A stretch of 64,000 nt of DNA, from positions 310,001 through 374,000 of the forward strand of contig NZ_JABBWV010000004.1 in the NCBI RefSeq assembly GCF_012999535.1, in the 5' to 3' direction. The position numbers and the translations under genes are program-made. Source of the stretch: Microbispora sp. H11081. Lineage in GTDB: Bacteria; Actinomycetota; Actinomycetes; Streptosporangiales; Streptosporangiaceae. The notes below the pieces were generated by a model. That model did not search any database, had not been told where the DNA came from, and saw only the letters and a list, made by a program, of their open reading frames with translations. This document shows, piece after piece, positions 1 through 64,000 of the stretch. Positions within the stretch are counted from its first letter, which is position 1, and every line of letters begins with the position of its first letter.

Positions 1-1
1 G

Positions 2-796
2 ATCAATGTCTATCTGCCGGACGATCTCGCGGAGGCGGTCAAGGAGGCGGCCCTGCCGGTGTCCGCCATCTGCCAGCGCGCGCTGGAGCAGGCGGTCCGC
101 CGGGTGGCGGCCATCAGGGAGAGCGTCCTCGGCGACGTCGAGATCGACGACCCCCGCCTGTCGCACTTCACCGCCAGGACCCGCGCGGTCCTCCGGCTGG
201 CGCTGGAGCGGGCGAGGACCGAGGGCGCCTCGGGAGTCGGCACCGAGCATCTGCTCGCCGCGATGCTGGCCGAGGGCCGGAACCTCGCCCTGCACGTCCT
301 GCGCGCCATCGAGATCGAGCCCGCCCTGCTCGAACGCGACCTCGCGAGCCGCCGGTCGTCCGCACCCGCCCCGGCGGCGGGCGCGGAGCCGGCCGGGGAC
401 GGGGGAGCGCGGGAGGACGGTCCGATCCGGTTCGAGACGACCGCCGCCAACGCGCTCGAACTGACGGTGACCGAGGCGCACGCGCTGGGGCACAACTACA
501 TCGGCTGCGAGCACCTGCTGCTCGGCCTGGTCGGGGAGCCGGACGGGGTCGCCGGGCAGGTGCTGCGGGCGAGGGGCGCCGAGCCCCGTCTCACGCGGCG
601 CGCGGTCACCGCGGCGCTCGCCGGTTACGTCCACCTCCGGGCGCAGGGGCAGGAGGCCGCCAAGGACACCACTTCGGACACCATGCGGATCGTGGCGGCG
701 GCCGTACGGCAGGAGATCGCTCCGCTCCTGCGGCGCGTCGAGCGGCTGGAGCGGCACGCCGGGGTCGGCGCGCCCGCCGAGGACGGCGCCTCGTGA
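2..796 (+). CDS. Ribbon-helix-helix / Clp-N domain protein, 5' end outside window
   Basis: The reading frame is open from the first bases of the window, so the start codon lies upstream; about 264 residues are visible. The visible N-terminus (INVYLPDDLAEAVKE) resembles the beta strand and first helix of a ribbon-helix-helix DNA-binding domain. Two Clp-N-type helical repeats follow (around residues 55-105 and 140-200, each with a TEHLL or CEHLLLGL core), as in the substrate-receiving N-domain of ClpA/ClpC. No AAA+ motor domain is present. The C-terminal 40 residues look like a coiled coil (RRVERLERH). The gene ends in a 4-bp GTGA overlap with the next gene, so the two are probably translationally coupled. 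Role inferred: a DNA-binding regulator or adaptor, not a protease subunit. Confidence 0.85.
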   Translation: MNVYLPDDLAEAVKEAALPVSAICQRALEQAVRRVAAIRESVLGDVEIDDPRLSHFTARTRAVLRLALERARTEGASGVGTEHLLAAMLAEGRNLALHVLRAIEIEPALLERDLASRRSSAPAPAAGAEPAGDGGAREDGPIRFETTAANALELTVTEAHALGHNYIGCEHLLLGLVGEPDGVAGQVLRARGAEPRLTRRAVTAALAGYVHLRAQGQEAAKDTTSDTMRIVAAAVRQEIAPLLRRVERLERHAGVGAPAEDGAS

Positions 797-1764
797 CCGG
801 ACGCGTGCTGCTGGTCGCCACGGGCGACGTCATGGCGTACGCCCGCCACACCGGCCGCCCCGGGCTCGCGACGGCCGCCGGCCTGCTCGCGACCCTGCCG
901 GACGGCCTCGGTGTGGAGGTGGTGACCGAGGACGTCCAGGCAGAGCCGAGCTGGGACACCTCGCCCTCCACGATGCTGCGGTTGGCGAGGCGGGCCAGGT
1001 CGGCCCTGCTCGACGAGGGGTTCGACGGCGTGGTCGTCACCCACGGCCTGGACACGATCGAGGAGACGGCCTTTCTCACGGACCTGATGGCCGGGCCCGC
1101 CGCCACGCGCGGCGGCATCGTGCTGACGGGCGCGGTGAGAGCGCTGGACGAGCTGTCGAGCGACGGCCCGCGCAACCTCGCGTCGTCCCTGGTCGCCGCC
1201 GCCGATCCCGCTCTGCGCGGCGTCGGCGCGGTGGTCTGCGCCGACGACGAACTGCACGCCGCCCGATGGGTCACGATGAGCGACGCGACGGGAGTGAGGG
1301 CCATGTCCTCGGCCCCCGCGCCGATCCTCGGCAGAGTGGTGGACGGGCGGGCCGAGCCGACCGCCCCGCCGCCGCCACGGCCCCCGGCCGCGCGAGGGGA
1401 GCCCGAGTCGCACGTCGCACTGATCAAGACCTACCCGGAGATGGACCCCGTGCTCCTCACGGCCGTCGTGGACGCCGGCGCCAGGGGCGTCGTGCTGGAG
1501 GGCACCGGCGCGGGAAACGTGCCGATCACCCTCTACGCGGCCATCGCCGAACTGACGGAGTGGGACATCCCCGTGGTCGTCGCCTCGCGGTGCCGGACCC
1601 GGCCCGTCGCGCTGGAGGACCTGCCGCCGGGGCTGGGACTGGCCGCGAAGGTCGGCGCCATTGGGGCGCGCGGGCTGGCCGCGGCGAAGGCCAGGGTCGC
1701 CCTGATGGTGGCGCTCGGCGGAGGCGGGCGGCAGGCCGTCCAGGACTGGTTCGCCCGCCTCTGA
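793..1764 (+). CDS. Asparaginase-like protein lacking catalytic residues
   Basis: This 323-residue protein has the length and fold signatures of bacterial L-asparaginase: an N-terminal ATGD strand-loop, a THGxDTIEET motif near residue 83, LTGAVR near 111, and a C-terminal domain with LEGTGAGNVP. The catalytic positions are altered. The TGGT loop reads TGDV (Thr12 equivalent is Val13), HGTDT reads HGLDT (Thr89 equivalent is Leu86), and the VTK motif reads VTM (Lys162 equivalent is Met162). Asp87, equivalent to Asp90, remains. Both nucleophile threonines and the lysine appear to be missing, so asparagine hydrolysis is doubtful. The GTG start overlaps the upstream stop. The protein may be a binding or regulatory paralogue; alignment of true homologues would settle this. 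Confidence 0.85.
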   Translation: MTGRVLLVATGDVMAYARHTGRPGLATAAGLLATLPDGLGVEVVTEDVQAEPSWDTSPSTMLRLARRARSALLDEGFDGVVVTHGLDTIEETAFLTDLMAGPAATRGGIVLTGAVRALDELSSDGPRNLASSLVAAADPALRGVGAVVCADDELHAARWVTMSDATGVRAMSSAPAPILGRVVDGRAEPTAPPPPRPPAARGEPESHVALIKTYPEMDPVLLTAVVDAGARGVVLEGTGAGNVPITLYAAIAELTEWDIPVVVASRCRTRPVALEDLPPGLGLAAKVGAIGARGLAAAKARVALMVALGGGGRQAVQDWFARL

Positions 1765-1770
1765 CCGCCG

Positions 1771-3276
1771 TCAGGCCCGGCTGCCCCCTGCCCGTCCCCG
1801 CGCCGCCTCCAGCTGCGCGGTCAGGGCGTACGGACGCTCGCCGTTGCGGCTCTCGGGGTGTGCCGCCGCGGCGTCGTTGTTCGGCGGGCAGCCGGAGACC
1901 GGCACCCACATCACGAACATGGCGCCGCCGTACGTCGACTCGGCGGCGGTGAGCGTGCCGCAGTGGGCGCGGGCGATGTCGCGGGCGATGGCCAGACCGA
2001 GCCCGGTGCCGCCGTGACCCCGGCTGCGCGCCGTGTCCGACCTGGCGAACCGCTCGAAGATCCGCTCTCGTTCCCCGACGGGGACGCCGGGGCCGTCGTC
2101 GGAGACCCACAACTTCACGAAGCCCTCGTCACGCCGGAGTCCGACCTCGACCACGCTCCTGGCATGCCGCTGCGCGTTGTCGAGCAGGTTGGTCAGCAGG
2201 CGGGCGAGGTGGCGCGGCGCCGCGTGCATTCTGACCTTGTCCTCCAGGTCGAGGCGCACGAGGATGCGGTCCGTCCGGCGGGCGACCTCGTCCCTGACCA
2301 GCGCCGTGACGTCCACGGTTTCGCGGTCAGGGGCCGCCGCCCCGACCTTCGCCAGCAGGAGCAGGTCGTCGATGATCACTTCCAGCCGCTCCACGTCGAG
2401 CAGCGCGTCCCGCAGCAGCGACCGCAGATCGGTGTCGTCTGGATGCAACTGCGCCTCTTCGAGTTGGGTGCGCAGGCCGGCGAGCGGGGTGCGCAGTTCG
2501 TGCGAGGCGTCCGCGGCGAACTCGCGCTGCCGCCGCAACGCGCGCTCCGTGGTCAGCTTCGCCTGCTCGATGCGGGCGAGCGTGCTGTTCACGGTGCGCG
2601 CGAGCTGTACGATCTCGTCGTCTCCTGCCGGTACGGGCACCCGGGTGTCCAGGTCGTTCACGTTGACGGCGGCCAGGTCGCTGCGGATGGCCTCCACGGG
2701 CCGCAGGGTGCGCCCCGCGACCTTCCAGGTGGCCCACGCGGTGAGCAGTACGAGCACGGCCACCTCCACGGTGAACAGCAGGTCGAACATCTCGACGGGA
2801 GTGAAGCCGTCGACCGGGCGTCCCGCGTATACGACGGGGGAGTCCGGCCCGGGCACCACCCGGAGCGCCGACAGGCGCAGGCAGCCGGCCCCGTCGTGCG
2901 CGCAGGTCAGCAGGTCCTGCATCGGATCCTGCTGGGACGGCCAGAAGGAGGTCATCGGGGGCAGTCCCCGCGCGGCGGGCGACGCGGCGAGGACCCGCCG
3001 GTTCGGAGCCACCACCTGGATCATGCTGATCCCGGCCACCTGCGGGGTGATGATGTTCCGCAGGTGGCCGGCCCGCCATGCGGCGGCCGTCAGCGCGGCC
3101 TCCTGCCGGGCGTCGAGCCAGACCGCGGTGGCGAACGCCTGCCGGGCCAGCACGCTGCCCAGGATCCCGGTGGGGATCAGCAGCAGGGTGGCGAGAGCCG
3201 TCACCAGGACGGTGATACGTCCCCGGATGGAGTGAGGCCGGAACCTCCGCAGTAATGGTGGGCCGCTGATGTTCAT
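1771..3276 (-). CDS. Orphan sensor histidine kinase
   Basis: This 501-residue membrane kinase has TM1 at about 21-45, an extracytoplasmic sensor of about 120 residues, TM2 at about 166-187, a HAMP domain at about 188-240, and a HisKA domain with the phospho-acceptor in ASHELRTPL (His259). The ATPase domain carries an N box (LLDNAQRHA), G1 (DDGPGVP) and G2 (GGTGLGLAIA). The ATG was chosen because AAGGAGGA lies about 6 nt upstream; an upstream extension adds an Ala-rich, non-membrane sequence. The sensor region has two cysteines eight positions apart (Cys125 and Cys132). No response regulator is adjacent, so its partner is elsewhere. Signal unknown. Confidence 0.9.
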   Translation of the reverse strand: MNISGPPLLRRFRPHSIRGRITVLVTALATLLLIPTGILGSVLARQAFATAVWLDARQEAALTAAAWRAGHLRNIITPQVAGISMIQVVAPNRRVLAASPAARGLPPMTSFWPSQQDPMQDLLTCAHDGAGCLRLSALRVVPGPDSPVVYAGRPVDGFTPVEMFDLLFTVEVAVLVLLTAWATWKVAGRTLRPVEAIRSDLAAVNVNDLDTRVPVPAGDDEIVQLARTVNSTLARIEQAKLTTERALRRQREFAADASHELRTPLAGLRTQLEEAQLHPDDTDLRSLLRDALLDVERLEVIIDDLLLLAKVGAAAPDRETVDVTALVRDEVARRTDRILVRLDLEDKVRMHAAPRHLARLLTNLLDNAQRHARSVVEVGLRRDEGFVKLWVSDDGPGVPVGERERIFERFARSDTARSRGHGGTGLGLAIARDIARAHCGTLTAAESTYGGAMFVMWVPVSGCPPNNDAAAAHPESRNGERPYALTAQLEAARGRAGGSRA

Positions 3277-3475
3277 CGCCGTCCTCCTTGCGATGGCGTT
3301 CCCTGCGGCACTCGCGGCGGCGGCCGGCTCCATGTGGACGAGTCGGCCGCGTCCGGACGGCACGCGGTGCCCGAGAAATTCGGGATGAGGCTCGCAACGG
3401 CAGGCGGACCGGTCGTGTGGCTGTTCTGCCTGGTCAGGCCGCTACCTTCATGGCTCCGAACTACGCTAGCATTAA

Positions 3476-3510
3476 ACTTGAGGAACTCAAGTAAAGGAAT
3501 TGTTCAAGTT
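3476..3510. promoter_or_regulatory. Inverted-repeat operator candidate
   Basis: ACTTGAG-GAA-CTCAAGT is a perfect 7-bp inverted repeat (3476-3492), and a further half site TCAAGTT follows at 3504-3510. It is the only AT-rich patch in the 403-bp divergent gap between the histidine kinase (start 3276) and the membrane protein (start 3680), so it may be an operator for one or both. Nothing else distinctive was seen in the rest of the gap. Confidence 0.4.
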
Positions 3511-3679
3511 CTGATCCCCGCCCGAAGCGGACGTGTTCCCGGCGGGAACTCGCCCGGAACCCCGCTCGTTGCCACTGCGGAGGAGTGGCGCTCACACTTG
3601 TCGGGGCACCGCTCCTCGGGCAGCATCCCCACTAGGCCGCGCAGCGGCTGATCAGTTAGTCGCGTCCTGGAGGCAGCGA

Positions 3680-4465
3680 ATGGAGAGCAGGAACCCCATA
3701 TTCAGTCGGCGCGGGGCCGCTGGTCAGCAGACATGGGCCGGTCCGACGCCCAGCGTGCAGCAGTTGAACCAGATGTACGCCACCCCCTCGTACGCTCCCC
3801 CGTCTGAGCGGGCCATGACGATCGACGACGTCGTGGTGCGTGGCTTCATGACCCTCGGCACGCTCGTCGTCTCGGCGGCCCTGGCGTGGTACTTCGACCT
3901 CGGCTGGGGGCTCGCTGCGCCGGCGATGATCGTGGGCCTGATCCTCGGGCTCATCGTGTCGTTCAAGCAGAGCACGAACCCGGCGCTGATCCTCGGCTAC
4001 GCGCTGTGTTACGGCATCGCCATCGGCGTGCTGAGTCACATGTACGAGACGCGGTTCAACGGCATCGTCCTGCAGGCCGTGCTCGGCACGATGGTCGCCT
4101 TCGGCGGCACGCTCGCGGTGTACGCACTGAAGATCTTCCGGCCGACGCCGAAGTTCACCAAGTTCGTGCTCGCGGCCGGGTTCGCCGCGGTCGGCCTGAT
4201 GCTGATCAACTGGATCGCGAGCATCTTCGTCACCGGTGGCCTCGGTCTGCGCACCGACAGCCCCATGGGCTGGATCTTCAGCGTCGCCATGATCCTGCTC
4301 GGCTGCTTCTTCCTGCTGCTGGACTTCAGCCAGGTCGAGGACGGAGTGCGGGCCGGAGTGCCTGAGCGCTACTCGTGGCTGATGGCGTTCGGCCTGACCC
4401 TGAGCCTTGTCTGGCTCTACCTGGAGATCCTCCGCTTCATCAGCTACTTCACCAGCAACGATTAG
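3680..4465 (+). CDS. Bax1-inhibitor-like (YccA/BI-1) membrane protein
   Basis: This 261-residue protein has a soluble N-terminal stretch of about 50 residues followed by seven hydrophobic segments, typical of the actinobacterial Bax inhibitor-1/YccA-like family. The first membrane segment starts near MTIDDVVVRGFMTLGTL, and later ones include LILGYALCYGIAIGVLSH and MGWIFSVAMILLGCFFLLLD. The acidic C-terminal pair in LDFSQVEDGVRAGVPERYSW is a family hallmark. GGAGG sits 6 nt before the chosen ATG. A hairpin terminator follows the stop. In other organisms the family is linked to ion leak and stress; no specific role is visible here. Confidence 0.85.
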   Translation: MESRNPIFSRRGAAGQQTWAGPTPSVQQLNQMYATPSYAPPSERAMTIDDVVVRGFMTLGTLVVSAALAWYFDLGWGLAAPAMIVGLILGLIVSFKQSTNPALILGYALCYGIAIGVLSHMYETRFNGIVLQAVLGTMVAFGGTLAVYALKIFRPTPKFTKFVLAAGFAAVGLMLINWIASIFVTGGLGLRTDSPMGWIFSVAMILLGCFFLLLDFSQVEDGVRAGVPERYSWLMAFGLTLSLVWLYLEILRFISYFTSND

Positions 4466-4488
4466 CCGTACGAGTAGCCGTACGAGCG

Positions 4489-4524
4489 AAAGGGGTGTCG
4501 TTCCTCCGGGAGCGGCGCCCCTTT
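4489..4524 (+). terminator. Rho-independent terminator-like hairpin
   Basis: AAAGGGG (4489-4495) pairs with CCCCTTT (4518-4524), with a partly paired interior. It lies 24 bp after the stop of the Bax1-like gene and is the likely end of that transcript. Confidence 0.6.
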
Positions 4525-4664
4525 GTCGCGTTATAGCAGCATCTGGTGATCGGCGCCGTAATTTTCGATCAACATCTTGTAACAAATCTATGCCGCCGAG
4601 GGCTTGTCAATCGCGGACCGGTGATGCACTGTGACACAAAGCAGCCTTTTCCGTGGAGGTGCCC

Positions 4665-4883
4665 ATGTCGTTGAACCACTCACCGGAGACCCAGAACAAG
4701 CTGATCGCCCGCGTCCCGTCCATAACCGGGCGAGAACTCCCAGAGTGGTTCGAAGCCATCGACAACGGTCCGTCGTTCCTGCGCTGTGACGAGCGGGCCA
4801 ACTGGCTCGCCGACGAGCACGGGCTGAGCCACGGCTACGCCGCCGCGATCGTCCGCGAGCACGAGCGGCGTCGTCGCTTCTAG
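4665..4883 (+). CDS. DUF4287 domain protein
   Basis: This 72-residue protein matches the small DUF4287 family: an N-terminal helix, TGRELPEWFEAI, a central RANWLADEHGLSHGYA segment and a basic end (EHERRRRF). The ATG was chosen because GGAGGT (4655-4660) lies 4 nt upstream; a GTG four codons earlier overlaps that ribosome site. TTGTCA at 4604-4609 could be a -35 element, but the -10 is unclear. The protein is soluble and single-domain, without a known biochemical role. The 169 bp after it hold only the hairpin described next. Confidence 0.75.
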   Translation: MSLNHSPETQNKLIARVPSITGRELPEWFEAIDNGPSFLRCDERANWLADEHGLSHGYAAAIVREHERRRRF

Positions 4884-5014
4884 CGAACACCGGAGCGCAG
4901 GAGGGGCAGTGCCATCCCGCGCACACAGCACCAGCAGCGATCCGCGAGCAGCACCCTCGAGTCTCGGCCTCACAAGCACCGAGCATCCGTGACGAAAACC
5001 CGTAGCGACACTGA

Positions 5015-5041
5015 GCGCCCGCACCGGTCCGGTGCGGGCGC
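5015..5041. terminator. Perfect 13-bp hairpin just upstream of the FDOR gene
   Basis: GCGCCCGCACCGG (5015-5027) and its exact complement (5029-5041) flank a single T. The stem ends only 11 bp before the next start codon, with no T-run. It may terminate the DUF4287 transcript or insulate the next promoter. Confidence 0.5.
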
Positions 5042-5052
5042 ATCATTGTTCT

Positions 5053-5463
5053 ATGGATCTCGACAAGGCACGTGACTTCGTCAGGAACAACCACCGTGCG
5101 GTCATGCTGACCCGGTATCCGGACGGACGACCGCAGACCTCCCCGGTGACCGTCGGCTGCGACCCGGACGGCCACATCGTGATCAGCAGCCGCGAGACGG
5201 CCGTCAAGACCAAGAACCTGCGGAAGAACCCCCAGGTCGTGCTCACCGTGATGACCGACGCCTTCTACGGCGAGTGGATGCAGATCGAGGGCACCGCCCG
5301 GGTCATCTCGCTGCCGGACGCGATGGACCACCTGGTGCGGTACTACCGCGACATCAGCGGTGAGCACCCGGACTGGGACGACTACCGCGACGCGATGATC
5401 AAGGACAAGCGTGTGATCATCCAGGTCGAGATCACCCGCGCGGGCCCCGACCACCACGGCTGA
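5053..5463 (+). CDS. PPOX-class F420/FMN-dependent oxidoreductase
   Basis: The 136-residue protein has the split beta-barrel fold of the pyridoxamine-oxidase-like FDOR family. Family features include [38 protein letters not shown], the lysine-rich [15 protein letters not shown] strand and the [15 protein letters not shown] segment. It resembles the actinobacterial TIGR03618 group that uses F420 or flavin; the cofactor is not decided by sequence alone. The ATG at 5053 has no ribosome site and follows the hairpin by 11 bp, so the mRNA is probably leaderless. It converges on the thiolase gene with a shared hairpin between them. Confidence 0.85.
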
Positions 5464-5467
5464 CACG

Positions 5468-5500
5468 ACGCCGGTCCCGGCCGTGGGCCGGGACCGGCGT
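5468..5500. terminator. Bidirectional terminator hairpin
   Basis: A perfect 15-bp stem (5468-5482 with 5486-5500) closes a GTG loop. It lies between the stop of the FDOR gene and the stop of the convergent thiolase gene, as expected for a shared terminator without a T-run. Confidence 0.65.
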
Positions 5501-5512
5501 GAACCGCGTCGC

Positions 5513-6730
5513 TCAGGACAGCCGCTCCAGCACCATCGCCATGCCCTGGCCGCCGCCGACGCACATGGTCTCCAGCCCGATCGACTTGTCGTGGAACCGG
5601 AGGCTGTTGACCAGCGTGGAGGTGATGCGGGCGCCGGTCATGCCGAACGGGTGGCCCACCGCGATCGCCCCGCCGTTGACGTTCAGCCGCTCTATGTCGA
5701 TGCCCAGCTCCTGGTAGGAGGGGATCACCTGGGCGGCGAACGCCTCGTTGATCTCGACCAGGTCGACGTCGTCGATCGCCATGCCCGCGCGGGCGAGGGC
5801 CTGCCGCGACGCCTCGATCGGGCCCAGCCCCATGATCTCCGGCGACAGGCCGGTGACACCGGTCGACACGATCCGGGCGAGCGGCGTGATGCCCAGCTCG
5901 GCGGCCTTGGTGTCACTCATGACGATCACCGCGGCCGCGCCGTCGTTCAACGGGCAGCAGTTGCCCGCCGTCACCGTGCCGTCCGGCCGGAACACCGGCT
6001 TGAGCTGCGAGACCGCCTCGTACGTCGTGCCGGCCCTGGGGCCGTCGTCCTTGCTCACCACCGAGCCGTCGGGAAGCGTCACCGGGGTGATGTCGCTCTC
6101 CCAGAAACCGTTCGCGATGGCCTTCTCGGCCAGGTTCTGCGAGCGCACGCCGAACTCGTCCTGCTCACGCCGCGACACGCCCTTCAGCGCCGCGACGTTC
6201 TCGGCCGTCTGGCCCATCGCGATGTAGACGTCCGGCAGCGCGCCGTCCTCACGAGGGTCGCGCCAGACCGGAGCCCCGCCCTTCGCGGTCTCCTGCGTCC
6301 GCGCCGCCGCCTGGCCGAACAGCGGGTTCTGCGCCTGGGGCATGTCCGAGCTGCCGTTGGCGAAGCGGGAGACGGTCTCGACACCCGCCGAGATGAACAC
6401 GTCTCCCTCGCCCGCCTTGATGGCGTGGAACGCCATCCGGGTCGTCTGAAGGGAGGAGGAACAGTAGCGAGTCACCGTGGTGCCCGGCACGTTGTCGAGC
6501 CCGAGCAGCACGGACACCACACGCCCGAGGTTGTGGCCCTGCTCGCCGCCGGGGAGCCCACAGCCCAGCATGAGGTCGTCAACGTCGTTCGGATCGAGCT
6601 GCGGCACCTTCGCCAGCGCCGCACGGATCATCTGTACGGTCAGGTCGTCCGGGCGGATGTCCTTGAGCGACCCCTTGAAGGCGCGGCCGATCGGCGACCG
6701 CGATGTCGCCACGATGACTGCCTCGGGCAT
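5513..6730 (-). CDS. Acetyl-CoA C-acyltransferase (thiolase)
   Basis: This 405-residue thiolase catalyses the CoA-dependent cleavage of 3-ketoacyl-CoA in beta-oxidation, or the reverse condensation. Visible motifs are the nucleophile Cys90 in [28 protein letters not shown] with the catalytic His, and the acid/base Cys in CVGGGQGMA near the C-terminus. Length is normal for FadA-type enzymes. The start MPEAVIVAT is preceded by AGGAGA at good spacing, whereas a longer frame adds an unsupported 11 residues. No hydratase/dehydrogenase partner is adjacent, so it is probably transcribed alone. Confidence 0.93.
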
Positions 6731-6873
6731 GTGACTCTCCTGCCTGATCTCGGGCCCCTCCACCCGGGGTTCGGGGGGCCTCCTCCCCGGAGGTTACCCC
6801 TCAGTACTCTTGCCGCCACGCTCTGGGCCCCACTCACCAGAATTTTGTACTACTGCACAGCGTTCCCCGCTTC

Positions 6874-7028
6874 GCTCGGCGTTTCCCGCTTCGCCATCGG
6901 GCCGCTCACTTCCGCCGTCTTCCTTCGTCACGTGCTCGCTCGTTCCTCGCTGCGCCCGTTCCTCAGTCCAGATCGGCGGCGCGGCCCTCCGGCTCGCTCG
7001 GTGTCTCCCGCTTCGCCGTTGGGCCGCT
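6874..7028. repeat. Pair of degenerate 33-bp direct repeats in an intergenic gap
   Basis: Two copies (6874-6906 and 6996-7028) share GCTCGG, TCCCGCTTCGCC and GGGCCGCT with only four or so differences. Between them lie further CGCTCG and CCTCGCTGCG variants. They occupy most of the 311-bp gap between the thiolase start and the PQQ-like lipoprotein stop. The stretch shows no convincing gene. It resembles the low-complexity intergenic repeats common in actinomycetes, but no family can be named. Confidence 0.55.
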
Positions 7029-7041
7029 GGGTGTGCCGGCG

Positions 7042-8409
7042 TCAGCCGTACATGCCGGGGGTGGTGGCGGTGCCGTCGTTGACGGCGTGGAGGGCGCCCT
7101 TCTCGTCGCGCCACAGGCGCCAGCCGTTCTGGCCTCCGGTGAACCAGGAGGGCGGGGCGGAGGAGGAGTCCTTGCGCTTGCCCGTGGCCAGGTCGAACTC
7201 GCACAGCGCCGCGATCGAGTAGAACCCGGGGGTCATGCCGCGCAGCGGCAGCGGCTTGGGGTCGGTCACGCAGAACGACCATCCGGTCGTGCCGCTGACC
7301 GGGGTCGGCTCGCCGGTGCTCAGGTCGAAGACCGTGCCGGGCGCGTCGCGCTTGAGGAAGCCGAGCTTGTTCATCTCCGGCGGGAAGGCCAGCCACCAGC
7401 CGGACCCGGGGACCTGCGTCGGCGTGATCTGCCCCAGGACCCGTCCGGTCTCGGCGTCGAGCCGGGCGAACCCGCCGTACTGGCCCTGCTCGTCGACCGG
7501 CCGGACGACCGGCGCGTACGCCGGGTTGCCGCTGGGGTAGACGCGGACGACGGACGGCCGCATCCAGTCGACGGCGCCGTCGGTGAGACGCGCGGAGAAC
7601 AGGCCGAACGTCGAGGTCTCCCCGCTCTTGGGGTTGGTGTACGGCGCGACATAGCCGATGATCTTGTCGCCCGTCGCGCCGAAGGCCCAGCCTCCGCTCA
7701 GGTCGACGCCGGGGCCGAGGGCCTGCTCGATCGGCAACTGCCAGACGATCTTGCCGTCCTTGATCGTACGGGCCTCCAGCACCGGATGTGAGGCGAGCCT
7801 GAGCAGGACGACCTTGTTCGGGTCGGACCACTCGACCTCGGCGATGCCGGGCAGGCGCCACTTCACGGCGCCGTCGCGGGGGTCGAGGACCACCACGCGG
7901 GCCGAGGAGAGTTCGGTGTCCTCCGAGACGCAGACGTACGGCCCGCAGCGCTGCGGGCCGAAGGTGGACCGCACGGGCCTGACCCACTTCTGCTGCCCGG
8001 TGCGGGCGTCCCTGGCCACCAGTGTGGCGCCCTTGCGCCCGGCGGCGGCCGGGTCGAGCGACACCACCACGGCCTGCCCGCCGCCGACCTCCACCGTCGC
8101 GGGGGCCTGCACCCCCATGCCGGGGAGGCGTCCCACCATCGTCGCGGGCTGCGCCCACAGCCGGCGCCCAGTGGCGAGGTCGAGCGCGACGGTCTCCAGT
8201 GAGCCGTCGGGCCGCAGCGACGTCGTCGCCGCGACGCCGCCTCCCGTGGTGGCCCGGCTGACGGTGTTCACCTGCGTGTTGTGCCAGGCCGGGTAATCCT
8301 TGGCGGCCTCGTCGCCGCCGGAGCAGCCGGTGAGGGCGCCGCCGGTCAGCAGGGCGGTCGCGGCGAGGGCCAGAGCGGGTCTCACGTGGTTCACCTGGGG
8401 CCGGATCAT
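7042..8409 (-). CDS. PQQ-like beta-propeller lipoprotein
   Basis: The 455-residue protein starts with a short basic n-region, a hydrophobic stretch and a lipobox ending LTGC (lipidated Cys29), so it should be a membrane-anchored extracytoplasmic lipoprotein. The mature part has repeated strands with PQQ-like signatures such as GQQKWVRPV, GAVKWRLPG and KIVWQLPIEQ, suggesting a beta-propeller. Six or more cysteines are scattered in it. The chosen ATG follows AGGAGC. A longer frame would precede this with non-signal sequence. The SGNH hydrolase gene lies 47 bp upstream on the same strand, so the two may be cotranscribed. Ligand unknown. Confidence 0.85.
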   Translation of the reverse strand: MIRPQVNHVRPALALAATALLTGGALTGCSGGDEAAKDYPAWHNTQVNTVSRATTGGGVAATTSLRPDGSLETVALDLATGRRLWAQPATMVGRLPGMGVQAPATVEVGGGQAVVVSLDPAAAGRKGATLVARDARTGQQKWVRPVRSTFGPQRCGPYVCVSEDTELSSARVVVLDPRDGAVKWRLPGIAEVEWSDPNKVVLLRLASHPVLEARTIKDGKIVWQLPIEQALGPGVDLSGGWAFGATGDKIIGYVAPYTNPKSGETSTFGLFSARLTDGAVDWMRPSVVRVYPSGNPAYAPVVRPVDEQGQYGGFARLDAETGRVLGQITPTQVPGSGWWLAFPPEMNKLGFLKRDAPGTVFDLSTGEPTPVSGTTGWSFCVTDPKPLPLRGMTPGFYSIAALCEFDLATGKRKDSSSAPPSWFTGGQNGWRLWRDEKGALHAVNDGTATTPGMYG

Positions 8410-8456
8410 TTCGCTCCTACAGGGGGTGATGGCCCGGCCGCGTAAGGTGACCGGCC

Positions 8457-9431
8457 CTAGGCGTTCGGAAGCGGCCCGGGTCTCCGGCGGAGCAGCGCCG
8501 CCCACCGTCCATGGGGGCCGACCGCCCGGCCGGCGACACGGGTCGCGGTGACCTCGGTGCCGGGTTCCTCCACGGCCATTGCGGCCAGAAGGTATTGCGA
8601 TCCTTCGACGCGCACGGGTTCCGGCTCAGGCCACAACCCCAACGCGGCGCATACAGACGGTAGCACTGCGTACGCGGCTTGTAGGTAACCTCGGGCAGAT
8701 GGATGAAAACGATCAGGTCCGAACATCTCTGCCGGGTTCGCGGCGAATTCGGGCCCGAGCAGGTCGGCGAACGCCACGGTCCGCCCGCCCGCCTCGATCA
8801 CGGCGACCGTCTGGGCCGCGGCGAGCTGCCGCGACCAGCGCCGGGTGACCCAGCGGAGCGGCTGTGCGATCGGGCGGACACTGCCCAGGTCGGGGCAGGT
8901 CCCCACGACCACCTCCGCGCCGCCCTCGCGCAGCCGGCGCACCGCCTTCTGGAGATGGCGTACGGCCTTGGCCGGCGGGGTGGCCGTGGTCACGTCGTTG
9001 GCCCCCACGAAGACGACCGCGATCTCCGGCCTGGTCTCCAGCACGCGGTCCACCTGCACGCCGAGGTCCGCCGACGCCGCGCCCGACCGGCCCGCGACGG
9101 TGAGGCTGACCGGGCGCTCGGCCACGGCCGCGAGGCCGTACGCGATCCGTACGGCGGGGGTGTCCTCGGGGCGGAGCATGCCGAGGCCGACCGACGTGGA
9201 GTCGCCGAGCACGGCCATCCTGATGGGCTCTCCTGGATAGGCGCCGTACACGCCGTCGGCCTGGGGCCCGTCGAGGCCGTGCGGCTGCCCCACGATCCTG
9301 CGGGCGAGGACGGCCTCGGCCATCAGCAGGCCGTACGTGACGGCTCCCAGGGCCGTGAGCCCGCCTCCGCCCACGGCGGCGGCGGTGGCGATGCGGCGGG
9401 CGGCGCGCACCGCGCCCGACGTACGGAACAC
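8457..9431 (-). CDS. SGNH/GDSL-family hydrolase, membrane anchored
   Basis: This 324-residue protein has an N-terminal hydrophobic anchor (about 15-40) and an SGNH esterase domain. Block I is GDSTSVGLG with the nucleophile serine, block II includes the Gly in AGRSGA, block III is GANDV, and block V is DRFHPS with the catalytic Asp and His. It probably hydrolyses esters at the cell surface, such as lipid or acyl-polysaccharide bonds; the substrate cannot be read from sequence. The GTG start follows GGAGGAC at rather short spacing. It probably leads an operon with the PQQ-like lipoprotein downstream. Confidence 0.88.
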   Translation of the reverse strand: MFRTSGAVRAARRIATAAAVGGGGLTALGAVTYGLLMAEAVLARRIVGQPHGLDGPQADGVYGAYPGEPIRMAVLGDSTSVGLGMLRPEDTPAVRIAYGLAAVAERPVSLTVAGRSGAASADLGVQVDRVLETRPEIAVVFVGANDVTTATPPAKAVRHLQKAVRRLREGGAEVVVGTCPDLGSVRPIAQPLRWVTRRWSRQLAAAQTVAVIEAGGRTVAFADLLGPEFAANPAEMFGPDRFHPSARGYLQAAYAVLPSVCAALGLWPEPEPVRVEGSQYLLAAMAVEEPGTEVTATRVAGRAVGPHGRWAALLRRRPGPLPNA

Positions 9432-9551
9432 CCGTCCTCCCCATGCTCACGGTACGGTTTGAGGGAGAAATTAGCCGAGTTCCGGCCACCCCAATCGGAA
9501 CCCCGGCTGACGGCAGGCTGACAAGCTTCGGCAAACAAGGTGGTCATCCCG

Positions 9552-10922
9552 GTGCGCGTATACGACTCGCTGGTGGAGCTGATGGGCGACACGCCGCTCG
9601 TCCGGCTGCGCAAGGTCACGGCGGGCGCGCCCGCTCAGGTCCTCGCGAAGGTGGAGTACTTCAATCCCGGCGGTTCCGTGAAGGACCGCATCGCGGTGCG
9701 GATGATCGAGGCGGCCGAGCGGAGCGGCGAGCTCAAGCCCGGCGGCACGATCGTCGAGCCGACATCGGGCAACACCGGGGTGGGCCTGGCCATCGTGGCG
9801 CAGGAGAGGGGCTACCGCTGCCTGTTCGTCTGCCCGGACAAGGTGGCCCAGGACAAGATCAACGTGCTCCGGGCGTACGGCGCGGAGGTCGTGGTCTGCC
9901 CGACCGCGGTCTCGCCCGACCACCCCGACTCGTACTACTCGGTGTCGGACCGGCTGGCCCGCGAGATCCCGAACGCCTGGAAGCCCGACCAGTACTCCAA
10001 CCCGGAGAACCCGGCGAGCCATTACCACTCGACCGGTCCCGAGATCTGGGAGCAGACCGAGGGCAGGATCACCCATTTCGTCGCGGGAATCGGCACCGGC
10101 GGCACGATCAGCGGGACCGGCAAGTACCTCAAGGAGGTCTCCGGCGGCCGGGTCAAGGTCATCGGCGCCGACCCGATCGGATCGGTCTACTCCGGCGGCA
10201 CCGGCCGTCCGTACCTCGTCGAGGGCGTGGGCGAGGACATCTGGCCCGCCACGTACGACACCACGATCTGCGACGAGATCATCGCGGTCTCCGACAAGGA
10301 CTCGTTCGGCATGACGCGCAGGCTCGCCCGCGAGGAGGCGCTGCTCGTCGGCGGATCGTGCGGCATGGCAGTGGTGGCGGCCGTACGGGTGGCCCAGGCG
10401 GCCGGGCCTGACGACGTCGTGGTCGTGCTGCTGCCGGACGGCGGCCGCGGCTACCTGTCCAAGATCTTCAACGACGAGTGGATGGCCGACTACGGGTTCC
10501 TCACCACGTCGAGCGAGGAGGGCCTGGTCGGCGACGTACTGGGGCGCAAGACGCCAGGGCTGCCGGAGTTCGTCCACGTCCACCCGGACGAGACGGTCGG
10601 CACCGCGATCTCGATCATGCGGGAGTACAACGTCTCCCAGTTGCCGGTCATGAAGGAGGAGCCGCCGGTCATGGCGGCCGAGGTCATCGGCTCGATCCTG
10701 GAGCGCGACCTGCTGGAGGGTCTCTACCGGGGGCGGGTGCGGTCCGAGGACGAGATCGGCAGCCACATGTCCGCGCCGCTGCCCATGATCGGGTCCGGTG
10801 AGCCGGTGGCACGGGCCGTCGAGGCGCTGGAGAAGGCCGACGCCGCGGTGGTGCTGGACGACGGCAAGCCGGTGGGCATGGTCACCCGCCAGGACCTGCT
10901 CACCTTCCTCGCCAACCACTAA
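9552..10922 (+). CDS. Cystathionine beta-synthase
   Basis: The 456-residue enzyme condenses serine (or O-acetylserine) with homocysteine in transsulfuration. The PLP lysine is Lys44 in NPGGSVKDRIA, followed by SGNTGVGLA and the phosphate loop GTGGTISGTG. Two CBS domains make up the C-terminus from about residue 335 and may bind an adenosyl effector. The start was set at GTG 9552 because MRVYDSLVELMGDTPLVRL is the usual family N-terminus; GTG 9540 is possible. The next gene on the strand is cystathionine gamma-lyase/synthase, with repeat element A between them. Confidence 0.92.
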   Translation: MRVYDSLVELMGDTPLVRLRKVTAGAPAQVLAKVEYFNPGGSVKDRIAVRMIEAAERSGELKPGGTIVEPTSGNTGVGLAIVAQERGYRCLFVCPDKVAQDKINVLRAYGAEVVVCPTAVSPDHPDSYYSVSDRLAREIPNAWKPDQYSNPENPASHYHSTGPEIWEQTEGRITHFVAGIGTGGTISGTGKYLKEVSGGRVKVIGADPIGSVYSGGTGRPYLVEGVGEDIWPATYDTTICDEIIAVSDKDSFGMTRRLAREEALLVGGSCGMAVVAAVRVAQAAGPDDVVVVLLPDGGRGYLSKIFNDEWMADYGFLTTSSEEGLVGDVLGRKTPGLPEFVHVHPDETVGTAISIMREYNVSQLPVMKEEPPVMAAEVIGSILERDLLEGLYRGRVRSEDEIGSHMSAPLPMIGSGEPVARAVEALEKADAAVVLDDGKPVGMVTRQDLLTFLANH

Positions 10923-10938
10923 CCCCCCACCCCCCCCG

Positions 10939-11176
10939 CGTGATCTTGTAGTTTGTCGCAGAGGCATGGCTTGACCAGGGCGTACGCCCTCCGCGATCAT
11001 GCAGAAAATCGTTGCGCACCCCGTCTGGCCTGGGTAAACAGCATCCGTGATCTTGCAAATGCAAGATCGCGGAGCGCGTCCGGGCAGGTCATGCGGCGAG
11101 GTCGAGAATAAGTGCAAGATCACGAAAGGTGTTTGAGCAGTTCACGGCTCTTTTTGCGACAAACTCCAAGATCACG
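10939..11176. repeat. Element A: inverted array of six phased GTGATCTTG boxes
   Basis: Non-coding, 238 bp. The left end (10939-10960) begins CGTGATCTTGTAGTTTGTCG and the right end (11155-11176) is its complement with one mismatch in 22. Inward boxes start at 10939, 10992 (CGCGATCATGCAG) and 11046 on the left, and mirror-image boxes end at 11071, 11124 and 11176 on the right, giving steps of 53, 54, 53 and 52 bp. A second box follows 32-33 bp inside: TTGACCAG at 10971, CTGGCC at 11025, and reversed CAGGTCAT at 11085-11092. A C-run precedes the element and GGGGGGAGGG follows it. It has no ORF or transposase. Element B at 50784 has the same plan. Confidence 0.9.
11044..11073. other. Central palindrome of element A
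   Basis: TCCGTGATCTTGCA and its mirror meet across only two bases, giving a 14-bp stem with one mismatch (a G-U pair in RNA). In a cbs-gamma-lyase readthrough transcript this would form a compact hairpin. Confidence 0.8.
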
Positions 11177-11198
11177 GGGGGAGGGTACGCTCGACTGC

Positions 11199-12338
11199 AT
11201 GAACCATGGTTTCGAGACGCTGGCCATCCACGCGGGTCAGGAGGCGGACCCGCACACGGGAGCCGTCGTACCGCCCATATACGCCGTGTCCACCTACAAG
11301 CAGGACGGCGTGGGCGGCCTGCGGGCGGGATACGAATACAGCCGGTCGGCCAACCCGACCAGGACCGCCCTGGAGGAGGCACTGGCCGCCGTCGAGGGCG
11401 GCGTGCGCGGGCTCGCCTTCGCGTCGGGCCTCGCCGCTGAAGACACGCTGCTGCGCACCGTCTGCAAGCCCGGCGATCACGTGGTGATCCCCGACGACGC
11501 GTACGGCGGCACCTACCGGCTGTTCTCCCGGGTGCTCCAGGAGTGGGGGGTCACCTTCGACCCGGTGCCGCTCGGCGACCTGGACGCGGTCCGCGCCGCC
11601 GTACGGCCGGAGACGAAGGCGATATGGGTGGAGACGCCGACGAACCCGCTGCTGAACGTGGCGGACATCGCCGCGCTGGCGGACGTCGCCCACGACGGCG
11701 GCGCCGTGCTCGTGGTGGACAACACGTTCGCCTCGCCCTACCTGCAGCAGCCGCTCAGCCTGGGCGCGGACGTCGTGGTCCACTCCACGACCAAGTACGT
11801 CGGCGGGCACTCCGACGTGGTCGGCGGCGCGCTGGTCACCCGGTCCGCCGACTTCGGTGATCGGCTGGCCTACCACCAGAACGCGATGGGCGCGGTCGCC
11901 GGGCCGTTCGACGCCTGGCTGACGCTGCGCGGCCTCAAGACGCTGGGTGTGCGCATGGACAGGCACTGCGACAACGCCGAGCGCGTGGTCGACCTGCTGC
12001 TGTCGCACCCGAAGGTCGTCCAGGTGCTCTACCCGGGCCTGCCCGAGCACCCGGGTCACGAGGTCGCGGCCAAGCAGATGCGGCGTTTCGGCGGGATGGT
12101 GTCGTTCCGCGTAGAGGGCGGCGAGGAGGCGGCCGTGGAGGTCTGCAACCGCGCCACGCTGTTCACGCTCGGGGAGTCCCTGGGCGGCGTCGAGTCGCTG
12201 ATCGAGCACCCGGGCCGGATGACCCACGCGTCGGCCGCCGGGTCGCCGCTGGAGGTTCCGGGAGACCTGGTGCGTCTGTCGGTCGGCATCGAGACCGTCG
12301 ACGACCTCCTGGCCGACCTCTCCGAGGCGCTCGGCTGA
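11199..12338 (+). CDS. Cystathionine gamma-lyase / gamma-synthase (PLP, Cys/Met metabolism)
   Basis: This 379-residue enzyme belongs to the Cys/Met PLP family: YEYSRSANPTRTALE, the substrate loop VETPTNPLLNV, DNTFASPYLQ, and the PLP lysine Lys199 in HSTTKYVGGHSD. Next to cystathionine beta-synthase it most probably acts as a gamma-lyase (cystathionine to cysteine) in reverse transsulfuration, although gamma-synthase cannot be excluded from sequence. The ATG lies 14 nt after GGGGGAGGG, which is too far for a standard ribosome site, so translation may be leaderless or coupled. The 5' region is occupied by element A. The downstream gene converges 4 bp away. Confidence 0.9.
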   Translation: MNHGFETLAIHAGQEADPHTGAVVPPIYAVSTYKQDGVGGLRAGYEYSRSANPTRTALEEALAAVEGGVRGLAFASGLAAEDTLLRTVCKPGDHVVIPDDAYGGTYRLFSRVLQEWGVTFDPVPLGDLDAVRAAVRPETKAIWVETPTNPLLNVADIAALADVAHDGGAVLVVDNTFASPYLQQPLSLGADVVVHSTTKYVGGHSDVVGGALVTRSADFGDRLAYHQNAMGAVAGPFDAWLTLRGLKTLGVRMDRHCDNAERVVDLLLSHPKVVQVLYPGLPEHPGHEVAAKQMRRFGGMVSFRVEGGEEAAVEVCNRATLFTLGESLGGVESLIEHPGRMTHASAAGSPLEVPGDLVRLSVGIETVDDLLADLSEALG

Positions 12339-12342
12339 GGTC

Positions 12343-13560
12343 TCAGCGCCCGCCACGCCCCGGGGCGGCAGGCTCCGGGGCGGGGTGGCGGGCGCCGGCC
12401 ACCCATCGTTCGCACAGGAGGGCGACGAGGGCCGTGGCCGTCAGCAGGGCGCCGGCCATGGTCACGTTGCGTACGCCGGAGTGGTCGATGAGCGCGCCGC
12501 CGAGCAGCGAGCCGCCCGCGATGCCGACGTTGAAGGCCGAGCCGCTGCCGGCCGAGGCGATGTCGGTGCTGCCGGGGGCCACCTGCAGCGCGCGGCTGGC
12601 GATGGCGGCGGCCAGCGCGCTGAACGACATGCCGGTCACGCACAGGGCCGTCACCACCACCGGCTGCAGAGCGCCGAAGGCGTACATGGCGAGCAGGGCG
12701 CAGGTGATGAGGGCGAGCGGTCCGATGAGAGCGGCCCTGGGCCGGCTGTCGAGCAGCCGGCCCACTATGACCGTCCCGGTGACCCCGGCGATCCCGGACG
12801 CGAGCAGTAGCGGGCTGAGCGCGCCCGGGCTGAACCCGCCGAACTCCAGCAGGAACGGCGTGATGTAGGTGTACGCGGTCAGGTAGCCGCCCACCCCGAT
12901 GACGGTGGCGACGATCAGAAGCGCGTAGCGGCGGCCGTCCGGGGTCGCGCCGCGGCCCGGCTCGTGGCGCTCGACGCCGGCGCCCGCCTGCCTGGGGCCG
13001 GGCATCAGGGCTGCCACGGTGACGCAGGTGACCAGGCCGACGGCGGCGGCCAGAGCGAAAGCGGTACGCCAGCCGACCTGCTGGCCGAGCCAGGTGCCCG
13101 CCGGTACGCCGAGTACGGGCCCGAGCGCGCTGCCGATCGACATCCGGGCGATCGCGCGTCCCCGCTTCTCCGGGGGGAACATCGCCGCGGCGGCCGGGGT
13201 CGCGACCGACCAGAACAGCGCCTGGGTGGCGGCGACCAGCAGCCGGGCGGCCAGCAGCGTCGGATAGTTGGGCGCCACGGCGGTCAGCAGCATGCCCGCG
13301 ACGAACACGGCCAGCGTGGCGGTGAGCAGCCTGCGCCGCGGCACCCGCTGGGTCAGCCGGGTGAGCGGCAGCGACGCCAGCACCACGACCGCGGCGTACC
13401 CGGTGACGAGCAGGCCCGTCTCGGACGGCGACCTGTCCAGGTCGGCGGCCATCACCGTGAGCAGCCCGATGGGCAGCACCTCCGCGGTGACGTAGGTGAA
13501 GGCACCGACGGCGAGGGCGACCAGCGCCCACGCCGCCCGTCGTTGCGTCGTAAGGTGCAC
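12343..13560 (-). CDS. MFS transporter, AraJ/Cml-like drug or sugar efflux
   Basis: The 405-residue protein has twelve predicted membrane helices and the N-terminal family pattern ALAVGAFTYVTAEVLPIGLL seen in AraJ/SotB and chloramphenicol-efflux proteins. The MFS motif near TRLTQRVPRRRLL follows the second helix, and a GSALGPVLGVPAGTWLG stretch lies in helix 5. The GTG start has AGAGGAGC upstream. The tail is short and Pro/Ala rich. Probably a proton-driven exporter in the cytoplasmic membrane; substrate unknown. Its stop faces the gamma-lyase stop. Confidence 0.87.
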   Translation of the reverse strand: MHLTTQRRAAWALVALAVGAFTYVTAEVLPIGLLTVMAADLDRSPSETGLLVTGYAAVVVLASLPLTRLTQRVPRRRLLTATLAVFVAGMLLTAVAPNYPTLLAARLLVAATQALFWSVATPAAAAMFPPEKRGRAIARMSIGSALGPVLGVPAGTWLGQQVGWRTAFALAAAVGLVTCVTVAALMPGPRQAGAGVERHEPGRGATPDGRRYALLIVATVIGVGGYLTAYTYITPFLLEFGGFSPGALSPLLLASGIAGVTGTVIVGRLLDSRPRAALIGPLALITCALLAMYAFGALQPVVVTALCVTGMSFSALAAAIASRALQVAPGSTDIASAGSGSAFNVGIAGGSLLGGALIDHSGVRNVTMAGALLTATALVALLCERWVAGARHPAPEPAAPGRGGR

Positions 13561-13627
13561 CCGCTCCTCTTTCCCCCGATTCCGGCCAAAGACGTTCTAC
13601 CGGACATTCGACGAAAAGAGGGAATGA

Positions 13628-14062
13628 TTATGACGGGTTGAAGAAGACCATCAGGAAGAGGATGACGAGCCAGAGCAGCGCGCTGATGCCGGCCAGCGCG
13701 GCGATCCGCCCGGTCTGCACCTTCGCGTCGTCTTCCGTCGACTCGCTGGACAGCGCCGCGATGGCCGTGCGCTGGTCACGCTCGACGATCACCAGCAGGA
13801 CGGCCGCGACGATGAACAGCGTCATCGACACCGACAGGTACGGCGCGCCGAGCGCGCCCCGGCCCAGCAACAGGCCGAACAGGAAGACCCCGATCGTGAG
13901 CAGGCCGAAGAGCCTGGTCGCGCGATGCAGGTATCGCAGCACGTTCACGTCCCGCGCCCGGATGTAGCGCGGGGTGACGCTCGTGACGGCCGTGAGCGGA
14001 CCGAGCGCGAAGATGGCGAATCCTATGTGCAGCCACAGCAGCAGATGGTCGAGAGGCGACAT
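13628..14062 (-). CDS. DUF2269-like membrane protein
   Basis: The 144-residue protein has four hydrophobic segments (about 8-27, 49-68, 75-92, 122-142) and conserved-looking charged loops (TPRYIRARD, VERDQRT). Length and topology fit the DUF2269/predicted integral membrane group. The start MSPLDHLLLWLHIGFAIFAL is right at the first helix. No biochemical function can be assigned. It may be cotranscribed with the 30-residue membrane protein 70 bp upstream. Confidence 0.7.
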   Translation of the reverse strand: MSPLDHLLLWLHIGFAIFALGPLTAVTSVTPRYIRARDVNVLRYLHRATRLFGLLTIGVFLFGLLLGRGALGAPYLSVSMTLFIVAAVLLVIVERDQRTAIAALSSESTEDDAKVQTGRIAALAGISALLWLVILFLMVFFNPS

Positions 14063-14132
14063 GGCCAGAGGTTATCGCCTGCCCCCGGAGGTCCGCAGGC
14101 GGCGGAACGCGTCCGCCCGGAGCGCCGGGAGG

Positions 14133-14225
14133 CTACTTCCGGCGACGGGGGCGGTTGTGCACCGCCATCTCGTACAGCACCGTGGTGACGATCATGAGGA
14201 CGACGAGGCCGACCGCTGCGAACAT
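14133..14225 (-). CDS. 30-residue single-span membrane protein
   Basis: A short reading frame encodes MFAAVGLVVLMIVTTVLYEM followed by a basic tail (AVHNRPRRRK). One membrane helix with a positively charged C-terminus gives a clear N-out/C-in topology. AAGGAGC lies 7 nt before the ATG; a second in-frame ATG eight codons upstream would include that site. Nothing similar is recognised by name. Small proteins of this form often modulate a larger membrane complex; the neighbours give no clear partner. Confidence 0.6.
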   Translation of the reverse strand: MFAAVGLVVLMIVTTVLYEMAVHNRPRRRK

Positions 14226-14293
14226 CGGGAGCGCTCCTTCCACCGGCATGTGGAACGACCAGCGCGAACGTGGGATGCCTGTCTATCGTCCGC

Positions 14294-14317
14294 CGATTGC
14301 AGCCCGGTCGGCAATCG
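14294..14317. promoter_or_regulatory. Dyad in a 243-bp gap
   Basis: CGATTGC (14294-14300) and GCAATCG (14311-14317) form a perfect 7-bp inverted repeat around ten bases. It lies upstream of the 30-residue gene on the minus strand and after the stop of the VWA gene. The rest of 14226-14468 shows no gene. Confidence 0.35.
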
Positions 14318-14468
14318 ATTATCGCTTCACCGGCCAGGGCCGCCGTCCCCGCTCACGTCCGCTGCCCGGTGCTTCCGGCCCCCGCGGGACGCGCCCCCAA
14401 TTCGCGCCGACTTGTCTAGAAATGCCCGGAGTGCAGTACGGGCAACCGTCACGACGCGCTGCAGCGCC

Positions 14469-16412
14469 TCAGCGGGTGCGGCGGGCGCGCAGGAAGTCGC
14501 TGACGACGTACTCGCCGAGGCGGTCGGCGCTCGCGGAGAAGACGCGGCCGCCGTTGCGCCGGGCGACCTCGTCCACGAACTCGCGCAGTCGGTCGTCCGC
14601 GGCCAGCATGAAGACGTTGATCGTCGCGCGCCGCCTGGTCATCTTGTCGACCTCGGCGAGCGTCAGCGTGAGCGTCTCCTGAGAAGGAGGCCACTCGAAG
14701 CGCGGCACGCCGCCGCGCGTCAGGTGCGCCGTCGGCTCACCGTCGGTGACCACCAGGACCACCGGCTCGAAGTCCGGGTGCCGGTCGAGGTGCCGGCCCG
14801 CGATCATCAGCGCGTGGTGCAGGTTGGTGCCCTGGACCATGTCCCATTCGAGCCCGGCCAGCTCGTCGGGCAGCAGCACCCTGGCGTAGTTGGAGAACCC
14901 GATGATCTGCACCGCGTCCTGCGGGAACTTCGAGGCGACCAGCGCCTGCAGGGCGAGCGCGGTCTGCTTGGCCGCCGCCCAGGTGCCGCGCAGGGCCATC
15001 GAGTAGGACAGGTCGACCAGCAGGCAGACGGCCGCCGCCGAGCGCCGTTCGGTCTCCACGACCTCGAAGTCGTCCACCGACAGGGTGACGGGCGAGCCAC
15101 CGCCCCGCCGTACGCCGTTGACCACCGTACGGACGACGTCGATGGGCTGCTCGTCGCCGAAGCGCCACGCGCGGGTCGAGCCGGTCGGCTCGCCGGCTGT
15201 GCCCGCGTCGCGCTGGTCGTGGTCGCCGCGGCGGCCAGAGTCGAGCGAGGCGAAGACGCGGCGCAGGGCGGTCTCCCCGAGGCGGCGTACGGCCTTGGGC
15301 GTGAGCTCCAGCTTGCCGCGGGTGCGCCGCAGGTAGCCCTGGGCCTCCAGCTCGCGCTCGACCTGCCGCAGGGCCTCCAGGTCGTCCACGGCCGAGCGGC
15401 CGAGCGCCCGCCGGATGGCGGCCTCGTCGATGTCGTCGAGCCGGGCGCCGGGGTAGTCCTGGCGGAGCGCGGCCTCAAGTTCGCCGAGGTCGCCCAGTTC
15501 CTGCAGGGCGGACACGGCGTCGCCCATGCCCGTCGGCTGCTCGCCGGAGACCCGTTCTGGGGTGCCCCAGGCGAGGTCGGGACGGCGGGCGTGGAGGGAG
15601 TCGCCGAGACGCCGCATCTGCTCGGCCAGGCCGGCCTGCTCCAGCGTCTGGTTGATCAGCCCGGCCAGTTCCTCGCGCTGCTCCGGGGTGAGCGAGGCGA
15701 GCAGCCGCTGCGCGGCGGCGGCCCGGCGGGCGAGCTGGTCGACCAGCTCGTCCAGGTTCCGCGGATTCTCGGGGAACATGTCCCCATATTTCTGCATGAA
15801 CTGGTCAAAGTCGGCCTGGGTGTGCTCGCCCCGGGCGTCGCGGTCCAGCATGTCGTTGAGGTCGGACATCATCTGCCTGACCCGTTCCATGGCGGCCGGG
15901 TCGGGATTGGCCAGCGCGTCGCGCATGCCGCGGAACTGGCTGTCGAGGACCTCCCTGCGCAGCAGGTCGCGCAGCTCCTCGAACGTCTGCCCCGCCGCGG
16001 CCGACCGCCAGTCGTATTCGGCCAGCTCCTGGACCGCCCGCGCCGTGTCCTGCGGCAGCGCGTCGAGCGCCGACTCGCGGAAGCGCGCGTCGTCGGAGGG
16101 ATCGGGGAACAGCTCCGCGCGCTCCTGGCCGATCGCCTTGTCGAGCAGGGCGCGGACCCGTTCGAGCGTGCCGTCGAGCCGGGTGTTGTCCCGCAGGTCG
16201 CGGCGCCGCCGCCGCACCTGGCGGAGCAGGTCGTCGAGGCCCCGGCGGTCGGGAGCTCCGGGCAGCCCGCGCCGCAGCAGGTCGCGCAGCGCGTCGAGCG
16301 GCGTCGAGCCGGACAGGACGGCGTCGCCCATCTCGTCCAGCGCGGAACGCACGTCGTACGGCGGGGCCAGCGGGTCCGGCCCGTCGTGAAACTCCCGGTA
16401 GAAGTAGCTCAC
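14469..16412 (-). CDS. VWA-domain protein, partner of MoxR-type ATPase
   Basis: The 647-residue protein has a long charged helical N-terminal region (about 1-430) and a C-terminal von Willebrand A domain. The metal-ion-dependent adhesion site is visible as DLSYS (Asp467, Ser469, Ser471), with LVVTDGEPTAH later. The combination is that of CoxE/ChlD-like partners of AAA+ chelatase ATPases. The start overlaps the ATPase stop by 4 bp, so the two are translationally coupled and probably form a complex that remodels or metallates a client. No signal peptide, so it acts in the cytoplasm. Client unknown. Confidence 0.88.
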   Translation of the reverse strand: MSYFYREFHDGPDPLAPPYDVRSALDEMGDAVLSGSTPLDALRDLLRRGLPGAPDRRGLDDLLRQVRRRRRDLRDNTRLDGTLERVRALLDKAIGQERAELFPDPSDDARFRESALDALPQDTARAVQELAEYDWRSAAAGQTFEELRDLLRREVLDSQFRGMRDALANPDPAAMERVRQMMSDLNDMLDRDARGEHTQADFDQFMQKYGDMFPENPRNLDELVDQLARRAAAAQRLLASLTPEQREELAGLINQTLEQAGLAEQMRRLGDSLHARRPDLAWGTPERVSGEQPTGMGDAVSALQELGDLGELEAALRQDYPGARLDDIDEAAIRRALGRSAVDDLEALRQVERELEAQGYLRRTRGKLELTPKAVRRLGETALRRVFASLDSGRRGDHDQRDAGTAGEPTGSTRAWRFGDEQPIDVVRTVVNGVRRGGGSPVTLSVDDFEVVETERRSAAAVCLLVDLSYSMALRGTWAAAKQTALALQALVASKFPQDAVQIIGFSNYARVLLPDELAGLEWDMVQGTNLHHALMIAGRHLDRHPDFEPVVLVVTDGEPTAHLTRGGVPRFEWPPSQETLTLTLAEVDKMTRRRATINVFMLAADDRLREFVDEVARRNGGRVFSASADRLGEYVVSDFLRARRTR

Positions 16413-17818
16413 GTGCGGTACACCGTCGCGCCGTCGGTCTCGTCCTTCGACAGCCTGCGCATCAGGTAGAGCCCTTCCAGCGCGAACTCCAGCGCCGCGG
16501 CGGCGTGGCCGGGCGACTCGTCGCCCTCGCCCATGCCGAGCCGCGCCATGATCTTCGAAAGGCCCTCGACGCGGCCGATCCTGCGCAGCAGTTCGTGGGC
16601 CGGCACCAGCTCACCCGACTCCACCTGCGCGCCCTCGCCGAACCTGTCCAGCAGCGGCGCGAGGTCGGCGCCGCCGAGCGAGCCGCGGAACGTCTCGGCC
16701 GTCGCGCGGCGCAGCAGGTGGGCGAGCACATCGGTCTCCCGCCCCTCCTCGCTGACCTCGAACTCCACCTTGCCGCGCAGCGTGTGGACGACGCCGGGCA
16801 GGTCGCACACGCGGGTGACGGCCCGTTCCTCCCCGGTCAGCGCGGCCCGCCGTACGGCGGAGGCGGCGGCGGTCTCGGCGGCGGCGATCGAGAAGCGGGC
16901 CGACACGCCCGAGCGGGAGTCGACGGCGGTGGACTCGCGGACCAGGCGGGTGAACCGGGCGATCACCTCGACCAGGTGCTCGGGCAGCTCCGCGCCGAGG
17001 GCGTCGAGCTCGGCCTCCTGACGGATCAGGACCAGCTCGTCCTCGACCGTACGGGGATAGTGCGTGCGGATCTCCGCGCCGAAGCGGTCCTTCAGCGGGG
17101 TGATGATCCGGCCGCGGTTGGTGTAGTCCTCCGGGTTGGCGCTGGCGATCAGCAGGATGTCGAGGGGGAGCCGCAGGTTGTAGCCGCGGACCTGGATGTC
17201 GCGCTCCTCCAGCACGTTGAGCAGCGCCACCTGGATGCGCTCGGCCAGGTCGGGCAGCTCGTTGACGGAGAAGACGCCCCGGTTGGTCCTCGGGACCAGG
17301 CCGTAGTGGACGGTCTCCGGGTCGCCGAGCGTGCGCCCTTCCGCGATCTTGATGGGGTCGACGTCGCCGATGAGGTCGCCGACCGAGGTGTCCGGGGTGG
17401 CCAGCTTCTCGCCGTACCGGTCCTCGCGGTGCCGCCACGCGACCGGCAGGTCGTCACCGTGGGCGGCGGCCAGCCGCCGGCACCTGACGCAGACCGGCGC
17501 GTACGGATGGTCGTTGATCTCGCAGCCCTCGACCACGGGCGACCACTCGTCGAGCAGGCCGGTGACGGTGCGGATCAGGCGGGTCTTGCCCTGGCCGCGC
17601 TCGCCGAGGAGCACGAGGTCGTGGCCCGCGATCAGGGCCCTCTCCAGGTTGGGCAGGACCGTCTCGTCGAAGCCGACGATGCCGGGGAACCTGGCCTCGC
17701 CGGCCCGCAGCCGGGCCAGGAGGTTCTCCCTGATCTCGGCCTTGACCGTTCGGTATTGATGTCCACTCTCGCGCAGTTCACGCAGAGTGCTGGGGGCAGG
17801 CGTGGGCGATTTGTGCAC
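16409..17818 (-). CDS. MoxR/ChlI-type AAA+ ATPase
   Basis: The 469-residue ATPase has Walker A GERGQGKT at 72-79, a Walker B region at FSVNELPDLAE, sensor-1 SANPEDYTNRG and the arginine segment PLKDRFGAEIRTHYP. Cys110 and Cys113 (PVCVRC) form a possible metal-binding knuckle. A C-terminal helical part follows from about residue 320. The start is uncertain: GTG 17818 (MHKSPTPAPSTLREL) fits the family N-terminus but lacks a ribosome site, and ATGs lie upstream at about 17853 and 17879. It is coupled to the VWA gene. The pair is found widely in actinobacteria without a settled substrate. Confidence 0.88.
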   Translation of the reverse strand: MHKSPTPAPSTLRELRESGHQYRTVKAEIRENLLARLRAGEARFPGIVGFDETVLPNLERALIAGHDLVLLGERGQGKTRLIRTVTGLLDEWSPVVEGCEINDHPYAPVCVRCRRLAAAHGDDLPVAWRHREDRYGEKLATPDTSVGDLIGDVDPIKIAEGRTLGDPETVHYGLVPRTNRGVFSVNELPDLAERIQVALLNVLEERDIQVRGYNLRLPLDILLIASANPEDYTNRGRIITPLKDRFGAEIRTHYPRTVEDELVLIRQEAELDALGAELPEHLVEVIARFTRLVRESTAVDSRSGVSARFSIAAAETAAASAVRRAALTGEERAVTRVCDLPGVVHTLRGKVEFEVSEEGRETDVLAHLLRRATAETFRGSLGGADLAPLLDRFGEGAQVESGELVPAHELLRRIGRVEGLSKIMARLGMGEGDESPGHAAAALEFALEGLYLMRRLSKDETDGATVYRT

Positions 17819-17992
17819 GGAGTCGAGCCTACGTCCCCATCGGGGCATCCGGCAGCCGAGTTCGGGGAGACACGGCATGGGAGGAACGGCGCGAGAGCGC
17901 GCCCAATTGGCGGGGCGCCCCGTGCGTTGACCTCCGTTCAGTGGGGAGAATCGGCCCAGGGAAACAGTCACGGAGAAAGAGAGGGCGAGACT

Positions 17993-19291
17993 ATGGCGGT
18001 AATGACGAGCCGCTTCGCCGACGGTCTCGCCGTGGGTGCCAACCTGGTGGAGGTGGCCGAGACGGCCGTGCGCCAGGCGTTGGCCGGCCTGTCGGGTCCG
18101 CCAGATCTCGTGTGCTTCTTCGTGTGCGGGGACGACCCGGACGACGTGGCCCAGGCCGGGCGGCGGGCGATGTCCGTGGCGTCCGGGGCCGACGTGATCG
18201 GCTGCAGCGCGACCGGTGTGATCGGACACGGCCAGGGCGTGGAGCTGACCCCGGCCGTGAGCGCGTGGGCGGCCTCCCTCGGCGGGGCCAGGATCGACAC
18301 GTTCATCCTGGAGACGCTCAGGACGGAGGACAGGTACGTGGTCGTGGGGCTGCCGGAGCGCGTCCCCGACGACCGCGCGGCGATCCTGCTCGCCGACCCC
18401 TACAGCTTCCCGACGGACGCGTTCGTCGAGCACTCGCACGAGGTGCTGGGCACCCTGCCGATCGTCGGCGGCCTGGCCAACGGGCTGCAGGGCCGCGGAT
18501 CGGTGCGGCTGTTCGCCAACGGGGAGGTCCACGACTCCGGCGCGATCGGCGTGGTCATCGGGGGCGAGGTGAGCGTGGGCACCCTCGTGAGCCAGGGCTG
18601 CCGGCCGATAGGTCCTTCGATGGTCGTCACCCGCGCGGAGGACAACGTGCTGCTGGAACTCGCCGGCCAGCCCGCCCTGGCGCGCCTGGAGGACATCGTC
18701 AGCGCCCTCGACGAGGAGGACCGCGACCTGGTCGCCGCGGGCTTACAGATCGGCATCGCGATGGACGAGTACGCCGAGCGCCACGAGCGCGGCGACTTCC
18801 TGATCCGGGGGGTCATCGGCATCGATCCCGAGCGTGAGGCGGTGGCCGTCGGCGACGTGATCGAGATCGGCAGGACGGTGCGGTTCCAGGTCAGGGATGC
18901 CGAGACGGCCGACGAGGATCTCTACGAACTGCTCGACGATCACCTGCGGGAGCATTCGGGCCGGGTCGAGGGCGCGCTGCTGTTCTCGTGCAACGGCAGG
19001 GGCGCCGGCATGTTCGGGTCGGCCGACCACGACGCGCTCGCCGTACGCGAGACGCTGGGGCCGATCGGGGTGGCGGGGTTCTTCGCCGCGGGCGAGGTCG
19101 GGCCGGTGAGCGGGCACAACCACGTCCACGGTTTCACCGCCTCGCTGCTCGTCTTCTCGGGCGGCGGCGGGTTCTCCAGCGGCACCGGCCTGTCCGGTGA
19201 GACGGGCTTCGCCGGTGGCAGGGGCTTCCCGGGCGGCGCCGGTTTCTCCGGTGACACGGGCTTTCCGGGTGACACGGGAACGGGCGCGTGA
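17993..19291 (+). CDS. FIST-domain sensory protein with Gly-rich tail
   Basis: The 432-residue protein contains FIST-N (about 15-225; DLVCFFVCGDDPDD, GADVIGCSATGVIG, PIVGGLANG) and FIST-C (about 230-390; ALLFSCNGRGAGMFG, GFFAAGEVGPV). The family is predicted to bind small ligands such as amino acids. The last 40 residues are an added tail of GF-x-G-x-TG repeats (GFSSGTG, GFAGGRG, GFPGGAG, GFSGDTG, GFPGDTG). ATG 17993 follows AGAGGG. The stop overlaps the next start by 4 bp, which suggests coupling with the ROK kinase. Confidence 0.88.
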   Translation: MAVMTSRFADGLAVGANLVEVAETAVRQALAGLSGPPDLVCFFVCGDDPDDVAQAGRRAMSVASGADVIGCSATGVIGHGQGVELTPAVSAWAASLGGARIDTFILETLRTEDRYVVVGLPERVPDDRAAILLADPYSFPTDAFVEHSHEVLGTLPIVGGLANGLQGRGSVRLFANGEVHDSGAIGVVIGGEVSVGTLVSQGCRPIGPSMVVTRAEDNVLLELAGQPALARLEDIVSALDEEDRDLVAAGLQIGIAMDEYAERHERGDFLIRGVIGIDPEREAVAVGDVIEIGRTVRFQVRDAETADEDLYELLDDHLREHSGRVEGALLFSCNGRGAGMFGSADHDALAVRETLGPIGVAGFFAAGEVGPVSGHNHVHGFTASLLVFSGGGGFSSGTGLSGETGFAGGRGFPGGAGFSGDTGFPGDTGTGA

Positions 19292-20292
19292 GCGACCTCG
19301 TCCTGGCCGTCGACATCGGCGGCACGAAGTTCGCGGCAGGCCTGGTGGATCCGTACGGGCGGGTGGTCGCCGCCGAGCGGGTCGCCACCCCGCCGGGCGG
19401 CGACGCCGAGACCCTGTGGGAGACGCTGACCACGCTGCTCGACCGGCTGGACCTGCCCGACGCGCTCGCCGGCGTGGGCGTCGGCTGCGGCGGGCCGATG
19501 ACCTGGCCAGAGGGGGAGGTCTCGCCCCTCAACATGGGTGGCTGGCGCGGTTTTCCGCTGCGGGGAAGGCTTGCGGAACGGTTTCCCGGCGTTCCTGTCC
19601 GCGTCCACAACGACGCGATCTGCCTGGCCGTCGCGGAGCACTGGCGCGGCGCGGGACAGGGGAGCGCGGCCATGCTGGGGATGGTCGTGTCGACCGGCGT
19701 CGGCGGCGGGCTGATCCTCGGCGGCAGGCTCATCGACGGCGGCACCGGCAACGCGGGCCACATCGGGCACGTGGTGGTCGACCCCGAGGGCCCGCCGTGC
19801 GGTTGCGGCGGCCACGGCTGCCTGGAGGCGGTCGCCCGCGGCCCCGGCCTCGCCGCCTGGGCGCTCGCCCAGGGCTGGTCGCCGAGCGCCGCGGCCGCTC
19901 CGCAGGAGGCTCGCCACGGGGAGCCTGGCCAGGAGGACGTGGCGCTCTACCAGGAGGAGGGCACGGCCACCGCGCGCCGCCTCGCCGCCGACGCCGCGGC
20001 GGGCGACCCGGTCGCGCTGGCCGCGATGACCAGGGCCGGCCGAGCCCTCGGCGTCGCGATCGCCTCGGCCGTCAACCTGTGCGACCTCGATCTCGTGACC
20101 GTCGGCGGCGGGCTCAGCCAGGCGGGCGGCCTGCTGTTCGCGCCGCTGGAGGAGGCGCTGCGCGAGCACACCCGCCTGGGGTTCGCCGGGCGGGTGCGGG
20201 TCGTGCCCGCCGCCCTCGGCCAGGACGCCGGTCTCGTCGGGGCCGCCGCGCTCGTGGCGGCGGGTGACAGGTACTGGTCGCCGGAGCGCTGA
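19288..20292 (+). CDS. ROK-family sugar kinase (glucokinase-like)
   Basis: This 334-residue protein has the N-terminal phosphate motif AVDIGGTKFAAGLVD, the catalytic Asp in VHNDA, a GTGNAGHIGHV segment, and the ROK zinc signature CGCGGHGCLEA. It would phosphorylate glucose or a related hexose with ATP in the cytoplasm; sugar specificity is not decided. Some ROK members are regulators, but no N-terminal HTH is present. GTG start overlaps the FIST stop (GTGA). An insertion after residue 190 (Ala/Gln/Glu rich) is not usual for glucokinases. Confidence 0.9.
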   Translation: MSDLVLAVDIGGTKFAAGLVDPYGRVVAAERVATPPGGDAETLWETLTTLLDRLDLPDALAGVGVGCGGPMTWPEGEVSPLNMGGWRGFPLRGRLAERFPGVPVRVHNDAICLAVAEHWRGAGQGSAAMLGMVVSTGVGGGLILGGRLIDGGTGNAGHIGHVVVDPEGPPCGCGGHGCLEAVARGPGLAAWALAQGWSPSAAAAPQEARHGEPGQEDVALYQEEGTATARRLAADAAAGDPVALAAMTRAGRALGVAIASAVNLCDLDLVTVGGGLSQAGGLLFAPLEEALREHTRLGFAGRVRVVPAALGQDAGLVGAAALVAAGDRYWSPER

Positions 20293-20319
20293 GGTGCCGG
20301 AACCTGTGATGATGGGCGC

Positions 20320-21534
20320 ATGGCTGTCCCACAGGTGACGTACGAGGACGTCGTCGCCGCACGCGAGTCGCTGGCGGACGTGGCGGCGCTGACGCCCGTC
20401 CTGCATTCACGGCTGCTGTCCGAGATCGTCGGCGGTTCTGTGCATCTGAAGTGCGAGAACCTCCAGCGGGCCGGGTCGTTCAAGGTCCGCGGGGCGTACG
20501 TGCGGATCGCGCGGCTGAGCGAGGAGGAGCGGTCCCGGGGGGTGGTCGCGGCCAGCGCGGGCAACCACGCGCAGGGCGTGGCGCTGGGATCGTCGCTGGT
20601 CGGCGCCAAGTCGACCGTATACATGCCCGAGGGCGCGCCGCTGCCGAAGGTGGAGGCCACCCGGGCGTACGGCGCGGACGTGGTCTTCGCGGGGCACACG
20701 GTCGACGAGGCGCTGAAGGCGGCCAAGGAGCACGCGGACCGGACCGGCGCGGTGTTCATCCACCCGTTCGACCACCCCGACGTGGTCGCGGGGCAGGGCA
20801 CGGTCGGCCTGGAGATCCTGGAGCAGCTTCCCGGCACCGCCACGATCGTGGTGCCCATCGGCGGCGGGGGCCTCGCGGCCGGGGTCGCGCTCGCGGTGAA
20901 GTCCCAGCGTCCGGGGATCAAGGTGGTGGGCGTGCAGGCCGAGCGGGCCTCCGCCTACCCCGACTCGCTGGCCGCGGGCCGTCCGGTCATGGTCGAGCCC
21001 GCGTCCACGATGGCCGACGGGATCGCGGTCGGGCGGCCGGGCGACCTGCCGTTCGAGCTGATCCACTACCTGGTGGACAGCGTCGTCACGGTGTCGGAGG
21101 AGTCGCTGTCGCGGGCCCTGCTGTTGTGCCTCGAACGCGCGAAGCTGCTGGTGGAGCCGGCCGGGGTGGCGGGGGTGGCGGCGCTGCTCGACCAGCCGCA
21201 CGCGTTCGAGCCGCCGGTCGTCGTCGTGCTGTCCGGCGGCAACATCGACCCGCTGCTGCTGGCCAGGGTGTTGCGGCACGGCCTCGCGGCCGCGGGCCGC
21301 TATCTCGCCTGCCGCATCCGGCTGACCGACCGTCCGGGGGCGCTGGCCGCGCTGCTGGCCAGGCTCGCCGACCTCGGGGCCAACGTGCTCGACGTGGTGC
21401 ACGAGCGGTTCGGCTCCCGGCTGCATCTGGAGGAGGCCGAGGTCCTGCTGCAGTTGGAGACCCGGGGTCCCGCGCACTGCGACGAGGTGCTGAGCGCGCT
21501 GCGGCGGGACGGCTACAAGCTGCTGTTCTCCTGA
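20320..21534 (+). CDS. ilvA: Threonine ammonia-lyase (threonine dehydratase)
   Basis: The 404-residue PLP enzyme deaminates threonine to 2-oxobutyrate. Lys55 in AGSFKVRGA binds PLP; SAGNHAQGVAL and the glycine loop GGGGLAAGVA bind its phosphate. A single ACT domain occupies about 325-404 (RIRLTDRPGALAALLARLADLG). One ACT domain and this length fit the catabolic-like TdcB/IlvA short form of actinobacteria. It begins 27 bp after the ROK gene, possibly in one operon. The stop is followed by a small duplication described separately. Confidence 0.92.
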   Translation: MAVPQVTYEDVVAARESLADVAALTPVLHSRLLSEIVGGSVHLKCENLQRAGSFKVRGAYVRIARLSEEERSRGVVAASAGNHAQGVALGSSLVGAKSTVYMPEGAPLPKVEATRAYGADVVFAGHTVDEALKAAKEHADRTGAVFIHPFDHPDVVAGQGTVGLEILEQLPGTATIVVPIGGGGLAAGVALAVKSQRPGIKVVGVQAERASAYPDSLAAGRPVMVEPASTMADGIAVGRPGDLPFELIHYLVDSVVTVSEESLSRALLLCLERAKLLVEPAGVAGVAALLDQPHAFEPPVVVVLSGGNIDPLLLARVLRHGLAAAGRYLACRIRLTDRPGALAALLARLADLGANVLDVVHERFGSRLHLEEAEVLLQLETRGPAHCDEVLSALRRDGYKLLFS

Positions 21535-21552
21535 TCGGGTCTCCTGATCGGG
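21527..21552. repeat. 13-bp tandem duplication over the ilvA stop
   Basis: TCTCCTGATCGGG occurs twice in tandem (21527-21539 and 21540-21552). The first copy contains the ilvA stop codon and the second carries a second TGA. Confidence 0.85.
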
Positions 21553-21568
21553 CCGCCGCCCGTCCCGG

Positions 21569-23074
21569 TCAGCTCAGCGGGGCGGGGCGTTTCGGCTGGA
21601 ACAGCCAGGCGTCGAACAGTCCCTTGAGGTCCTTGCCCGAGACGCGTTCCGCCAGCGCGATGAACTCCTGCGTGGTGACGTTGCCGTACCTGTGGGCGTC
21701 GGTCCACTCCCTGATCAGCGGGAAGAACTTCTGGTCGCCGATCTCCCTGCGCAGGGCGTGCAGCGTCATCGCGCCGCGGTTGTAGACGGCGGCGCTGAAC
21801 AGGTCGTCGGCGCGGGCCGTGCCCGGGGGATAGGTCCACATCGGGTCCGCCGCGTTGTCGTAGTAGCGCCGGAAGACCGAATCGGCCGTGTACTGGCCGC
21901 TGTGCTCCGCCCACAGCCATTCGGCGTACGTCGCGAAGCCCTCGTTCAGCCACAGGTCCCGCCAGCGCCCGATGCTCAGGCTGTCGCCGAACCACTGGTG
22001 GGCGAGCTCGTGCGCGATGATCGCGGGCTCGGGCGCGAAGCCGCCGTAGATGGGCTTGGTCTGGTTCTCCAGCGCGTACCCCGCCGCGTAGTCGTCGATC
22101 ACGCCGCCCGTGGAGGAGAAGGGGTAGGGCCCGAAGACGGTCGACCAGTAGTCGGTGATCTTGCCGGTCTGCGTGAAGAGGGTGTCGAGCGAGCCGCGGA
22201 AGGAGTCGGCGACGGCGGTGTAGATCGGCACGCCCTTGTCGCTCTTGCCGGTGCGGACCTGGAATTTGCCGGTGGTCATCGTGGCGAGGTAGCTCGCCAT
22301 CGGGTGGCTCTCCCGCCAGACGAAGGTCGTCTTGCCCGCCGTGGTCCGCGGCGTCCCGGTCATCTCGCCGTTGGCGATCGCGGTCAGCCCTTCGGGCACG
22401 GTGATATGGAAGTCGTACGTCGCCTTGTCGGCGGGGTGGTCGTTAGACGGGAACCAGGTCTTCGCGCCGTTCGGCTCGCAGGTGACGAACGCCCCGTCCG
22501 CGGTGGGGATGAAGCCGTACCTGCCGAGGTTGGCGGAGTCGCGCATCGGCTCGGGCACGCCGCCATAGTCGACCGTGACCGCGAAGCCGTCGCCGTTCCC
22601 GATCCGCCGGGCGGGCTCGATCACGAGCTCGTCGCGGCTGCGGCTGAACGAGGCCGCCGCGCCGTCCACCGTCACGCGGCTCACCGTGAGCCCGTGCAGG
22701 TCCAGGTTGAACGACGTGAGGTCCTGTACGGCCTTCGCCTCGATCGTGGCGCTGCCCGCGAGCTTCCTGGACGGCGGGTCGTAGGACAGGCGCAGGCCGT
22801 AGTGCTGGACGTCGTAGCCGCCGTTGCCGTCGTCGGGGAAGTCGGGGTCGCCGATCCCCGGGGCGCCCATCGCCGACGTGCCCGCACCGGGTGACGCGGG
22901 GCCGGCCGCGACCTGGGACGGCGCCGTCGCGCCCGGAGACGGCGCGACCGCGCCCTCGGACGGCGCGCAGGCCGTGGCGGTCCCCACGGCGAGGGCGCAG
23001 ATCAGGGCGGTGATCGGCCTGCCGGTCCGCGTCCTGGTGGGCGGTGAGAACGGAGGAAGACGATGCGTGGCCAT
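21569..23074 (-). CDS. M1-family aminopeptidase lipoprotein
   Basis: The 501-residue protein has a signal sequence (about 18-35) ending in ATAC with Cys36 as probable lipidation site, a Pro/Ala linker to residue 80, an N-terminal beta domain and a gluzincin domain. The zinc motif is HELAH (355-359) with Glu378 in NEGF as third ligand. The substrate N-terminus motif GAMEN reads GYALEN at 332-337. It lacks the large C-terminal helical domain, as in secreted Streptomyces short M1 peptidases. It should trim peptides outside the membrane. The ATG lies in a weak ribosome context. Confidence 0.88.
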   Translation of the reverse strand: MATHRLPPFSPPTRTRTGRPITALICALAVGTATACAPSEGAVAPSPGATAPSQVAAGPASPGAGTSAMGAPGIGDPDFPDDGNGGYDVQHYGLRLSYDPPSRKLAGSATIEAKAVQDLTSFNLDLHGLTVSRVTVDGAAASFSRSRDELVIEPARRIGNGDGFAVTVDYGGVPEPMRDSANLGRYGFIPTADGAFVTCEPNGAKTWFPSNDHPADKATYDFHITVPEGLTAIANGEMTGTPRTTAGKTTFVWRESHPMASYLATMTTGKFQVRTGKSDKGVPIYTAVADSFRGSLDTLFTQTGKITDYWSTVFGPYPFSSTGGVIDDYAAGYALENQTKPIYGGFAPEPAIIAHELAHQWFGDSLSIGRWRDLWLNEGFATYAEWLWAEHSGQYTADSVFRRYYDNAADPMWTYPPGTARADDLFSAAVYNRGAMTLHALRREIGDQKFFPLIREWTDAHRYGNVTTQEFIALAERVSGKDLKGLFDAWLFQPKRPAPLS

Positions 23075-23174
23075 ATGTCAGGCAACCCTATGCGAGGCAC
23101 CGAGGTGGTCCGGGTACTGACGCCCGCGTGTTTTCCCTGGTCGCGCGGGATGCGGGCCCGCGAGGCCGGCCGTC

Positions 23175-23681
23175 TCAGGCGTCCACGACGAGCGTCCTGG
23201 CCGCCTTGTCGTGCAGGGCCTGCTTCCTGCGGTCGAACAGGATCCAGCCGAGGTCCACCACCCCGAGGCAGCACAGCCAGCCCAGCACGATCTCCACCGC
23301 CTGCCGCACCGCGATCACCCCGGGACCGGCCGGCTCACCCGTCTCCCGCAACACCCGCATGCCGAAGAGCCGCTTGCCCACCGTCTGGCCGTTCCAGAAC
23401 GACTGGAGCAGCCAGAAGTAGAGGAACCCGACAACCCCGGCGAACAGGCCGTCGCCGACCGGGATCCGGGCCGCCGCCTCCGTCACGCCGTCGGACACGA
23501 CCCGTACGTCGTCCCAGGTGAACGGCGAGGTCAGGAGCCCGATCAGCACGGCGTCCACGATCCCGGCGAACAGGCGGCGCCAGCGGCCGGCGAGCCGCGG
23601 CGCCGTCAGCCCGAAGGGCGGGGGCGTCCAGGGAATCCTCGGTTCCCCGTACGGGTCGCCCGGAGGCGGCGGTGTTCCCAT
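23175..23681 (-). CDS. RDD-domain membrane protein
   Basis: The 168-residue protein has a Pro-rich N-terminus (MGTPPPPGDPYGEPRIPW) and then an RDD domain with three hydrophobic segments: LFAGIVDAVLIGLLTS, LFAGVVGFLYFWLLQSFW and AVEIVLGWLCCLGVVDLGW. The signature GQTVGKRLFGMRVLRETG and the end WILFDRRKQALHDKAARTLVV are typical. Function of RDD proteins is mostly unknown; some transport ions. The ATG lacks a clear ribosome site. It lies between the M1 peptidase and the HPPD gene. Confidence 0.85.
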   Translation of the reverse strand: MGTPPPPGDPYGEPRIPWTPPPFGLTAPRLAGRWRRLFAGIVDAVLIGLLTSPFTWDDVRVVSDGVTEAAARIPVGDGLFAGVVGFLYFWLLQSFWNGQTVGKRLFGMRVLRETGEPAGPGVIAVRQAVEIVLGWLCCLGVVDLGWILFDRRKQALHDKAARTLVVDA

Positions 23682-23782
23682 GGCTGAATGGTCACCCCGC
23701 CGCCCTTCGGTCAAAGCCGGGCGCGCGCAAAGGGTGGTGCGCGTCTGGCAAATGCTGCCCGTGAGCCGGGACGCGACCGCGG

Positions 23783-25537
<1,755 letters not shown>

Positions 25538-25615
25538 TTACCGTGGTCTCATTCGCCCAGCTCAGGGGGCTCAAAGGGGCGTAGCGGGGGTATCGGACTT
25601 ATCGGGGGTCACAGC

Positions 25616-28147
25616 GTGGACAGCGCCGGGGGAGGCCCGACCGACGAGGGCCCGGTCGAGAAGGGCCCAGTCGGTGGGGGCCCGGTCGACGGCGGCCCGG
25701 CCGGCGAGGGCGCCGTGGACCGGCGGGCGTCGTTCGGCGGCCCGGACGGGGGAGGCGACGCCGGCGGCCGCGCGCCGGGTCGCCGGCGAGGGCGGCTGCC
25801 GCGCATCCTGCTTTTGACCATGGCGACGGGAATCGCCGGGTTCGTCGTGTTCCTCGCCGTGGTGTGGGCGCTCACCCCGATCCCGGACAGCACCCAGGAA
25901 CTGGCGACGGCCCAGGGCTCGGTGATCTACTACCGGGACGGCAAGACCCTCCTCGCCACCGAGGGCGTGAATCGCAAGAACGTGCCGCTCACGCGGGTCC
26001 CGCAGGTCGTCAGAAGCGCGGTGATCGCGGCGGAGAACCGGACGTTCTACCAGGACCAGGGCGTCTCCCTGCCCGGTACGGCCCGCGCCGTGTGGTCGAC
26101 GATAACCGGCCGCCAACTCCAGGGCGGCTCGACGATCACCCAGCAGATGGTCCGCAACTACTACAGCGGCCTCGGTCAGGAACGATCCATCGCGCGCAAG
26201 CTCAAAGAGATCATGATCGCGCTGAAAGTGGATCGTTCCAAGACGAAAGACTGGGTGCTGGAGCGCTATCTCAACACCATCTACTTCGGCCGGGGCGCGT
26301 ACGGCGTCCAGGCCGCCGCGCGGGCCTACTTCGACAAGGACGTGCAGAACCTGACGGCGGCCGAGGGCGCCTACCTCGCCGCCGTGATCCAGCAGCCCAC
26401 CCGGTTCGCCAACCCGTCCGGGGCCGCGCTCGACGCGGTGAAGTCCAGGTGGAAGTCGGTGATCCGCGGGATGCGGGAGACCGGCGCGATCAGCCGCGAG
26501 GAGGCCGGCGCGCTGGAGTTCCCCACGCTCGCCAAGCAGCGCGCGCCGCTGTCCCTCGGCGGCCAGAACGGCTACATGCTCGCGCAGGTGCGCGCCGAGC
26601 TGAACCGGCTCGGCTACACCGACGAGGACATCAACCACGGCGGCCTGAAGGTCACCACGACGTTCGACAAGAAGCTGATGGCGCAGGCCCAGCAGGCGGT
26701 GAAGTCCGTCCTGCCGGACGACACCCCCAAGAAGGTCCGCACCGGCCTGGCCGCCGTCGATCCCGCCACCGGCGAGGTCGTCGCCTTCTACGGCGGGCGT
26801 TACGAGACCAACCAGTACGACAACGCGTTCTCGGCCAAGGTCCAGGCCGGCTCGACCTTCAAGCCCTACACGCTGGCCGCCGCGCTCGAAGCCGGATACG
26901 GGCTCGACGCGCTGGTCTACGGCAACTCGCCCATCCGCATCGGCGCCACCGACATCCCCAACTCCGGCGGCAAGTCGTACGGCTCGGCCATCACGCTGCT
27001 CGAGGCGACGCAGTATTCCGTCAACACCGCCTTCGTGGACCTGGGACAGCGCATCGGTGTGGACAAGGTCGTCGCGGCGGCGCGGGCGGCGGGGATCCCC
27101 GCCGCGCAGCTCGCCCCGCACCAGGGGGTGGCGACGCTGCCCCTCGGCGTGGCGTCGGTGAGCGCCGTGCAGCAGGCCGCGGGGTTCGGCACGTTCGCGG
27201 CCGGAGGCATCCACCACGAGCCGCACGTGATCCGGGCCGTCACCGACGGCACCGGGCTCACCCGCAGGTTCGCCCCGCCCGGCGTCCGGGCCTTCAGCGA
27301 GAACACCGCCGCCGACACGACGTACGCGCTGGAGCAGGTGGTGCGCGGGGGCACCGGCGCCGCCGCGGGACTGTGGGACCGCCCGGTGGCGGGCAAGACC
27401 GGCACCACCGACGAGTCCGCCGCGGTCTGGTTCTCCGGGTACGTCCCCCAGCTGGCCGTGGCGGTGAACATGTTCCGCGACGACAACAAGCCGGTGACCG
27501 TCCCCGGCTACGGCGAGCTGTACGGCGGGACGCTGCCCGCCCAGATCTGGAAGACCTTCATGAGCACCGCCATGGAGGGCAAGCCGGTCCGGGAGTTCCC
27601 CGACCCTGTCACGTGGAACCCCTACAACTGGAACACCTACGGCATGGCCATACCCCAGCCGAGCGGCGTTCCCACCGCCTACCCGTCCGGCCCGCCCGGC
27701 GCCGACGGGCCCTACGGGCCGTACGGACCTGAGGGAGCGCCGGAGCCGGACGTGCCGGGCGGCGCCACGGACACCGGGGACGCCGGGGCCGCCGGGGACG
27801 AGCAGCAGGGCGCGCCAGGCCAGGGCGGCGAGGCCGGTCCGAGAGGCGGCGCGAACGGAACCGGCGGCGTGACGGACCCGGCGGGCGCGGCCCGTGCCCG
27901 CGACCCGGGAGCCGCCGACGCCGCCCCGGGTGCGAGGAACGGCAGGTCCGACGCGGGCGCCAGAATGGGCCCCGGCGCCGCCACGGGGCCCGACGGCAGG
28001 CGCATCGGCCAGAACGGCCAGAACGCTCAGAACGGCCAGAACGCTCAGAACGGGCAGGCCGGCCAGGATGGTCGTGGTGACCAGACCGGCCCGCTCGCGC
28101 GGCTCCCAGGGCCGCAGCTCCCGGTCCCGCAGGTCCCCGACCGCTGA
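25616..28147 (+). CDS. Class A penicillin-binding protein (transglycosylase/transpeptidase)
   Basis: The protein of about 843 residues polymerises and cross-links peptidoglycan outside the membrane. After a Gly/Pro/acidic cytoplasmic stretch there is one membrane anchor (about 68-92), a GT51 domain with catalytic Glu140 in AAENRTFY and GGSTITQQMVRNYY, and a transpeptidase with STFK (Ser413), SVN and KTGTT. The C-terminal 140 residues are Pro/Gly rich and end in a QNG/QNA repeat. GTG 25616 is the best start but has only a weak ribosome site (GGGGGT). It is probably the cell's PonA-like enzyme or a paralogue. Confidence 0.92.
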   Translation: MDSAGGGPTDEGPVEKGPVGGGPVDGGPAGEGAVDRRASFGGPDGGGDAGGRAPGRRRGRLPRILLLTMATGIAGFVVFLAVVWALTPIPDSTQELATAQGSVIYYRDGKTLLATEGVNRKNVPLTRVPQVVRSAVIAAENRTFYQDQGVSLPGTARAVWSTITGRQLQGGSTITQQMVRNYYSGLGQERSIARKLKEIMIALKVDRSKTKDWVLERYLNTIYFGRGAYGVQAAARAYFDKDVQNLTAAEGAYLAAVIQQPTRFANPSGAALDAVKSRWKSVIRGMRETGAISREEAGALEFPTLAKQRAPLSLGGQNGYMLAQVRAELNRLGYTDEDINHGGLKVTTTFDKKLMAQAQQAVKSVLPDDTPKKVRTGLAAVDPATGEVVAFYGGRYETNQYDNAFSAKVQAGSTFKPYTLAAALEAGYGLDALVYGNSPIRIGATDIPNSGGKSYGSAITLLEATQYSVNTAFVDLGQRIGVDKVVAAARAAGIPAAQLAPHQGVATLPLGVASVSAVQQAAGFGTFAAGGIHHEPHVIRAVTDGTGLTRRFAPPGVRAFSENTAADTTYALEQVVRGGTGAAAGLWDRPVAGKTGTTDESAAVWFSGYVPQLAVAVNMFRDDNKPVTVPGYGELYGGTLPAQIWKTFMSTAMEGKPVREFPDPVTWNPYNWNTYGMAIPQPSGVPTAYPSGPPGADGPYGPYGPEGAPEPDVPGGATDTGDAGAAGDEQQGAPGQGGEAGPRGGANGTGGVTDPAGAARARDPGAADAAPGARNGRSDAGARMGPGAATGPDGRRIGQNGQNAQNGQNAQNGQAGQDGRGDQTGPLARLPGPQLPVPQVPDR
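28010..28072 (+). repeat. 9-bp tandem repeat in the PBP tail
   Basis: Seven units of CAGAACGGC/CAGAACGCT, the last two diverged (CAGGCCGGC, CAGGATGGT). They encode Q-N-G/Q-N-A triplets at the end of the extracytoplasmic tail and are a likely site of length variation. Confidence 0.8.
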
Positions 28148-28174
28148 CGACCGCTGACGTCCGCCCCGCAGCTC

Positions 28175-30172
<1,998 letters not shown>

Positions 30173-30235
30173 AGGATCACCCTCTCACACGTCGGAAAGG
30201 ACGATCCGAGTGAGGATGAGGCGGGGGTCCGCCCG

Positions 30236-31264
30236 TTACCGGTGCAGTTCCAGGGAGACGTGCGGGGCCAGCGCGTGGAGGAAGCCGAGGGCGTCGAAGA
30301 TCTCGCCGGCGGAGGCGACGCCGACGGTCCTGGTTCGTCCGGTGAGTATGCGGTCGACCGCCTCCACCGCGAGCGGCGCGGTGATGGCGTAGATGTCCCG
30401 GCCTCGTGCCACGGCGCGGCGTTGGGCGCCGCCGGAGCGCACGACGACGTCAACGACGAAGGTCTGCGCGGACCGTCCGTGCTCGTCCACCGGGGCCGGC
30501 GCCGGAGTGTTCGGGTCCGACAATTCCCTGGCGGCCTCGACCGTCATGTAGGTCCGCACATCGGGGATGGACAGGTGGCTGGGAATGGTGACGACGTCGG
30601 CCATCGTGAACTCTCCGATGACGGCCCGCGGTCCCATCGGGTCGGGGAAGGGCCACTCCAGGGTCGGCGCCTTGTCGTCGCGATACTCAAGCCTGCCGTT
30701 CGAGTAACGGACGCGCCGGCCGCCCCGCCGCTCCCCGGAGACCACGCCCGAGGCACGCGTCCCTGCGGTCGGGTGCCAGCCGCTCAGCCCGTACGCGACG
30801 TGCGCCTCGTCGGCCGCCGTCCAGTCGCCCATCGCGGCGGTGGCCAGCAGGTCGCCGAGACCGCCGTAGAAGGCCATCGCGGGGACGATCACGGCTCCGG
30901 CGGCGCGGGCGCGCTCCGCGAAGCTCGTGAACGTGTCGGCGTTGGCCTCGATCTCCGCCGCCACATCCACATAGGGGATCCCGGCGCGCAGCGCCGCCTC
31001 GATCACGGGAGCGGCCGTCGCGGCGAAGGGCCCGGCACAGTTGATCACGGCCGCCGCGCCGGCCAGTGCGCGGTCGAGCGAGGCCGGGTCGTCGACCGAC
31101 GCCGGGCGGGCCTCCAGCCCTAACTCGGACGCCGCCTTCTCCAGCTTTGCTGGGTCGCGCCCGGACAGCAGCGGGACGAACCCGCGATCCCGCAGTTGTG
31201 CCACCACGAAGCGCCCGGTATGCCCGTACGCGCCGAAAACCGCCACCGTGCGACCCGATTCCAT
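30236..31264 (-). CDS. Saccharopine-dehydrogenase-like NAD(P)-binding reductase
   Basis: The 342-residue protein starts with a Rossmann fold (TVAVFGAYGHTGRFVVAQL) followed by SGRDPAKLEKAA, VINCAGPFA and YVDVAAE, as in saccharopine-dehydrogenase-like and trans-acting enoyl reductases. No membrane segment. Substrate cannot be read. The ATG follows GAGGAGAACC, a good ribosome site. It is divergent from a GlxA-type regulator 106 bp away, which may control it. Confidence in fold is high, in reaction low. Confidence 0.85.
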   Translation of the reverse strand: MESGRTVAVFGAYGHTGRFVVAQLRDRGFVPLLSGRDPAKLEKAASELGLEARPASVDDPASLDRALAGAAAVINCAGPFAATAAPVIEAALRAGIPYVDVAAEIEANADTFTSFAERARAAGAVIVPAMAFYGGLGDLLATAAMGDWTAADEAHVAYGLSGWHPTAGTRASGVVSGERRGGRRVRYSNGRLEYRDDKAPTLEWPFPDPMGPRAVIGEFTMADVVTIPSHLSIPDVRTYMTVEAARELSDPNTPAPAPVDEHGRSAQTFVVDVVVRSGGAQRRAVARGRDIYAITAPLAVEAVDRILTGRTRTVGVASAGEIFDALGFLHALAPHVSLELHR

Positions 31265-31357
31265 CGGTTCTCCTCCTCGAATGATCCACCGCGATCCGTC
31301 GTGGACATCCTGACGAGGACGGGTGTCTCATACGAGTGTCTGGAACGCCATTGCCCG

Positions 31358-31363
31358 TACAAT
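31358..31363 (+). promoter_or_regulatory. -10 element of the GlxA-type regulator
   Basis: TACAAT ends 7 nt before the ATG at 31371, placing the transcript start at or next to the start codon. There is no ribosome site, which supports a leaderless mRNA. No good -35 hexamer is seen. Confidence 0.5.
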
Positions 31364-31370
31364 TCCGGAC

Positions 31371-32390
31371 ATGAGCACTGTCGCGCTGGCCGTCACCGAC
31401 GGGATGCTGCACTTCGAGCTCGCGTTGGCGTACGAGGTCTTCGGGGCCGACCTGTCCCACGTGGCCGACCCCTGGTACAGCCTCGTCGTCTGCGGGCCAG
31501 GCCCCGTACGGGCCGGGCGGTTCCGGCTGGACCCCGACCACGGCCTCGACCGGCTCTCACGCGCCGACACAGTGATCGTCCCCGGGTGGGCCGATGTCGA
31601 CGTCGATCCACCCGCCGATCTGGTCGACGCGGTGCGCGCGGCCCACGAGGCGGGCGCACGCGTGGCCTCCCTCTGCACGGGCGCGTTCGTCCTGGCGGCA
31701 GCGGGCCTGCTGGACGGGAGACGCGCGACCACGCACTGGGCGCACACCCGGGAGCTGGCTGCCCGCCACCCGCGGGTGGACGTGGACCCGGACGTCCTGT
31801 ACGTGGACAACGGCAGCGTGCTCACCTCCGCGGGCAAGGCGGCGGCCATGGACCTGTGCCTGCACCTCGTCCGCCTCGACCACGGCTCCTCGGTCGCCAA
31901 CACGGTGGCCCGCCGCCTGGTCGTGCCGCCGCACCGGGACGGCGGTCAGGCCCAGTTCGTCACCACCCCGGTGCCCGCCCCCGGCAACCACCCGCTCGCC
32001 GATCTTTTCCCCTGGGTGACGGAACGGCTGGACCATCCGCTGACCGTTGAGGACATGGCCCGCCGGGCGCGGATGAGCTCGCGCAACCTGAGCCGCCACT
32101 TCAGGTCGGTCACCGGCGCCACTCCGCTGCAGTGGCTGCTGATTCAGCGGATCCGCCACGCCCAGGAGCTGCTGGAGACCACCGACGACGGCATCGAGGC
32201 CATCGCGGCGGCCACCGGCATGGGCACCGCCACGACCCTGCGCCGGCACTTCAACCGCACGGTCGGCGTGCCGCCGGACGCCTACCGCCGCACCTTCCGC
32301 TCCCGGACGCGCCCCGGTTCCGGCGGGCCGCCACGTCCTGGGGAACTCGCGGGGGACCGTGGGGATGTGTTCCGGCGCGTCCCAGCGTAG
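31371..32390 (+). CDS. GlxA-family AraC-type transcriptional regulator
   Basis: The 339-residue protein has an N-terminal DJ-1/PfpI-like domain (about 1-175) with the nucleophile-elbow motif ASLCTGAFVLAAAGLLDG and THW, then a C-terminal AraC DNA-binding region of two HTHs (about 215-315; EDMARRARMSSRNLSRHFR and TGMGTATTLRRHFNRTVG). The DJ-1 domain usually senses a ligand rather than acting as an enzyme. It is divergent from the reductase at 30236, the most likely target. The ATG has no ribosome site and lies directly after the -10. Confidence 0.9.
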   Translation: MSTVALAVTDGMLHFELALAYEVFGADLSHVADPWYSLVVCGPGPVRAGRFRLDPDHGLDRLSRADTVIVPGWADVDVDPPADLVDAVRAAHEAGARVASLCTGAFVLAAAGLLDGRRATTHWAHTRELAARHPRVDVDPDVLYVDNGSVLTSAGKAAAMDLCLHLVRLDHGSSVANTVARRLVVPPHRDGGQAQFVTTPVPAPGNHPLADLFPWVTERLDHPLTVEDMARRARMSSRNLSRHFRSVTGATPLQWLLIQRIRHAQELLETTDDGIEAIAAATGMGTATTLRRHFNRTVGVPPDAYRRTFRSRTRPGSGGPPRPGELAGDRGDVFRRVPA

Positions 32391-32401
32391 GCTCACAGGA
32401 C

Positions 32402-33565
32402 GTGGGCTTGGATCTGGACTTCGCTGTCAGGCACTCGGGACGCCCCGCGGCCGTGATGACGCGGCGCGACGTCGCGCGGGTGCTGCTGGCCGTGCCGTCC
32501 GGGCAGGCCCTGGTAGCCCTTCCCGACCTGCGGCGGCAGCTTCTCGCGGCCGGCAACCCGCTGTCGCCCGTGTTCTGGGATTCGGCCAAGGCCGTGCTGA
32601 CCAGCATCGAGTCGGGCGTCGCGACGGTCGGCGACGTGCAGCGCTGGCTGGAGTCCAGCGGGACCGAGCCGATCATGCTGACCCGCAGCTACTTCCTGTG
32701 GCCCGAGGAGAGCGAGCGCGGGCCGGTGGCCACGGAGATGTACGAGCGGCTGGTCGAGTTCCTGGAGGAGCGGATGGCGGCCGGGGAGATCGACCCGGAC
32801 GCGCTGGCCGCCGGGAACCCCGCCGCCCGGCACGCCTACGAGGAGCTTCAGGAGCGCTGGCTGGGCGCCCCGCTGCCGGACGGCCGGGTGCCGGGCGTCG
32901 TCGTCAACGACGAGCAGGACCGGGAGCTGTACGCCGCCTGGGACGAGGAGGAGGCGTTCGCGCTCAGCGAGCTGCGGCGGGTGCTCGACGACCTGCCGGA
33001 GCCGCCCTTCCCCGAGGCCGACCTGCGCTCGGCCGCCCGGCGGCTGCGGGTGACGCTGACCCGGCCCGGCTACCCGGGCAACGTGCTGCGCGCCTGCGCC
33101 GGGCTGGAGGACGGCGACCTGCCGGAGGGCGACCAGGATTTGTGGCTGACCGTCGCCGCCGGAATCGCCGCGCCCATCTCGGACCTGCCGGATGAGGAGG
33201 ACGCCGCCCGGTTCTTCGACATGGAGGGCGAGCTCAGCCACGAGGACTCGATACTGGCCTCGCTGTGCGCCATCCACCACGCCGACTGGCTCGCATCGGT
33301 GATCACGCTGGTGCGGTACGGCCCGGGGGTGCTCGCCTCGCCCGAGCGGATCGCCCGGTTCATCGCCGACTCCGAGGACGTCGACGTGGATCCGGACGAG
33401 CCGGAGGACCTTGAGGCGACGGAGATGCTGTTCACGGCGGTGACGCCGCTGTGGGCGCACCTCGGGATCGTGGACCGGGCCGAGGTGCTGACCCCGCTGG
33501 GCTGGTGGGGCCTGCCGAAGGCGCTGGAGCGCGCCTGGTCCTCAGGCCCCGCGCTGCCCGACTGA
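32402..33565 (+). CDS. Uncharacterised soluble acidic protein
   Basis: The 387-residue protein is acidic and soluble, with no signal or membrane segment. I do not recognise a named domain. Visible features are a helical N-terminal part (DVARVLLAVPSGQALVALP), a central acidic DEEEAFALSELRRVLDDL segment, and DSEDVDVDPDEPEDLEATE near the C-terminus before WWGLPKALERAW. The GTG start at 32402 gives a consistent high-GC frame, but the ribosome site is poor. It lies 11 bp after the GlxA-type gene on the same strand, so the two may be cotranscribed. Confidence 0.6.
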   Translation: MGLDLDFAVRHSGRPAAVMTRRDVARVLLAVPSGQALVALPDLRRQLLAAGNPLSPVFWDSAKAVLTSIESGVATVGDVQRWLESSGTEPIMLTRSYFLWPEESERGPVATEMYERLVEFLEERMAAGEIDPDALAAGNPAARHAYEELQERWLGAPLPDGRVPGVVVNDEQDRELYAAWDEEEAFALSELRRVLDDLPEPPFPEADLRSAARRLRVTLTRPGYPGNVLRACAGLEDGDLPEGDQDLWLTVAAGIAAPISDLPDEEDAARFFDMEGELSHEDSILASLCAIHHADWLASVITLVRYGPGVLASPERIARFIADSEDVDVDPDEPEDLEATEMLFTAVTPLWAHLGIVDRAEVLTPLGWWGLPKALERAWSSGPALPD

Positions 33566-33626
33566 AAGCCCGCCGCCGCCCGGCTCAAAGCCCCGCGCCG
33601 CCCCAACCGAAACCCGGGGGAGCGCG

Positions 33627-33944
33627 TCAGTCCTGCGCGTCGGCGAGGTCGCGGTAGTCGTCGTCCAGCAGGTCGCGGTAAGCCGGGTTCTTCTCGATGT
33701 ACCACGCCACGAACGAGCACAGCGGCACGACCCGCAGGCCGGCCGCCCGTGCGGCGTCCAGGGCCGCGCCGACCACGGTGCCGCCCAGCCCGCGGCCCTC
33801 GAACTCGCCGCGCACCTCGGTGTGCGTGAAGACCATCGAGCCGCCCCGCATCCGATACTGCGCGAATCCGGCGATCGTGCCGTCGATCAGGATCTCGTAG
33901 CGTGACGCGGCGGCGTTGTGGGCGACCTCGGCGGCCGTGCTCAC
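33627..33944 (-). CDS. Small GNAT-like acetyltransferase (YjdJ type)
   Basis: The 105-residue protein has the compact GNAT core: SRYEILIDGTIAGFAQYR, FTHTEVRGEFEGRGLGGTV with the acetyl-CoA loop, and VVPLCSFVAWYIEKNPAYRDLL containing Cys and Tyr. Such short proteins (YjdJ/Gcn5-related) bind acetyl-CoA; the acceptor is unknown. The GTG start overlaps the stop of the upstream 55-residue membrane protein by 4 bp, so the two are coupled, downstream of mca. Confidence 0.85.
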   Translation of the reverse strand: MSTAAEVAHNAAASRYEILIDGTIAGFAQYRMRGGSMVFTHTEVRGEFEGRGLGGTVVGAALDAARAAGLRVVPLCSFVAWYIEKNPAYRDLLDDDYRDLADAQD

Positions 33945-34108
33945 GCCTTGGGCCCGTTCCCGCTCTGTTCGTCCTCACGGCCGTCGTGCGGCACCTGGAT
34001 CTTCTTCATCTGCTTGTTCATGTTCTTCAGCAGGAAGAACAGGGCCAAGCCGATCCCGGCGACGATGAGGAAGCCCAGAAGACCCGGGCCGTAGTTGGTT
34101 GCGTCCAC
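33941..34108 (-). CDS. 55-residue single-span membrane protein
   Basis: MDATNYGPGLLGFLIVAGIG begins the protein, continuing through a single membrane helix to a basic KNMNKQMKKIQVP tail. The GTG start follows GGGGGT. It is sandwiched between mca (10 bp gap) and the GNAT gene (4 bp overlap), so all three probably form one transcript. The same small protein next to mca is common in actinobacteria but has no assigned role. Confidence 0.72.
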   Translation of the reverse strand: MDATNYGPGLLGFLIVAGIGLALFFLLKNMNKQMKKIQVPHDGREDEQSGNGPKA

Positions 34109-34118
34109 GACCCCCAGC

Positions 34119-35012
34119 TTACGAGCAGGCAGGGGTGACCCCCGCGTGGATCCCCGCGAACAGGTCGTCCTCCGGCAGCGTGGTGTCCACGAGCGACCGC
34201 GCGAGGTGGTAGTCCTCGGTCGGCCAGATCTCCTGCTGGAGCTCGCGGGGGCAGACGAACCAGAACCCGTCGGGGTCCACCTGGGTGGCGTGCGCGAGCA
34301 GGGCCAGGTCACGGACCTCGAAGTAGTCCGCGCACGGGACCTTGGTGGTCACGTCCCACTTCTGCGGCCGGTCCTCCCACCTGGCGATCCAGTCGGCGTA
34401 CGGCGAGCCCATGTCGCGCTCGGTCATCGCGGTGTGCAGCGCCTCGAACCGCTCCCGCGTGAAGCCCATGTGGTAGTAGAGCTTCAGCGGCTGCCACGGC
34501 TCGCCCGTGCCCGGGTAGCGGTCGGGGTCGCCCGCCGCCTCGAACGCCTCGATCGACACCCGGTTGGTCATGATGTGGTCGGGGTGCGGGTAGCCGCCGT
34601 TGTCGTCGTACGTGAGGATCACGTGCGGCCGGAACTCCCGGACGGCGGCGACCAGCGGCGCGGAGGCGACTTCGAGCGGCTGCAGCGCGAAGCACCCCTC
34701 GGGCAGCGGCTCGTTCTCGTCCTCCGGCAGCCCGGAGTCGACGAAGCCCAGGAAACGCTGCCCCACGCCGAGGATCTCGCGCGCCTTCTCCATCTCCTGG
34801 CGGCGCACCTCGCCCATGTTCTCCAGGATGTCCGGCCGGTCCATCTTGGGGTTGAGGATCGAGCCGCGTTCACCACCCGTACACGTGACGACGAGGACCT
34901 CCACGCCCTCCGCGACGTAGCGGGCCATCGTGGCGGCGCCCTTGCTCGACTCGTCGTCGGGGTGCGCGTGCACGGCCATCAGCCTCAACGGTGCACTCAC
35001 GGCTCTCCTCAT
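34119..35012 (-). CDS. mca: Mycothiol S-conjugate amidase
   Basis: The 297-residue metal amidase cleaves mycothiol conjugates to release mercapturic acids, detoxifying electrophiles and antibiotics. The zinc motif AHPDDE is at 16-21, and PHPDH lies near residue 144 (GGYPHPDHIMTNR). Length and the SSKGAATMARY segment match Mca rather than the deacetylase MshB. ATG 35012 (with GAGGA upstream) and GTG 35000 (with AGGAGA upstream) are both possible starts. It heads a small operon with the membrane protein and GNAT. Mycothiol use marks the organism as an actinobacterium. Confidence 0.93.
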   Translation of the reverse strand: MRRAVSAPLRLMAVHAHPDDESSKGAATMARYVAEGVEVLVVTCTGGERGSILNPKMDRPDILENMGEVRRQEMEKAREILGVGQRFLGFVDSGLPEDENEPLPEGCFALQPLEVASAPLVAAVREFRPHVILTYDDNGGYPHPDHIMTNRVSIEAFEAAGDPDRYPGTGEPWQPLKLYYHMGFTRERFEALHTAMTERDMGSPYADWIARWEDRPQKWDVTTKVPCADYFEVRDLALLAHATQVDPDGFWFVCPRELQQEIWPTEDYHLARSLVDTTLPEDDLFAGIHAGVTPACS

Positions 35013-35150
35013 GGTGTCCTCTGACTATCGAAAAGAGGTTAGCTTCTAGGTGACCGTGCGTTCCGGACCCGGGTGGCCCGCGCGCGGCACGGTCGACCTG
35101 TGTGGACGATCGTCTCGCACAACACCGACAATCCTCAGGGAGATTCCGCG

Positions 35151-35576
35151 ATGCCCACCGATGAGGCCGGCGACCGGGTGACACGCCCGGTGCTCGGCAC
35201 ACCGGACGACTTCCCGGCCCGCCAGGCACGGCCGGCCAGGCTGGTGCCGTACATCGTGATGGCGCTGATCGTGGTGGTCATCGCGGGCGGGTGGGGTTTC
35301 GTCCTGCTGCGCGCCAACGGGAACCCGTCCGTGAGCGCGGACGTTATCGCCTTCGACGCGAGCGCCACGGATTCCGCCGTGATCACGTTCACCGTGCACA
35401 AGCCGGCCGACCGGGCGGCGACGTGCAGGATCCAGGCGCTCGACACCAAGCACATGGAGGTCGGGAGCCGCGAGGTGGCCATTCCCAAGGGCCGTTCGGA
35501 TCTCGAGTTCACCGAGCGGCTGAGGACGAGCGCCCAGGCCACAGCGGTTCATGTCGACTACTGCGATCTCGTATAG
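35151..35576 (+). CDS. DUF4307 membrane protein
   Basis: The 141-residue protein has a soluble N-terminus, one membrane helix (about 30-54; LVPYIVMALIVVVIAGGWGF), and an extracytoplasmic Ig-like domain of DUF4307 with two cysteines (ATCRIQALD, VDYCDLV) that could pair. GGGAG sits 9 nt before ATG 35151. It is divergent from mca, 138 bp away, and precedes greA. Role unknown. Confidence 0.85.
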   Translation: MPTDEAGDRVTRPVLGTPDDFPARQARPARLVPYIVMALIVVVIAGGWGFVLLRANGNPSVSADVIAFDASATDSAVITFTVHKPADRAATCRIQALDTKHMEVGSREVAIPKGRSDLEFTERLRTSAQATAVHVDYCDLV

Positions 35577-35577
35577 T
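35572..35577 (+). promoter_or_regulatory. Possible greA promoter -10
   Basis: TATAGT at 35572-35577 overlaps the DUF4307 stop, with a weak -35 (TTCATG) 18 bp upstream. Transcription from it would give a 5' leader of about 68 nt that can form a TCGAAGGC/GCCTTTCGA hairpin (35597-35625). Confidence 0.35.
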
Positions 35578-35651
35578 GGAATCTTTGGGGAAGCGTTCGA
35601 AGGCGTTAACTTGACAGCCTTTCGAGTCACTTACGGAAACAAGGAGAGCCC

Positions 35652-36152
35652 GTGGCCGTCTCCCAGAACGACAACGTCACCTGGCTGACGCAAGAGGCGT
35701 ACGACCGTCTCAAGGAGGAGTACGAGTACCTTTCGGGCCCGGGTCGCACGGATATCGCCAAGAAGATCGAAGCCGCCCGGGAAGAGGGTGACCTCCGGGA
35801 GAACGGCGGCTACCACGCCGCCAAGGACGAGCAGGGCAAGATGGAGGCCCGCATCTTCCACCTCCGGCAGATCCTGGACAGCGCCAGGGTCGGCGAGGCT
35901 CCCCGCGCCGAGGGCATCGTGGGTCCGGGCATGACCGTGACGGTCCGCTTCGCCGGCGACGACGAGGAGGTCACCTTCCTGCTGGCCTCCCGCGAGGAGA
36001 GCGGCGCGCCGATCGACGTCTACTCGCCGAACTCCCCCCTCGGGTCCGCGATCAACGGCAAGAAGATCGGGGAGAAGGCGACGTACACGCTGCCGAACGG
36101 CAGGCAGAACACCGTCGAGATCCTCGAGGCCGTTCCGTACGTCGGCAACTAG
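35652..36152 (+). CDS. greA: Transcription elongation factor GreA
   Basis: The 166-residue protein stimulates cleavage of the 3' end of RNA in backtracked RNA polymerase. The N-terminal coiled coil carries the acidic tip EEGDLRENGGYHAAKDE (Asp47 and Glu50 equivalent to the active acids), and the FKBP-like C-terminal domain contains SPNSPLGSAINGKKIGEKATY. GTG start follows AAGGAGAG at good spacing. A long hairpin begins 6 bp after the stop, so it is probably monocistronic. Confidence 0.95.
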   Translation: MAVSQNDNVTWLTQEAYDRLKEEYEYLSGPGRTDIAKKIEAAREEGDLRENGGYHAAKDEQGKMEARIFHLRQILDSARVGEAPRAEGIVGPGMTVTVRFAGDDEEVTFLLASREESGAPIDVYSPNSPLGSAINGKKIGEKATYTLPNGRQNTVEILEAVPYVGN

Positions 36153-36158
36153 TCGTTT

Positions 36159-36208
36159 CCGCACGGCCGGGAATTCCGCAATCATTTGCGGTATTCCCGG
36201 CCGTGCGG
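36159..36208. terminator. Very long hairpin after greA
   Basis: Two 23-bp arms (36159-36181 and 36186-36208) pair with one mismatch around a TCAT loop. There is no T-run. It most likely ends the greA transcript, and lies upstream of the NlpC/P60 start. Confidence 0.7.
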
Positions 36209-36254
36209 CAATCTCGACCTGGACCGGACCATTCGCCGCGGGAGGGGTGAGACC

Positions 36255-37568
36255 GTGCTCGAGCGCCGAGCGCGTTCGTCCACCCGATTAGGCGGGAAGG
36301 TCACGAGGGTCGTCTCCGAGGCTCGCCAGGACCTCGCCTACCGGCCCCGGCTGCCGCGCCCGGGGCGCCTGCGCAGGACGGTTCCCCTCATCGCCGTCTC
36401 CCTCGTCACCGTGCTGACGGCCGACGTCTTCGTGCTGGGCGAGCTCACGTCCGGCTCCCGGAATCCGGACGTGGTCGCGTCCCTGTCCGAGCGGCGCGCG
36501 GGCAACCGCTACGTGGCCGCGGTACGGCAGGCCCGCGACGGAGCGGCCACCACACCGGCGCAGCAGGGGCCCGCCGCCCAGACGGTGACGCAGCAGCCGG
36601 TGGCTCCGCTGGGGCGGCTGATCCGCCCGCACCTGTTCGTGGTGGCCAACCGGCCGCTGCCGCCCGAGGTGGTGGAGAAGGTCCGCAAGACCAAGGGCGT
36701 CGCGGCGGCCGAGGTGACGGGCGCGGCCGACGTCTCCGTGGACGGCAAGCGGGTGCCGACGATGGGCGTCGACCCGTCCACCTTCCGCTCGTACACGCCG
36801 AAGGTGACGGCCTCTTCCGACGGCCTGTGGCGCAACATCGCCGCCGGAGACATGGCGGTCTCGTTCGAGCTCGGCAACGACGGCGGCGTGCAGCTCGGAT
36901 CCCAGGTCCAGAGCGGTGGCAGGCGCCTGCGCATCGGCGCGTACGCCACGGTGGGCATGGGGTCGATCGCGGCGATCGTCTCGAAGGGGACGGCGGCGGC
37001 GCTCGGCATCCCGGAGGGCAACGCCCTGGTCGTGAGCGCGCCGAAGGTCGACTCCCGAAAGCTCCGCCTCAGCCTGCTGAAGATCCTGCCCAAGGGCAGC
37101 CAGGTCGCCACGATCAACCCGGTGGTGGTGACGCCCAAGGGCCGGACGGTGTGGCCGCAGACCGCGTTCATGTCGGCGGACCAGCTCAAGGTCGTGCTCA
37201 CCGCGGCGGTGAGCAAGCTCGGCCGTCCGTACGTGTGGGGCGCCGAAGGGCCTGACACCTTCGACTGCTCGGGGCTCGTGCAATGGGCGTACGCGCAGGC
37301 GGGCGTGCGCATGCCGCGGGTGACGTACCAGCAGTGGGTCACCGGTCCGCAGGTGCCGCTGTCGCAGGCGCAGCCGGGCGACCTGCTGTTCTGGCGCAAC
37401 GATCCGACCAACCCTGGATACATCTCGCACGTCGCCATCTACTGGGGCGACGGGAAGATGCTGCACGCCCCGCGCACCGGCGACGTCGTGAAGATCGCGG
37501 ACGTCTACACCAAGAACCTCGCCGGGGTCGTCCGGGTCAGCCCGCAGATCTCCGCCCGCGTCCGCTGA
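36255..37568 (+). CDS. Secreted NlpC/P60 peptidoglycan endopeptidase
   Basis: The 437-residue protein has a cytoplasmic basic N-terminus, a membrane anchor (about 41-60; TVPLIAVSLVTVLTADVFVLG), a middle domain of about 250 residues without a named match, and a C-terminal NlpC/P60 domain. The catalytic Cys338 is in TFDCSGLVQW and His392 in YISHVAIYWG. It should cleave stem peptides of peptidoglycan. The GTG start follows GGAGGGG by 7 nt. The middle part may dock on the wall or autoinhibit. Confidence 0.9.
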   Translation: MLERRARSSTRLGGKVTRVVSEARQDLAYRPRLPRPGRLRRTVPLIAVSLVTVLTADVFVLGELTSGSRNPDVVASLSERRAGNRYVAAVRQARDGAATTPAQQGPAAQTVTQQPVAPLGRLIRPHLFVVANRPLPPEVVEKVRKTKGVAAAEVTGAADVSVDGKRVPTMGVDPSTFRSYTPKVTASSDGLWRNIAAGDMAVSFELGNDGGVQLGSQVQSGGRRLRIGAYATVGMGSIAAIVSKGTAAALGIPEGNALVVSAPKVDSRKLRLSLLKILPKGSQVATINPVVVTPKGRTVWPQTAFMSADQLKVVLTAAVSKLGRPYVWGAEGPDTFDCSGLVQWAYAQAGVRMPRVTYQQWVTGPQVPLSQAQPGDLLFWRNDPTNPGYISHVAIYWGDGKMLHAPRTGDVVKIADVYTKNLAGVVRVSPQISARVR

Positions 37569-37592
37569 TCTCGGGCGGCGGAGGAAGGCCGG

Positions 37593-38225
37593 TCAGATCG
37601 GCAGCCCGGCCTCCAGGTAGCCGAAGGCCTCGTCGAGCAGCGCGGGCAGCGGCGTCCGGCCGTCCTGCTCCACCCAGGTGAACAGCGCCGGGAGCATGAC
37701 TCCCATGACCGCGCCGACGAGCGTTCGCACGGCGGGGCTGCGGGGGTCGCGGCCTGCCCGCTCGGCCACCGCGCCCGCGAGCATGTCGATCGTGGCGAAC
37801 ATTCCCTCCACGGTGCGGGCCCGCAGGGCGGGCACCGAGGTGGACAGCTTGGTCCGGGCGAGCACCTGGTCGAGCTCGTCGGCCTCCATCGACTCGAAGG
37901 CGGTGCGGAACGCGGCGCGCAGGGCGGTCAGCGGCGGCAGGCCGACCGGCTGCACCTTGATCATCTCCAGCAGCAGGGGGTCGTAGTCGTCCTGGACGAC
38001 CACGTCCTCCTTGGTCGGGAAGTAGCGGAAGAATGTGCTGGGGGAGACCTCCGCCGCCTCCGCGATCTGCTCGACCGTCGTCGCGTCGTACCCCTGCTCG
38101 GCGAACAGCCGCAGGGCCTGCTCCTGGATGATCCTGCGGGTCTTGGCCTTCTTGCGCTCGCGCAGGCTCGTGACAGCGCGTTCGGAGGGGGATGGGGTCC
38201 GGTCAGCGCGCTGGGGTGAGCTCAT
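37593..38225 (-). CDS. TetR-family transcriptional regulator
   Basis: The 210-residue protein has an N-terminal HTH (ALRLFAEQGYDATTVEQIAEAAEVSP..TFFRYFPTKEDVV) and a TetR C-terminal ligand domain. The ATG was chosen because MSSPQRADR begins after the overlap with the upstream MFS gene (23 bp). The MFS gene carries a palindrome in its promoter that this protein probably binds, giving substrate-induced efflux. The overlap suggests cotranscription with the transporter. Confidence 0.9.
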   Translation of the reverse strand: MSSPQRADRTPSPSERAVTSLRERKKAKTRRIIQEQALRLFAEQGYDATTVEQIAEAAEVSPSTFFRYFPTKEDVVVQDDYDPLLLEMIKVQPVGLPPLTALRAAFRTAFESMEADELDQVLARTKLSTSVPALRARTVEGMFATIDMLAGAVAERAGRDPRSPAVRTLVGAVMGVMLPALFTWVEQDGRTPLPALLDEAFGYLEAGLPI

Positions 38226-39723
38226 GCCCCGATTCTGCCGTCTTTCCACCCTTGGCGCTCCCCGGCAGGAAGACGGCCACCAGGACCGCGACCAGCACCG
38301 ACGTGGCCCCGGACACCAGCAGGACCAGGTTCATGCCGCCCACGAACGCCTCCTTGGCGGCGCTCAGCAGCGCGGTGTCCCCCGAACGCGCGGCCAGGAC
38401 CGCCGCGGCCGTGATCGATTCCGCCGCCGCCTCCGGGGCTCCGTCCGGCAGGTTAGAGACGTAGGCCGCGGAGAGCATGCTGCCGAGACCGGCGACGCCC
38501 AGCGCGCCGCCGACCTGGCGTACGGTCTGCAGGGTCGCGGAACCCGAGCCGGACCGCTCCTCGGGCAGCGTGGCGAGCACGCCGTCCATGGCGGGGACCA
38601 TGGCGAGGCCCACGCCCGCGCCGAGGACGGCCAGCCAGGCCGCGACGAAGCCGTACTGCGAGGACGCCCCGCCCGACACCGTGGTCCCGGCGCCCAGGAA
38701 GAACCCGGCGGCGAGCACGACGAGGCCCGCCGGCATCACCACGCGCAGCCCGAGGCGGGCCGTGAGCCGCTCTCCGGCCAGGCCGCCGGCCATCAGCCCG
38801 GCCACCATGGGGATCACCCGTACGCCGGTGCCGAGCGCGTCGTGCCCGAGCACGGCCTGCAGGTGCTGGGGGACGATGAAGAGCACGCCCGACATGCCGA
38901 GGCTCACGAACGTCGCACCGGCCGCGCCCCACACGAAGACCCGGTCGCGGAACAGGCCGAGGTCCATCATCGGCTGCCGGGTGCGGGCCTCGACGCGGAC
39001 GAACACCGCCAGCAGCACCGCCCCGGCGCAGAGACCGGTCAGCACGCGCGGGTCGTCCCACCCGCGCGCCGGAGCCTCGATCACGCCGTACACCAGCGCG
39101 GCCAGACCCGTCACGGACAGCAGCGCGCCCGGCACGTCGGTCCGCGGCGCGGCGGGGTCGCGCGACTCGGGGAGGAACGCGGCAACCGCCACCGCCGCGA
39201 CGACGATCAAGGGGATGTTCACGAGGAAGACCGAGCCCCACCAGAAGTGGTCGAGCAGGTAGCCGCCCACGACGGGCCCGAGGGGCAGGCCGAGCGCCAT
39301 GGCGGCCGTCCACACGGCGATCGCGCGCCCACGCTCGGCCGGAGGGAAGACCACCGGCAGGATCGAGGTCGACAGTGGCATGATCACCGCGCCGCCCGCG
39401 CCCATCAGCGCGCGGGCCGCGATCAGGGAGCCGGTGCCGCTCGCGTACGTCGCGAGCACTGACGCGATCGCGAAGGCCGCGAGCCCGGCCAGCAGCAGGC
39501 GCCTGCGGCCGAACCGGTCGCCGAGCGCGCCCGCGGGGAGCATGAGCGCGGCGAACGGAATCAGGTACGCGTCGACGATCCACTGCAGGTCGCCGGTCGA
39601 GGCGTGCAACTCGGCCGCGAGCGTCGGGAGCGCCACGTTGAGCACCGTCACGTCCATGCCGATGACGAGGGCGCTGAGCACGAGGGCGCCGAGCGCCCAC
39701 CAGCGAGAAGTGAGAGAGGCCAT
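38203..39723 (-). CDS. DHA2-family (EmrB/QacA) drug exporter
   Basis: The 506-residue protein has fourteen membrane helices, the DHA2 pattern. Motif D1 appears in VLSALVIGMDVTVLNVALPT, motif A in GDRFGRRRLLLAG, and motif C in AAMALGLPLGPVVGGYL. It would export drugs or hydrophobic cations by proton antiport. It is transcribed away from the putative DNA-binding gene at 39800 and runs into a tetR gene that overlaps its 3' end. Start ATG 39723 has no clear ribosome site. Confidence 0.92.
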   Translation of the reverse strand: MASLTSRWWALGALVLSALVIGMDVTVLNVALPTLAAELHASTGDLQWIVDAYLIPFAALMLPAGALGDRFGRRRLLLAGLAAFAIASVLATYASGTGSLIAARALMGAGGAVIMPLSTSILPVVFPPAERGRAIAVWTAAMALGLPLGPVVGGYLLDHFWWGSVFLVNIPLIVVAAVAVAAFLPESRDPAAPRTDVPGALLSVTGLAALVYGVIEAPARGWDDPRVLTGLCAGAVLLAVFVRVEARTRQPMMDLGLFRDRVFVWGAAGATFVSLGMSGVLFIVPQHLQAVLGHDALGTGVRVIPMVAGLMAGGLAGERLTARLGLRVVMPAGLVVLAAGFFLGAGTTVSGGASSQYGFVAAWLAVLGAGVGLAMVPAMDGVLATLPEERSGSGSATLQTVRQVGGALGVAGLGSMLSAAYVSNLPDGAPEAAAESITAAAVLAARSGDTALLSAAKEAFVGGMNLVLLVSGATSVLVAVLVAVFLPGSAKGGKTAESGHELTPAR

Positions 39724-39732
39724 GATTTGAAA

Positions 39733-39760
39733 GTAACTATCAAAAAGTAGCTACTGTCAA
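39733..39760 (-). promoter_or_regulatory. MFS promoter with TetR-type operator
   Basis: On the minus strand TTGACA (39760-39755) is a -35 element. Just inside it lies GTAACTA/TAGCTAC (39733-39754), a 7-bp inverted repeat with one mismatch, in the position where a TetR repressor would block transcription of the exporter. Confidence 0.6.
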
Positions 39761-39784
39761 TCTGGGCGTTCATGACCAGGAGAA

Positions 39785-39800
39785 TGTAATGTTGATTACA
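39785..39800. promoter_or_regulatory. Palindrome overlapping a start codon
   Basis: TGTAAT-GTTG-ATTACA is a perfect 6-bp inverted repeat whose last base is the A of the ATG at 39800. It could be an autoregulatory operator of the downstream gene. Confidence 0.55.
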
Positions 39801-40318
39801 TGAAATCAGAAGAAGAGCTGAGTGCCTGGTTCGCCGGCCGGGTGCCGGATGGTTGGTTCGCCGAGGCCCCCAAGGTGGTCGTGGACCGGGAGGAGATCGG
39901 CGTGCTCGGCACGCTGCCGCCGCTGTCGGTGGCCGACGGACTCCCCGCGCCGGAGCGCGCGGCGGCGGTCCAGGGGTACGTCGAGCGGTTCCGCGAGGAG
40001 ACCCGCGAGCACAGGATCGACATCGCGAGAGAGGCCGAGCACCGCTTCCGCCGCAAGGTCTCCTGGGGCGTCGTCGTGGACGGCGCGACGGTGATGTTCA
40101 CCACTCTCAGTGTCCCGGTGATGACCCGGTTGAGACAGCCGGAACGGCAGGTACTCGACACGCTGGTGGCCGCCGGTGTCGCGCGTAGTCGCAGTGACGC
40201 GCTGGCCTGGTGCGTCAGGCTTGTCGGCGAGCACACCGACACTTGGCTCGCTGACCTGCGAAATGCTCTCCGGCACGTAGATCGGATCAGGGCCGAGGGG
40301 CCCGGCGGATTGGACTGA
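39800..40318 (+). CDS. Conserved-type hypothetical protein, possibly DNA-binding
   Basis: The 172-residue protein is not one I can name. The N-terminal half carries EEELSAWFAGRVPDGWF and VVVDREEIGVLGTLPPL. The C-terminal part (about 125-165) with RQVLDTLVAAGVARSRSDALAWCVRLVG has the look of a ribbon-helix-helix or small HTH, as in ARSRSDAL of many RHH proteins. No membrane segment. The ATG has no ribosome site and begins inside a palindrome, which fits a leaderless, self-regulated gene. It is divergent from the MFS exporter. Confidence 0.6.
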   Translation: MKSEEELSAWFAGRVPDGWFAEAPKVVVDREEIGVLGTLPPLSVADGLPAPERAAAVQGYVERFREETREHRIDIAREAEHRFRRKVSWGVVVDGATVMFTTLSVPVMTRLRQPERQVLDTLVAAGVARSRSDALAWCVRLVGEHTDTWLADLRNALRHVDRIRAEGPGGLD

Positions 40319-40540
40319 ACCAATTCGCGCAGAGGTCTAAACCAATTGCATTGGCCTATACCAATGTGTAGCTCCGGAGAGGTGGGTAAGGGGATAGAAG
40401 GACATTTTTTCCAAGAGGGTCAGGGTGGGTATCGTCCCACCACATCACGGCCTCTGCCTGCGGCGACGCTGTCGGGAGCCGTGAAGCCGAGAATGGCGCC
40501 GATTTAACGGAGTGGAAACACGGTGGTCTACTCCAATTGG
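40309..40540. promoter_or_regulatory. ATTGG/CCAAT operator cluster upstream of pckG
   Basis: Two equally spaced palindromes occur: ATTGG-ACTGAA-CCAAT (40309-40324) and ATTGG-CCTATA-CCAAT (40350-40365), plus CCAAT at 40342 and CCAATTGG at 40533-40540. Both palindromes have exactly six spacer bases, as expected for one dimeric regulator. The remaining part of the 282-bp gap before pckG shows no gene. Confidence 0.55.
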
Positions 40541-40600
40541 ATTCGGAGGCCATTCATCGCTCATGATGACCTGGCCCTGAGAGAATGAGGAGCCGCCCCC

Positions 40601-42448
<1,848 letters not shown>

Positions 42449-42459
42449 GTCATCGCCCG

Positions 42460-42512
42460 CGGCCCGCGCTCCGTCGTCCCGGATTCGTTCCGGGCGGACG
42501 GCGCGCGGGCCG
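42460..42512 (+). terminator. Terminator hairpin after pckG
   Basis: CGGCCCGCGC (42460-42469) pairs with GCGCGGGCCG (42503-42512), with an inner CCCGG stem. CCGGCTTTT follows. It ends the pckG transcript. The rest of the gap to 42715 shows no gene. Confidence 0.65.
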
Positions 42513-42715
42513 TCCGGCTTTTCCGGGGGTTCCTCTCCTTCTGCCGCCGTCCTTCGAGCGCGGGCGGCGGCCGGGCGGAGCCGTACGCGCCGGTGACCAC
42601 GCGACTCGGGTTACGACGGCCCCGTCCAGGAAAGCCATGAGTGGCGGGCGGGGCACGTCCCATCGCCCGCGATAATTGGTGATCGAGCCCCACCGGTCGC
42701 GAGGAAGAGGGTTGC

Positions 42716-43477
42716 ATGAGCATGCGCGATCTCGTGTACAAGCTGTACGAGCGCAGGCTCGAACGGAAACTGTCCTCCGATCAGATACCGCGTCACGTCG
42801 GCGTCATCGTGGACGGCAACCGCAGGTGGGCGCGGGCGATGGGGCTGCCGGACGTCAGCCGGGGCCATCAGAAGGGCGCCGACAAGATCTCCGAGCTGCT
42901 GGCCTGGTGCCGCGAGGCCGGCGTCGAGTACGTGACGCTGTGGCTGCTCTCCACCGACAACCTCGCCAGGGACAGGGCCGAGCTCGAGCCGCTGCTCCAG
43001 GTGATAGAGAACCTCGTGCAGGATCTCGTGGACCAGGGCTGGCATCTCAACCCCATGGGCTCGCTCGACCTTCTGCCCGATCACACGGCCCGTGTCCTCA
43101 AACACGCAAAAGAAACCACATCGCATCGTCCAGGCCTGATTGTGAACGTTGCCGTTGGGTATGGAGGAAGGCGTGAGATCGCTGATGCGGTGCGCTCCCT
43201 CCTCCAGGAGCATGCCAGCAAGGGCGCGAGCATCGAGGACCTCGTGGAGGTCCTCGACGTCGAGCACATCGCCAAGCATCTCTACACGCGCGGCCTGCCC
43301 GACCCGGATCTCGTCATCCGGACCTCGGGAGAACAGCGACTCTCCGGATTCCTGCTCTGGCAGAGTGCCCACTCCGAGTTCTACTTCTGCGAGGCCTACT
43401 GGCCCGACTTCCGCAGGGTCGACTTCCTGCGGGCGCTCCGCTCCTATGCCGCGCGGCACCGTCGGTACGGCTCCTGA
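42716..43477 (+). CDS. cis-Isoprenyl diphosphate synthase (UppS type)
   Basis: The 253-residue enzyme extends isoprenyl diphosphate in cis for the lipid carrier of cell-wall synthesis. The catalytic Asp33 is in VIVDGNRRWARAMG, and the conserved VIRTSGEQRLSGFLLWQS and EAYWPDF motifs are present. Two UppS paralogues (Z-farnesyl and decaprenyl) exist in many actinobacteria; the length does not tell which this is. ATG 42716 is preceded by a weak GAGG site. It lies upstream of the PIN-PhoH gene on the same strand. Confidence 0.93.
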   Translation: MSMRDLVYKLYERRLERKLSSDQIPRHVGVIVDGNRRWARAMGLPDVSRGHQKGADKISELLAWCREAGVEYVTLWLLSTDNLARDRAELEPLLQVIENLVQDLVDQGWHLNPMGSLDLLPDHTARVLKHAKETTSHRPGLIVNVAVGYGGRREIADAVRSLLQEHASKGASIEDLVEVLDVEHIAKHLYTRGLPDPDLVIRTSGEQRLSGFLLWQSAHSEFYFCEAYWPDFRRVDFLRALRSYAARHRRYGS

Positions 43478-43722
43478 GACGGTTTGTGACCAGCATCTTC
43501 CAAACAGCTCACACCTATTGGGCTGGGGAGATTCGTTACGTACCGTGGTAGCTGAGCGGTCGTCGAGGAGATCGACGGCCATCACCTCGGGAGAGGGCCC
43601 GTCCTTGCGCGACCACCATGCGAGGAGGGCCGGAGCCCCGGTCGGCCTCGCAGGTCCCGGGCCCGGTCCGTTCACCACCAGTCAAGGCAGGGCGCCGACC
43701 TCAGGCGCCCGGGGGAGAACGC
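43478..43722. other. Untranslated leader before the PIN-PhoH gene
   Basis: No convincing gene in this 245-bp gap. It holds GGCGCC-gacctca-GGCGCC (43691-43709), a small hairpin ending about 13 bp before the GTG start. A phoH2-type gene in mycobacteria is preceded by a small antitoxin gene; a comparable small gene is not evident here. Confidence 0.5.
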
Positions 43723-45033
43723 GTGGCAGTGTCCTCGAGCAACCCGTCCACATCGCGCACCTACGTTCTGGACACGTCCGTCCTGCTCGCCGACCCGGCG
43801 GCGATGAGCCGCTTCGCCGAGCACGAGGTCGTCGTCCCGATCGTGGTCATCACGGAACTGGAGGCCAAGCGCCACCATCCTGAGCTGGGCTACTTCGCCA
43901 GAGAGGCCCTGCGCTTCCTCGATGACCTCAGAGTGCGGCATGGACGGCTGGATGAGCCCATGCCGATCGGCGATGGGACCATCCGGGTCGAGCTGAACCA
44001 TAGTGATCCATCCTGTCTCCCCGCGGGATTCCGCATGGGGGACAACGACACCCGCATTCTCACCGTGGCCCAGAACCTGGCGGTGGAGGGCAGGGATGTG
44101 GTGCTGGTGTCGAAGGACCTGCCGATGCGGGTCAAGGCCGCGTCCATCGGCCTGAGCGCGGAGGAGTACCGCGCGGGCATGGTGGTCGAGTCCGGCTGGA
44201 CCGGCATGGCGGAGCTCCAGGTCACCACGGAGGAGATGGACGCGCTCTTCGAGTCGGGCGCCGCCGACATCGACGAGGCGCGCGACCTGCCGTGCCACAC
44301 CGGCCTGCGGCTGCTGTCGAGCCGCGGCTCGGCGCTCGGCCGTGTGCTGCCGGACAAGTCGGTACGGCTGGTCCGGGGCGACCGGGAGGTCTTCGGGCTG
44401 CACGGCCGGTCGGCCGAGCAGCGCATCGCGCTCGACCTGCTGATGGACCCCGACGTCGGCATCGTCTCGATGGGCGGCCGCGCGGGCACCGGCAAGTCCG
44501 CGCTGGCGCTGTGCGCCGGCCTGGAGGCCGTGCTGGAGCGCCGGCAGCACCGCAAGATCATCGTGTTCCGGCCCCTGTACGCCGTGGGAGGCCAGGAACT
44601 GGGCTACCTGCCCGGCACGGAGAACGACAAGATGGGCCCGTGGGCCCAGGCGGTCTACGACACGCTGGGCGCGGTGACCTCCCCCGAGGTGATCGAGGAG
44701 GTCATCGACCGGGGCATGCTGGAGGTCCTCCCGCTGACCCACATCCGCGGCCGTTCGCTGCACGACGCGTTCGTGATCGTGGACGAGGCGCAGTCGCTGG
44801 AGCGCGGCGTGCTGCTGACCGTCCTGTCCCGCATCGGGGCCAACTCGCGGGTCGTGCTCACCCACGACATCGCCCAGCGGGACAACCTGCGGGTGGGCAG
44901 GCACGACGGCGTCGTCGCGGTGGTGGAGAAGCTCAAGGGCCATCCGCTGTTCGCGCACATCACGCTGACCAGGTCCGAGCGGTCGCCGATCGCCGCCCTG
45001 GTGACCGAAATGCTGGAGGACATCACGCTCTAG
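43723..45033 (+). CDS. PIN-PhoH (PhoH2-type) RNase/helicase
   Basis: The 436-residue protein fuses an N-terminal PIN nuclease domain (about 1-150; acidic site residues Asp17, Glu45, Asp107 and Asp109) to a C-terminal PhoH ATPase (P-loop GRAGTGKS at 252-259, FVIVDEAQ Walker [10 protein letters not shown]). Mycobacterial PhoH2 unwinds and cleaves RNA, so a role in RNA decay is expected. GTG 43723 was chosen for the GGGGGAG upstream; GTG 43729 is possible. It is transcribed behind UppS and ends opposite the lipoprotein gene. Confidence 0.9.
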
Positions 45034-45050
45034 AGATCGTCACCGTCACC

Positions 45051-45080
45051 GTCGTCGTCACGGAGGTCGTCGTCACGGAG
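45051..45080. repeat. 15-bp tandem duplication
   Basis: GTCGTCGTCACGGAG occurs twice in tandem (45051-45065, 45066-45080). The second copy overlaps the 3' end of the GerMN-like lipoprotein gene. Confidence 0.85.
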
Positions 45081-45630
45081 GGAGATGGCCCCCCTCGGGG
45101 GCCAGATCCCAGAACTCCTGGCAGGTATGGCTCTTGAGGGGCCCGTTCAGGTCGGGAGTCGCGTGGGCGATCTCCACGGCCCAGATCTCCGGGCGCAGCC
45201 GCGCCGTACAGGTGATCTGGGCCATGGCGGTCCTGGTGATCTTCCAGCCGGCCACGAACAGCCTCACCTGCAGGCTGACGTTGTCGGGGTCGTTGCGGCT
45301 GCCCGCGTCCGGGGCGTACCTGACGAGCTGCACCTGGGCCAGCGTGAGCCCGGACAGCGCCGTGGACAGCTGGCTCGACGACCGCCCGCCGGCCTTGAAC
45401 AGCGCGTCGAGCACGTCGTTGACGTGCGGCGACCTGGCCGCGACCCGCGTCGGCTGCAGGTGGCCGTCCCGCACCAGGTAGATCGTGATGAGGGTGGGGG
45501 TGCCGCTGATGACCGGCGCGGGTCCCGCGTCGATCACCCCGGTCGGCGCCACGCCGCAGGCCGCCGCCGGCGCGGCGAGGAGCCCCGCGAGCAGGACCGC
45601 CAGTGCCGTTCTGAGTCTCGGCGCTTTCAT
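45073..45630 (-). CDS. Small GerMN-like lipoprotein of the two-component operon
   Basis: The 185-residue protein has a signal sequence ending at PAAAC (Cys25, a weak lipobox) and a compact domain with TLITIYLVRDGHL and VNDVLDALFKAGGRSSSQLSTAL, resembling the GerMN fold in LpqB. It lacks the large C-terminal propeller of LpqB. The start overlaps the histidine kinase stop by 4 bp (ATGA). The position after a response regulator and kinase recalls mtrA-mtrB-lpqB, and also the lipoprotein CseA of the CseBC system. It probably modulates the kinase at the membrane. Confidence 0.8.
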   Translation of the reverse strand: MKAPRLRTALAVLLAGLLAAPAAACGVAPTGVIDAGPAPVISGTPTLITIYLVRDGHLQPTRVAARSPHVNDVLDALFKAGGRSSSQLSTALSGLTLAQVQLVRYAPDAGSRNDPDNVSLQVRLFVAGWKITRTAMAQITCTARLRPEIWAVEIAHATPDLNGPLKSHTCQEFWDLAPEGGHLPP

Positions 45631-47072
45631 GGCTTGGGTATCCGCAGCAGGAAGAGGGTGCCGGGCTCGCACCGCTCGGCCGTGATGAAGCCGCCGTGCA
45701 GTTCCGCGTTCGCCTTGGCGATGGACAGGCCGAGGCCGCTTCCCGCGCTCCTGGCCCGGTCGGTGCCCGCCTTGTAGAAGCGGTCGAAGATGTGGGGGAG
45801 CACCTGTTCGGGGATTCCGCTTCCGTGGTCGCGCACGCTCACCTCCAGCCATCCGCGGGTGCTGCCGCCGACCGCGACCCGGGCGCTCACCACGACGGGC
45901 GGCGCGCCGTGGTTCATCGCGTTGCCGACGAGGTTGGCCACGATCACATCGAACCTCCGGGCGTCCAGGGAGAACGTGAGCCCGACGGGCACGGTGAGCT
46001 TCACCAGGTCGGCCCAGCCCCGCACCTCCAGGCAGTCGGCCAGCGCGTCGCCCACGTCGACGGTCTCCCTGCGGAGCGTGGCGGCGCCCGCGTCGTGCCT
46101 GCTGATCTCGATGAGGTGCTCGACCAGGATCCGCAGCCTGTCGATCTCGCGGACGACGATCAGCACGGCCTCCCTGGCGTCGCCCGGCAGGCCCTCCGCG
46201 TCCTCGTACAGCATGTCCGTGACCGCGGTCATCGCGGTCAGCGGGGTGCGCAGCTCGTGGGAGACGTCCGCGACGAACCGCCGTGACGTCGCCTCCAGCG
46301 TCCGCAGCTCGGACACCGTCTTCTCCAGCGCCGCCGCCGTCTCGTTGAACGTCGCGGTCAGCTCCGCCAGCTCGTCCCTGCCACGTACGGGGAGGCGGAC
46401 GCGCAGTTCCCCGGCGCCGAGCGCGCGGGCGGCCGCGCCGAGCCGCCGTACGGGCAGCAGCACCCTCCGGGCCGACAGCAGGGCCAGGGTCAGCGCCAGG
46501 GCGAGAGTGATGCCCCCGGCCTGCGTGAGCGCGGTCCTGAGGCGGGTCAGCACGGCCTCCTCGTCCGATAAAGGCACGAAGACGTACGCCGTGAGGCCCG
46601 TCGGGCGCAGCACGCCGTCGCGGTTGGCCCGCTGGATTTGCGTGGCGACGATCAGCCAGGCCCGGTCCTTGAAGATCACCCTCTGGTGGACCAGCCGCCG
46701 CGCCGCCTGCCAGCGGAGCTGGTCGGGCACGTCGGTCATGGTGAACTGCGCCTCGGTGTTGGCGCGCTGGCGGTCGCCGTAGGTCATGATGACCGTCCGC
46801 TCGGGGGCCTCCAGCGCCCGCACCACCCTGTCGAGGTCCTCGTCGGTGATGGTGTCGTCGCTCGGCCAGACCACCTCGCTCGCGCCGATCGGCAACGTCA
46901 GCCTGGAGAGCGTGTCGCGGACGTCGGCGACCGCGCTCCGCTCCGCGCGCTCCAGGAGCCCTCGGCGGATGATCTGGTATCCCAGGCCCGCGACCATGGC
47001 GGACGCCGTGATCGCCACCAGCAGGAAGGTGATCACGAGCCGTGCCCGCAGGCCGGTCGGCACCCAGGTCAT
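45627..47072 (-). CDS. Sensor histidine kinase (CseC/MtrB-like)
   Basis: The 481-residue kinase has TM1 at 11-33, an extracytoplasmic sensor (about 34-182), TM2 at 183-200, HAMP, HisKA with His272 in VSHELRTPLTAMT, and an ATPase domain with LVGNAMNHG, DHGSGIP, FDRFYKAG and GSGLGLSIAKA. ATG 47072 overlaps the regulator stop by 4 bp. With the response regulator and lipoprotein it forms one operon, which suggests cell-envelope stress sensing. Confidence 0.92.
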   Translation of the reverse strand: MTWVPTGLRARLVITFLLVAITASAMVAGLGYQIIRRGLLERAERSAVADVRDTLSRLTLPIGASEVVWPSDDTITDEDLDRVVRALEAPERTVIMTYGDRQRANTEAQFTMTDVPDQLRWQAARRLVHQRVIFKDRAWLIVATQIQRANRDGVLRPTGLTAYVFVPLSDEEAVLTRLRTALTQAGGITLALALTLALLSARRVLLPVRRLGAAARALGAGELRVRLPVRGRDELAELTATFNETAAALEKTVSELRTLEATSRRFVADVSHELRTPLTAMTAVTDMLYEDAEGLPGDAREAVLIVVREIDRLRILVEHLIEISRHDAGAATLRRETVDVGDALADCLEVRGWADLVKLTVPVGLTFSLDARRFDVIVANLVGNAMNHGAPPVVVSARVAVGGSTRGWLEVSVRDHGSGIPEQVLPHIFDRFYKAGTDRARSAGSGLGLSIAKANAELHGGFITAERCEPGTLFLLRIPKP

Positions 47073-47743
47073 GGCGGGCTGAAGCGGTACCCGAAGCCGC
47101 GCACGGTGTGGATGTAGACGGGGTCGGCGGGAACCGGCTCGATTTTGGCGCGGATGCGCTGCACGCACGCGTCGACCAGCCGGGAGTCGGCCACGTGCGT
47201 GTGGTCCCAGACGGCGCGCAGGAGATAGCGGCGGTTGAGCACCTGGCCGGGATGGCGGACCAGTTCGAGCAGCAGACGCAGCTCGGTGGGGGTGAGGTGG
47301 ACCTCCTTGCCCGCGAGCGTCACCTTGAGGGCCCCGCGGTCGATCACGAGGTCGCCGAAGGTGAGGCGGTCGGGCGAGGCGGACTCCAGACGGCGCAGGA
47401 CGGCACGGATGCGGGCGTCCAGCACCCGCGGCTCGACGGGCTTGACCACGTAGTCGTCCGCGCCGGCCTCCAGGCCCACGACCACGTCGAGGTCGTCGCC
47501 CCTGGCGGTGAGCAGGATGACGGGCAGCGGGTCGAGCCTGCGGATGCGGCGGCACACCTCGACGCCGTCGATGCCGGGCAGCATGACGTCGAGGATCACG
47601 ATCTCGGGACGCCGCGAGCGCAGGTGTTCGAGGGCCTCCTCGCCCGTGGCGTACGCGGTCACCGAGTGGCCCTGGCGGGTGAGCGCGAGTTCGAGTCCGG
47701 CTCGGACCGAGGGGTCGTCTTCGACCAGGAGGATGCCTGCCAC
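47069..47743 (-). CDS. OmpR-type response regulator (CseB-like)
   Basis: The 224-residue protein has a receiver domain with phospho-acceptor Asp52 (VILDVMLPGIDG), Thr79 and Lys101, and a winged-helix output domain (LTPTELRLLLELVRHPG, DSRLVDACVQRIRAKI, TVRGFGYRFSPP). The GTG start begins at MAGILLVEDDPSVRAG. It heads the operon regulator-kinase-lipoprotein. The upstream gap holds the Crp-type site of the divergent transglycosylase gene. Confidence 0.92.
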   Translation of the reverse strand: MAGILLVEDDPSVRAGLELALTRQGHSVTAYATGEEALEHLRSRRPEIVILDVMLPGIDGVEVCRRIRRLDPLPVILLTARGDDLDVVVGLEAGADDYVVKPVEPRVLDARIRAVLRRLESASPDRLTFGDLVIDRGALKVTLAGKEVHLTPTELRLLLELVRHPGQVLNRRYLLRAVWDHTHVADSRLVDACVQRIRAKIEPVPADPVYIHTVRGFGYRFSPP

Positions 47744-47867
47744 TAGGTCATTATGGTGCGGACGGTACGAATTCCCTATTTCTCATGCTCCTCGGAACGG
47801 CTCGTACGTCACCGTCACGAGGCCGGAGCGCGCTGGTGCCGGGCGCCCGTGCCACCCCACGCCGGGT

Positions 47868-47891
47868 CATGTGTGATCAAAATCACACATG
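47868..47891. promoter_or_regulatory. Perfect Crp-type binding site
   Basis: CATGTGTGAT-CAAA-ATCACACATG is a 24-bp perfect palindrome (10-bp arms). Its core TGTGA-N6-TCACA (47872-47887) matches the CRP/GlxR consensus exactly. It lies about 107 bp before the lytic transglycosylase GTG and 125 bp before the response regulator start. Confidence 0.8.
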
Positions 47892-47993
47892 CCGGGAAAG
47901 TCCATGTGATCGGTGGTCGGGTCAAGAAGTCACCAAACGACTACCACGAATCGGTTGCGGACCACCCCCCAACACAGGGCAAGCTCATAGGCC

Positions 47994-48704
47994 GTGAGCT
48001 CTGGTCAGCAGTTGAAGGATCGGCCCCGTGCCTCCCGGTCGCGGCGGGGAGGAGGCGGCGGTTCCGGCCACGGCCGGCTGACCGTCAAACGCGTCGCCAT
48101 CCTCGGCGTCACCGTGGCCGCGCTCGCCGGCGGGACGACGTACGTGGTCCGCACCTCGGTCGAGAACAACAGCGCGCCCAAGAAGGTGCTGGAACCGGAC
48201 AGCTTCCTCGCCCTCGACCCGAACGCGCCCGACCCCGAGGCCGACATCCTCAAGGAGAACGCCGTCCAGGCGCTGCGCAAGGACCGGCTGGAGCGGGGCC
48301 GCGACCGGAAGAACGGCCTCGACCCCGTCGACATCGTCGAGAAGGCCCCCGGCGGCGGCGGGTTCAACCCGGCGAACTTCCCGCCCGGCTCCACGCCCGA
48401 CCCCGGAAGCAACAAGGCCGTCGGCAAGGAGATGGCCGCGGCCCGCGGCTGGACCGGCGCCGAATGGGGCTGCCTGGAGCGCCTGTGGGACAAGGAGAGC
48501 CACTGGAACGAGCGGGCCATGAACCGCTACAGCGGCGCCTACGGGATTCCCCAGTCGCTGCCCGGCAGCAAGATGGCGAGCGCGGGCTCCGACTGGCAGA
48601 CCAACCCCGCCACACAGATCAAGTGGGGCCTCGGCTACATCGCCGGCCGCTACAAGACGCCATGCGGCGCCTGGGGGCACTCGCAGCGCGTCGGCTGGTA
48701 CTGA
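47994..48704 (+). CDS. Secreted lytic transglycosylase-like protein
   Basis: The 236-residue protein has a basic Gly-rich N-terminus, a membrane anchor (33-51), a flexible acidic linker to about 145 and a C-terminal SLT-like domain with the catalytic Glu168 in LWDKESHWN, SGAYGIPQSLPGSKM and the terminal ARYKTPC-type end. This domain is typical of actinobacterial Rpf-like muralytic enzymes with an AYGIPQ core. GTG start; no strong ribosome site. A perfect Crp site lies upstream. It probably cuts glycan strands during growth or resuscitation. Confidence 0.88.
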   Translation: MSSGQQLKDRPRASRSRRGGGGGSGHGRLTVKRVAILGVTVAALAGGTTYVVRTSVENNSAPKKVLEPDSFLALDPNAPDPEADILKENAVQALRKDRLERGRDRKNGLDPVDIVEKAPGGGGFNPANFPPGSTPDPGSNKAVGKEMAAARGWTGAEWGCLERLWDKESHWNERAMNRYSGAYGIPQSLPGSKMASAGSDWQTNPATQIKWGLGYIAGRYKTPCGAWGHSQRVGWY

Positions 48705-48802
48705 TCGGGTAGGTCCGGCCCGCGCGAAACTCTGGTCAGGGTTGTTCGACCTTTCGGCAAGCCCGCGCGTCCGGCGGGGGGTCGCACTGCACCCTTGGGC
48801 TC

Positions 48803-50788
48803 ATGGGTGTGAAGGTCAGCGTGGTTATGCCCGTGTCCAACCCCGGGCTGTCGAACGACGCCTTCGGCGCGAGTGTGCGCTCGGTGCTGGAGCAGTCGCT
48901 GCCGCCGGAAGAATACGAGGTCATCTTCGCGGACGACGGGTCGACGGACGGGACCCGCAGACGGCTCGACGCGATCGCCGAGCAGCGCGGCAACGTGCGG
49001 GTCCTGCACCTCGACCACAGCGGCTCGCCCGCGCGTGGCCGTAACGTCGGCCTGTCGGTGGCGCGAGGCGAGTACGTCTACCTGCTCGGCCAGTACGACA
49101 GGCTGGAGCCGCGGGCCCTGGAGCTGATGTACGACAGGGCGGTGGAGACCGACGCCGACGTGCTGATCGGCAGGCTCGCGAGCCAGGGGCCGCCTGCGGC
49201 CGCCTTCGCCCGCGACCGGGACCGCGCCGACGTCCTGCGCGACCATCTCCTCGCGCTGCCGACGGCGCACAAACTGTTCAGCCGCGACTTCCTGGAGACC
49301 TGCCAGCTCCGCTTCGCCGACCGGCCGCTGTCCGAGCAGGCCTTCGTGACCAGGGCGTACCTCGCCGCGAAGGTGATCGCCGTGCTGGCGGACGAGATCT
49401 GCTGCCACCTGGCCCCCGTCTCCCCGGGGACGGCGGAGGAGGAGGGGCCGGACGCCGAGGGGCTCTTCGACGGCCTCAACGCCGTCTTCGACGTGGTGGA
49501 CGCCTACACCGAGCCCGGCCCGCAGCGAGAGCGCATCCAGGCCCACTGGTATCGGACGCTCGGGCTGCGCCGGCTGGCGGGCCCGCGATTCCTCGCCGCA
49601 GGCACCGACGAGCGGACGGTCCTGTTCTCCTTCCTGCGCCGCTTCACCCTCGACCGCTTCCCCTCCGCGCTCGACGTCCACCTGCCCGCGCACCTGCGCG
49701 CCCGTACGGCGCTGCTGCGTCAGGACCGGCTCGACGCGCTGGTCGCCCTCGCCGAGGCGTCCCGGGGCACCAGGCTCAGCGCCGAGTTGCGGGAGCTGCG
49801 GTGGGACCAGGGCGTGCTGCTGCTCGACCTGAGCGTGGAGATCCTGCGGGCCGGAGGCGCCCCGGTGTGGCTGCGGCAGCGGGACGACCGGCTGCTGTGG
49901 GCCCCGCCCCCCGCGGTCGAGGGGCTGCTCGACGGCCTGCTCGACGACGAGGGCGCCGACATGACCGACGCCGTGCGCAGGGCCCGCATCGAGGTCTGCG
50001 TACGCCACGCGGAGACCGGGGTGGTCCACACCCTGCCGGTCACCTGCTCGGTGGGGAGGGCGGGCCTGGGCGACCGGGCGCGCGGCGGCCAGGTGCGCGT
50101 GTGGGTGAGCGGCCAGGCCCGGCTCGACGCCGGAGCGGCGGCCCTCGGACGGCCGCTGCCGGCCGGGCTGTGGGAGGTGCACGTGCGCATGCGGGGCGTC
50201 CAGGCGGGCCGCACCCGGGTGGCGCGACCCGCCCTGCCGATGAGCTGCGCCGGCTCGCTCGCCGGGGAACCCAGGCGCCTCGTGGTGCCCTGCTGGTCGG
50301 AGCGCGGCGACCTTGGCGTGTGCGTGGAGCCGAAGTCGTTCCCCGAGTCGATCGCGCTCGTCTCGTCGCGGGCCACCGTGGCCCAGCAGGAGGGGCACGT
50401 CTTCGTCGTCGTGCCCGTGCCGTACGTGCCGCCGAGCGGCGGGCCGCCGGCCGAGCTGGTGCTGCGGGAGAAGGACGGACGCGGGCGCAGCATGGTCGTG
50501 CCCGCGCTGGTCGAGCCGGGGATACCCGGCAGGGTGGCGGGGCAGCTCGTCGCGCGGGTGCCGGTGAGCCGGATCGGCGGGGACGACTGCCTCGGCCCGG
50601 GGTCGTGGCGGCCCGCGCTCCGGGTCGACCAGAAGGACGTGGACCTGCTGTTCGGGCTGGCGGTGCGTCGTGGCGGGCAGGTGTCCGTCCTGCCCGCGGG
50701 GGCTGCGCCGCAGGCCCCGTCGCTGCTGCGCCGCATCGCCGTCCGCCTCCGCGATACCGTCACCCCCCGCCCCACCCCACCGTCGTGA
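48803..50788 (+). CDS. GT2-type glycosyltransferase with altered active site
   Basis: The 661-residue protein has a GT-A domain (about 1-235) followed by a long C-terminal region of beta-type domains resembling TarP/TarS-like wall glycosyltransferases. The UDP-sugar end is normal (FADDGSTDGT, Asp44 and Asp45; GSPARGRNVGL). The metal-binding DxD that should follow in YVYL reads GQYD (96-99), so only the last Asp remains, and the base motif ED reads SEQ in PLSEQAFVTRA. The stop codon lies inside repeat element B. ATG start without ribosome site. Role inferred: wall glycopolymer modification, if active. Confidence 0.8.
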   Translation: MGVKVSVVMPVSNPGLSNDAFGASVRSVLEQSLPPEEYEVIFADDGSTDGTRRRLDAIAEQRGNVRVLHLDHSGSPARGRNVGLSVARGEYVYLLGQYDRLEPRALELMYDRAVETDADVLIGRLASQGPPAAAFARDRDRADVLRDHLLALPTAHKLFSRDFLETCQLRFADRPLSEQAFVTRAYLAAKVIAVLADEICCHLAPVSPGTAEEEGPDAEGLFDGLNAVFDVVDAYTEPGPQRERIQAHWYRTLGLRRLAGPRFLAAGTDERTVLFSFLRRFTLDRFPSALDVHLPAHLRARTALLRQDRLDALVALAEASRGTRLSAELRELRWDQGVLLLDLSVEILRAGGAPVWLRQRDDRLLWAPPPAVEGLLDGLLDDEGADMTDAVRRARIEVCVRHAETGVVHTLPVTCSVGRAGLGDRARGGQVRVWVSGQARLDAGAAALGRPLPAGLWEVHVRMRGVQAGRTRVARPALPMSCAGSLAGEPRRLVVPCWSERGDLGVCVEPKSFPESIALVSSRATVAQQEGHVFVVVPVPYVPPSGGPPAELVLREKDGRGRSMVVPALVEPGIPGRVAGQLVARVPVSRIGGDDCLGPGSWRPALRVDQKDVDLLFGLAVRRGGQVSVLPAGAAPQAPSLLRRIAVRLRDTVTPRPTPPS

Positions 50789-51042
50789 TCTTGTAGTTTG
50801 TCGCAGAGACCCGCGTTCACCTGCGGTGATCCCTTTGGTGATCTTGCAGAAATTTCGTGGAAAGCGCGTTGACCTGCGCGTACGGGGTTCGTGATCTTGC
50901 AGTCCCGTACGGCTGTCGCCCACTGCAAGATCACGAAACGCGAAAGTGCTGGTCAGGCGGGAAGTGGCCCCGTGTGCTGCAAGATCACGAAGGGTGGATC
51001 GCCTGTTCAGGCGGGGTGCGTGCGACAAACTACAAGATCACG
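50784..51042. repeat. Element B: inverted array of six phased GTGATCTTG boxes
   Basis: Non-coding except for five bases, 259 bp. The ends (50784-50805 and 51021-51042) are perfect 22-bp inverted repeats starting CGTGATCTTGTAGTTTGTCG. Inward boxes start at 50784, 50837 and 50890; mirror boxes end at 50935, 50989 and 51042, giving steps of 53, 53, 54 and 53 bp. Second boxes lie 32-33 bp inside: TTCACCTG 50816, TTGACCTG 50869, reversed CTGGTCAG 50949 and CTGTTCAG 51003. It separates two convergent stops. C-rich sequence precedes and G-rich sequence follows. Element A at 10939 has the same plan. Confidence 0.92.
50888..50937. other. Central 16-bp hairpin of element B
   Basis: TTCGTGATCTTGCAGT (50888-50903) and its exact complement (50922-50937) surround an 18-nt loop. 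In RNA from either neighbouring gene this would be a strong stem. Confidence 0.85.
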
Positions 51043-51060
51043 GTGGTGTGTGTGGGGGGG

Positions 51061-52455
51061 TTAGTGGGTGGGGTGGGTCATGGACAGTACGTCCAGGGCT
51101 TGGTCTAGCTGCTCCTCGGTCAGGGTGCCGTTCGCCACGTGGCCGCGCTCGATGACGACCTCCCGGATCGTCTTGCGCTCCTTCAGCGCCTGTTTGGCGA
51201 TCTTGGCCGCCTCCTCGTAGCCCACGTACCGGTTGAGCGGGGTGACGATCGAGGGTGACGACTCGGCGTACTCCCGCAGGCGGTCCACGTTGGCGGTGAT
51301 CCCGGAGACGCACCGGTCGGCGAGCAGCCGCGACACGCCGGCCAGCAGCCGGATCGACTCCAGCACATTGCGGGCCATCACCGGTAGCATCACGTTGAGC
51401 TCGAACGACCCCGAGGCCCCGCCCATCGTCACCGCGGCGTCGTTGCCCACGACCTGCGCGGCCACCATCGTGACGGCTTCGGGGATGACGGGGTTGACCT
51501 TGCCCGGCATGATCGACGAACCGGGCTGCAGGTCGGGCAGGTTGATCTCGCCAAGCCCGGCGCGAGGGCCAGACCCCATCCACCGCAGGTCATTGGCGAT
51601 CTTGTTGAGCGAGACGGCGATCACCTTGAGCATGCCCGACAGCTCGACCAGCCCGTCGCGCGCGCCCTGCGCCTCGAAGTGGTCCCGGGCCTCGGTGAAC
51701 GGCAGCCCGGTCGTACGGCTCAGCTCGGCGATCACGGCCTGCGCCCAGCCGGGGCCGGGCACGTTCACCCCGGTGCCCACGGCGGTGCCGCCCAGCGGCA
51801 GCTCGGCCAGGCGCGGCAGCGCGGCCTGGATCCGTTCGATGCCCAGCTCGATCTGGGTGGAGTAACCGCCGAACTCCTGGCCGAGCGTGACCGGCGTGGC
51901 GTCCATGAGGTGGGTGCGGCCCGACTTCACCACGTCGGCGAACTCGGTGGCCTTCTCCTCCAGCGCGGTGGCCAGGTGCTCCAGCGCGGGCGTGAGCTCG
52001 TGCACCACGGCGTACGTCGCCGCGACGTGGATCGAGGACGGGAAGACGTCGTTGGACGACTGGGCGGCGTTGACGTGGTCGTTGGGATGGACGGGCCGCC
52101 CGAGCCGCTCCTGCGCGAGCGTGGCGACGACCTCGTTCATGTTCATGTTGGACGAGGTGCCCGACCCGGTCTGGAACACGTCCACGGGGAACTGGTCGTC
52201 CCACCTGCCCTCGGCGACCTCGCCCGCGGCCTCCTGGATCGCCTGCGCCAGGTCCTTGTCGAGTACGCCGTACTCCGCGTTGACCTTCGCGCAGGCGGCC
52301 TTGATCCGGGCGAGCGCGGCGATGTGGGCGGGCTCCAGCCCCCGGCCGGACACCGGGAAGTTCTCCACCGCCCGCTGGGTCTGGGCCCGCCACTTGGCAC
52401 GGGCGGGCACCCGGACCTCGCCCATGGAGTCGTGCTCGATGCGGAATTCGTCCAT
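51061..52455 (-). CDS. fumC: Class II fumarate hydratase
   Basis: The 464-residue TCA-cycle enzyme interconverts fumarate and malate. The family signature [11 protein letters not shown] is at 312-322, with the catalytic serine in that loop; [27 protein letters not shown] and [18 protein letters not shown] are also present. It is the iron-free, oxygen-stable type. ATG 52455 follows AAGGAC. It is the most downstream of a same-strand set with two Ser/Thr kinases and class I fumarase. Confidence 0.96.
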
Positions 52456-52543
52456 GTCGCAGTCCTTCGGTCTGTCCCTGATCGCAGGGTTCCTGCCCCG
52501 GATGCCCGCCGTCTGAACGGCCGGCCCTCCTCAGCAGGGTGAA

Positions 52544-53812
52544 TCAGCTGGCGAAGAAGAACACGCCCAGGAGGATCAGCACGAGGACGGCGACGAGCAC
52601 GACCCCCATCGTCACGAGCACCCGGACCTGCGTCCGCGAGTCCGGGCCCTCGGGGCCGCGCATGGTGAAGAGGTCCGTGCCCAGGCTGGGCGGAGGCCCG
52701 GGGACGCCCTCCCCGGGCGGTACGGGGGGCCGCGGGAGCCGTCCGGGGACCGTGGTGCTGCTCCTGTCTGCGGCTTCCACGCCGTTGCCGGAGTCGTCCC
52801 GTACGGCTGCCACAGGCGGCGGGACGCGTGGCTCGGCCTTGGGACGGGCGACGACCATCGTGCGGTTGGCGTCGTCCTCGCCGGCGTCGGCCGTGCCGTG
52901 CTGCGCGGAAACAGGCGAGACAGGCACGACGGGAGAGACCGGTGAGACCGGCGCGGCGGGTGCCGGAGGCATCACGGGTACGGTGCCTGTGGGGGTGTCG
53001 GCGATCACCCGCAGCATCGCGGCGGCGCGCTCGGGCGTGAGGCGCGCGGTGTGGTCCTTCTCCAGCAGCCCTTCGAGGACCTGCCGCAGCGGCCCCGCCT
53101 GCGTCGGCGGGTCGGCGCTCTCCGTCATCAGCGCGGCCAGCGTCTCGCGCACGGTCGCCCGTTCGTACGCCGGCCGCCCCTCGACGGCGAAGTACAGCGT
53201 CGCGCCGAGCGACCACAGGTCGGACTCGACGCCGGTGTACTCGCCCCGGGCCCGCTCGGGGGCGGTGTAGCCCGGAGAGCCGATCACCATGCCGGTCTGG
53301 GTGAGCGCGTTGTCACCCATGGCCTTGGCGATGCCGAAGTCGGTGAGCACCACCCTGCCCGTCTCGGTGAGCAGCACGTTCGCCGGCTTGACGTCGCGGT
53401 GCAGAATGTTCTGCGCGTGGGCCGCGCGCAGCGCGCCGAGCAGGTCGTAGCCGATCTCCGCCACCAGGCGCGGCGGCAACGGCCCCTCCTCGTCGACGAC
53501 CTGTTCCAGCGAGCGTCCTTCGACGAGTTCCATGATGATCCACGGGATGCCGTCGGACACGATCACGTCGTGGATGGTGGCGACGGACGGGTGGCTGACG
53601 CGCGCCGCCATGCGGCCCTCGCGCATCATGCGTTCGCGCAGTTCCTGCCGTTGCCGAGGGTTGAGCGAGGGGTCCTGTCGGATCTCCTTGACCGCGATCT
53701 CCCGGCCCAGCGACCGGTCGTACGCACGCCAGACGACGCCCATCGTTCCCCGGCCGATCCGGGTGCGCAGCTCGTAGCGGTCGGCGAGCAGCGGCGCATG
53801 CTGTTCCGGCAT
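52544..53812 (-). CDS. Ser/Thr protein kinase with C-terminal membrane anchor
   Basis: The 422-residue kinase has a complete Hanks domain (13-275): glycine loop GRGTMGVV, Lys42, HRDVKPAN (Asp140), DFG 158-160 and APERARG. A Pro/Ala/Val-rich linker follows, then a C-terminal membrane helix (about 398-419) ending FFFAS with no outside sensor. It is a paralogue of the next kinase upstream: Lys42, HRD and DFG fall at identical positions. It sits between fumC and the other kinase. Confidence 0.92.
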   Translation of the reverse strand: MPEQHAPLLADRYELRTRIGRGTMGVVWRAYDRSLGREIAVKEIRQDPSLNPRQRQELRERMMREGRMAARVSHPSVATIHDVIVSDGIPWIIMELVEGRSLEQVVDEEGPLPPRLVAEIGYDLLGALRAAHAQNILHRDVKPANVLLTETGRVVLTDFGIAKAMGDNALTQTGMVIGSPGYTAPERARGEYTGVESDLWSLGATLYFAVEGRPAYERATVRETLAALMTESADPPTQAGPLRQVLEGLLEKDHTARLTPERAAAMLRVIADTPTGTVPVMPPAPAAPVSPVSPVVPVSPVSAQHGTADAGEDDANRTMVVARPKAEPRVPPPVAAVRDDSGNGVEAADRSSTTVPGRLPRPPVPPGEGVPGPPPSLGTDLFTMRGPEGPDSRTQVRVLVTMGVVLVAVLVLILLGVFFFAS

Positions 53813-53854
53813 ACCTAGAAAGATAGCGATTCCGGCTTGAAAATCACTTTCCGG

Positions 53855-55180
53855 TCACTTGTTGAAGATTCTGGGCCAATACCGGCGCGGGAGCAGAATT
53901 CTGATCACCTTCGCCACATGCCGCAGCATGGGAATGCGCACGACCTGGTGGAGAGTGGGCTCGGACGGCTTGCGGTGCAGTCCCTCGCTCGGCCGCCGGC
54001 GCGGGGCCGGTACGGCAGGAGCCTCCCGGTGCTGACCGGACCGCCCGTACTGCGACTGCGGGCCGCTGAACGCGCCACTCTGGAAGCCCGTGGGGGCGCC
54101 GCTGTGCGAGACGCTGTGCCGTAGCGGCCCATACTGTCCGCGCGTGCCGTACACGTCGTACGGGCCCTGCTGCCGGTGGGGCCCGGAGTCGCGGTCGCGT
54201 GGGGTCACCTTGGGCGAGGGCCGCGACTCGGCCCTGTGCTGCCCCCGGTGGCTGCGCTGCGGCGGCTTGCGGGTCTCCGGGGCCGCGGGCTGCGGGGCGA
54301 TCGGCGGCGGCGTGGACCGGCCGGCGCGGAGCGGGGAGGCGAAGGGGTCCTCCGCCACGCCTCCCGCGGCGACCCTGGACAGCGCGTGGGCCGCGCGGAT
54401 GCCGTCGAGCCTGACGGCGGGGTCGATCTGGAGCAGGCCGCGCAGGATCGGGGCGAGCGGGCCCGCCTTCTCCATGGGGATGGGAGCGCCGCTGGTCAGC
54501 GCCGCGAGCGCGGCCGCCGCCGTGCGGCGCCCGTGCAGGCCGCGGCCCTCGACGGCGGTGTAGAGGGTCGCGCCCAGCGACCACAGGTCGGCCGCCGGGC
54601 TCGCCTTGTCGCCGAGGACGCGCTCGGGGGCGATGTACCCGGCCGAGCCGAGGACGATCCCGGCCTGGGTGATGGAGGCGTCGCCCTCCAGGGCGGCCAG
54701 CCCGAAGTCGGTCAGCACCGCCCGGTCGTCGTCGGTCACCAGCACGTTGCTGGGCTTCACGTCCCGGTGCAGGATGCCCTTGGCGTGGACGGCGCGCAGC
54801 GCGCCGAGCACCTGCCGGCCGAGGTCGGCCACCCGGCGCGGCTGCAGCGGCCCCTCCTGGCGGATGAGCTCCTCCAGCGACCGCGCCCTGAGCAACTCCA
54901 TCACGATCCAGGGACGGTCGTCCTCGGTGATGACGTCGAAGACCGTGATGACCGAGGGGTGGGCGACCATGGCGGTCGCCCGGCCCTCGCGTTCGGTGCG
55001 CGCGCACAGCTCCGCCCGCAGATCCTCGTCGAGGACCAGGGGAAGGCGGACCTCCTTGACAGCCACCTCGCGGTCGAGCAGCTCGTCACGCGCGCGCCAC
55101 ACAGTGCCCATCCCGCCGCGCCCGACCGGCTCGATCAGCCGATAGCGCGCGGCTAGCAGGTATCCGGACGGCGCACGCAT
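53855..55180 (-). CDS. Ser/Thr protein kinase without membrane anchor
   Basis: The 441-residue kinase has GRGGMGTV, Lys42, HRDVKPSN (Asp140), DFGLAA (158-163) and a normal C-lobe to about 270. The rest is a basic, Pro/Gln/Arg-rich tail without a membrane helix, ending RRYWPRIFNK. ATG 55180 lacks a ribosome site; ATG 55225 would add 15 residues. The kinase domain aligns with the neighbour without gaps through DFG, suggesting tandem duplication. Possible phosphorylation targets in this cluster are the fumarases, an inference. Confidence 0.92.
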   Translation of the reverse strand: MRAPSGYLLAARYRLIEPVGRGGMGTVWRARDELLDREVAVKEVRLPLVLDEDLRAELCARTEREGRATAMVAHPSVITVFDVITEDDRPWIVMELLRARSLEELIRQEGPLQPRRVADLGRQVLGALRAVHAKGILHRDVKPSNVLVTDDDRAVLTDFGLAALEGDASITQAGIVLGSAGYIAPERVLGDKASPAADLWSLGATLYTAVEGRGLHGRRTAAAALAALTSGAPIPMEKAGPLAPILRGLLQIDPAVRLDGIRAAHALSRVAAGGVAEDPFASPLRAGRSTPPPIAPQPAAPETRKPPQRSHRGQHRAESRPSPKVTPRDRDSGPHRQQGPYDVYGTRGQYGPLRHSVSHSGAPTGFQSGAFSGPQSQYGRSGQHREAPAVPAPRRRPSEGLHRKPSEPTLHQVVRIPMLRHVAKVIRILLPRRYWPRIFNK

Positions 55181-55279
55181 GAGTGGCAGCTTACCGATTT
55201 GTGTAGTGCGACCTGTAGAGACCATGCCGGGAAATTGTTGAGATCTTCTGTCAAAGATCTTGACAACATCCCTGCAGGA

Positions 55280-56932
<1,653 letters not shown>

Positions 56933-57130
56933 CGTCCTCGGTTCCTCGTGGTCTGCCTGATGGTCGGGCGCCGCCCGCCGTGCGGACCGCCCATGGTCTT
57001 CGCACAGCGTACGGTGCGGAGCCCGCGGTCAACATGTCCGGGCTATGAGTAGGTTTTGAATAACTTCATACCGACTATTCGGCCACAAAGAGGGATGATT
57101 GAGACATAAGGCACAGAGAGGAGAGGGGCC

Positions 57131-57328
57131 ATGGACGGCGGACTGTTTGTCATGGTCGTATTCGCGCTCGGCATTCTCGTGGCCCTGGCGGTGTCGCTGC
57201 TCACGATCGTGCTGCGGCAGGTCCGGGAGGGCGACATCACCTGGTTGACTCCTCGGACGGCACGAGTGACGTCGCGCGAGGCGCAGGACGAGGCGAGGGT
57301 GACCGGAGACCGAGGACGATCCCGGTGA
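57131..57328 (+). CDS. 65-residue single-span membrane protein
   Basis: MDGGLFVMVVFALGILVALA begins a protein with one membrane helix (about 7-29) and a charged cytoplasmic end. GAGAGGAGAGG before the ATG is an excellent ribosome site. The last 92 bp overlap the convergent EamA gene. No family is recognised. The gene is divergent from class I fumarase. Confidence 0.6.
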   Translation: MDGGLFVMVVFALGILVALAVSLLTIVLRQVREGDITWLTPRTARVTSREAQDEARVTGDRGRSR

Positions 57329-58145
57329 TCACGAGGGCCGCTCCGGCCAGGTCGGCCGCGGAGGGGACGGCGATGCCCAGGAGGGCGGCGGTGGATATCG
57401 CGCCCACCGGGATCATCCCGGCGAACAGCCCGGCCCGGTCCGCGCCCAGCCGGGGCAGCGAGCGGTACCAGAGGAAGAACGCCACCGTCGTCACTACGAC
57501 GGCCAGATAGGCCAGGCCGGCCGCCTCGGCGGCGGTGGGGGCGCGCAGCAAGTGGCGGCCGTCCAGGGCGAGGCCGATGACCAGCAGGAACGGCGCCGCG
57601 AGCGCGGCCGACCAGGCCGACACCCTGAGGGGCCCGATCAGCGGCAGCAGCGGCAGGGCCAGCAGCGAGAAACAGAGTTCGCAGGCGAGCGCGCCCAGGG
57701 ACCACAGCAGCCCGGCCAGGTTTCCGCTGCCCGCGCCCGCGGCGAGGGTCGCGCCGGCGGCCACGACCAGGCCCGCCGCCACGACGCGCGGTGAGGGGCG
57801 GCGGCCCGACGCGACCGGCCCGACGAGGGCTAGCGCGAGCGGCACGGCGCCGAGGACGATCCCCGGCAGCGCGGGCCCTGCCGCCCGGGTCGCCTCGATC
57901 ACGCAGATGTTGAACAGCACGAGCCCGGTCAGCGACAGCGCGCCGAGCAGGCCCCAGTGGCGTGGCCGCAGCCGGACCCGGCCGAGGCCGCTCGCCCGGG
58001 CGACGGCGAGCAGGACCACGGCGGCGAGGGCGTAGCGGACCGCCTGGCCGCCGTAGACGGGATAGCCGGCGATGACGTCGGAGACCGCCGCGAGCGTCCC
58101 CACGAGGAACATCGCCGCGGCGGCGCCCGCGACATGAGTGTTCAT
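57237..58145 (-). CDS. EamA/DMT-family exporter
   Basis: The 302-residue protein has ten predicted membrane helices in two EamA repeats, with the usual small N-terminus (MNTHVAGAAAAMFLVGTLAA). It would export small metabolites such as amino acids. Divergent from a MocR-type regulator 67 bp away, the usual arrangement for such exporters. The tail overlaps a small convergent gene. Confidence 0.9.
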   Translation of the reverse strand: MNTHVAGAAAAMFLVGTLAAVSDVIAGYPVYGGQAVRYALAAVVLLAVARASGLGRVRLRPRHWGLLGALSLTGLVLFNICVIEATRAAGPALPGIVLGAVPLALALVGPVASGRRPSPRVVAAGLVVAAGATLAAGAGSGNLAGLLWSLGALACELCFSLLALPLLPLIGPLRVSAWSAALAAPFLLVIGLALDGRHLLRAPTAAEAAGLAYLAVVVTTVAFFLWYRSLPRLGADRAGLFAGMIPVGAISTAALLGIAVPSAADLAGAALVITGIVLGLRSPSPRPAPRATSLVPSEESTR

Positions 58146-58167
58146 GTCAGGCGATGCTAGGGAGGGC

Positions 58168-58206
58168 TTGGTCCCTTCAGCCGGTCCAATCGGAGCGGGT
58201 TATGGT
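58168..58206. promoter_or_regulatory. EamA/MocR divergent control site
   Basis: TTGGTCC (58168-58174) and GGTCCAA (58183-58189) form an imperfect dyad with outer TTGG/CCAA. TATGGT at 58201-58206 is a likely -10 for the MocR gene, 6 nt before its ATG, so that mRNA is probably leaderless. Confidence 0.45.
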
Positions 58207-58212
58207 GGGCCA

Positions 58213-59604
58213 ATGGCCGATCTCCACCTCGTGGTCGACAGAGCGGCGGGCGGGCTCGCCGCGCAGATCGCCCGCGAGGTGCGGGAGGCCGTCCGGTCCG
58301 GCCGGCTCGCCCCGGGCGACAGGCTGCCCGCCAGCCGCGACCTCGCCCGCGATCTCGGCCTGTCGCGCGGCGTCGTGGTCGAGGCGTACGAGCAACTGGT
58401 GGCCGAGGGCGTCCTCAGATCCAGGACCGGCGCGGGCACCCGGGTCGCGGCCGGGGCGGGACGGCACGCCGCCGAGCCGGACCCGGAGAATCGGGACGGC
58501 CGGTCCCGCTACGGGTATCGGCCCACCTCGCCCGACCTCGGCGCCTTCCCCCGGCAGGCCTGGCTCGCCGCGGTCCGCCACGTCCTGGCCACGCTGCCGA
58601 ACGACGCGCTCGATTACGGCGACCCCGGCGGGGTGCCCGCCCTGCGCCGCGAGCTCGCCGCGTACCTCGGCCGGGTGCGCGCGGCGGACGCGCACGCGGA
58701 CCAGATCGTGATCGTGACCGGGGTGGCCCAGGGGCTCAGTCTCGCCGTCCAGGCGCTCGCGCGGGAGCTGGGCCGCCGGGTCGTCCTGGCCGTCGAGGAC
58801 CCGACGACCACGCGCCAGCTCCCGCTGCTGCGGCGGGCCGGAGCGGACATCGTGCCCGTGCCCGTCGACGGGGAGGGGATCGTCGTCGGGGCGCTGCCCG
58901 GCGACGCCGACGCCGTGCTCGTCACCCCGGCCCACCAGTACCCGACCGGCGTCGTCCTGTCCCCGGCCCGCCGCGCGGCGCTGGTCGACTGGGCGGGCCG
59001 CGCGGGCGCGCTGGTGATCGAGGACGACTACGACGCCGAGTTCCGCTTCGACCGCGACCCCGTCGGCTGCCTGCAGGGCCTCGCGCCTGACCGGGTCATG
59101 CTCGCGGGCAGCGTCAGCAAGGCGCTCGCTCCCGGACTGCGGCTCGGCTGGGTCGCGGCGCCCCCGGGTGTCGCCCGTGCCGTACGGCTCGCGCGTGGCG
59201 AGCTCGATCTCGGCTCGCCGGTCATCGACCAGTACGCGCTCGCCCACCTGATCGGCTCCGGCGCGTACGACCGGCACCTGCGCCGCATGCGCAGGGAGTA
59301 CCGGCGGCGCAGGGACGCCCTGGTCCGCGCCCTGGCCGAGCACCTGCCGCGGGTCACCGTGCACGGCATCTCGGCGGGACTGCACCTGTACGCCGAGCCG
59401 GGCGGCGACCCGTCAGGACTGGTGGCCGCAGCTCATGCCGCGGGCCTGTCCGCCGAGGTCGTGACGCCGGCCCTCGCCCCCGGCGGGCGGCCGGCGGGCC
59501 TCGTGATCGGCTTCGCCCGGCTGCCCGCCCACCGCGTGACCGAGGCCGTACGTGCACTCGCCGCCGCCGGGGGCGCCGTCAGTGGTGATCACGAACCGTC
59601 GTGA
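58213..59604 (+). CDS. MocR/PdxR-type GntR-aminotransferase regulator
   Basis: The 463-residue protein joins an N-terminal GntR winged HTH (about 1-75; PASRDLARDLGLSRGVVVEAYEQL) to an aminotransferase-like domain with the PLP lysine Lys303 in GSVSKALAPGLRLGW and EDDYDAEFRFD. These proteins use PLP as an effector and do not transaminate. ATG 58213 has no ribosome site. It is divergent from the EamA exporter and probably controls it. Confidence 0.93.
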   Translation: MADLHLVVDRAAGGLAAQIAREVREAVRSGRLAPGDRLPASRDLARDLGLSRGVVVEAYEQLVAEGVLRSRTGAGTRVAAGAGRHAAEPDPENRDGRSRYGYRPTSPDLGAFPRQAWLAAVRHVLATLPNDALDYGDPGGVPALRRELAAYLGRVRAADAHADQIVIVTGVAQGLSLAVQALARELGRRVVLAVEDPTTTRQLPLLRRAGADIVPVPVDGEGIVVGALPGDADAVLVTPAHQYPTGVVLSPARRAALVDWAGRAGALVIEDDYDAEFRFDRDPVGCLQGLAPDRVMLAGSVSKALAPGLRLGWVAAPPGVARAVRLARGELDLGSPVIDQYALAHLIGSGAYDRHLRRMRREYRRRRDALVRALAEHLPRVTVHGISAGLHLYAEPGGDPSGLVAAAHAAGLSAEVVTPALAPGGRPAGLVIGFARLPAHRVTEAVRALAAAGGAVSGDHEPS

Positions 59605-59655
59605 TCCGGCGGACGCCGTGCGGCGGGTAAGTCCGCCGGACCGGGGCATTTCATG

Positions 59656-59661
59656 TATAAC
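59656..59661 (+). promoter_or_regulatory. -10 element of the sulfurtransferase gene
   Basis: TATAAC ends 8 nt before the ATG at 59670, preceded by TG. No ribosome site is present, so a leaderless transcript is likely. Confidence 0.5.
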
Positions 59662-59669
59662 GTGCTGGT

Positions 59670-60542
59670 ATGGCATTGAATTCGCTCCCGCCCTTGATCG
59701 GCGCGTCGGAACTGCACGCGCTCCTCGGCACCCCCGGCCTCCGCGTCGTCGACGCCTCCACCATCCTCACCCTGGACACGACGCTGGAAAGGTACGTGGC
59801 CACGCCGGACAGGGACACGTATCTGCGCGAGCACATCCCGGGGGCGGTCTTCGCCGATGTCGTGCACGACCTGTCCGATCCCGACGCGGCCTGGGACTTC
59901 ACCCTTCCTTCACCGGAGCGGTTCGCGGTGCGGGCAGGCGCGCTCGGCATCGGCGACGCCACCCACGTGGTCGTGTACGACGGCACCGGCGGCGCCTGGG
60001 CGACGCGCGTCTGGTGGCTGCTGCGCGTCTTCGGGCTGGACACCGTGTCGGTGCTCGACGGCGGACTGGGCGCATGGAAGGCGGAAGGGCTGCCCGTGGA
60101 GGCCGGGCCCGTCGATCCGCCCCACGAGGTCTTCACTCCACGGCCGCGGCCGGACCTCGTCGCCCGGCTGGACGAGGTCGAGAAGCTCTCGGCCGGCGGC
60201 GGCTGCCTCGTCAACGCGCTGGACGAGGAGACCTTCCGCGGGGAGCAGCCCGTGAACCCCTATCCCCGCAGGGGCAGGATCCCCGGCAGCGCGAACCTGC
60301 CCTTCTTCGGCCTCCTCGACCCGGCCACCGGCAGGTTCCGCCCCCGTGACGAGCTCGCCCGGCTCCTCGAACCGGCCGGCCTTCTCGGCCCCGGCCGGGC
60401 CGTGACCTACTGCGGCGGCGGCATCGCCGCCACGCTCCCCGCCTTCGCCGCGCACCTTGCGGGGAACTCGGAGGTCGCCGTGTACGACGGCTCGCTGACC
60501 GAGTGGACCTCCGATCCCGCCAGGCCCGTCGAGCTGGGATAG
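59670..60542 (+). CDS. Thiosulfate/3-mercaptopyruvate sulfurtransferase
   Basis: The 290-residue protein has two rhodanese domains. The active Cys248 sits in TYCGGGIAAT in the C-terminal domain, while the N-terminal domain is inactive, as usual. The active-site loop begins CGGG rather than CRKG of thiosulfate sulfurtransferase, closer to the mercaptopyruvate type. It transfers sulfur to cyanide or thiols. ATG start lacks a ribosome site. It converges on the MFS gene 8 bp away. Confidence 0.92.
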   Translation: MALNSLPPLIGASELHALLGTPGLRVVDASTILTLDTTLERYVATPDRDTYLREHIPGAVFADVVHDLSDPDAAWDFTLPSPERFAVRAGALGIGDATHVVVYDGTGGAWATRVWWLLRVFGLDTVSVLDGGLGAWKAEGLPVEAGPVDPPHEVFTPRPRPDLVARLDEVEKLSAGGGCLVNALDEETFRGEQPVNPYPRRGRIPGSANLPFFGLLDPATGRFRPRDELARLLEPAGLLGPGRAVTYCGGGIAATLPAFAAHLAGNSEVAVYDGSLTEWTSDPARPVELG

Positions 60543-60549
60543 CCCGCCG

Positions 60550-61794
60550 CTAGGAGGTCAGGGGAGCCGTCGTGGGGGACGGGCGGGCCGTACGGGGCTG
60601 GAAGCCCCGCGCGAGCAGGATGATCGCGGCGGCGAGCGCGAGCGGCGCGGCGAAGGCGACGCGGAAGCCCGCGGCGTCCCCCACGCCTCCGACGAGCGCG
60701 GCCCCCACGATGAAGCCCACGTAGTTGAACATGTTGACGCGGGCGATCGCCGCGCCCGTGCCCGCCGGGTCGAGGCGGCCGGCCGCGGAGAACGACTGAG
60801 GGGCGACGACGGACAGGCCGATCCCGGTGAGGGCGAAGCCCGCGATCGCCAGCGGCACCGACGGCGCGGCCACGATCGCGAGGAAGCCCAGCGCCGCGAC
60901 GGCGCCCCCGGCTCGCACGATCGCCACGGGGCCCCACCTGCGCACCGCGAAGTCGCCGCCGACGCGGATCAGGAACGTGGTGGCCTGGTAGGCCCCCAGG
61001 GCCAGCGGGATCACGGTCGCGGAGGCGTCCAGGACCTTGTCCATGAAGACGGTGCCGAAGTTGGAGATCGACGCGTCGCCCACGTAGAGGAACGCCATCG
61101 CGAGACAGAGGGGGATGATCGAGCGCCACGGCACCCCGGCGGAGCCGGTGGCGCCCGCGTCCTCCGTACGGCCGCCCGTGGGGGCGCGGTGTTCCTCCTG
61201 CGGCCGGTAGAGCCACAGGGAGGACGTGACGGCGACCACGGCGGCAGGTACGAGGGCGATCGCGAACGTGACGGGCAGGGCGAGGCCGAGCGTGGCCGCC
61301 GCCGAGGCCCACAGCGCCCCGATGACCGCCGCGAGGCTCGACAGCGCGTGGAACCCGGTGAGCACGGCCCGGCCGTACTCGCGTTCGACGGCGACGCCCT
61401 GCATGTTCATGCCGGCGTCCGCGCCGCCGAGTCCGATGCCGAACAGGACGGTGGCCGCCACCAGCATGGGGACGTTCGTCGCGAGGCCCGCGAGCACGAC
61501 GGCGGCGCAGGCGAGCGGCTGCGTCAGGCGCAGGACCAGCCGGCTGCCCCACCGCGACGCCGCGGCGCCGGCGAGCACGCTTCCCGCCCCCGCGATGACC
61601 GGGACGACCAGGAGCAGGATGGTCAGCTCGCCGTCGGTCAGCCCGTGCTTCCTCTGTAGCGCCGCCACCTGGGTGAGCAGTGTGGCGAAGGCGAGGCCCT
61701 GGACGAAGAACACCGCGAAGGTGGCGAGCCGCGCCTGCCGGTCGCGGGGAGCGGGCACGGAGTCCCGCGCCGGCATCGTGCCCTCTACTGGCAT
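60550..61794 (-). CDS. MFS transporter (fucose-permease/YbjJ-like)
   Basis: The 414-residue protein has twelve membrane helices and the segments FFVQGLAFATLLTQVAALQRK, GGADAGMNMQGVAVEREYGR and FHALSSLAAVIGAL seen in YbjJ-like MFS proteins. ATG 61794 follows GGAGG by 6 nt; ATG 61776 with AGAGGG is possible. Substrate unknown. It is 89 bp downstream of the LuxR-type gene. Confidence 0.88.
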   Translation of the reverse strand: MPVEGTMPARDSVPAPRDRQARLATFAVFFVQGLAFATLLTQVAALQRKHGLTDGELTILLLVVPVIAGAGSVLAGAAASRWGSRLVLRLTQPLACAAVVLAGLATNVPMLVAATVLFGIGLGGADAGMNMQGVAVEREYGRAVLTGFHALSSLAAVIGALWASAAATLGLALPVTFAIALVPAAVVAVTSSLWLYRPQEEHRAPTGGRTEDAGATGSAGVPWRSIIPLCLAMAFLYVGDASISNFGTVFMDKVLDASATVIPLALGAYQATTFLIRVGGDFAVRRWGPVAIVRAGGAVAALGFLAIVAAPSVPLAIAGFALTGIGLSVVAPQSFSAAGRLDPAGTGAAIARVNMFNYVGFIVGAALVGGVGDAAGFRVAFAAPLALAAAIILLARGFQPRTARPSPTTAPLTS

Positions 61795-61883
61795 CGGGCG
61801 CCTCCGCGAACATGAGGGGGGTTCAAGTTTTGTCAGCGTAGGAGTCGCCACCCGCCCGGTCAATGGGTGCGGCGGTGCGGCGG

Positions 61884-64000
61884 TCAGGGCTCGCCGCCCG
61901 CTTCCCGTGCCGCGACCCAGGCGGCGATCTGCGTACGGGAGGCGAAGCCGAGCTTGTCCAGGATGTGCTCGACGTGGCCCTCCACCGTGCGCTGTGAGAT
62001 GACCAGGGCGGAGGCGATCTCCTTGTTGCTGCGTCCCCTGGCGATCAGATCGGCGATCTCCCGCTCCCGCCGGGTGAGCGGGGAAGGCCCGGCAGGGGAG
62101 GCCACCGCCGCGGGCCGGATGGGTGCGGCCGCGGCGGCGGCCGCCTCCGGGCGCGCGGTCCCGGCCTCGAGCCGGTCGCCTAGCGCCTCCTCGATCGCCT
62201 CGTCCACCGTCATCCGGCGGCCCCGGCTCAGCTCCCGGCCGAGCGCCTTGTCACCCAGCCTGTCCCGGAGCACGGCCACGCAGCTCTCGTGGAACTCGGT
62301 GAGCCGCCTGACCCTGGCGGGGGCCAGGTGCAATCTGCGCCCGATCTCCTCGGCGGCTCCCAGGAGGCGTGCGGCGTCCGCGTGACGGCCCTTCCTGGTG
62401 AGCAGCCACGCGAGCGTCTGCAGGTTCGTCTCGGCGTTGAGCAGGTCGCCGAAGTCGCGGCCCAGAGCCAGCCCTTCGCGCGCCAGCGCGGTGGCGCGCT
62501 CGTCGTCACCGCACTGCCACAGATGGATCGCGAAGACCGTCTGAGCCCAGGCGAGGCCGACCGTCTCCCCGCGGCTGCGGCTCAGCTCGATGCTCCGCTC
62601 GAACAGCTTCGTCGCGCGCTCGCTGTCGCCGAGCTGGCCCACCGTCGCCGCCAGCGTGTTCAGGGCGGTGATTATCGCGCTCTCGCCACCCTTGACCTCC
62701 AGCTCGGCGAGCGCCCGGCCCAGGAGCTCGGCGCATTCCGGGTAGTCGCCCTCGAAGTGGGCCACCAGCCCGGCGATCAGGCGGGCGCGCGTGAGGACGT
62801 CCCTGTCGCCCAGCTCCTCGCCCAGCGCCCGGCCCTCGTCGAGCAGGGACCGGCTCGCCGCGACGTCCCCCTGCATGAGCGCCAGGAAGGAGTCGAAGAG
62901 CAGAGCACGGGCACGCAGCGTCGTGTGCTCCGGCGCCGCCGCCAGCGCGCGGTCGAGCCAGTGGCGCCCCTCGCTGTACAAGGCGTTGCCCGTCCAGTAG
63001 GGATCGGTGAGCAGGGCCGCCATGCGCAGCCCGGTCTCCGCCTCGCACGGCTCCTGCAGGCAGAACTCCATCGCGGCGCGCAGGTTCGCCTGCTCCAGGT
63101 CGAGCCGCCTCGACCAGGAGAGCTGGTCTGGTCCGAACCACTCGTCGGCCGCCCGCCGCACCAGCAGGAGATAACGGTCCCTGTGCCGCCGCTGGAACGA
63201 CCGGCGCTCCCCGGCCCCGCGCAGACGCTTGCGGCCGAACTCGCGCAGGGTGTCGAGCATGCGGTAGCGGACCGAGCCCCCGTGCTCCTCACGCAGCAGC
63301 AGCGACTTGTCCAGCAGCGCGTCGAGCAGGTCGAGCACGTCGTCGCGCTCGATGCCGTCGCCCGCGCACACCGCCTCGGCGGCGTCCAGGTCGAAGTGCG
63401 AGGGGAAGATCGACAATCGGGCCCACAGCGTCCGCTCCGCGGCGGGCAGCAACTGGAAGCTCCAGTCGACCAGCGCGTGCAGGGTCTGCTGACGCGGCAC
63501 CGCCGTACTGCTGCCGCCCGTGAGCAGGCGATAGCGGTCGCGCAGGCGCTCGACCAGCGCTTTCACCGACAGGGCCCGCAGTCGTACGGCTGCCAGCTCG
63601 ATGGCCAGGGGGATGCCGTCGAGCTGACGGCACAGCTCGGCGACGGCCGCCTGGTTGTCCTCGGTGACCGTGAAACCGGGCAGGACCGCGGCCGCCCGCT
63701 CCGTCAGCAGGTTGACCCCGTCGTACAACTCCAGCGACCTGCGGTCGAGCGGCCGGTCCGGCTCGGGTACGGACAGCGGCGAGATCCTCATGCGGTGCTC
63801 GCCGGTGATGCCCAGCGACTGCCGGCTCGTCGCGAGGACGCGTAGTTCGGGAGCCGCCCGCAGGAGCCGGTCGACGAGCACGGCGCAGGCGTCCCGCAGA
63901 TGCTCACAGTTGTCCAGCACCAGCAGGGTCCGCTGGGAGGACAGCGTCCGCTCCAGCGCGTCCACCGGGGAGCACCCCGTCTCGTGCCGGACGCCCATGG
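61884..64000 (-). CDS. Large LuxR-type ATPase regulator, 5' end outside window
   Basis: About 705 residues are visible and the frame remains open at the window end, so the start and Walker A loop lie beyond. Visible features are a Walker B (TLLVLDNCEHL), NB-ARC-like RQQTLHALVDWSFQLL, TPR-like helices (about 330-590) and a C-terminal LuxR HTH (SPLTRREREIADLIARGRSN, then KEIASALVISQRTVEGHVEH). This is the usual plan of large actinomycete regulators near secondary-metabolism or transport genes. The nearest downstream gene is the MFS transporter. Confidence 0.9.
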   Translation of the reverse strand, partial: MGVRHETGCSPVDALERTLSSQRTLLVLDNCEHLRDACAVLVDRLLRAAPELRVLATSRQSLGITGEHRMRISPLSVPEPDRPLDRRSLELYDGVNLLTERAAAVLPGFTVTEDNQAAVAELCRQLDGIPLAIELAAVRLRALSVKALVERLRDRYRLLTGGSSTAVPRQQTLHALVDWSFQLLPAAERTLWARLSIFPSHFDLDAAEAVCAGDGIERDDVLDLLDALLDKSLLLREEHGGSVRYRMLDTLREFGRKRLRGAGERRSFQRRHRDRYLLLVRRAADEWFGPDQLSWSRRLDLEQANLRAAMEFCLQEPCEAETGLRMAALLTDPYWTGNALYSEGRHWLDRALAAAPEHTTLRARALLFDSFLALMQGDVAASRSLLDEGRALGEELGDRDVLTRARLIAGLVAHFEGDYPECAELLGRALAELEVKGGESAIITALNTLAATVGQLGDSERATKLFERSIELSRSRGETVGLAWAQTVFAIHLWQCGDDERATALAREGLALGRDFGDLLNAETNLQTLAWLLTRKGRHADAARLLGAAEEIGRRLHLAPARVRRLTEFHESCVAVLRDRLGDKALGRELSRGRRMTVDEAIEEALGDRLEAGTARPEAAAAAAAPIRPAAVASPAGPSPLTRREREIADLIARGRSNKEIASALVISQRTVEGHVEHILDKLGFASRTQIAAWVAAREAGGEP

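Follow-up and report, generated by a model that had tools for sequence, protein, structure and literature searches.

A glycosyltransferase family 2 gene with a TarS linker and a class II fumarase gene converge in the window (the whole 64,000-nucleotide stretch of Microbispora sp. H11081 DNA that was analysed) on a mirrored array of short boxes, here called element B. It consists of six 13-bp boxes of the CGTGATCTTGYAG type, three forward ones starting at 50784, 50837 and 50890, that is at 53-bp steps, and three mirrored ones with starts at 50923, 50977 and 51030. Terminal inverted repeats are present, as the sequence CGTGATCTTGTAGTTTGTCGCA at 50784-50805 recurs as its exact reverse complement at 51021-51042, forming a perfect 22-bp repeat. 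The six-box order, the coordinates and the perfect termini attributed to this element in a preliminary description can all be read in the sequence, and so can its location between convergent gene ends: the stop codon of the glycosyltransferase gene lies within the left terminal box, and that of the fumarase gene 18 bp beyond the right end. The same description placed a related array, element A, about 40 kb away, which is correct, but the genes flanking element A are codirectional and not convergent. The features are as follows.

50784..51042, no strand: element B, the whole mirrored 3+3 box array
50784..50805, + strand: left terminal 22-mer, made of the terminal box and an extension of nine bases, with the TGA stop of the glycosyltransferase gene (50786-50788) inside
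50837..50849, + strand: inner box 2, ARG-box-like, rank 37 of the 63980 20-mers of the window
50890..50902, + strand: inner box 3, rank 72 of 63980
50923..50935, - strand: inner box 3', rank 19 of 63980
50977..50989, - strand: inner box 2', rank 39 of 63980
51021..51042, - strand: right terminal 22-mer
50812..50825, + strand: mid-spacer motif, first copy (second copy at 50865-50878; mirrored and weaker in the right half)
50724..50783, + strand: left C-rich leader, within the coding 3' end of the glycosyltransferase gene (60 nt by convention)
51043..51102, - strand: right C-rich leader, at the fumarase 3' end with the TAA stop at 51061-51063 (60 nt by convention)
48803..50788, + strand: glycosyltransferase family 2 with TarS linker, left neighbour
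51061..52455, - strand: class II fumarase, right neighbour
10939..11176, no strand: element A, the second array of the window, with codirectional genes on either side

With at most one mismatch, GTGATCTTGYAG is found 12 times in the window, where 0.20 matches are expected and none of 100 shuffles gave more than two; six of these matches belong to element B, four to element A, and two lie in other places. Among 15 congeners element B is present at the fumarase locus only in Microbispora sp. H11081. In 14 of them the next gene after fumarase is codirectional, with a called gap of 67-91 bp, unlike the convergent arrangement with the glycosyltransferase gene of H11081; two congeners carry about 6.5 kb more (five genes) between fumarase and glycosyltransferase, and thus element B sits at a deletion junction. 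This is not the rule for arrays: when 11 convergent arrays were followed by reading of coordinates in G001, G004, G005 and G010, four relatives in which boxes are few or absent, the neighbour genes were adjacent in at least one relative for nine, which eliminates the arrays as general rearrangement junctions; at L020 and L032 the neighbours are 2-4 kb apart in the relatives where both genes were seen.

From two elements in 64 kb it had been expected that the genome (G000, a 7.38-Mb draft in 50 contigs) would hold many copies, and this is the case. A genome-wide count gave 164 exact 13-mer boxes (reversed-pattern control, 0), while the 20-nt terminus with up to two mismatches gave 140 matches, some of which are inner boxes (control, 0). 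At least 70 arrays could be catalogued from 69 loci, 51 of them full and 19 half. The possibility that no further copies exist in the genome or in relatives is likewise contradicted by the congeners: among 60 genomes, exact boxes number 51 in G003, 44 in G008, 41 in G006 and 12 in G004, with at most five in each of the ten remaining congeners (four in G010, one in G001, none in G005), and reach 302 in G037, a genome of another family. As read from the table, CGTGATCWTGYAG is present at least 20 times in six of 394 class-wide genomes (G000, G003, G067, G069, G113, G131). The exact 21-nt terminus was found in named records of Microbispora bryophytorum, M. rosea and Microbispora sp. H13382 (36 stretches, a count that may leave out the window's own genome).

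The catalogued arrays share a very regular architecture. In logos of the outermost, second and third units (121, 121 and 118 units, respectively) the terminal 22-mer is nearly invariant, the inner boxes have the form TTCGTGATC[A/T]TGCA, and a motif near GACCTGCGC is recognized in the middle of the spacer. Each half array is about 120 bp long and carries three asymmetric boxes at a spacing of five helical turns. The distance between same-strand boxes is 51-55 bp in 250 of 260 cases; the exceptions are two of 63-64 bp, equal to one extra helical turn, four of 106-107 bp, equal to two periods, and four stray values. A similar distribution is obtained at the relatives' loci (144 of 159 at 51-54 bp, three at 63-64, nine at 106-107, three others). 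Of the 48 full arrays that have 3+3 boxes or more, 28 show a distance of 13 bp across the centre, and in the others this distance varies.

Gene neighbours were called at the array loci with a codon-usage caller made for this analysis. Out of 121 outer ends, 87 abut the 3' end of a gene, two face one farther off, 23 face a 5' end, and nine have no called gene; gene 3' ends are therefore faced by 89 of the 112 outer ends with a called neighbour, in agreement with the earlier idea that the arrays lie near gene ends. A convergent setting is common but not the rule, since the 43 of 51 full arrays with both neighbours called comprise 22 convergent, 20 codirectional and one divergent pair (the element-free neighbour pairs of the window, n = 50, are 9 convergent, 32 codirectional and 9 divergent). 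In 30 cases a TGA stop occupies a fixed position inside the terminal box, downstream of the leader. Half arrays are polarized: 17 of the 18 callable ones (of 19) face a gene 3' end (binomial p = 1.4e-4). The lone exception, at L018, is one of two halves flanking an amidohydrolase and a glycerate kinase gene, a cargo that lies between molybdopterin-dehydrogenase-type subunits and another amidohydrolase; because of this arrangement it resembles one half of a full element that was split in two.

Outside the arrays there is a C-rich, G-poor leader, with C = 0.59 and G = 0.14 in the 30 nt next to 3'-facing ends; the tract is equally strong next to the 23 5'-facing ends (C = 0.59, G = 0.11). In the 87 genes facing an element, third-position G is 0.059 within 30 nt, 0.202 at 30-60 nt, 0.375 at 60-90 nt and 0.44-0.46 at 90-500 nt, as compared with 0.374, 0.395, 0.443 and then 0.42-0.43 in the same bins of 130 control genes. 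Among stops located outside the element 35 of 46 are TAA, versus 8 of 130 in controls (Fisher p ~1e-19). Within 45 nt, four-fold sites have C = 0.85 (control 0.51) and A = 0.05 (control 0.06), while Lys, Gln and Glu codons have A = 0.58 (71 codons) versus 0.13 in the control. Since one type of mutation cannot move four-fold sites to C and Lys/Gln/Glu codons to A, selection against G is the simplest cause of the leader composition. A mutational strand bias is a less likely cause, given that the direction in which G is lost differs between four-fold and two-fold codons.

The history of the leader can be followed in array-free congeners (7 arrays, 13 gene ends and 48 comparisons, confined to the alignable parts). 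Within 75 nt of the array, changes toward H11081 comprise 138 G>C versus 37 C>G, and 104 G>A versus 13 A>G; at 150-600 nt they are balanced (481 G>C versus 513 C>G, 218 G>A versus 192 A>G). H11081 has fewer G in 44 of the 48 comparisons and more in none. This comparison with element-free relatives shows that the G-poor leader was acquired, via whichever synonymous change was available. Leader 60-mers fold weakly (mean MFE -11.0 vs -21.0) and have a pooled C/G ratio of 2.54 versus 1.00. Both in composition and in fold they are what is expected of a Rho-dependent terminator, namely a stretch of ~70-80 nt of C-rich, G-poor, unstructured RNA ahead of the stop zone. Runs of C, which might have indicated a G-quadruplex or an i-motif, are accounted for by composition (25 of 87, versus 22.2, sd 3.1, in shuffles).

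The positions of the arrays were also compared with those in sister species, as had been suggested. At least one flank is shared with a catalogued array in 21 of 23 array loci fetched from G003 and in 16 of 17 fetched from G006, and both flanks in 19 and 12 of them, respectively. In 37 orthologue pairs, obtained from 43 attempted, the substituted fraction is 4.5% for terminal boxes, 8.7% for inner boxes, 15.1% for the mid motif and 27.7% for spacers, with 12-13% for the flanks; orthologues were located via an exact box, which biases these values toward conserved boxes, and some arrays were counted with two or three relatives. Spacer length is kept, with 3% gapped positions in G003 and 19% in G006, a genome with losses of whole units. 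The boxes are thus constrained in place although the spacers diverge.

What the relatives have in place of an array was inspected at the junctions of six of the 11 convergent arrays. Homology ends near both stop codons, and clean empty sites were not obtained at these junctions because the relatives' intergenic sequences, often hairpin-rich by eye, do not align with one another. The best 50-nt fold in seven element-free convergent gaps has a mean of -27.0 kcal/mol (range -10.4 to -41.8), versus -17.1 kcal/mol in 125 half arrays; the comparison is of small sample (the seven gaps), and four of the half arrays are counted twice.

A candidate binder of the boxes was suggested by a letter search of papers, so that some look-elsewhere effect remains in the statistics that follow. 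According to the available text of PMC5839063, fragments of Streptomyces coelicolor DNA with the called ARG boxes CTCTCCGTGATCATGCACCC and TTCTGCAAGATCATTAATGC are shifted by ArgR in EMSA, and a shifted fragment has a called box similar to the array box. A matrix built from the 44 S. coelicolor ARG boxes in Table 1 of that article fits 259 inner boxes in a single register with a mean of 9.8 bits, close to the leave-one-out mean of 10.9 for the ARG boxes themselves. The fraction of these inner boxes above the window's 99.9th percentile is 87% with the full training set, 69% after dropping the three most box-like training sites, and 61% with a matrix of 11 boxes, mainly from arg and pyr genes; matrices with symmetrically shuffled columns performed equally well in 0, 2 and 1 of 200 cases, respectively. 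Terminal boxes score poorly (mean 3.0 bits, at best 24% above the 99.9th percentile); by sequence, inner boxes qualify as ARG boxes and terminal boxes mostly do not. With inner boxes so ARG-box-like, they are probably bound by ArgR, the arginine repressor, or by another protein that recognizes similar sites.

The native operator upstream of the argC-type gene of H11081, CACTGCATGATCATGCAGCA, agrees with the array box in all but one of 13 positions, and the site at which the array box departs from the palindromic operator is constant. In seven other congeners the operator matches the box at 9 to 12 of 13 positions, and this likeness does not appear to track the presence of arrays cleanly: it is 12/13 in G010, 11/13 in G005 and 9/13 in G001, genomes with four, no and one exact box, respectively. 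The argC family was set by Pfam in G000, G001 and G010, and argJ and argR likewise in G000. All 13 genomes examined for ArgR have it in single copy, whether they carry arrays or not, and hence its presence does not discriminate array genomes. This ubiquity, the poor fit of the terminal boxes and the consistent departure of the box from the palindrome count against ArgR. In all eight genomes a second ARG-like box is found 57 bp (56 in G005) from the argC operator, a distance near, not equal to, the 53-bp array step.

Through their orientation, the placement of stop codons and the lack of G in the adjoining coding tails, the arrays are linked to transcripts that run into them. We suggest that the arrays could be two-sided gene-end terminators made of a Rho-loading tract and a phased roadblock array, perhaps bound by ArgR, a reading to which we give an even chance. 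The 60-90 nt of G-poor, C-rich, weakly folded RNA reaching to the array edge would load Rho, and a protein on the ~120 bp half array would stall RNA polymerase until Rho catches up; mirrored halves would serve convergent genes, and solo halves a single gene. With rut defined as in the available text of PMC6407284, a rut-like tract followed by a ~120 bp obstacle zone would have the geometry of a Rho-dependent terminator in which the pause site is a protein array. The model takes as its basis the observed anatomy, copy number, 3'-end placement and orientation, constraint, spacing, leader composition and acquisition, and motif match; protein binding, the identity of the protein as ArgR, Rho and termination itself are what it predicts. 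The facts that fit it worst are two. At the 23 ends facing gene 5' ends the C-tract is no weaker, and there it would need antisense transcription or a reason at the DNA level; the 30 leaders whose stop codon lies within the terminal box are translated and, for that reason, would sometimes be hidden from Rho.

Perfect inverted termini, dispersed copies and a patchy distribution among congeners could also be those of non-autonomous mobile elements, with the 22-bp termini and boxes as transposase-binding ends, halves as single ends, and gene ends as tolerated or preferred targets; inverted halves flanking genes at L018 and L045, and the restriction of element B to H11081 at the fumarase locus, would agree with this. 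We consider it unlikely, since boxes are kept in place while spacers diverge, and synonymous G depletion is left unexplained. Furthermore, no target-site duplication of 3-9 bp was found in any of the 51 full arrays (flanking duplications of length 2 occur in 12 of 51, versus 9.5 in shuffles), and the two flanked cargos contain no transposase, L045 holding an AbiEi/REase_MTES_1575-type gene. A REP/RAYT relationship was rejected, the H11081 genome having no match to PF01797 (Y1 transposase); G003 and G006 have three and two matches, and none of 13 fetched Y1 loci holds the box with 0-1 mismatch. The C-tract on both sides irrespective of gene orientation, by contrast a difficulty for the terminator model, is expected if the arrays mark a chromosome-architecture or topological boundary, in which ArgR or another nucleoid protein would bridge the halves, or supercoils would be handled between converging polymerases, with no terminator involved. 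Helical phasing, mirrored halves, the many convergent sites and a hexameric candidate such as ArgR also speak for such a boundary, which we nonetheless hold to be improbable: half arrays are polar to a single gene 3' end, and the loss of G at synonymous sites of abutting genes suggests a role for RNA.

A role for RNA could be more direct if the mirrored boxes folded as a long hairpin, acting as an intrinsic terminator or protecting mRNA 3' ends. Some complementarity can indeed be recognized in the 8 nt beside the innermost boxes (0.604 versus 0.486 in shuffles for 48 full arrays, reached by 0 of 2000 shuffles), rising to 0.670 where the central boxes are adjacent (28 arrays), and in G037 the box occurs in hairpins. 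Apart from these central 8 nt, however, the arms are no more complementary within than between elements (0.478 versus 0.476, and 0.427 versus 0.421), which does not support a hairpin across the whole element; half arrays have no mirrored partner, the constant helix-turn spacing has no rationale in RNA, and no Rfam match was found in the 64-kb window. We regard an RNA element as very improbable.

The two-sided terminator model can be placed among systems already described, each of which is cited here from the available portions of its source. Rho-dependent terminators, like the arrays, have an obstacle zone that comes after ~60-90 nt of weakly structured RNA rich in C and poor in G (PMC6407284), but the pause zone of the arrays consists of conserved, phased, mirrored, multicopy boxes that resemble protein-binding sites. 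Inner boxes agree with the ARG-box matrix of S. coelicolor (PMC5839063) and with the native argC operator; unlike ArgR operators, array boxes are at gene 3' ends, three per side, asymmetric and with a diverged terminal box. REP/BIME sequences are also multicopy extragenic repeats in alternating orientations (PMC2817692), whereas no Y1/RAYT-family gene was found in H11081 and the array units are non-palindromic boxes with a 53-bp period, constrained in place. The paired DNA uptake sequences of Neisseria are short repeated words whose inverted pairs act as terminators (PMC2397512); the arrays differ from them, as they are presented in that source, in phased spacing, in terminal 22-mers, and in having 164 exact boxes versus many single words. 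In H-NS-aided Rho termination a DNA-bound protein pauses the polymerase and aids termination (PMC4337669), as in our model, in which, unlike in the process outlined in that article, the array is sequence-coded and forms a mirrored gene-end module. No description of such arrays was found among the open-licence PMC papers listed for repeats, terminators, the box letters, rut, DUS, REP, ArgR and roadblocks; they look like an undescribed kind of gene-end signal, probably one that stops transcription from both sides.

To our knowledge, the ending of transcripts in high-GC actinomycetes is poorly resolved. A multicopy module with a sequence code, a footprint in synonymous codons and a named candidate protein makes the question of gene ends directly testable. 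If the model is true, evolution can turn the binding site for a classical metabolic repressor into a roadblock at gene ends, and coding sequence can come under measurable selection from a terminator. For actinomycete engineering, the arrays might be of use as compact two-sided insulators. More broadly, the box in five genomes of other families may be a variant of one actinobacterial gene-end system, in which ArgR, or a protein of the same specificity, on phased ARG-like arrays would act together with Rho from two sides, and neighbouring genes would rewrite their last 60-90 nt synonymously; this wider proposal we advance tentatively, as possible but rather doubtful.

The loci outside the genus that were studied are among the matches listed, and not a random draw. 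G037 carries the box as the outer portion of near-perfect hairpins of ~52 nt at gene ends; 16 of the 21 outer ends near a gene 3' end are 16-33 nt past the stop, and eight others face a 5' end. In G067, G069, G113 and G131 the box occurs single, paired or in tandem at gene ends, and the outer ends of 36 clusters divide into 25 within 120 nt of a gene 3' end, seven facing a 3' end farther away, 13 facing a 5' end and three with no called gene. The fraction of C outside 3'-facing ends in the five other-family genomes is 0.39-0.58. For G037 (76 codons), third-position G amounts to 0.21 in the nearest 30 nt versus 0.42 farther away, and in the other four genomes it is mixed and rests on 3 to 26 codons, so that outside Microbispora G depletion is weak or based on few codons. 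Because box spacings in these genomes are not strictly phased, the 53-bp array appears to be special to Microbispora among the genomes examined. One tandem, in G067, consists of 19 copies at 22 bp.

When the orthologous element centres at loci L100 and L128 are compared, the differences are mirrored on both arms (CATGATCATG versus CGTGATCTTG), and the central palindrome has therefore been kept. Another kind of change is seen between L198 and the loci L047 and L130, where approximately one 53-bp unit is missing between two right-hand boxes in one orthologue; this loss is consistent with recombination between units. The terminal extension TTTGTCGCA (unit positions 14-22) is nearly invariant over all outer ends, and the ArgR matrix, derived from S. 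coelicolor ARG boxes, does not account for it.

Genes are enclosed by inverted half arrays at two loci of the Microbispora sp. H11081 genome (G000):

L045 1472-2932 (G000, contig C23): inverted half-array pair and enclosed gene
L018 1497-4260 (G000, contig C1, 647396-650159): inverted half-array pair and enclosed genes

The single gene of L045, with AbiEi and REase_MTES_1575 matches, has a half array on either side and looks like an insertion into the middle of an array; the arrangement is also found in the congener G003. L018 encloses an amidohydrolase and a glycerate kinase, the whole lying within a molybdopterin-dehydrogenase-type and amidohydrolase gene set; this L018 arrangement is also present in the congeners G003 and G006, and the G004 counterpart has a decayed left half array. 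At the site of element B (window 50784-51063), an additional stretch of about 6.5 kb with five genes separates the glycosyltransferase gene from the fumarase gene in the congeners G008 and G010.

Boxes also occur in other actinobacterial families. Some 300 exact copies are present in G037, from another family of the order (L246-L273), and many of these form gene-end hairpins of about 52 nt. In G067 (contig C9, L320), a tandem run of 19 boxes at 22-bp steps, with at most 2 mismatches per box, is preceded by a stop codon 19 nt upstream.
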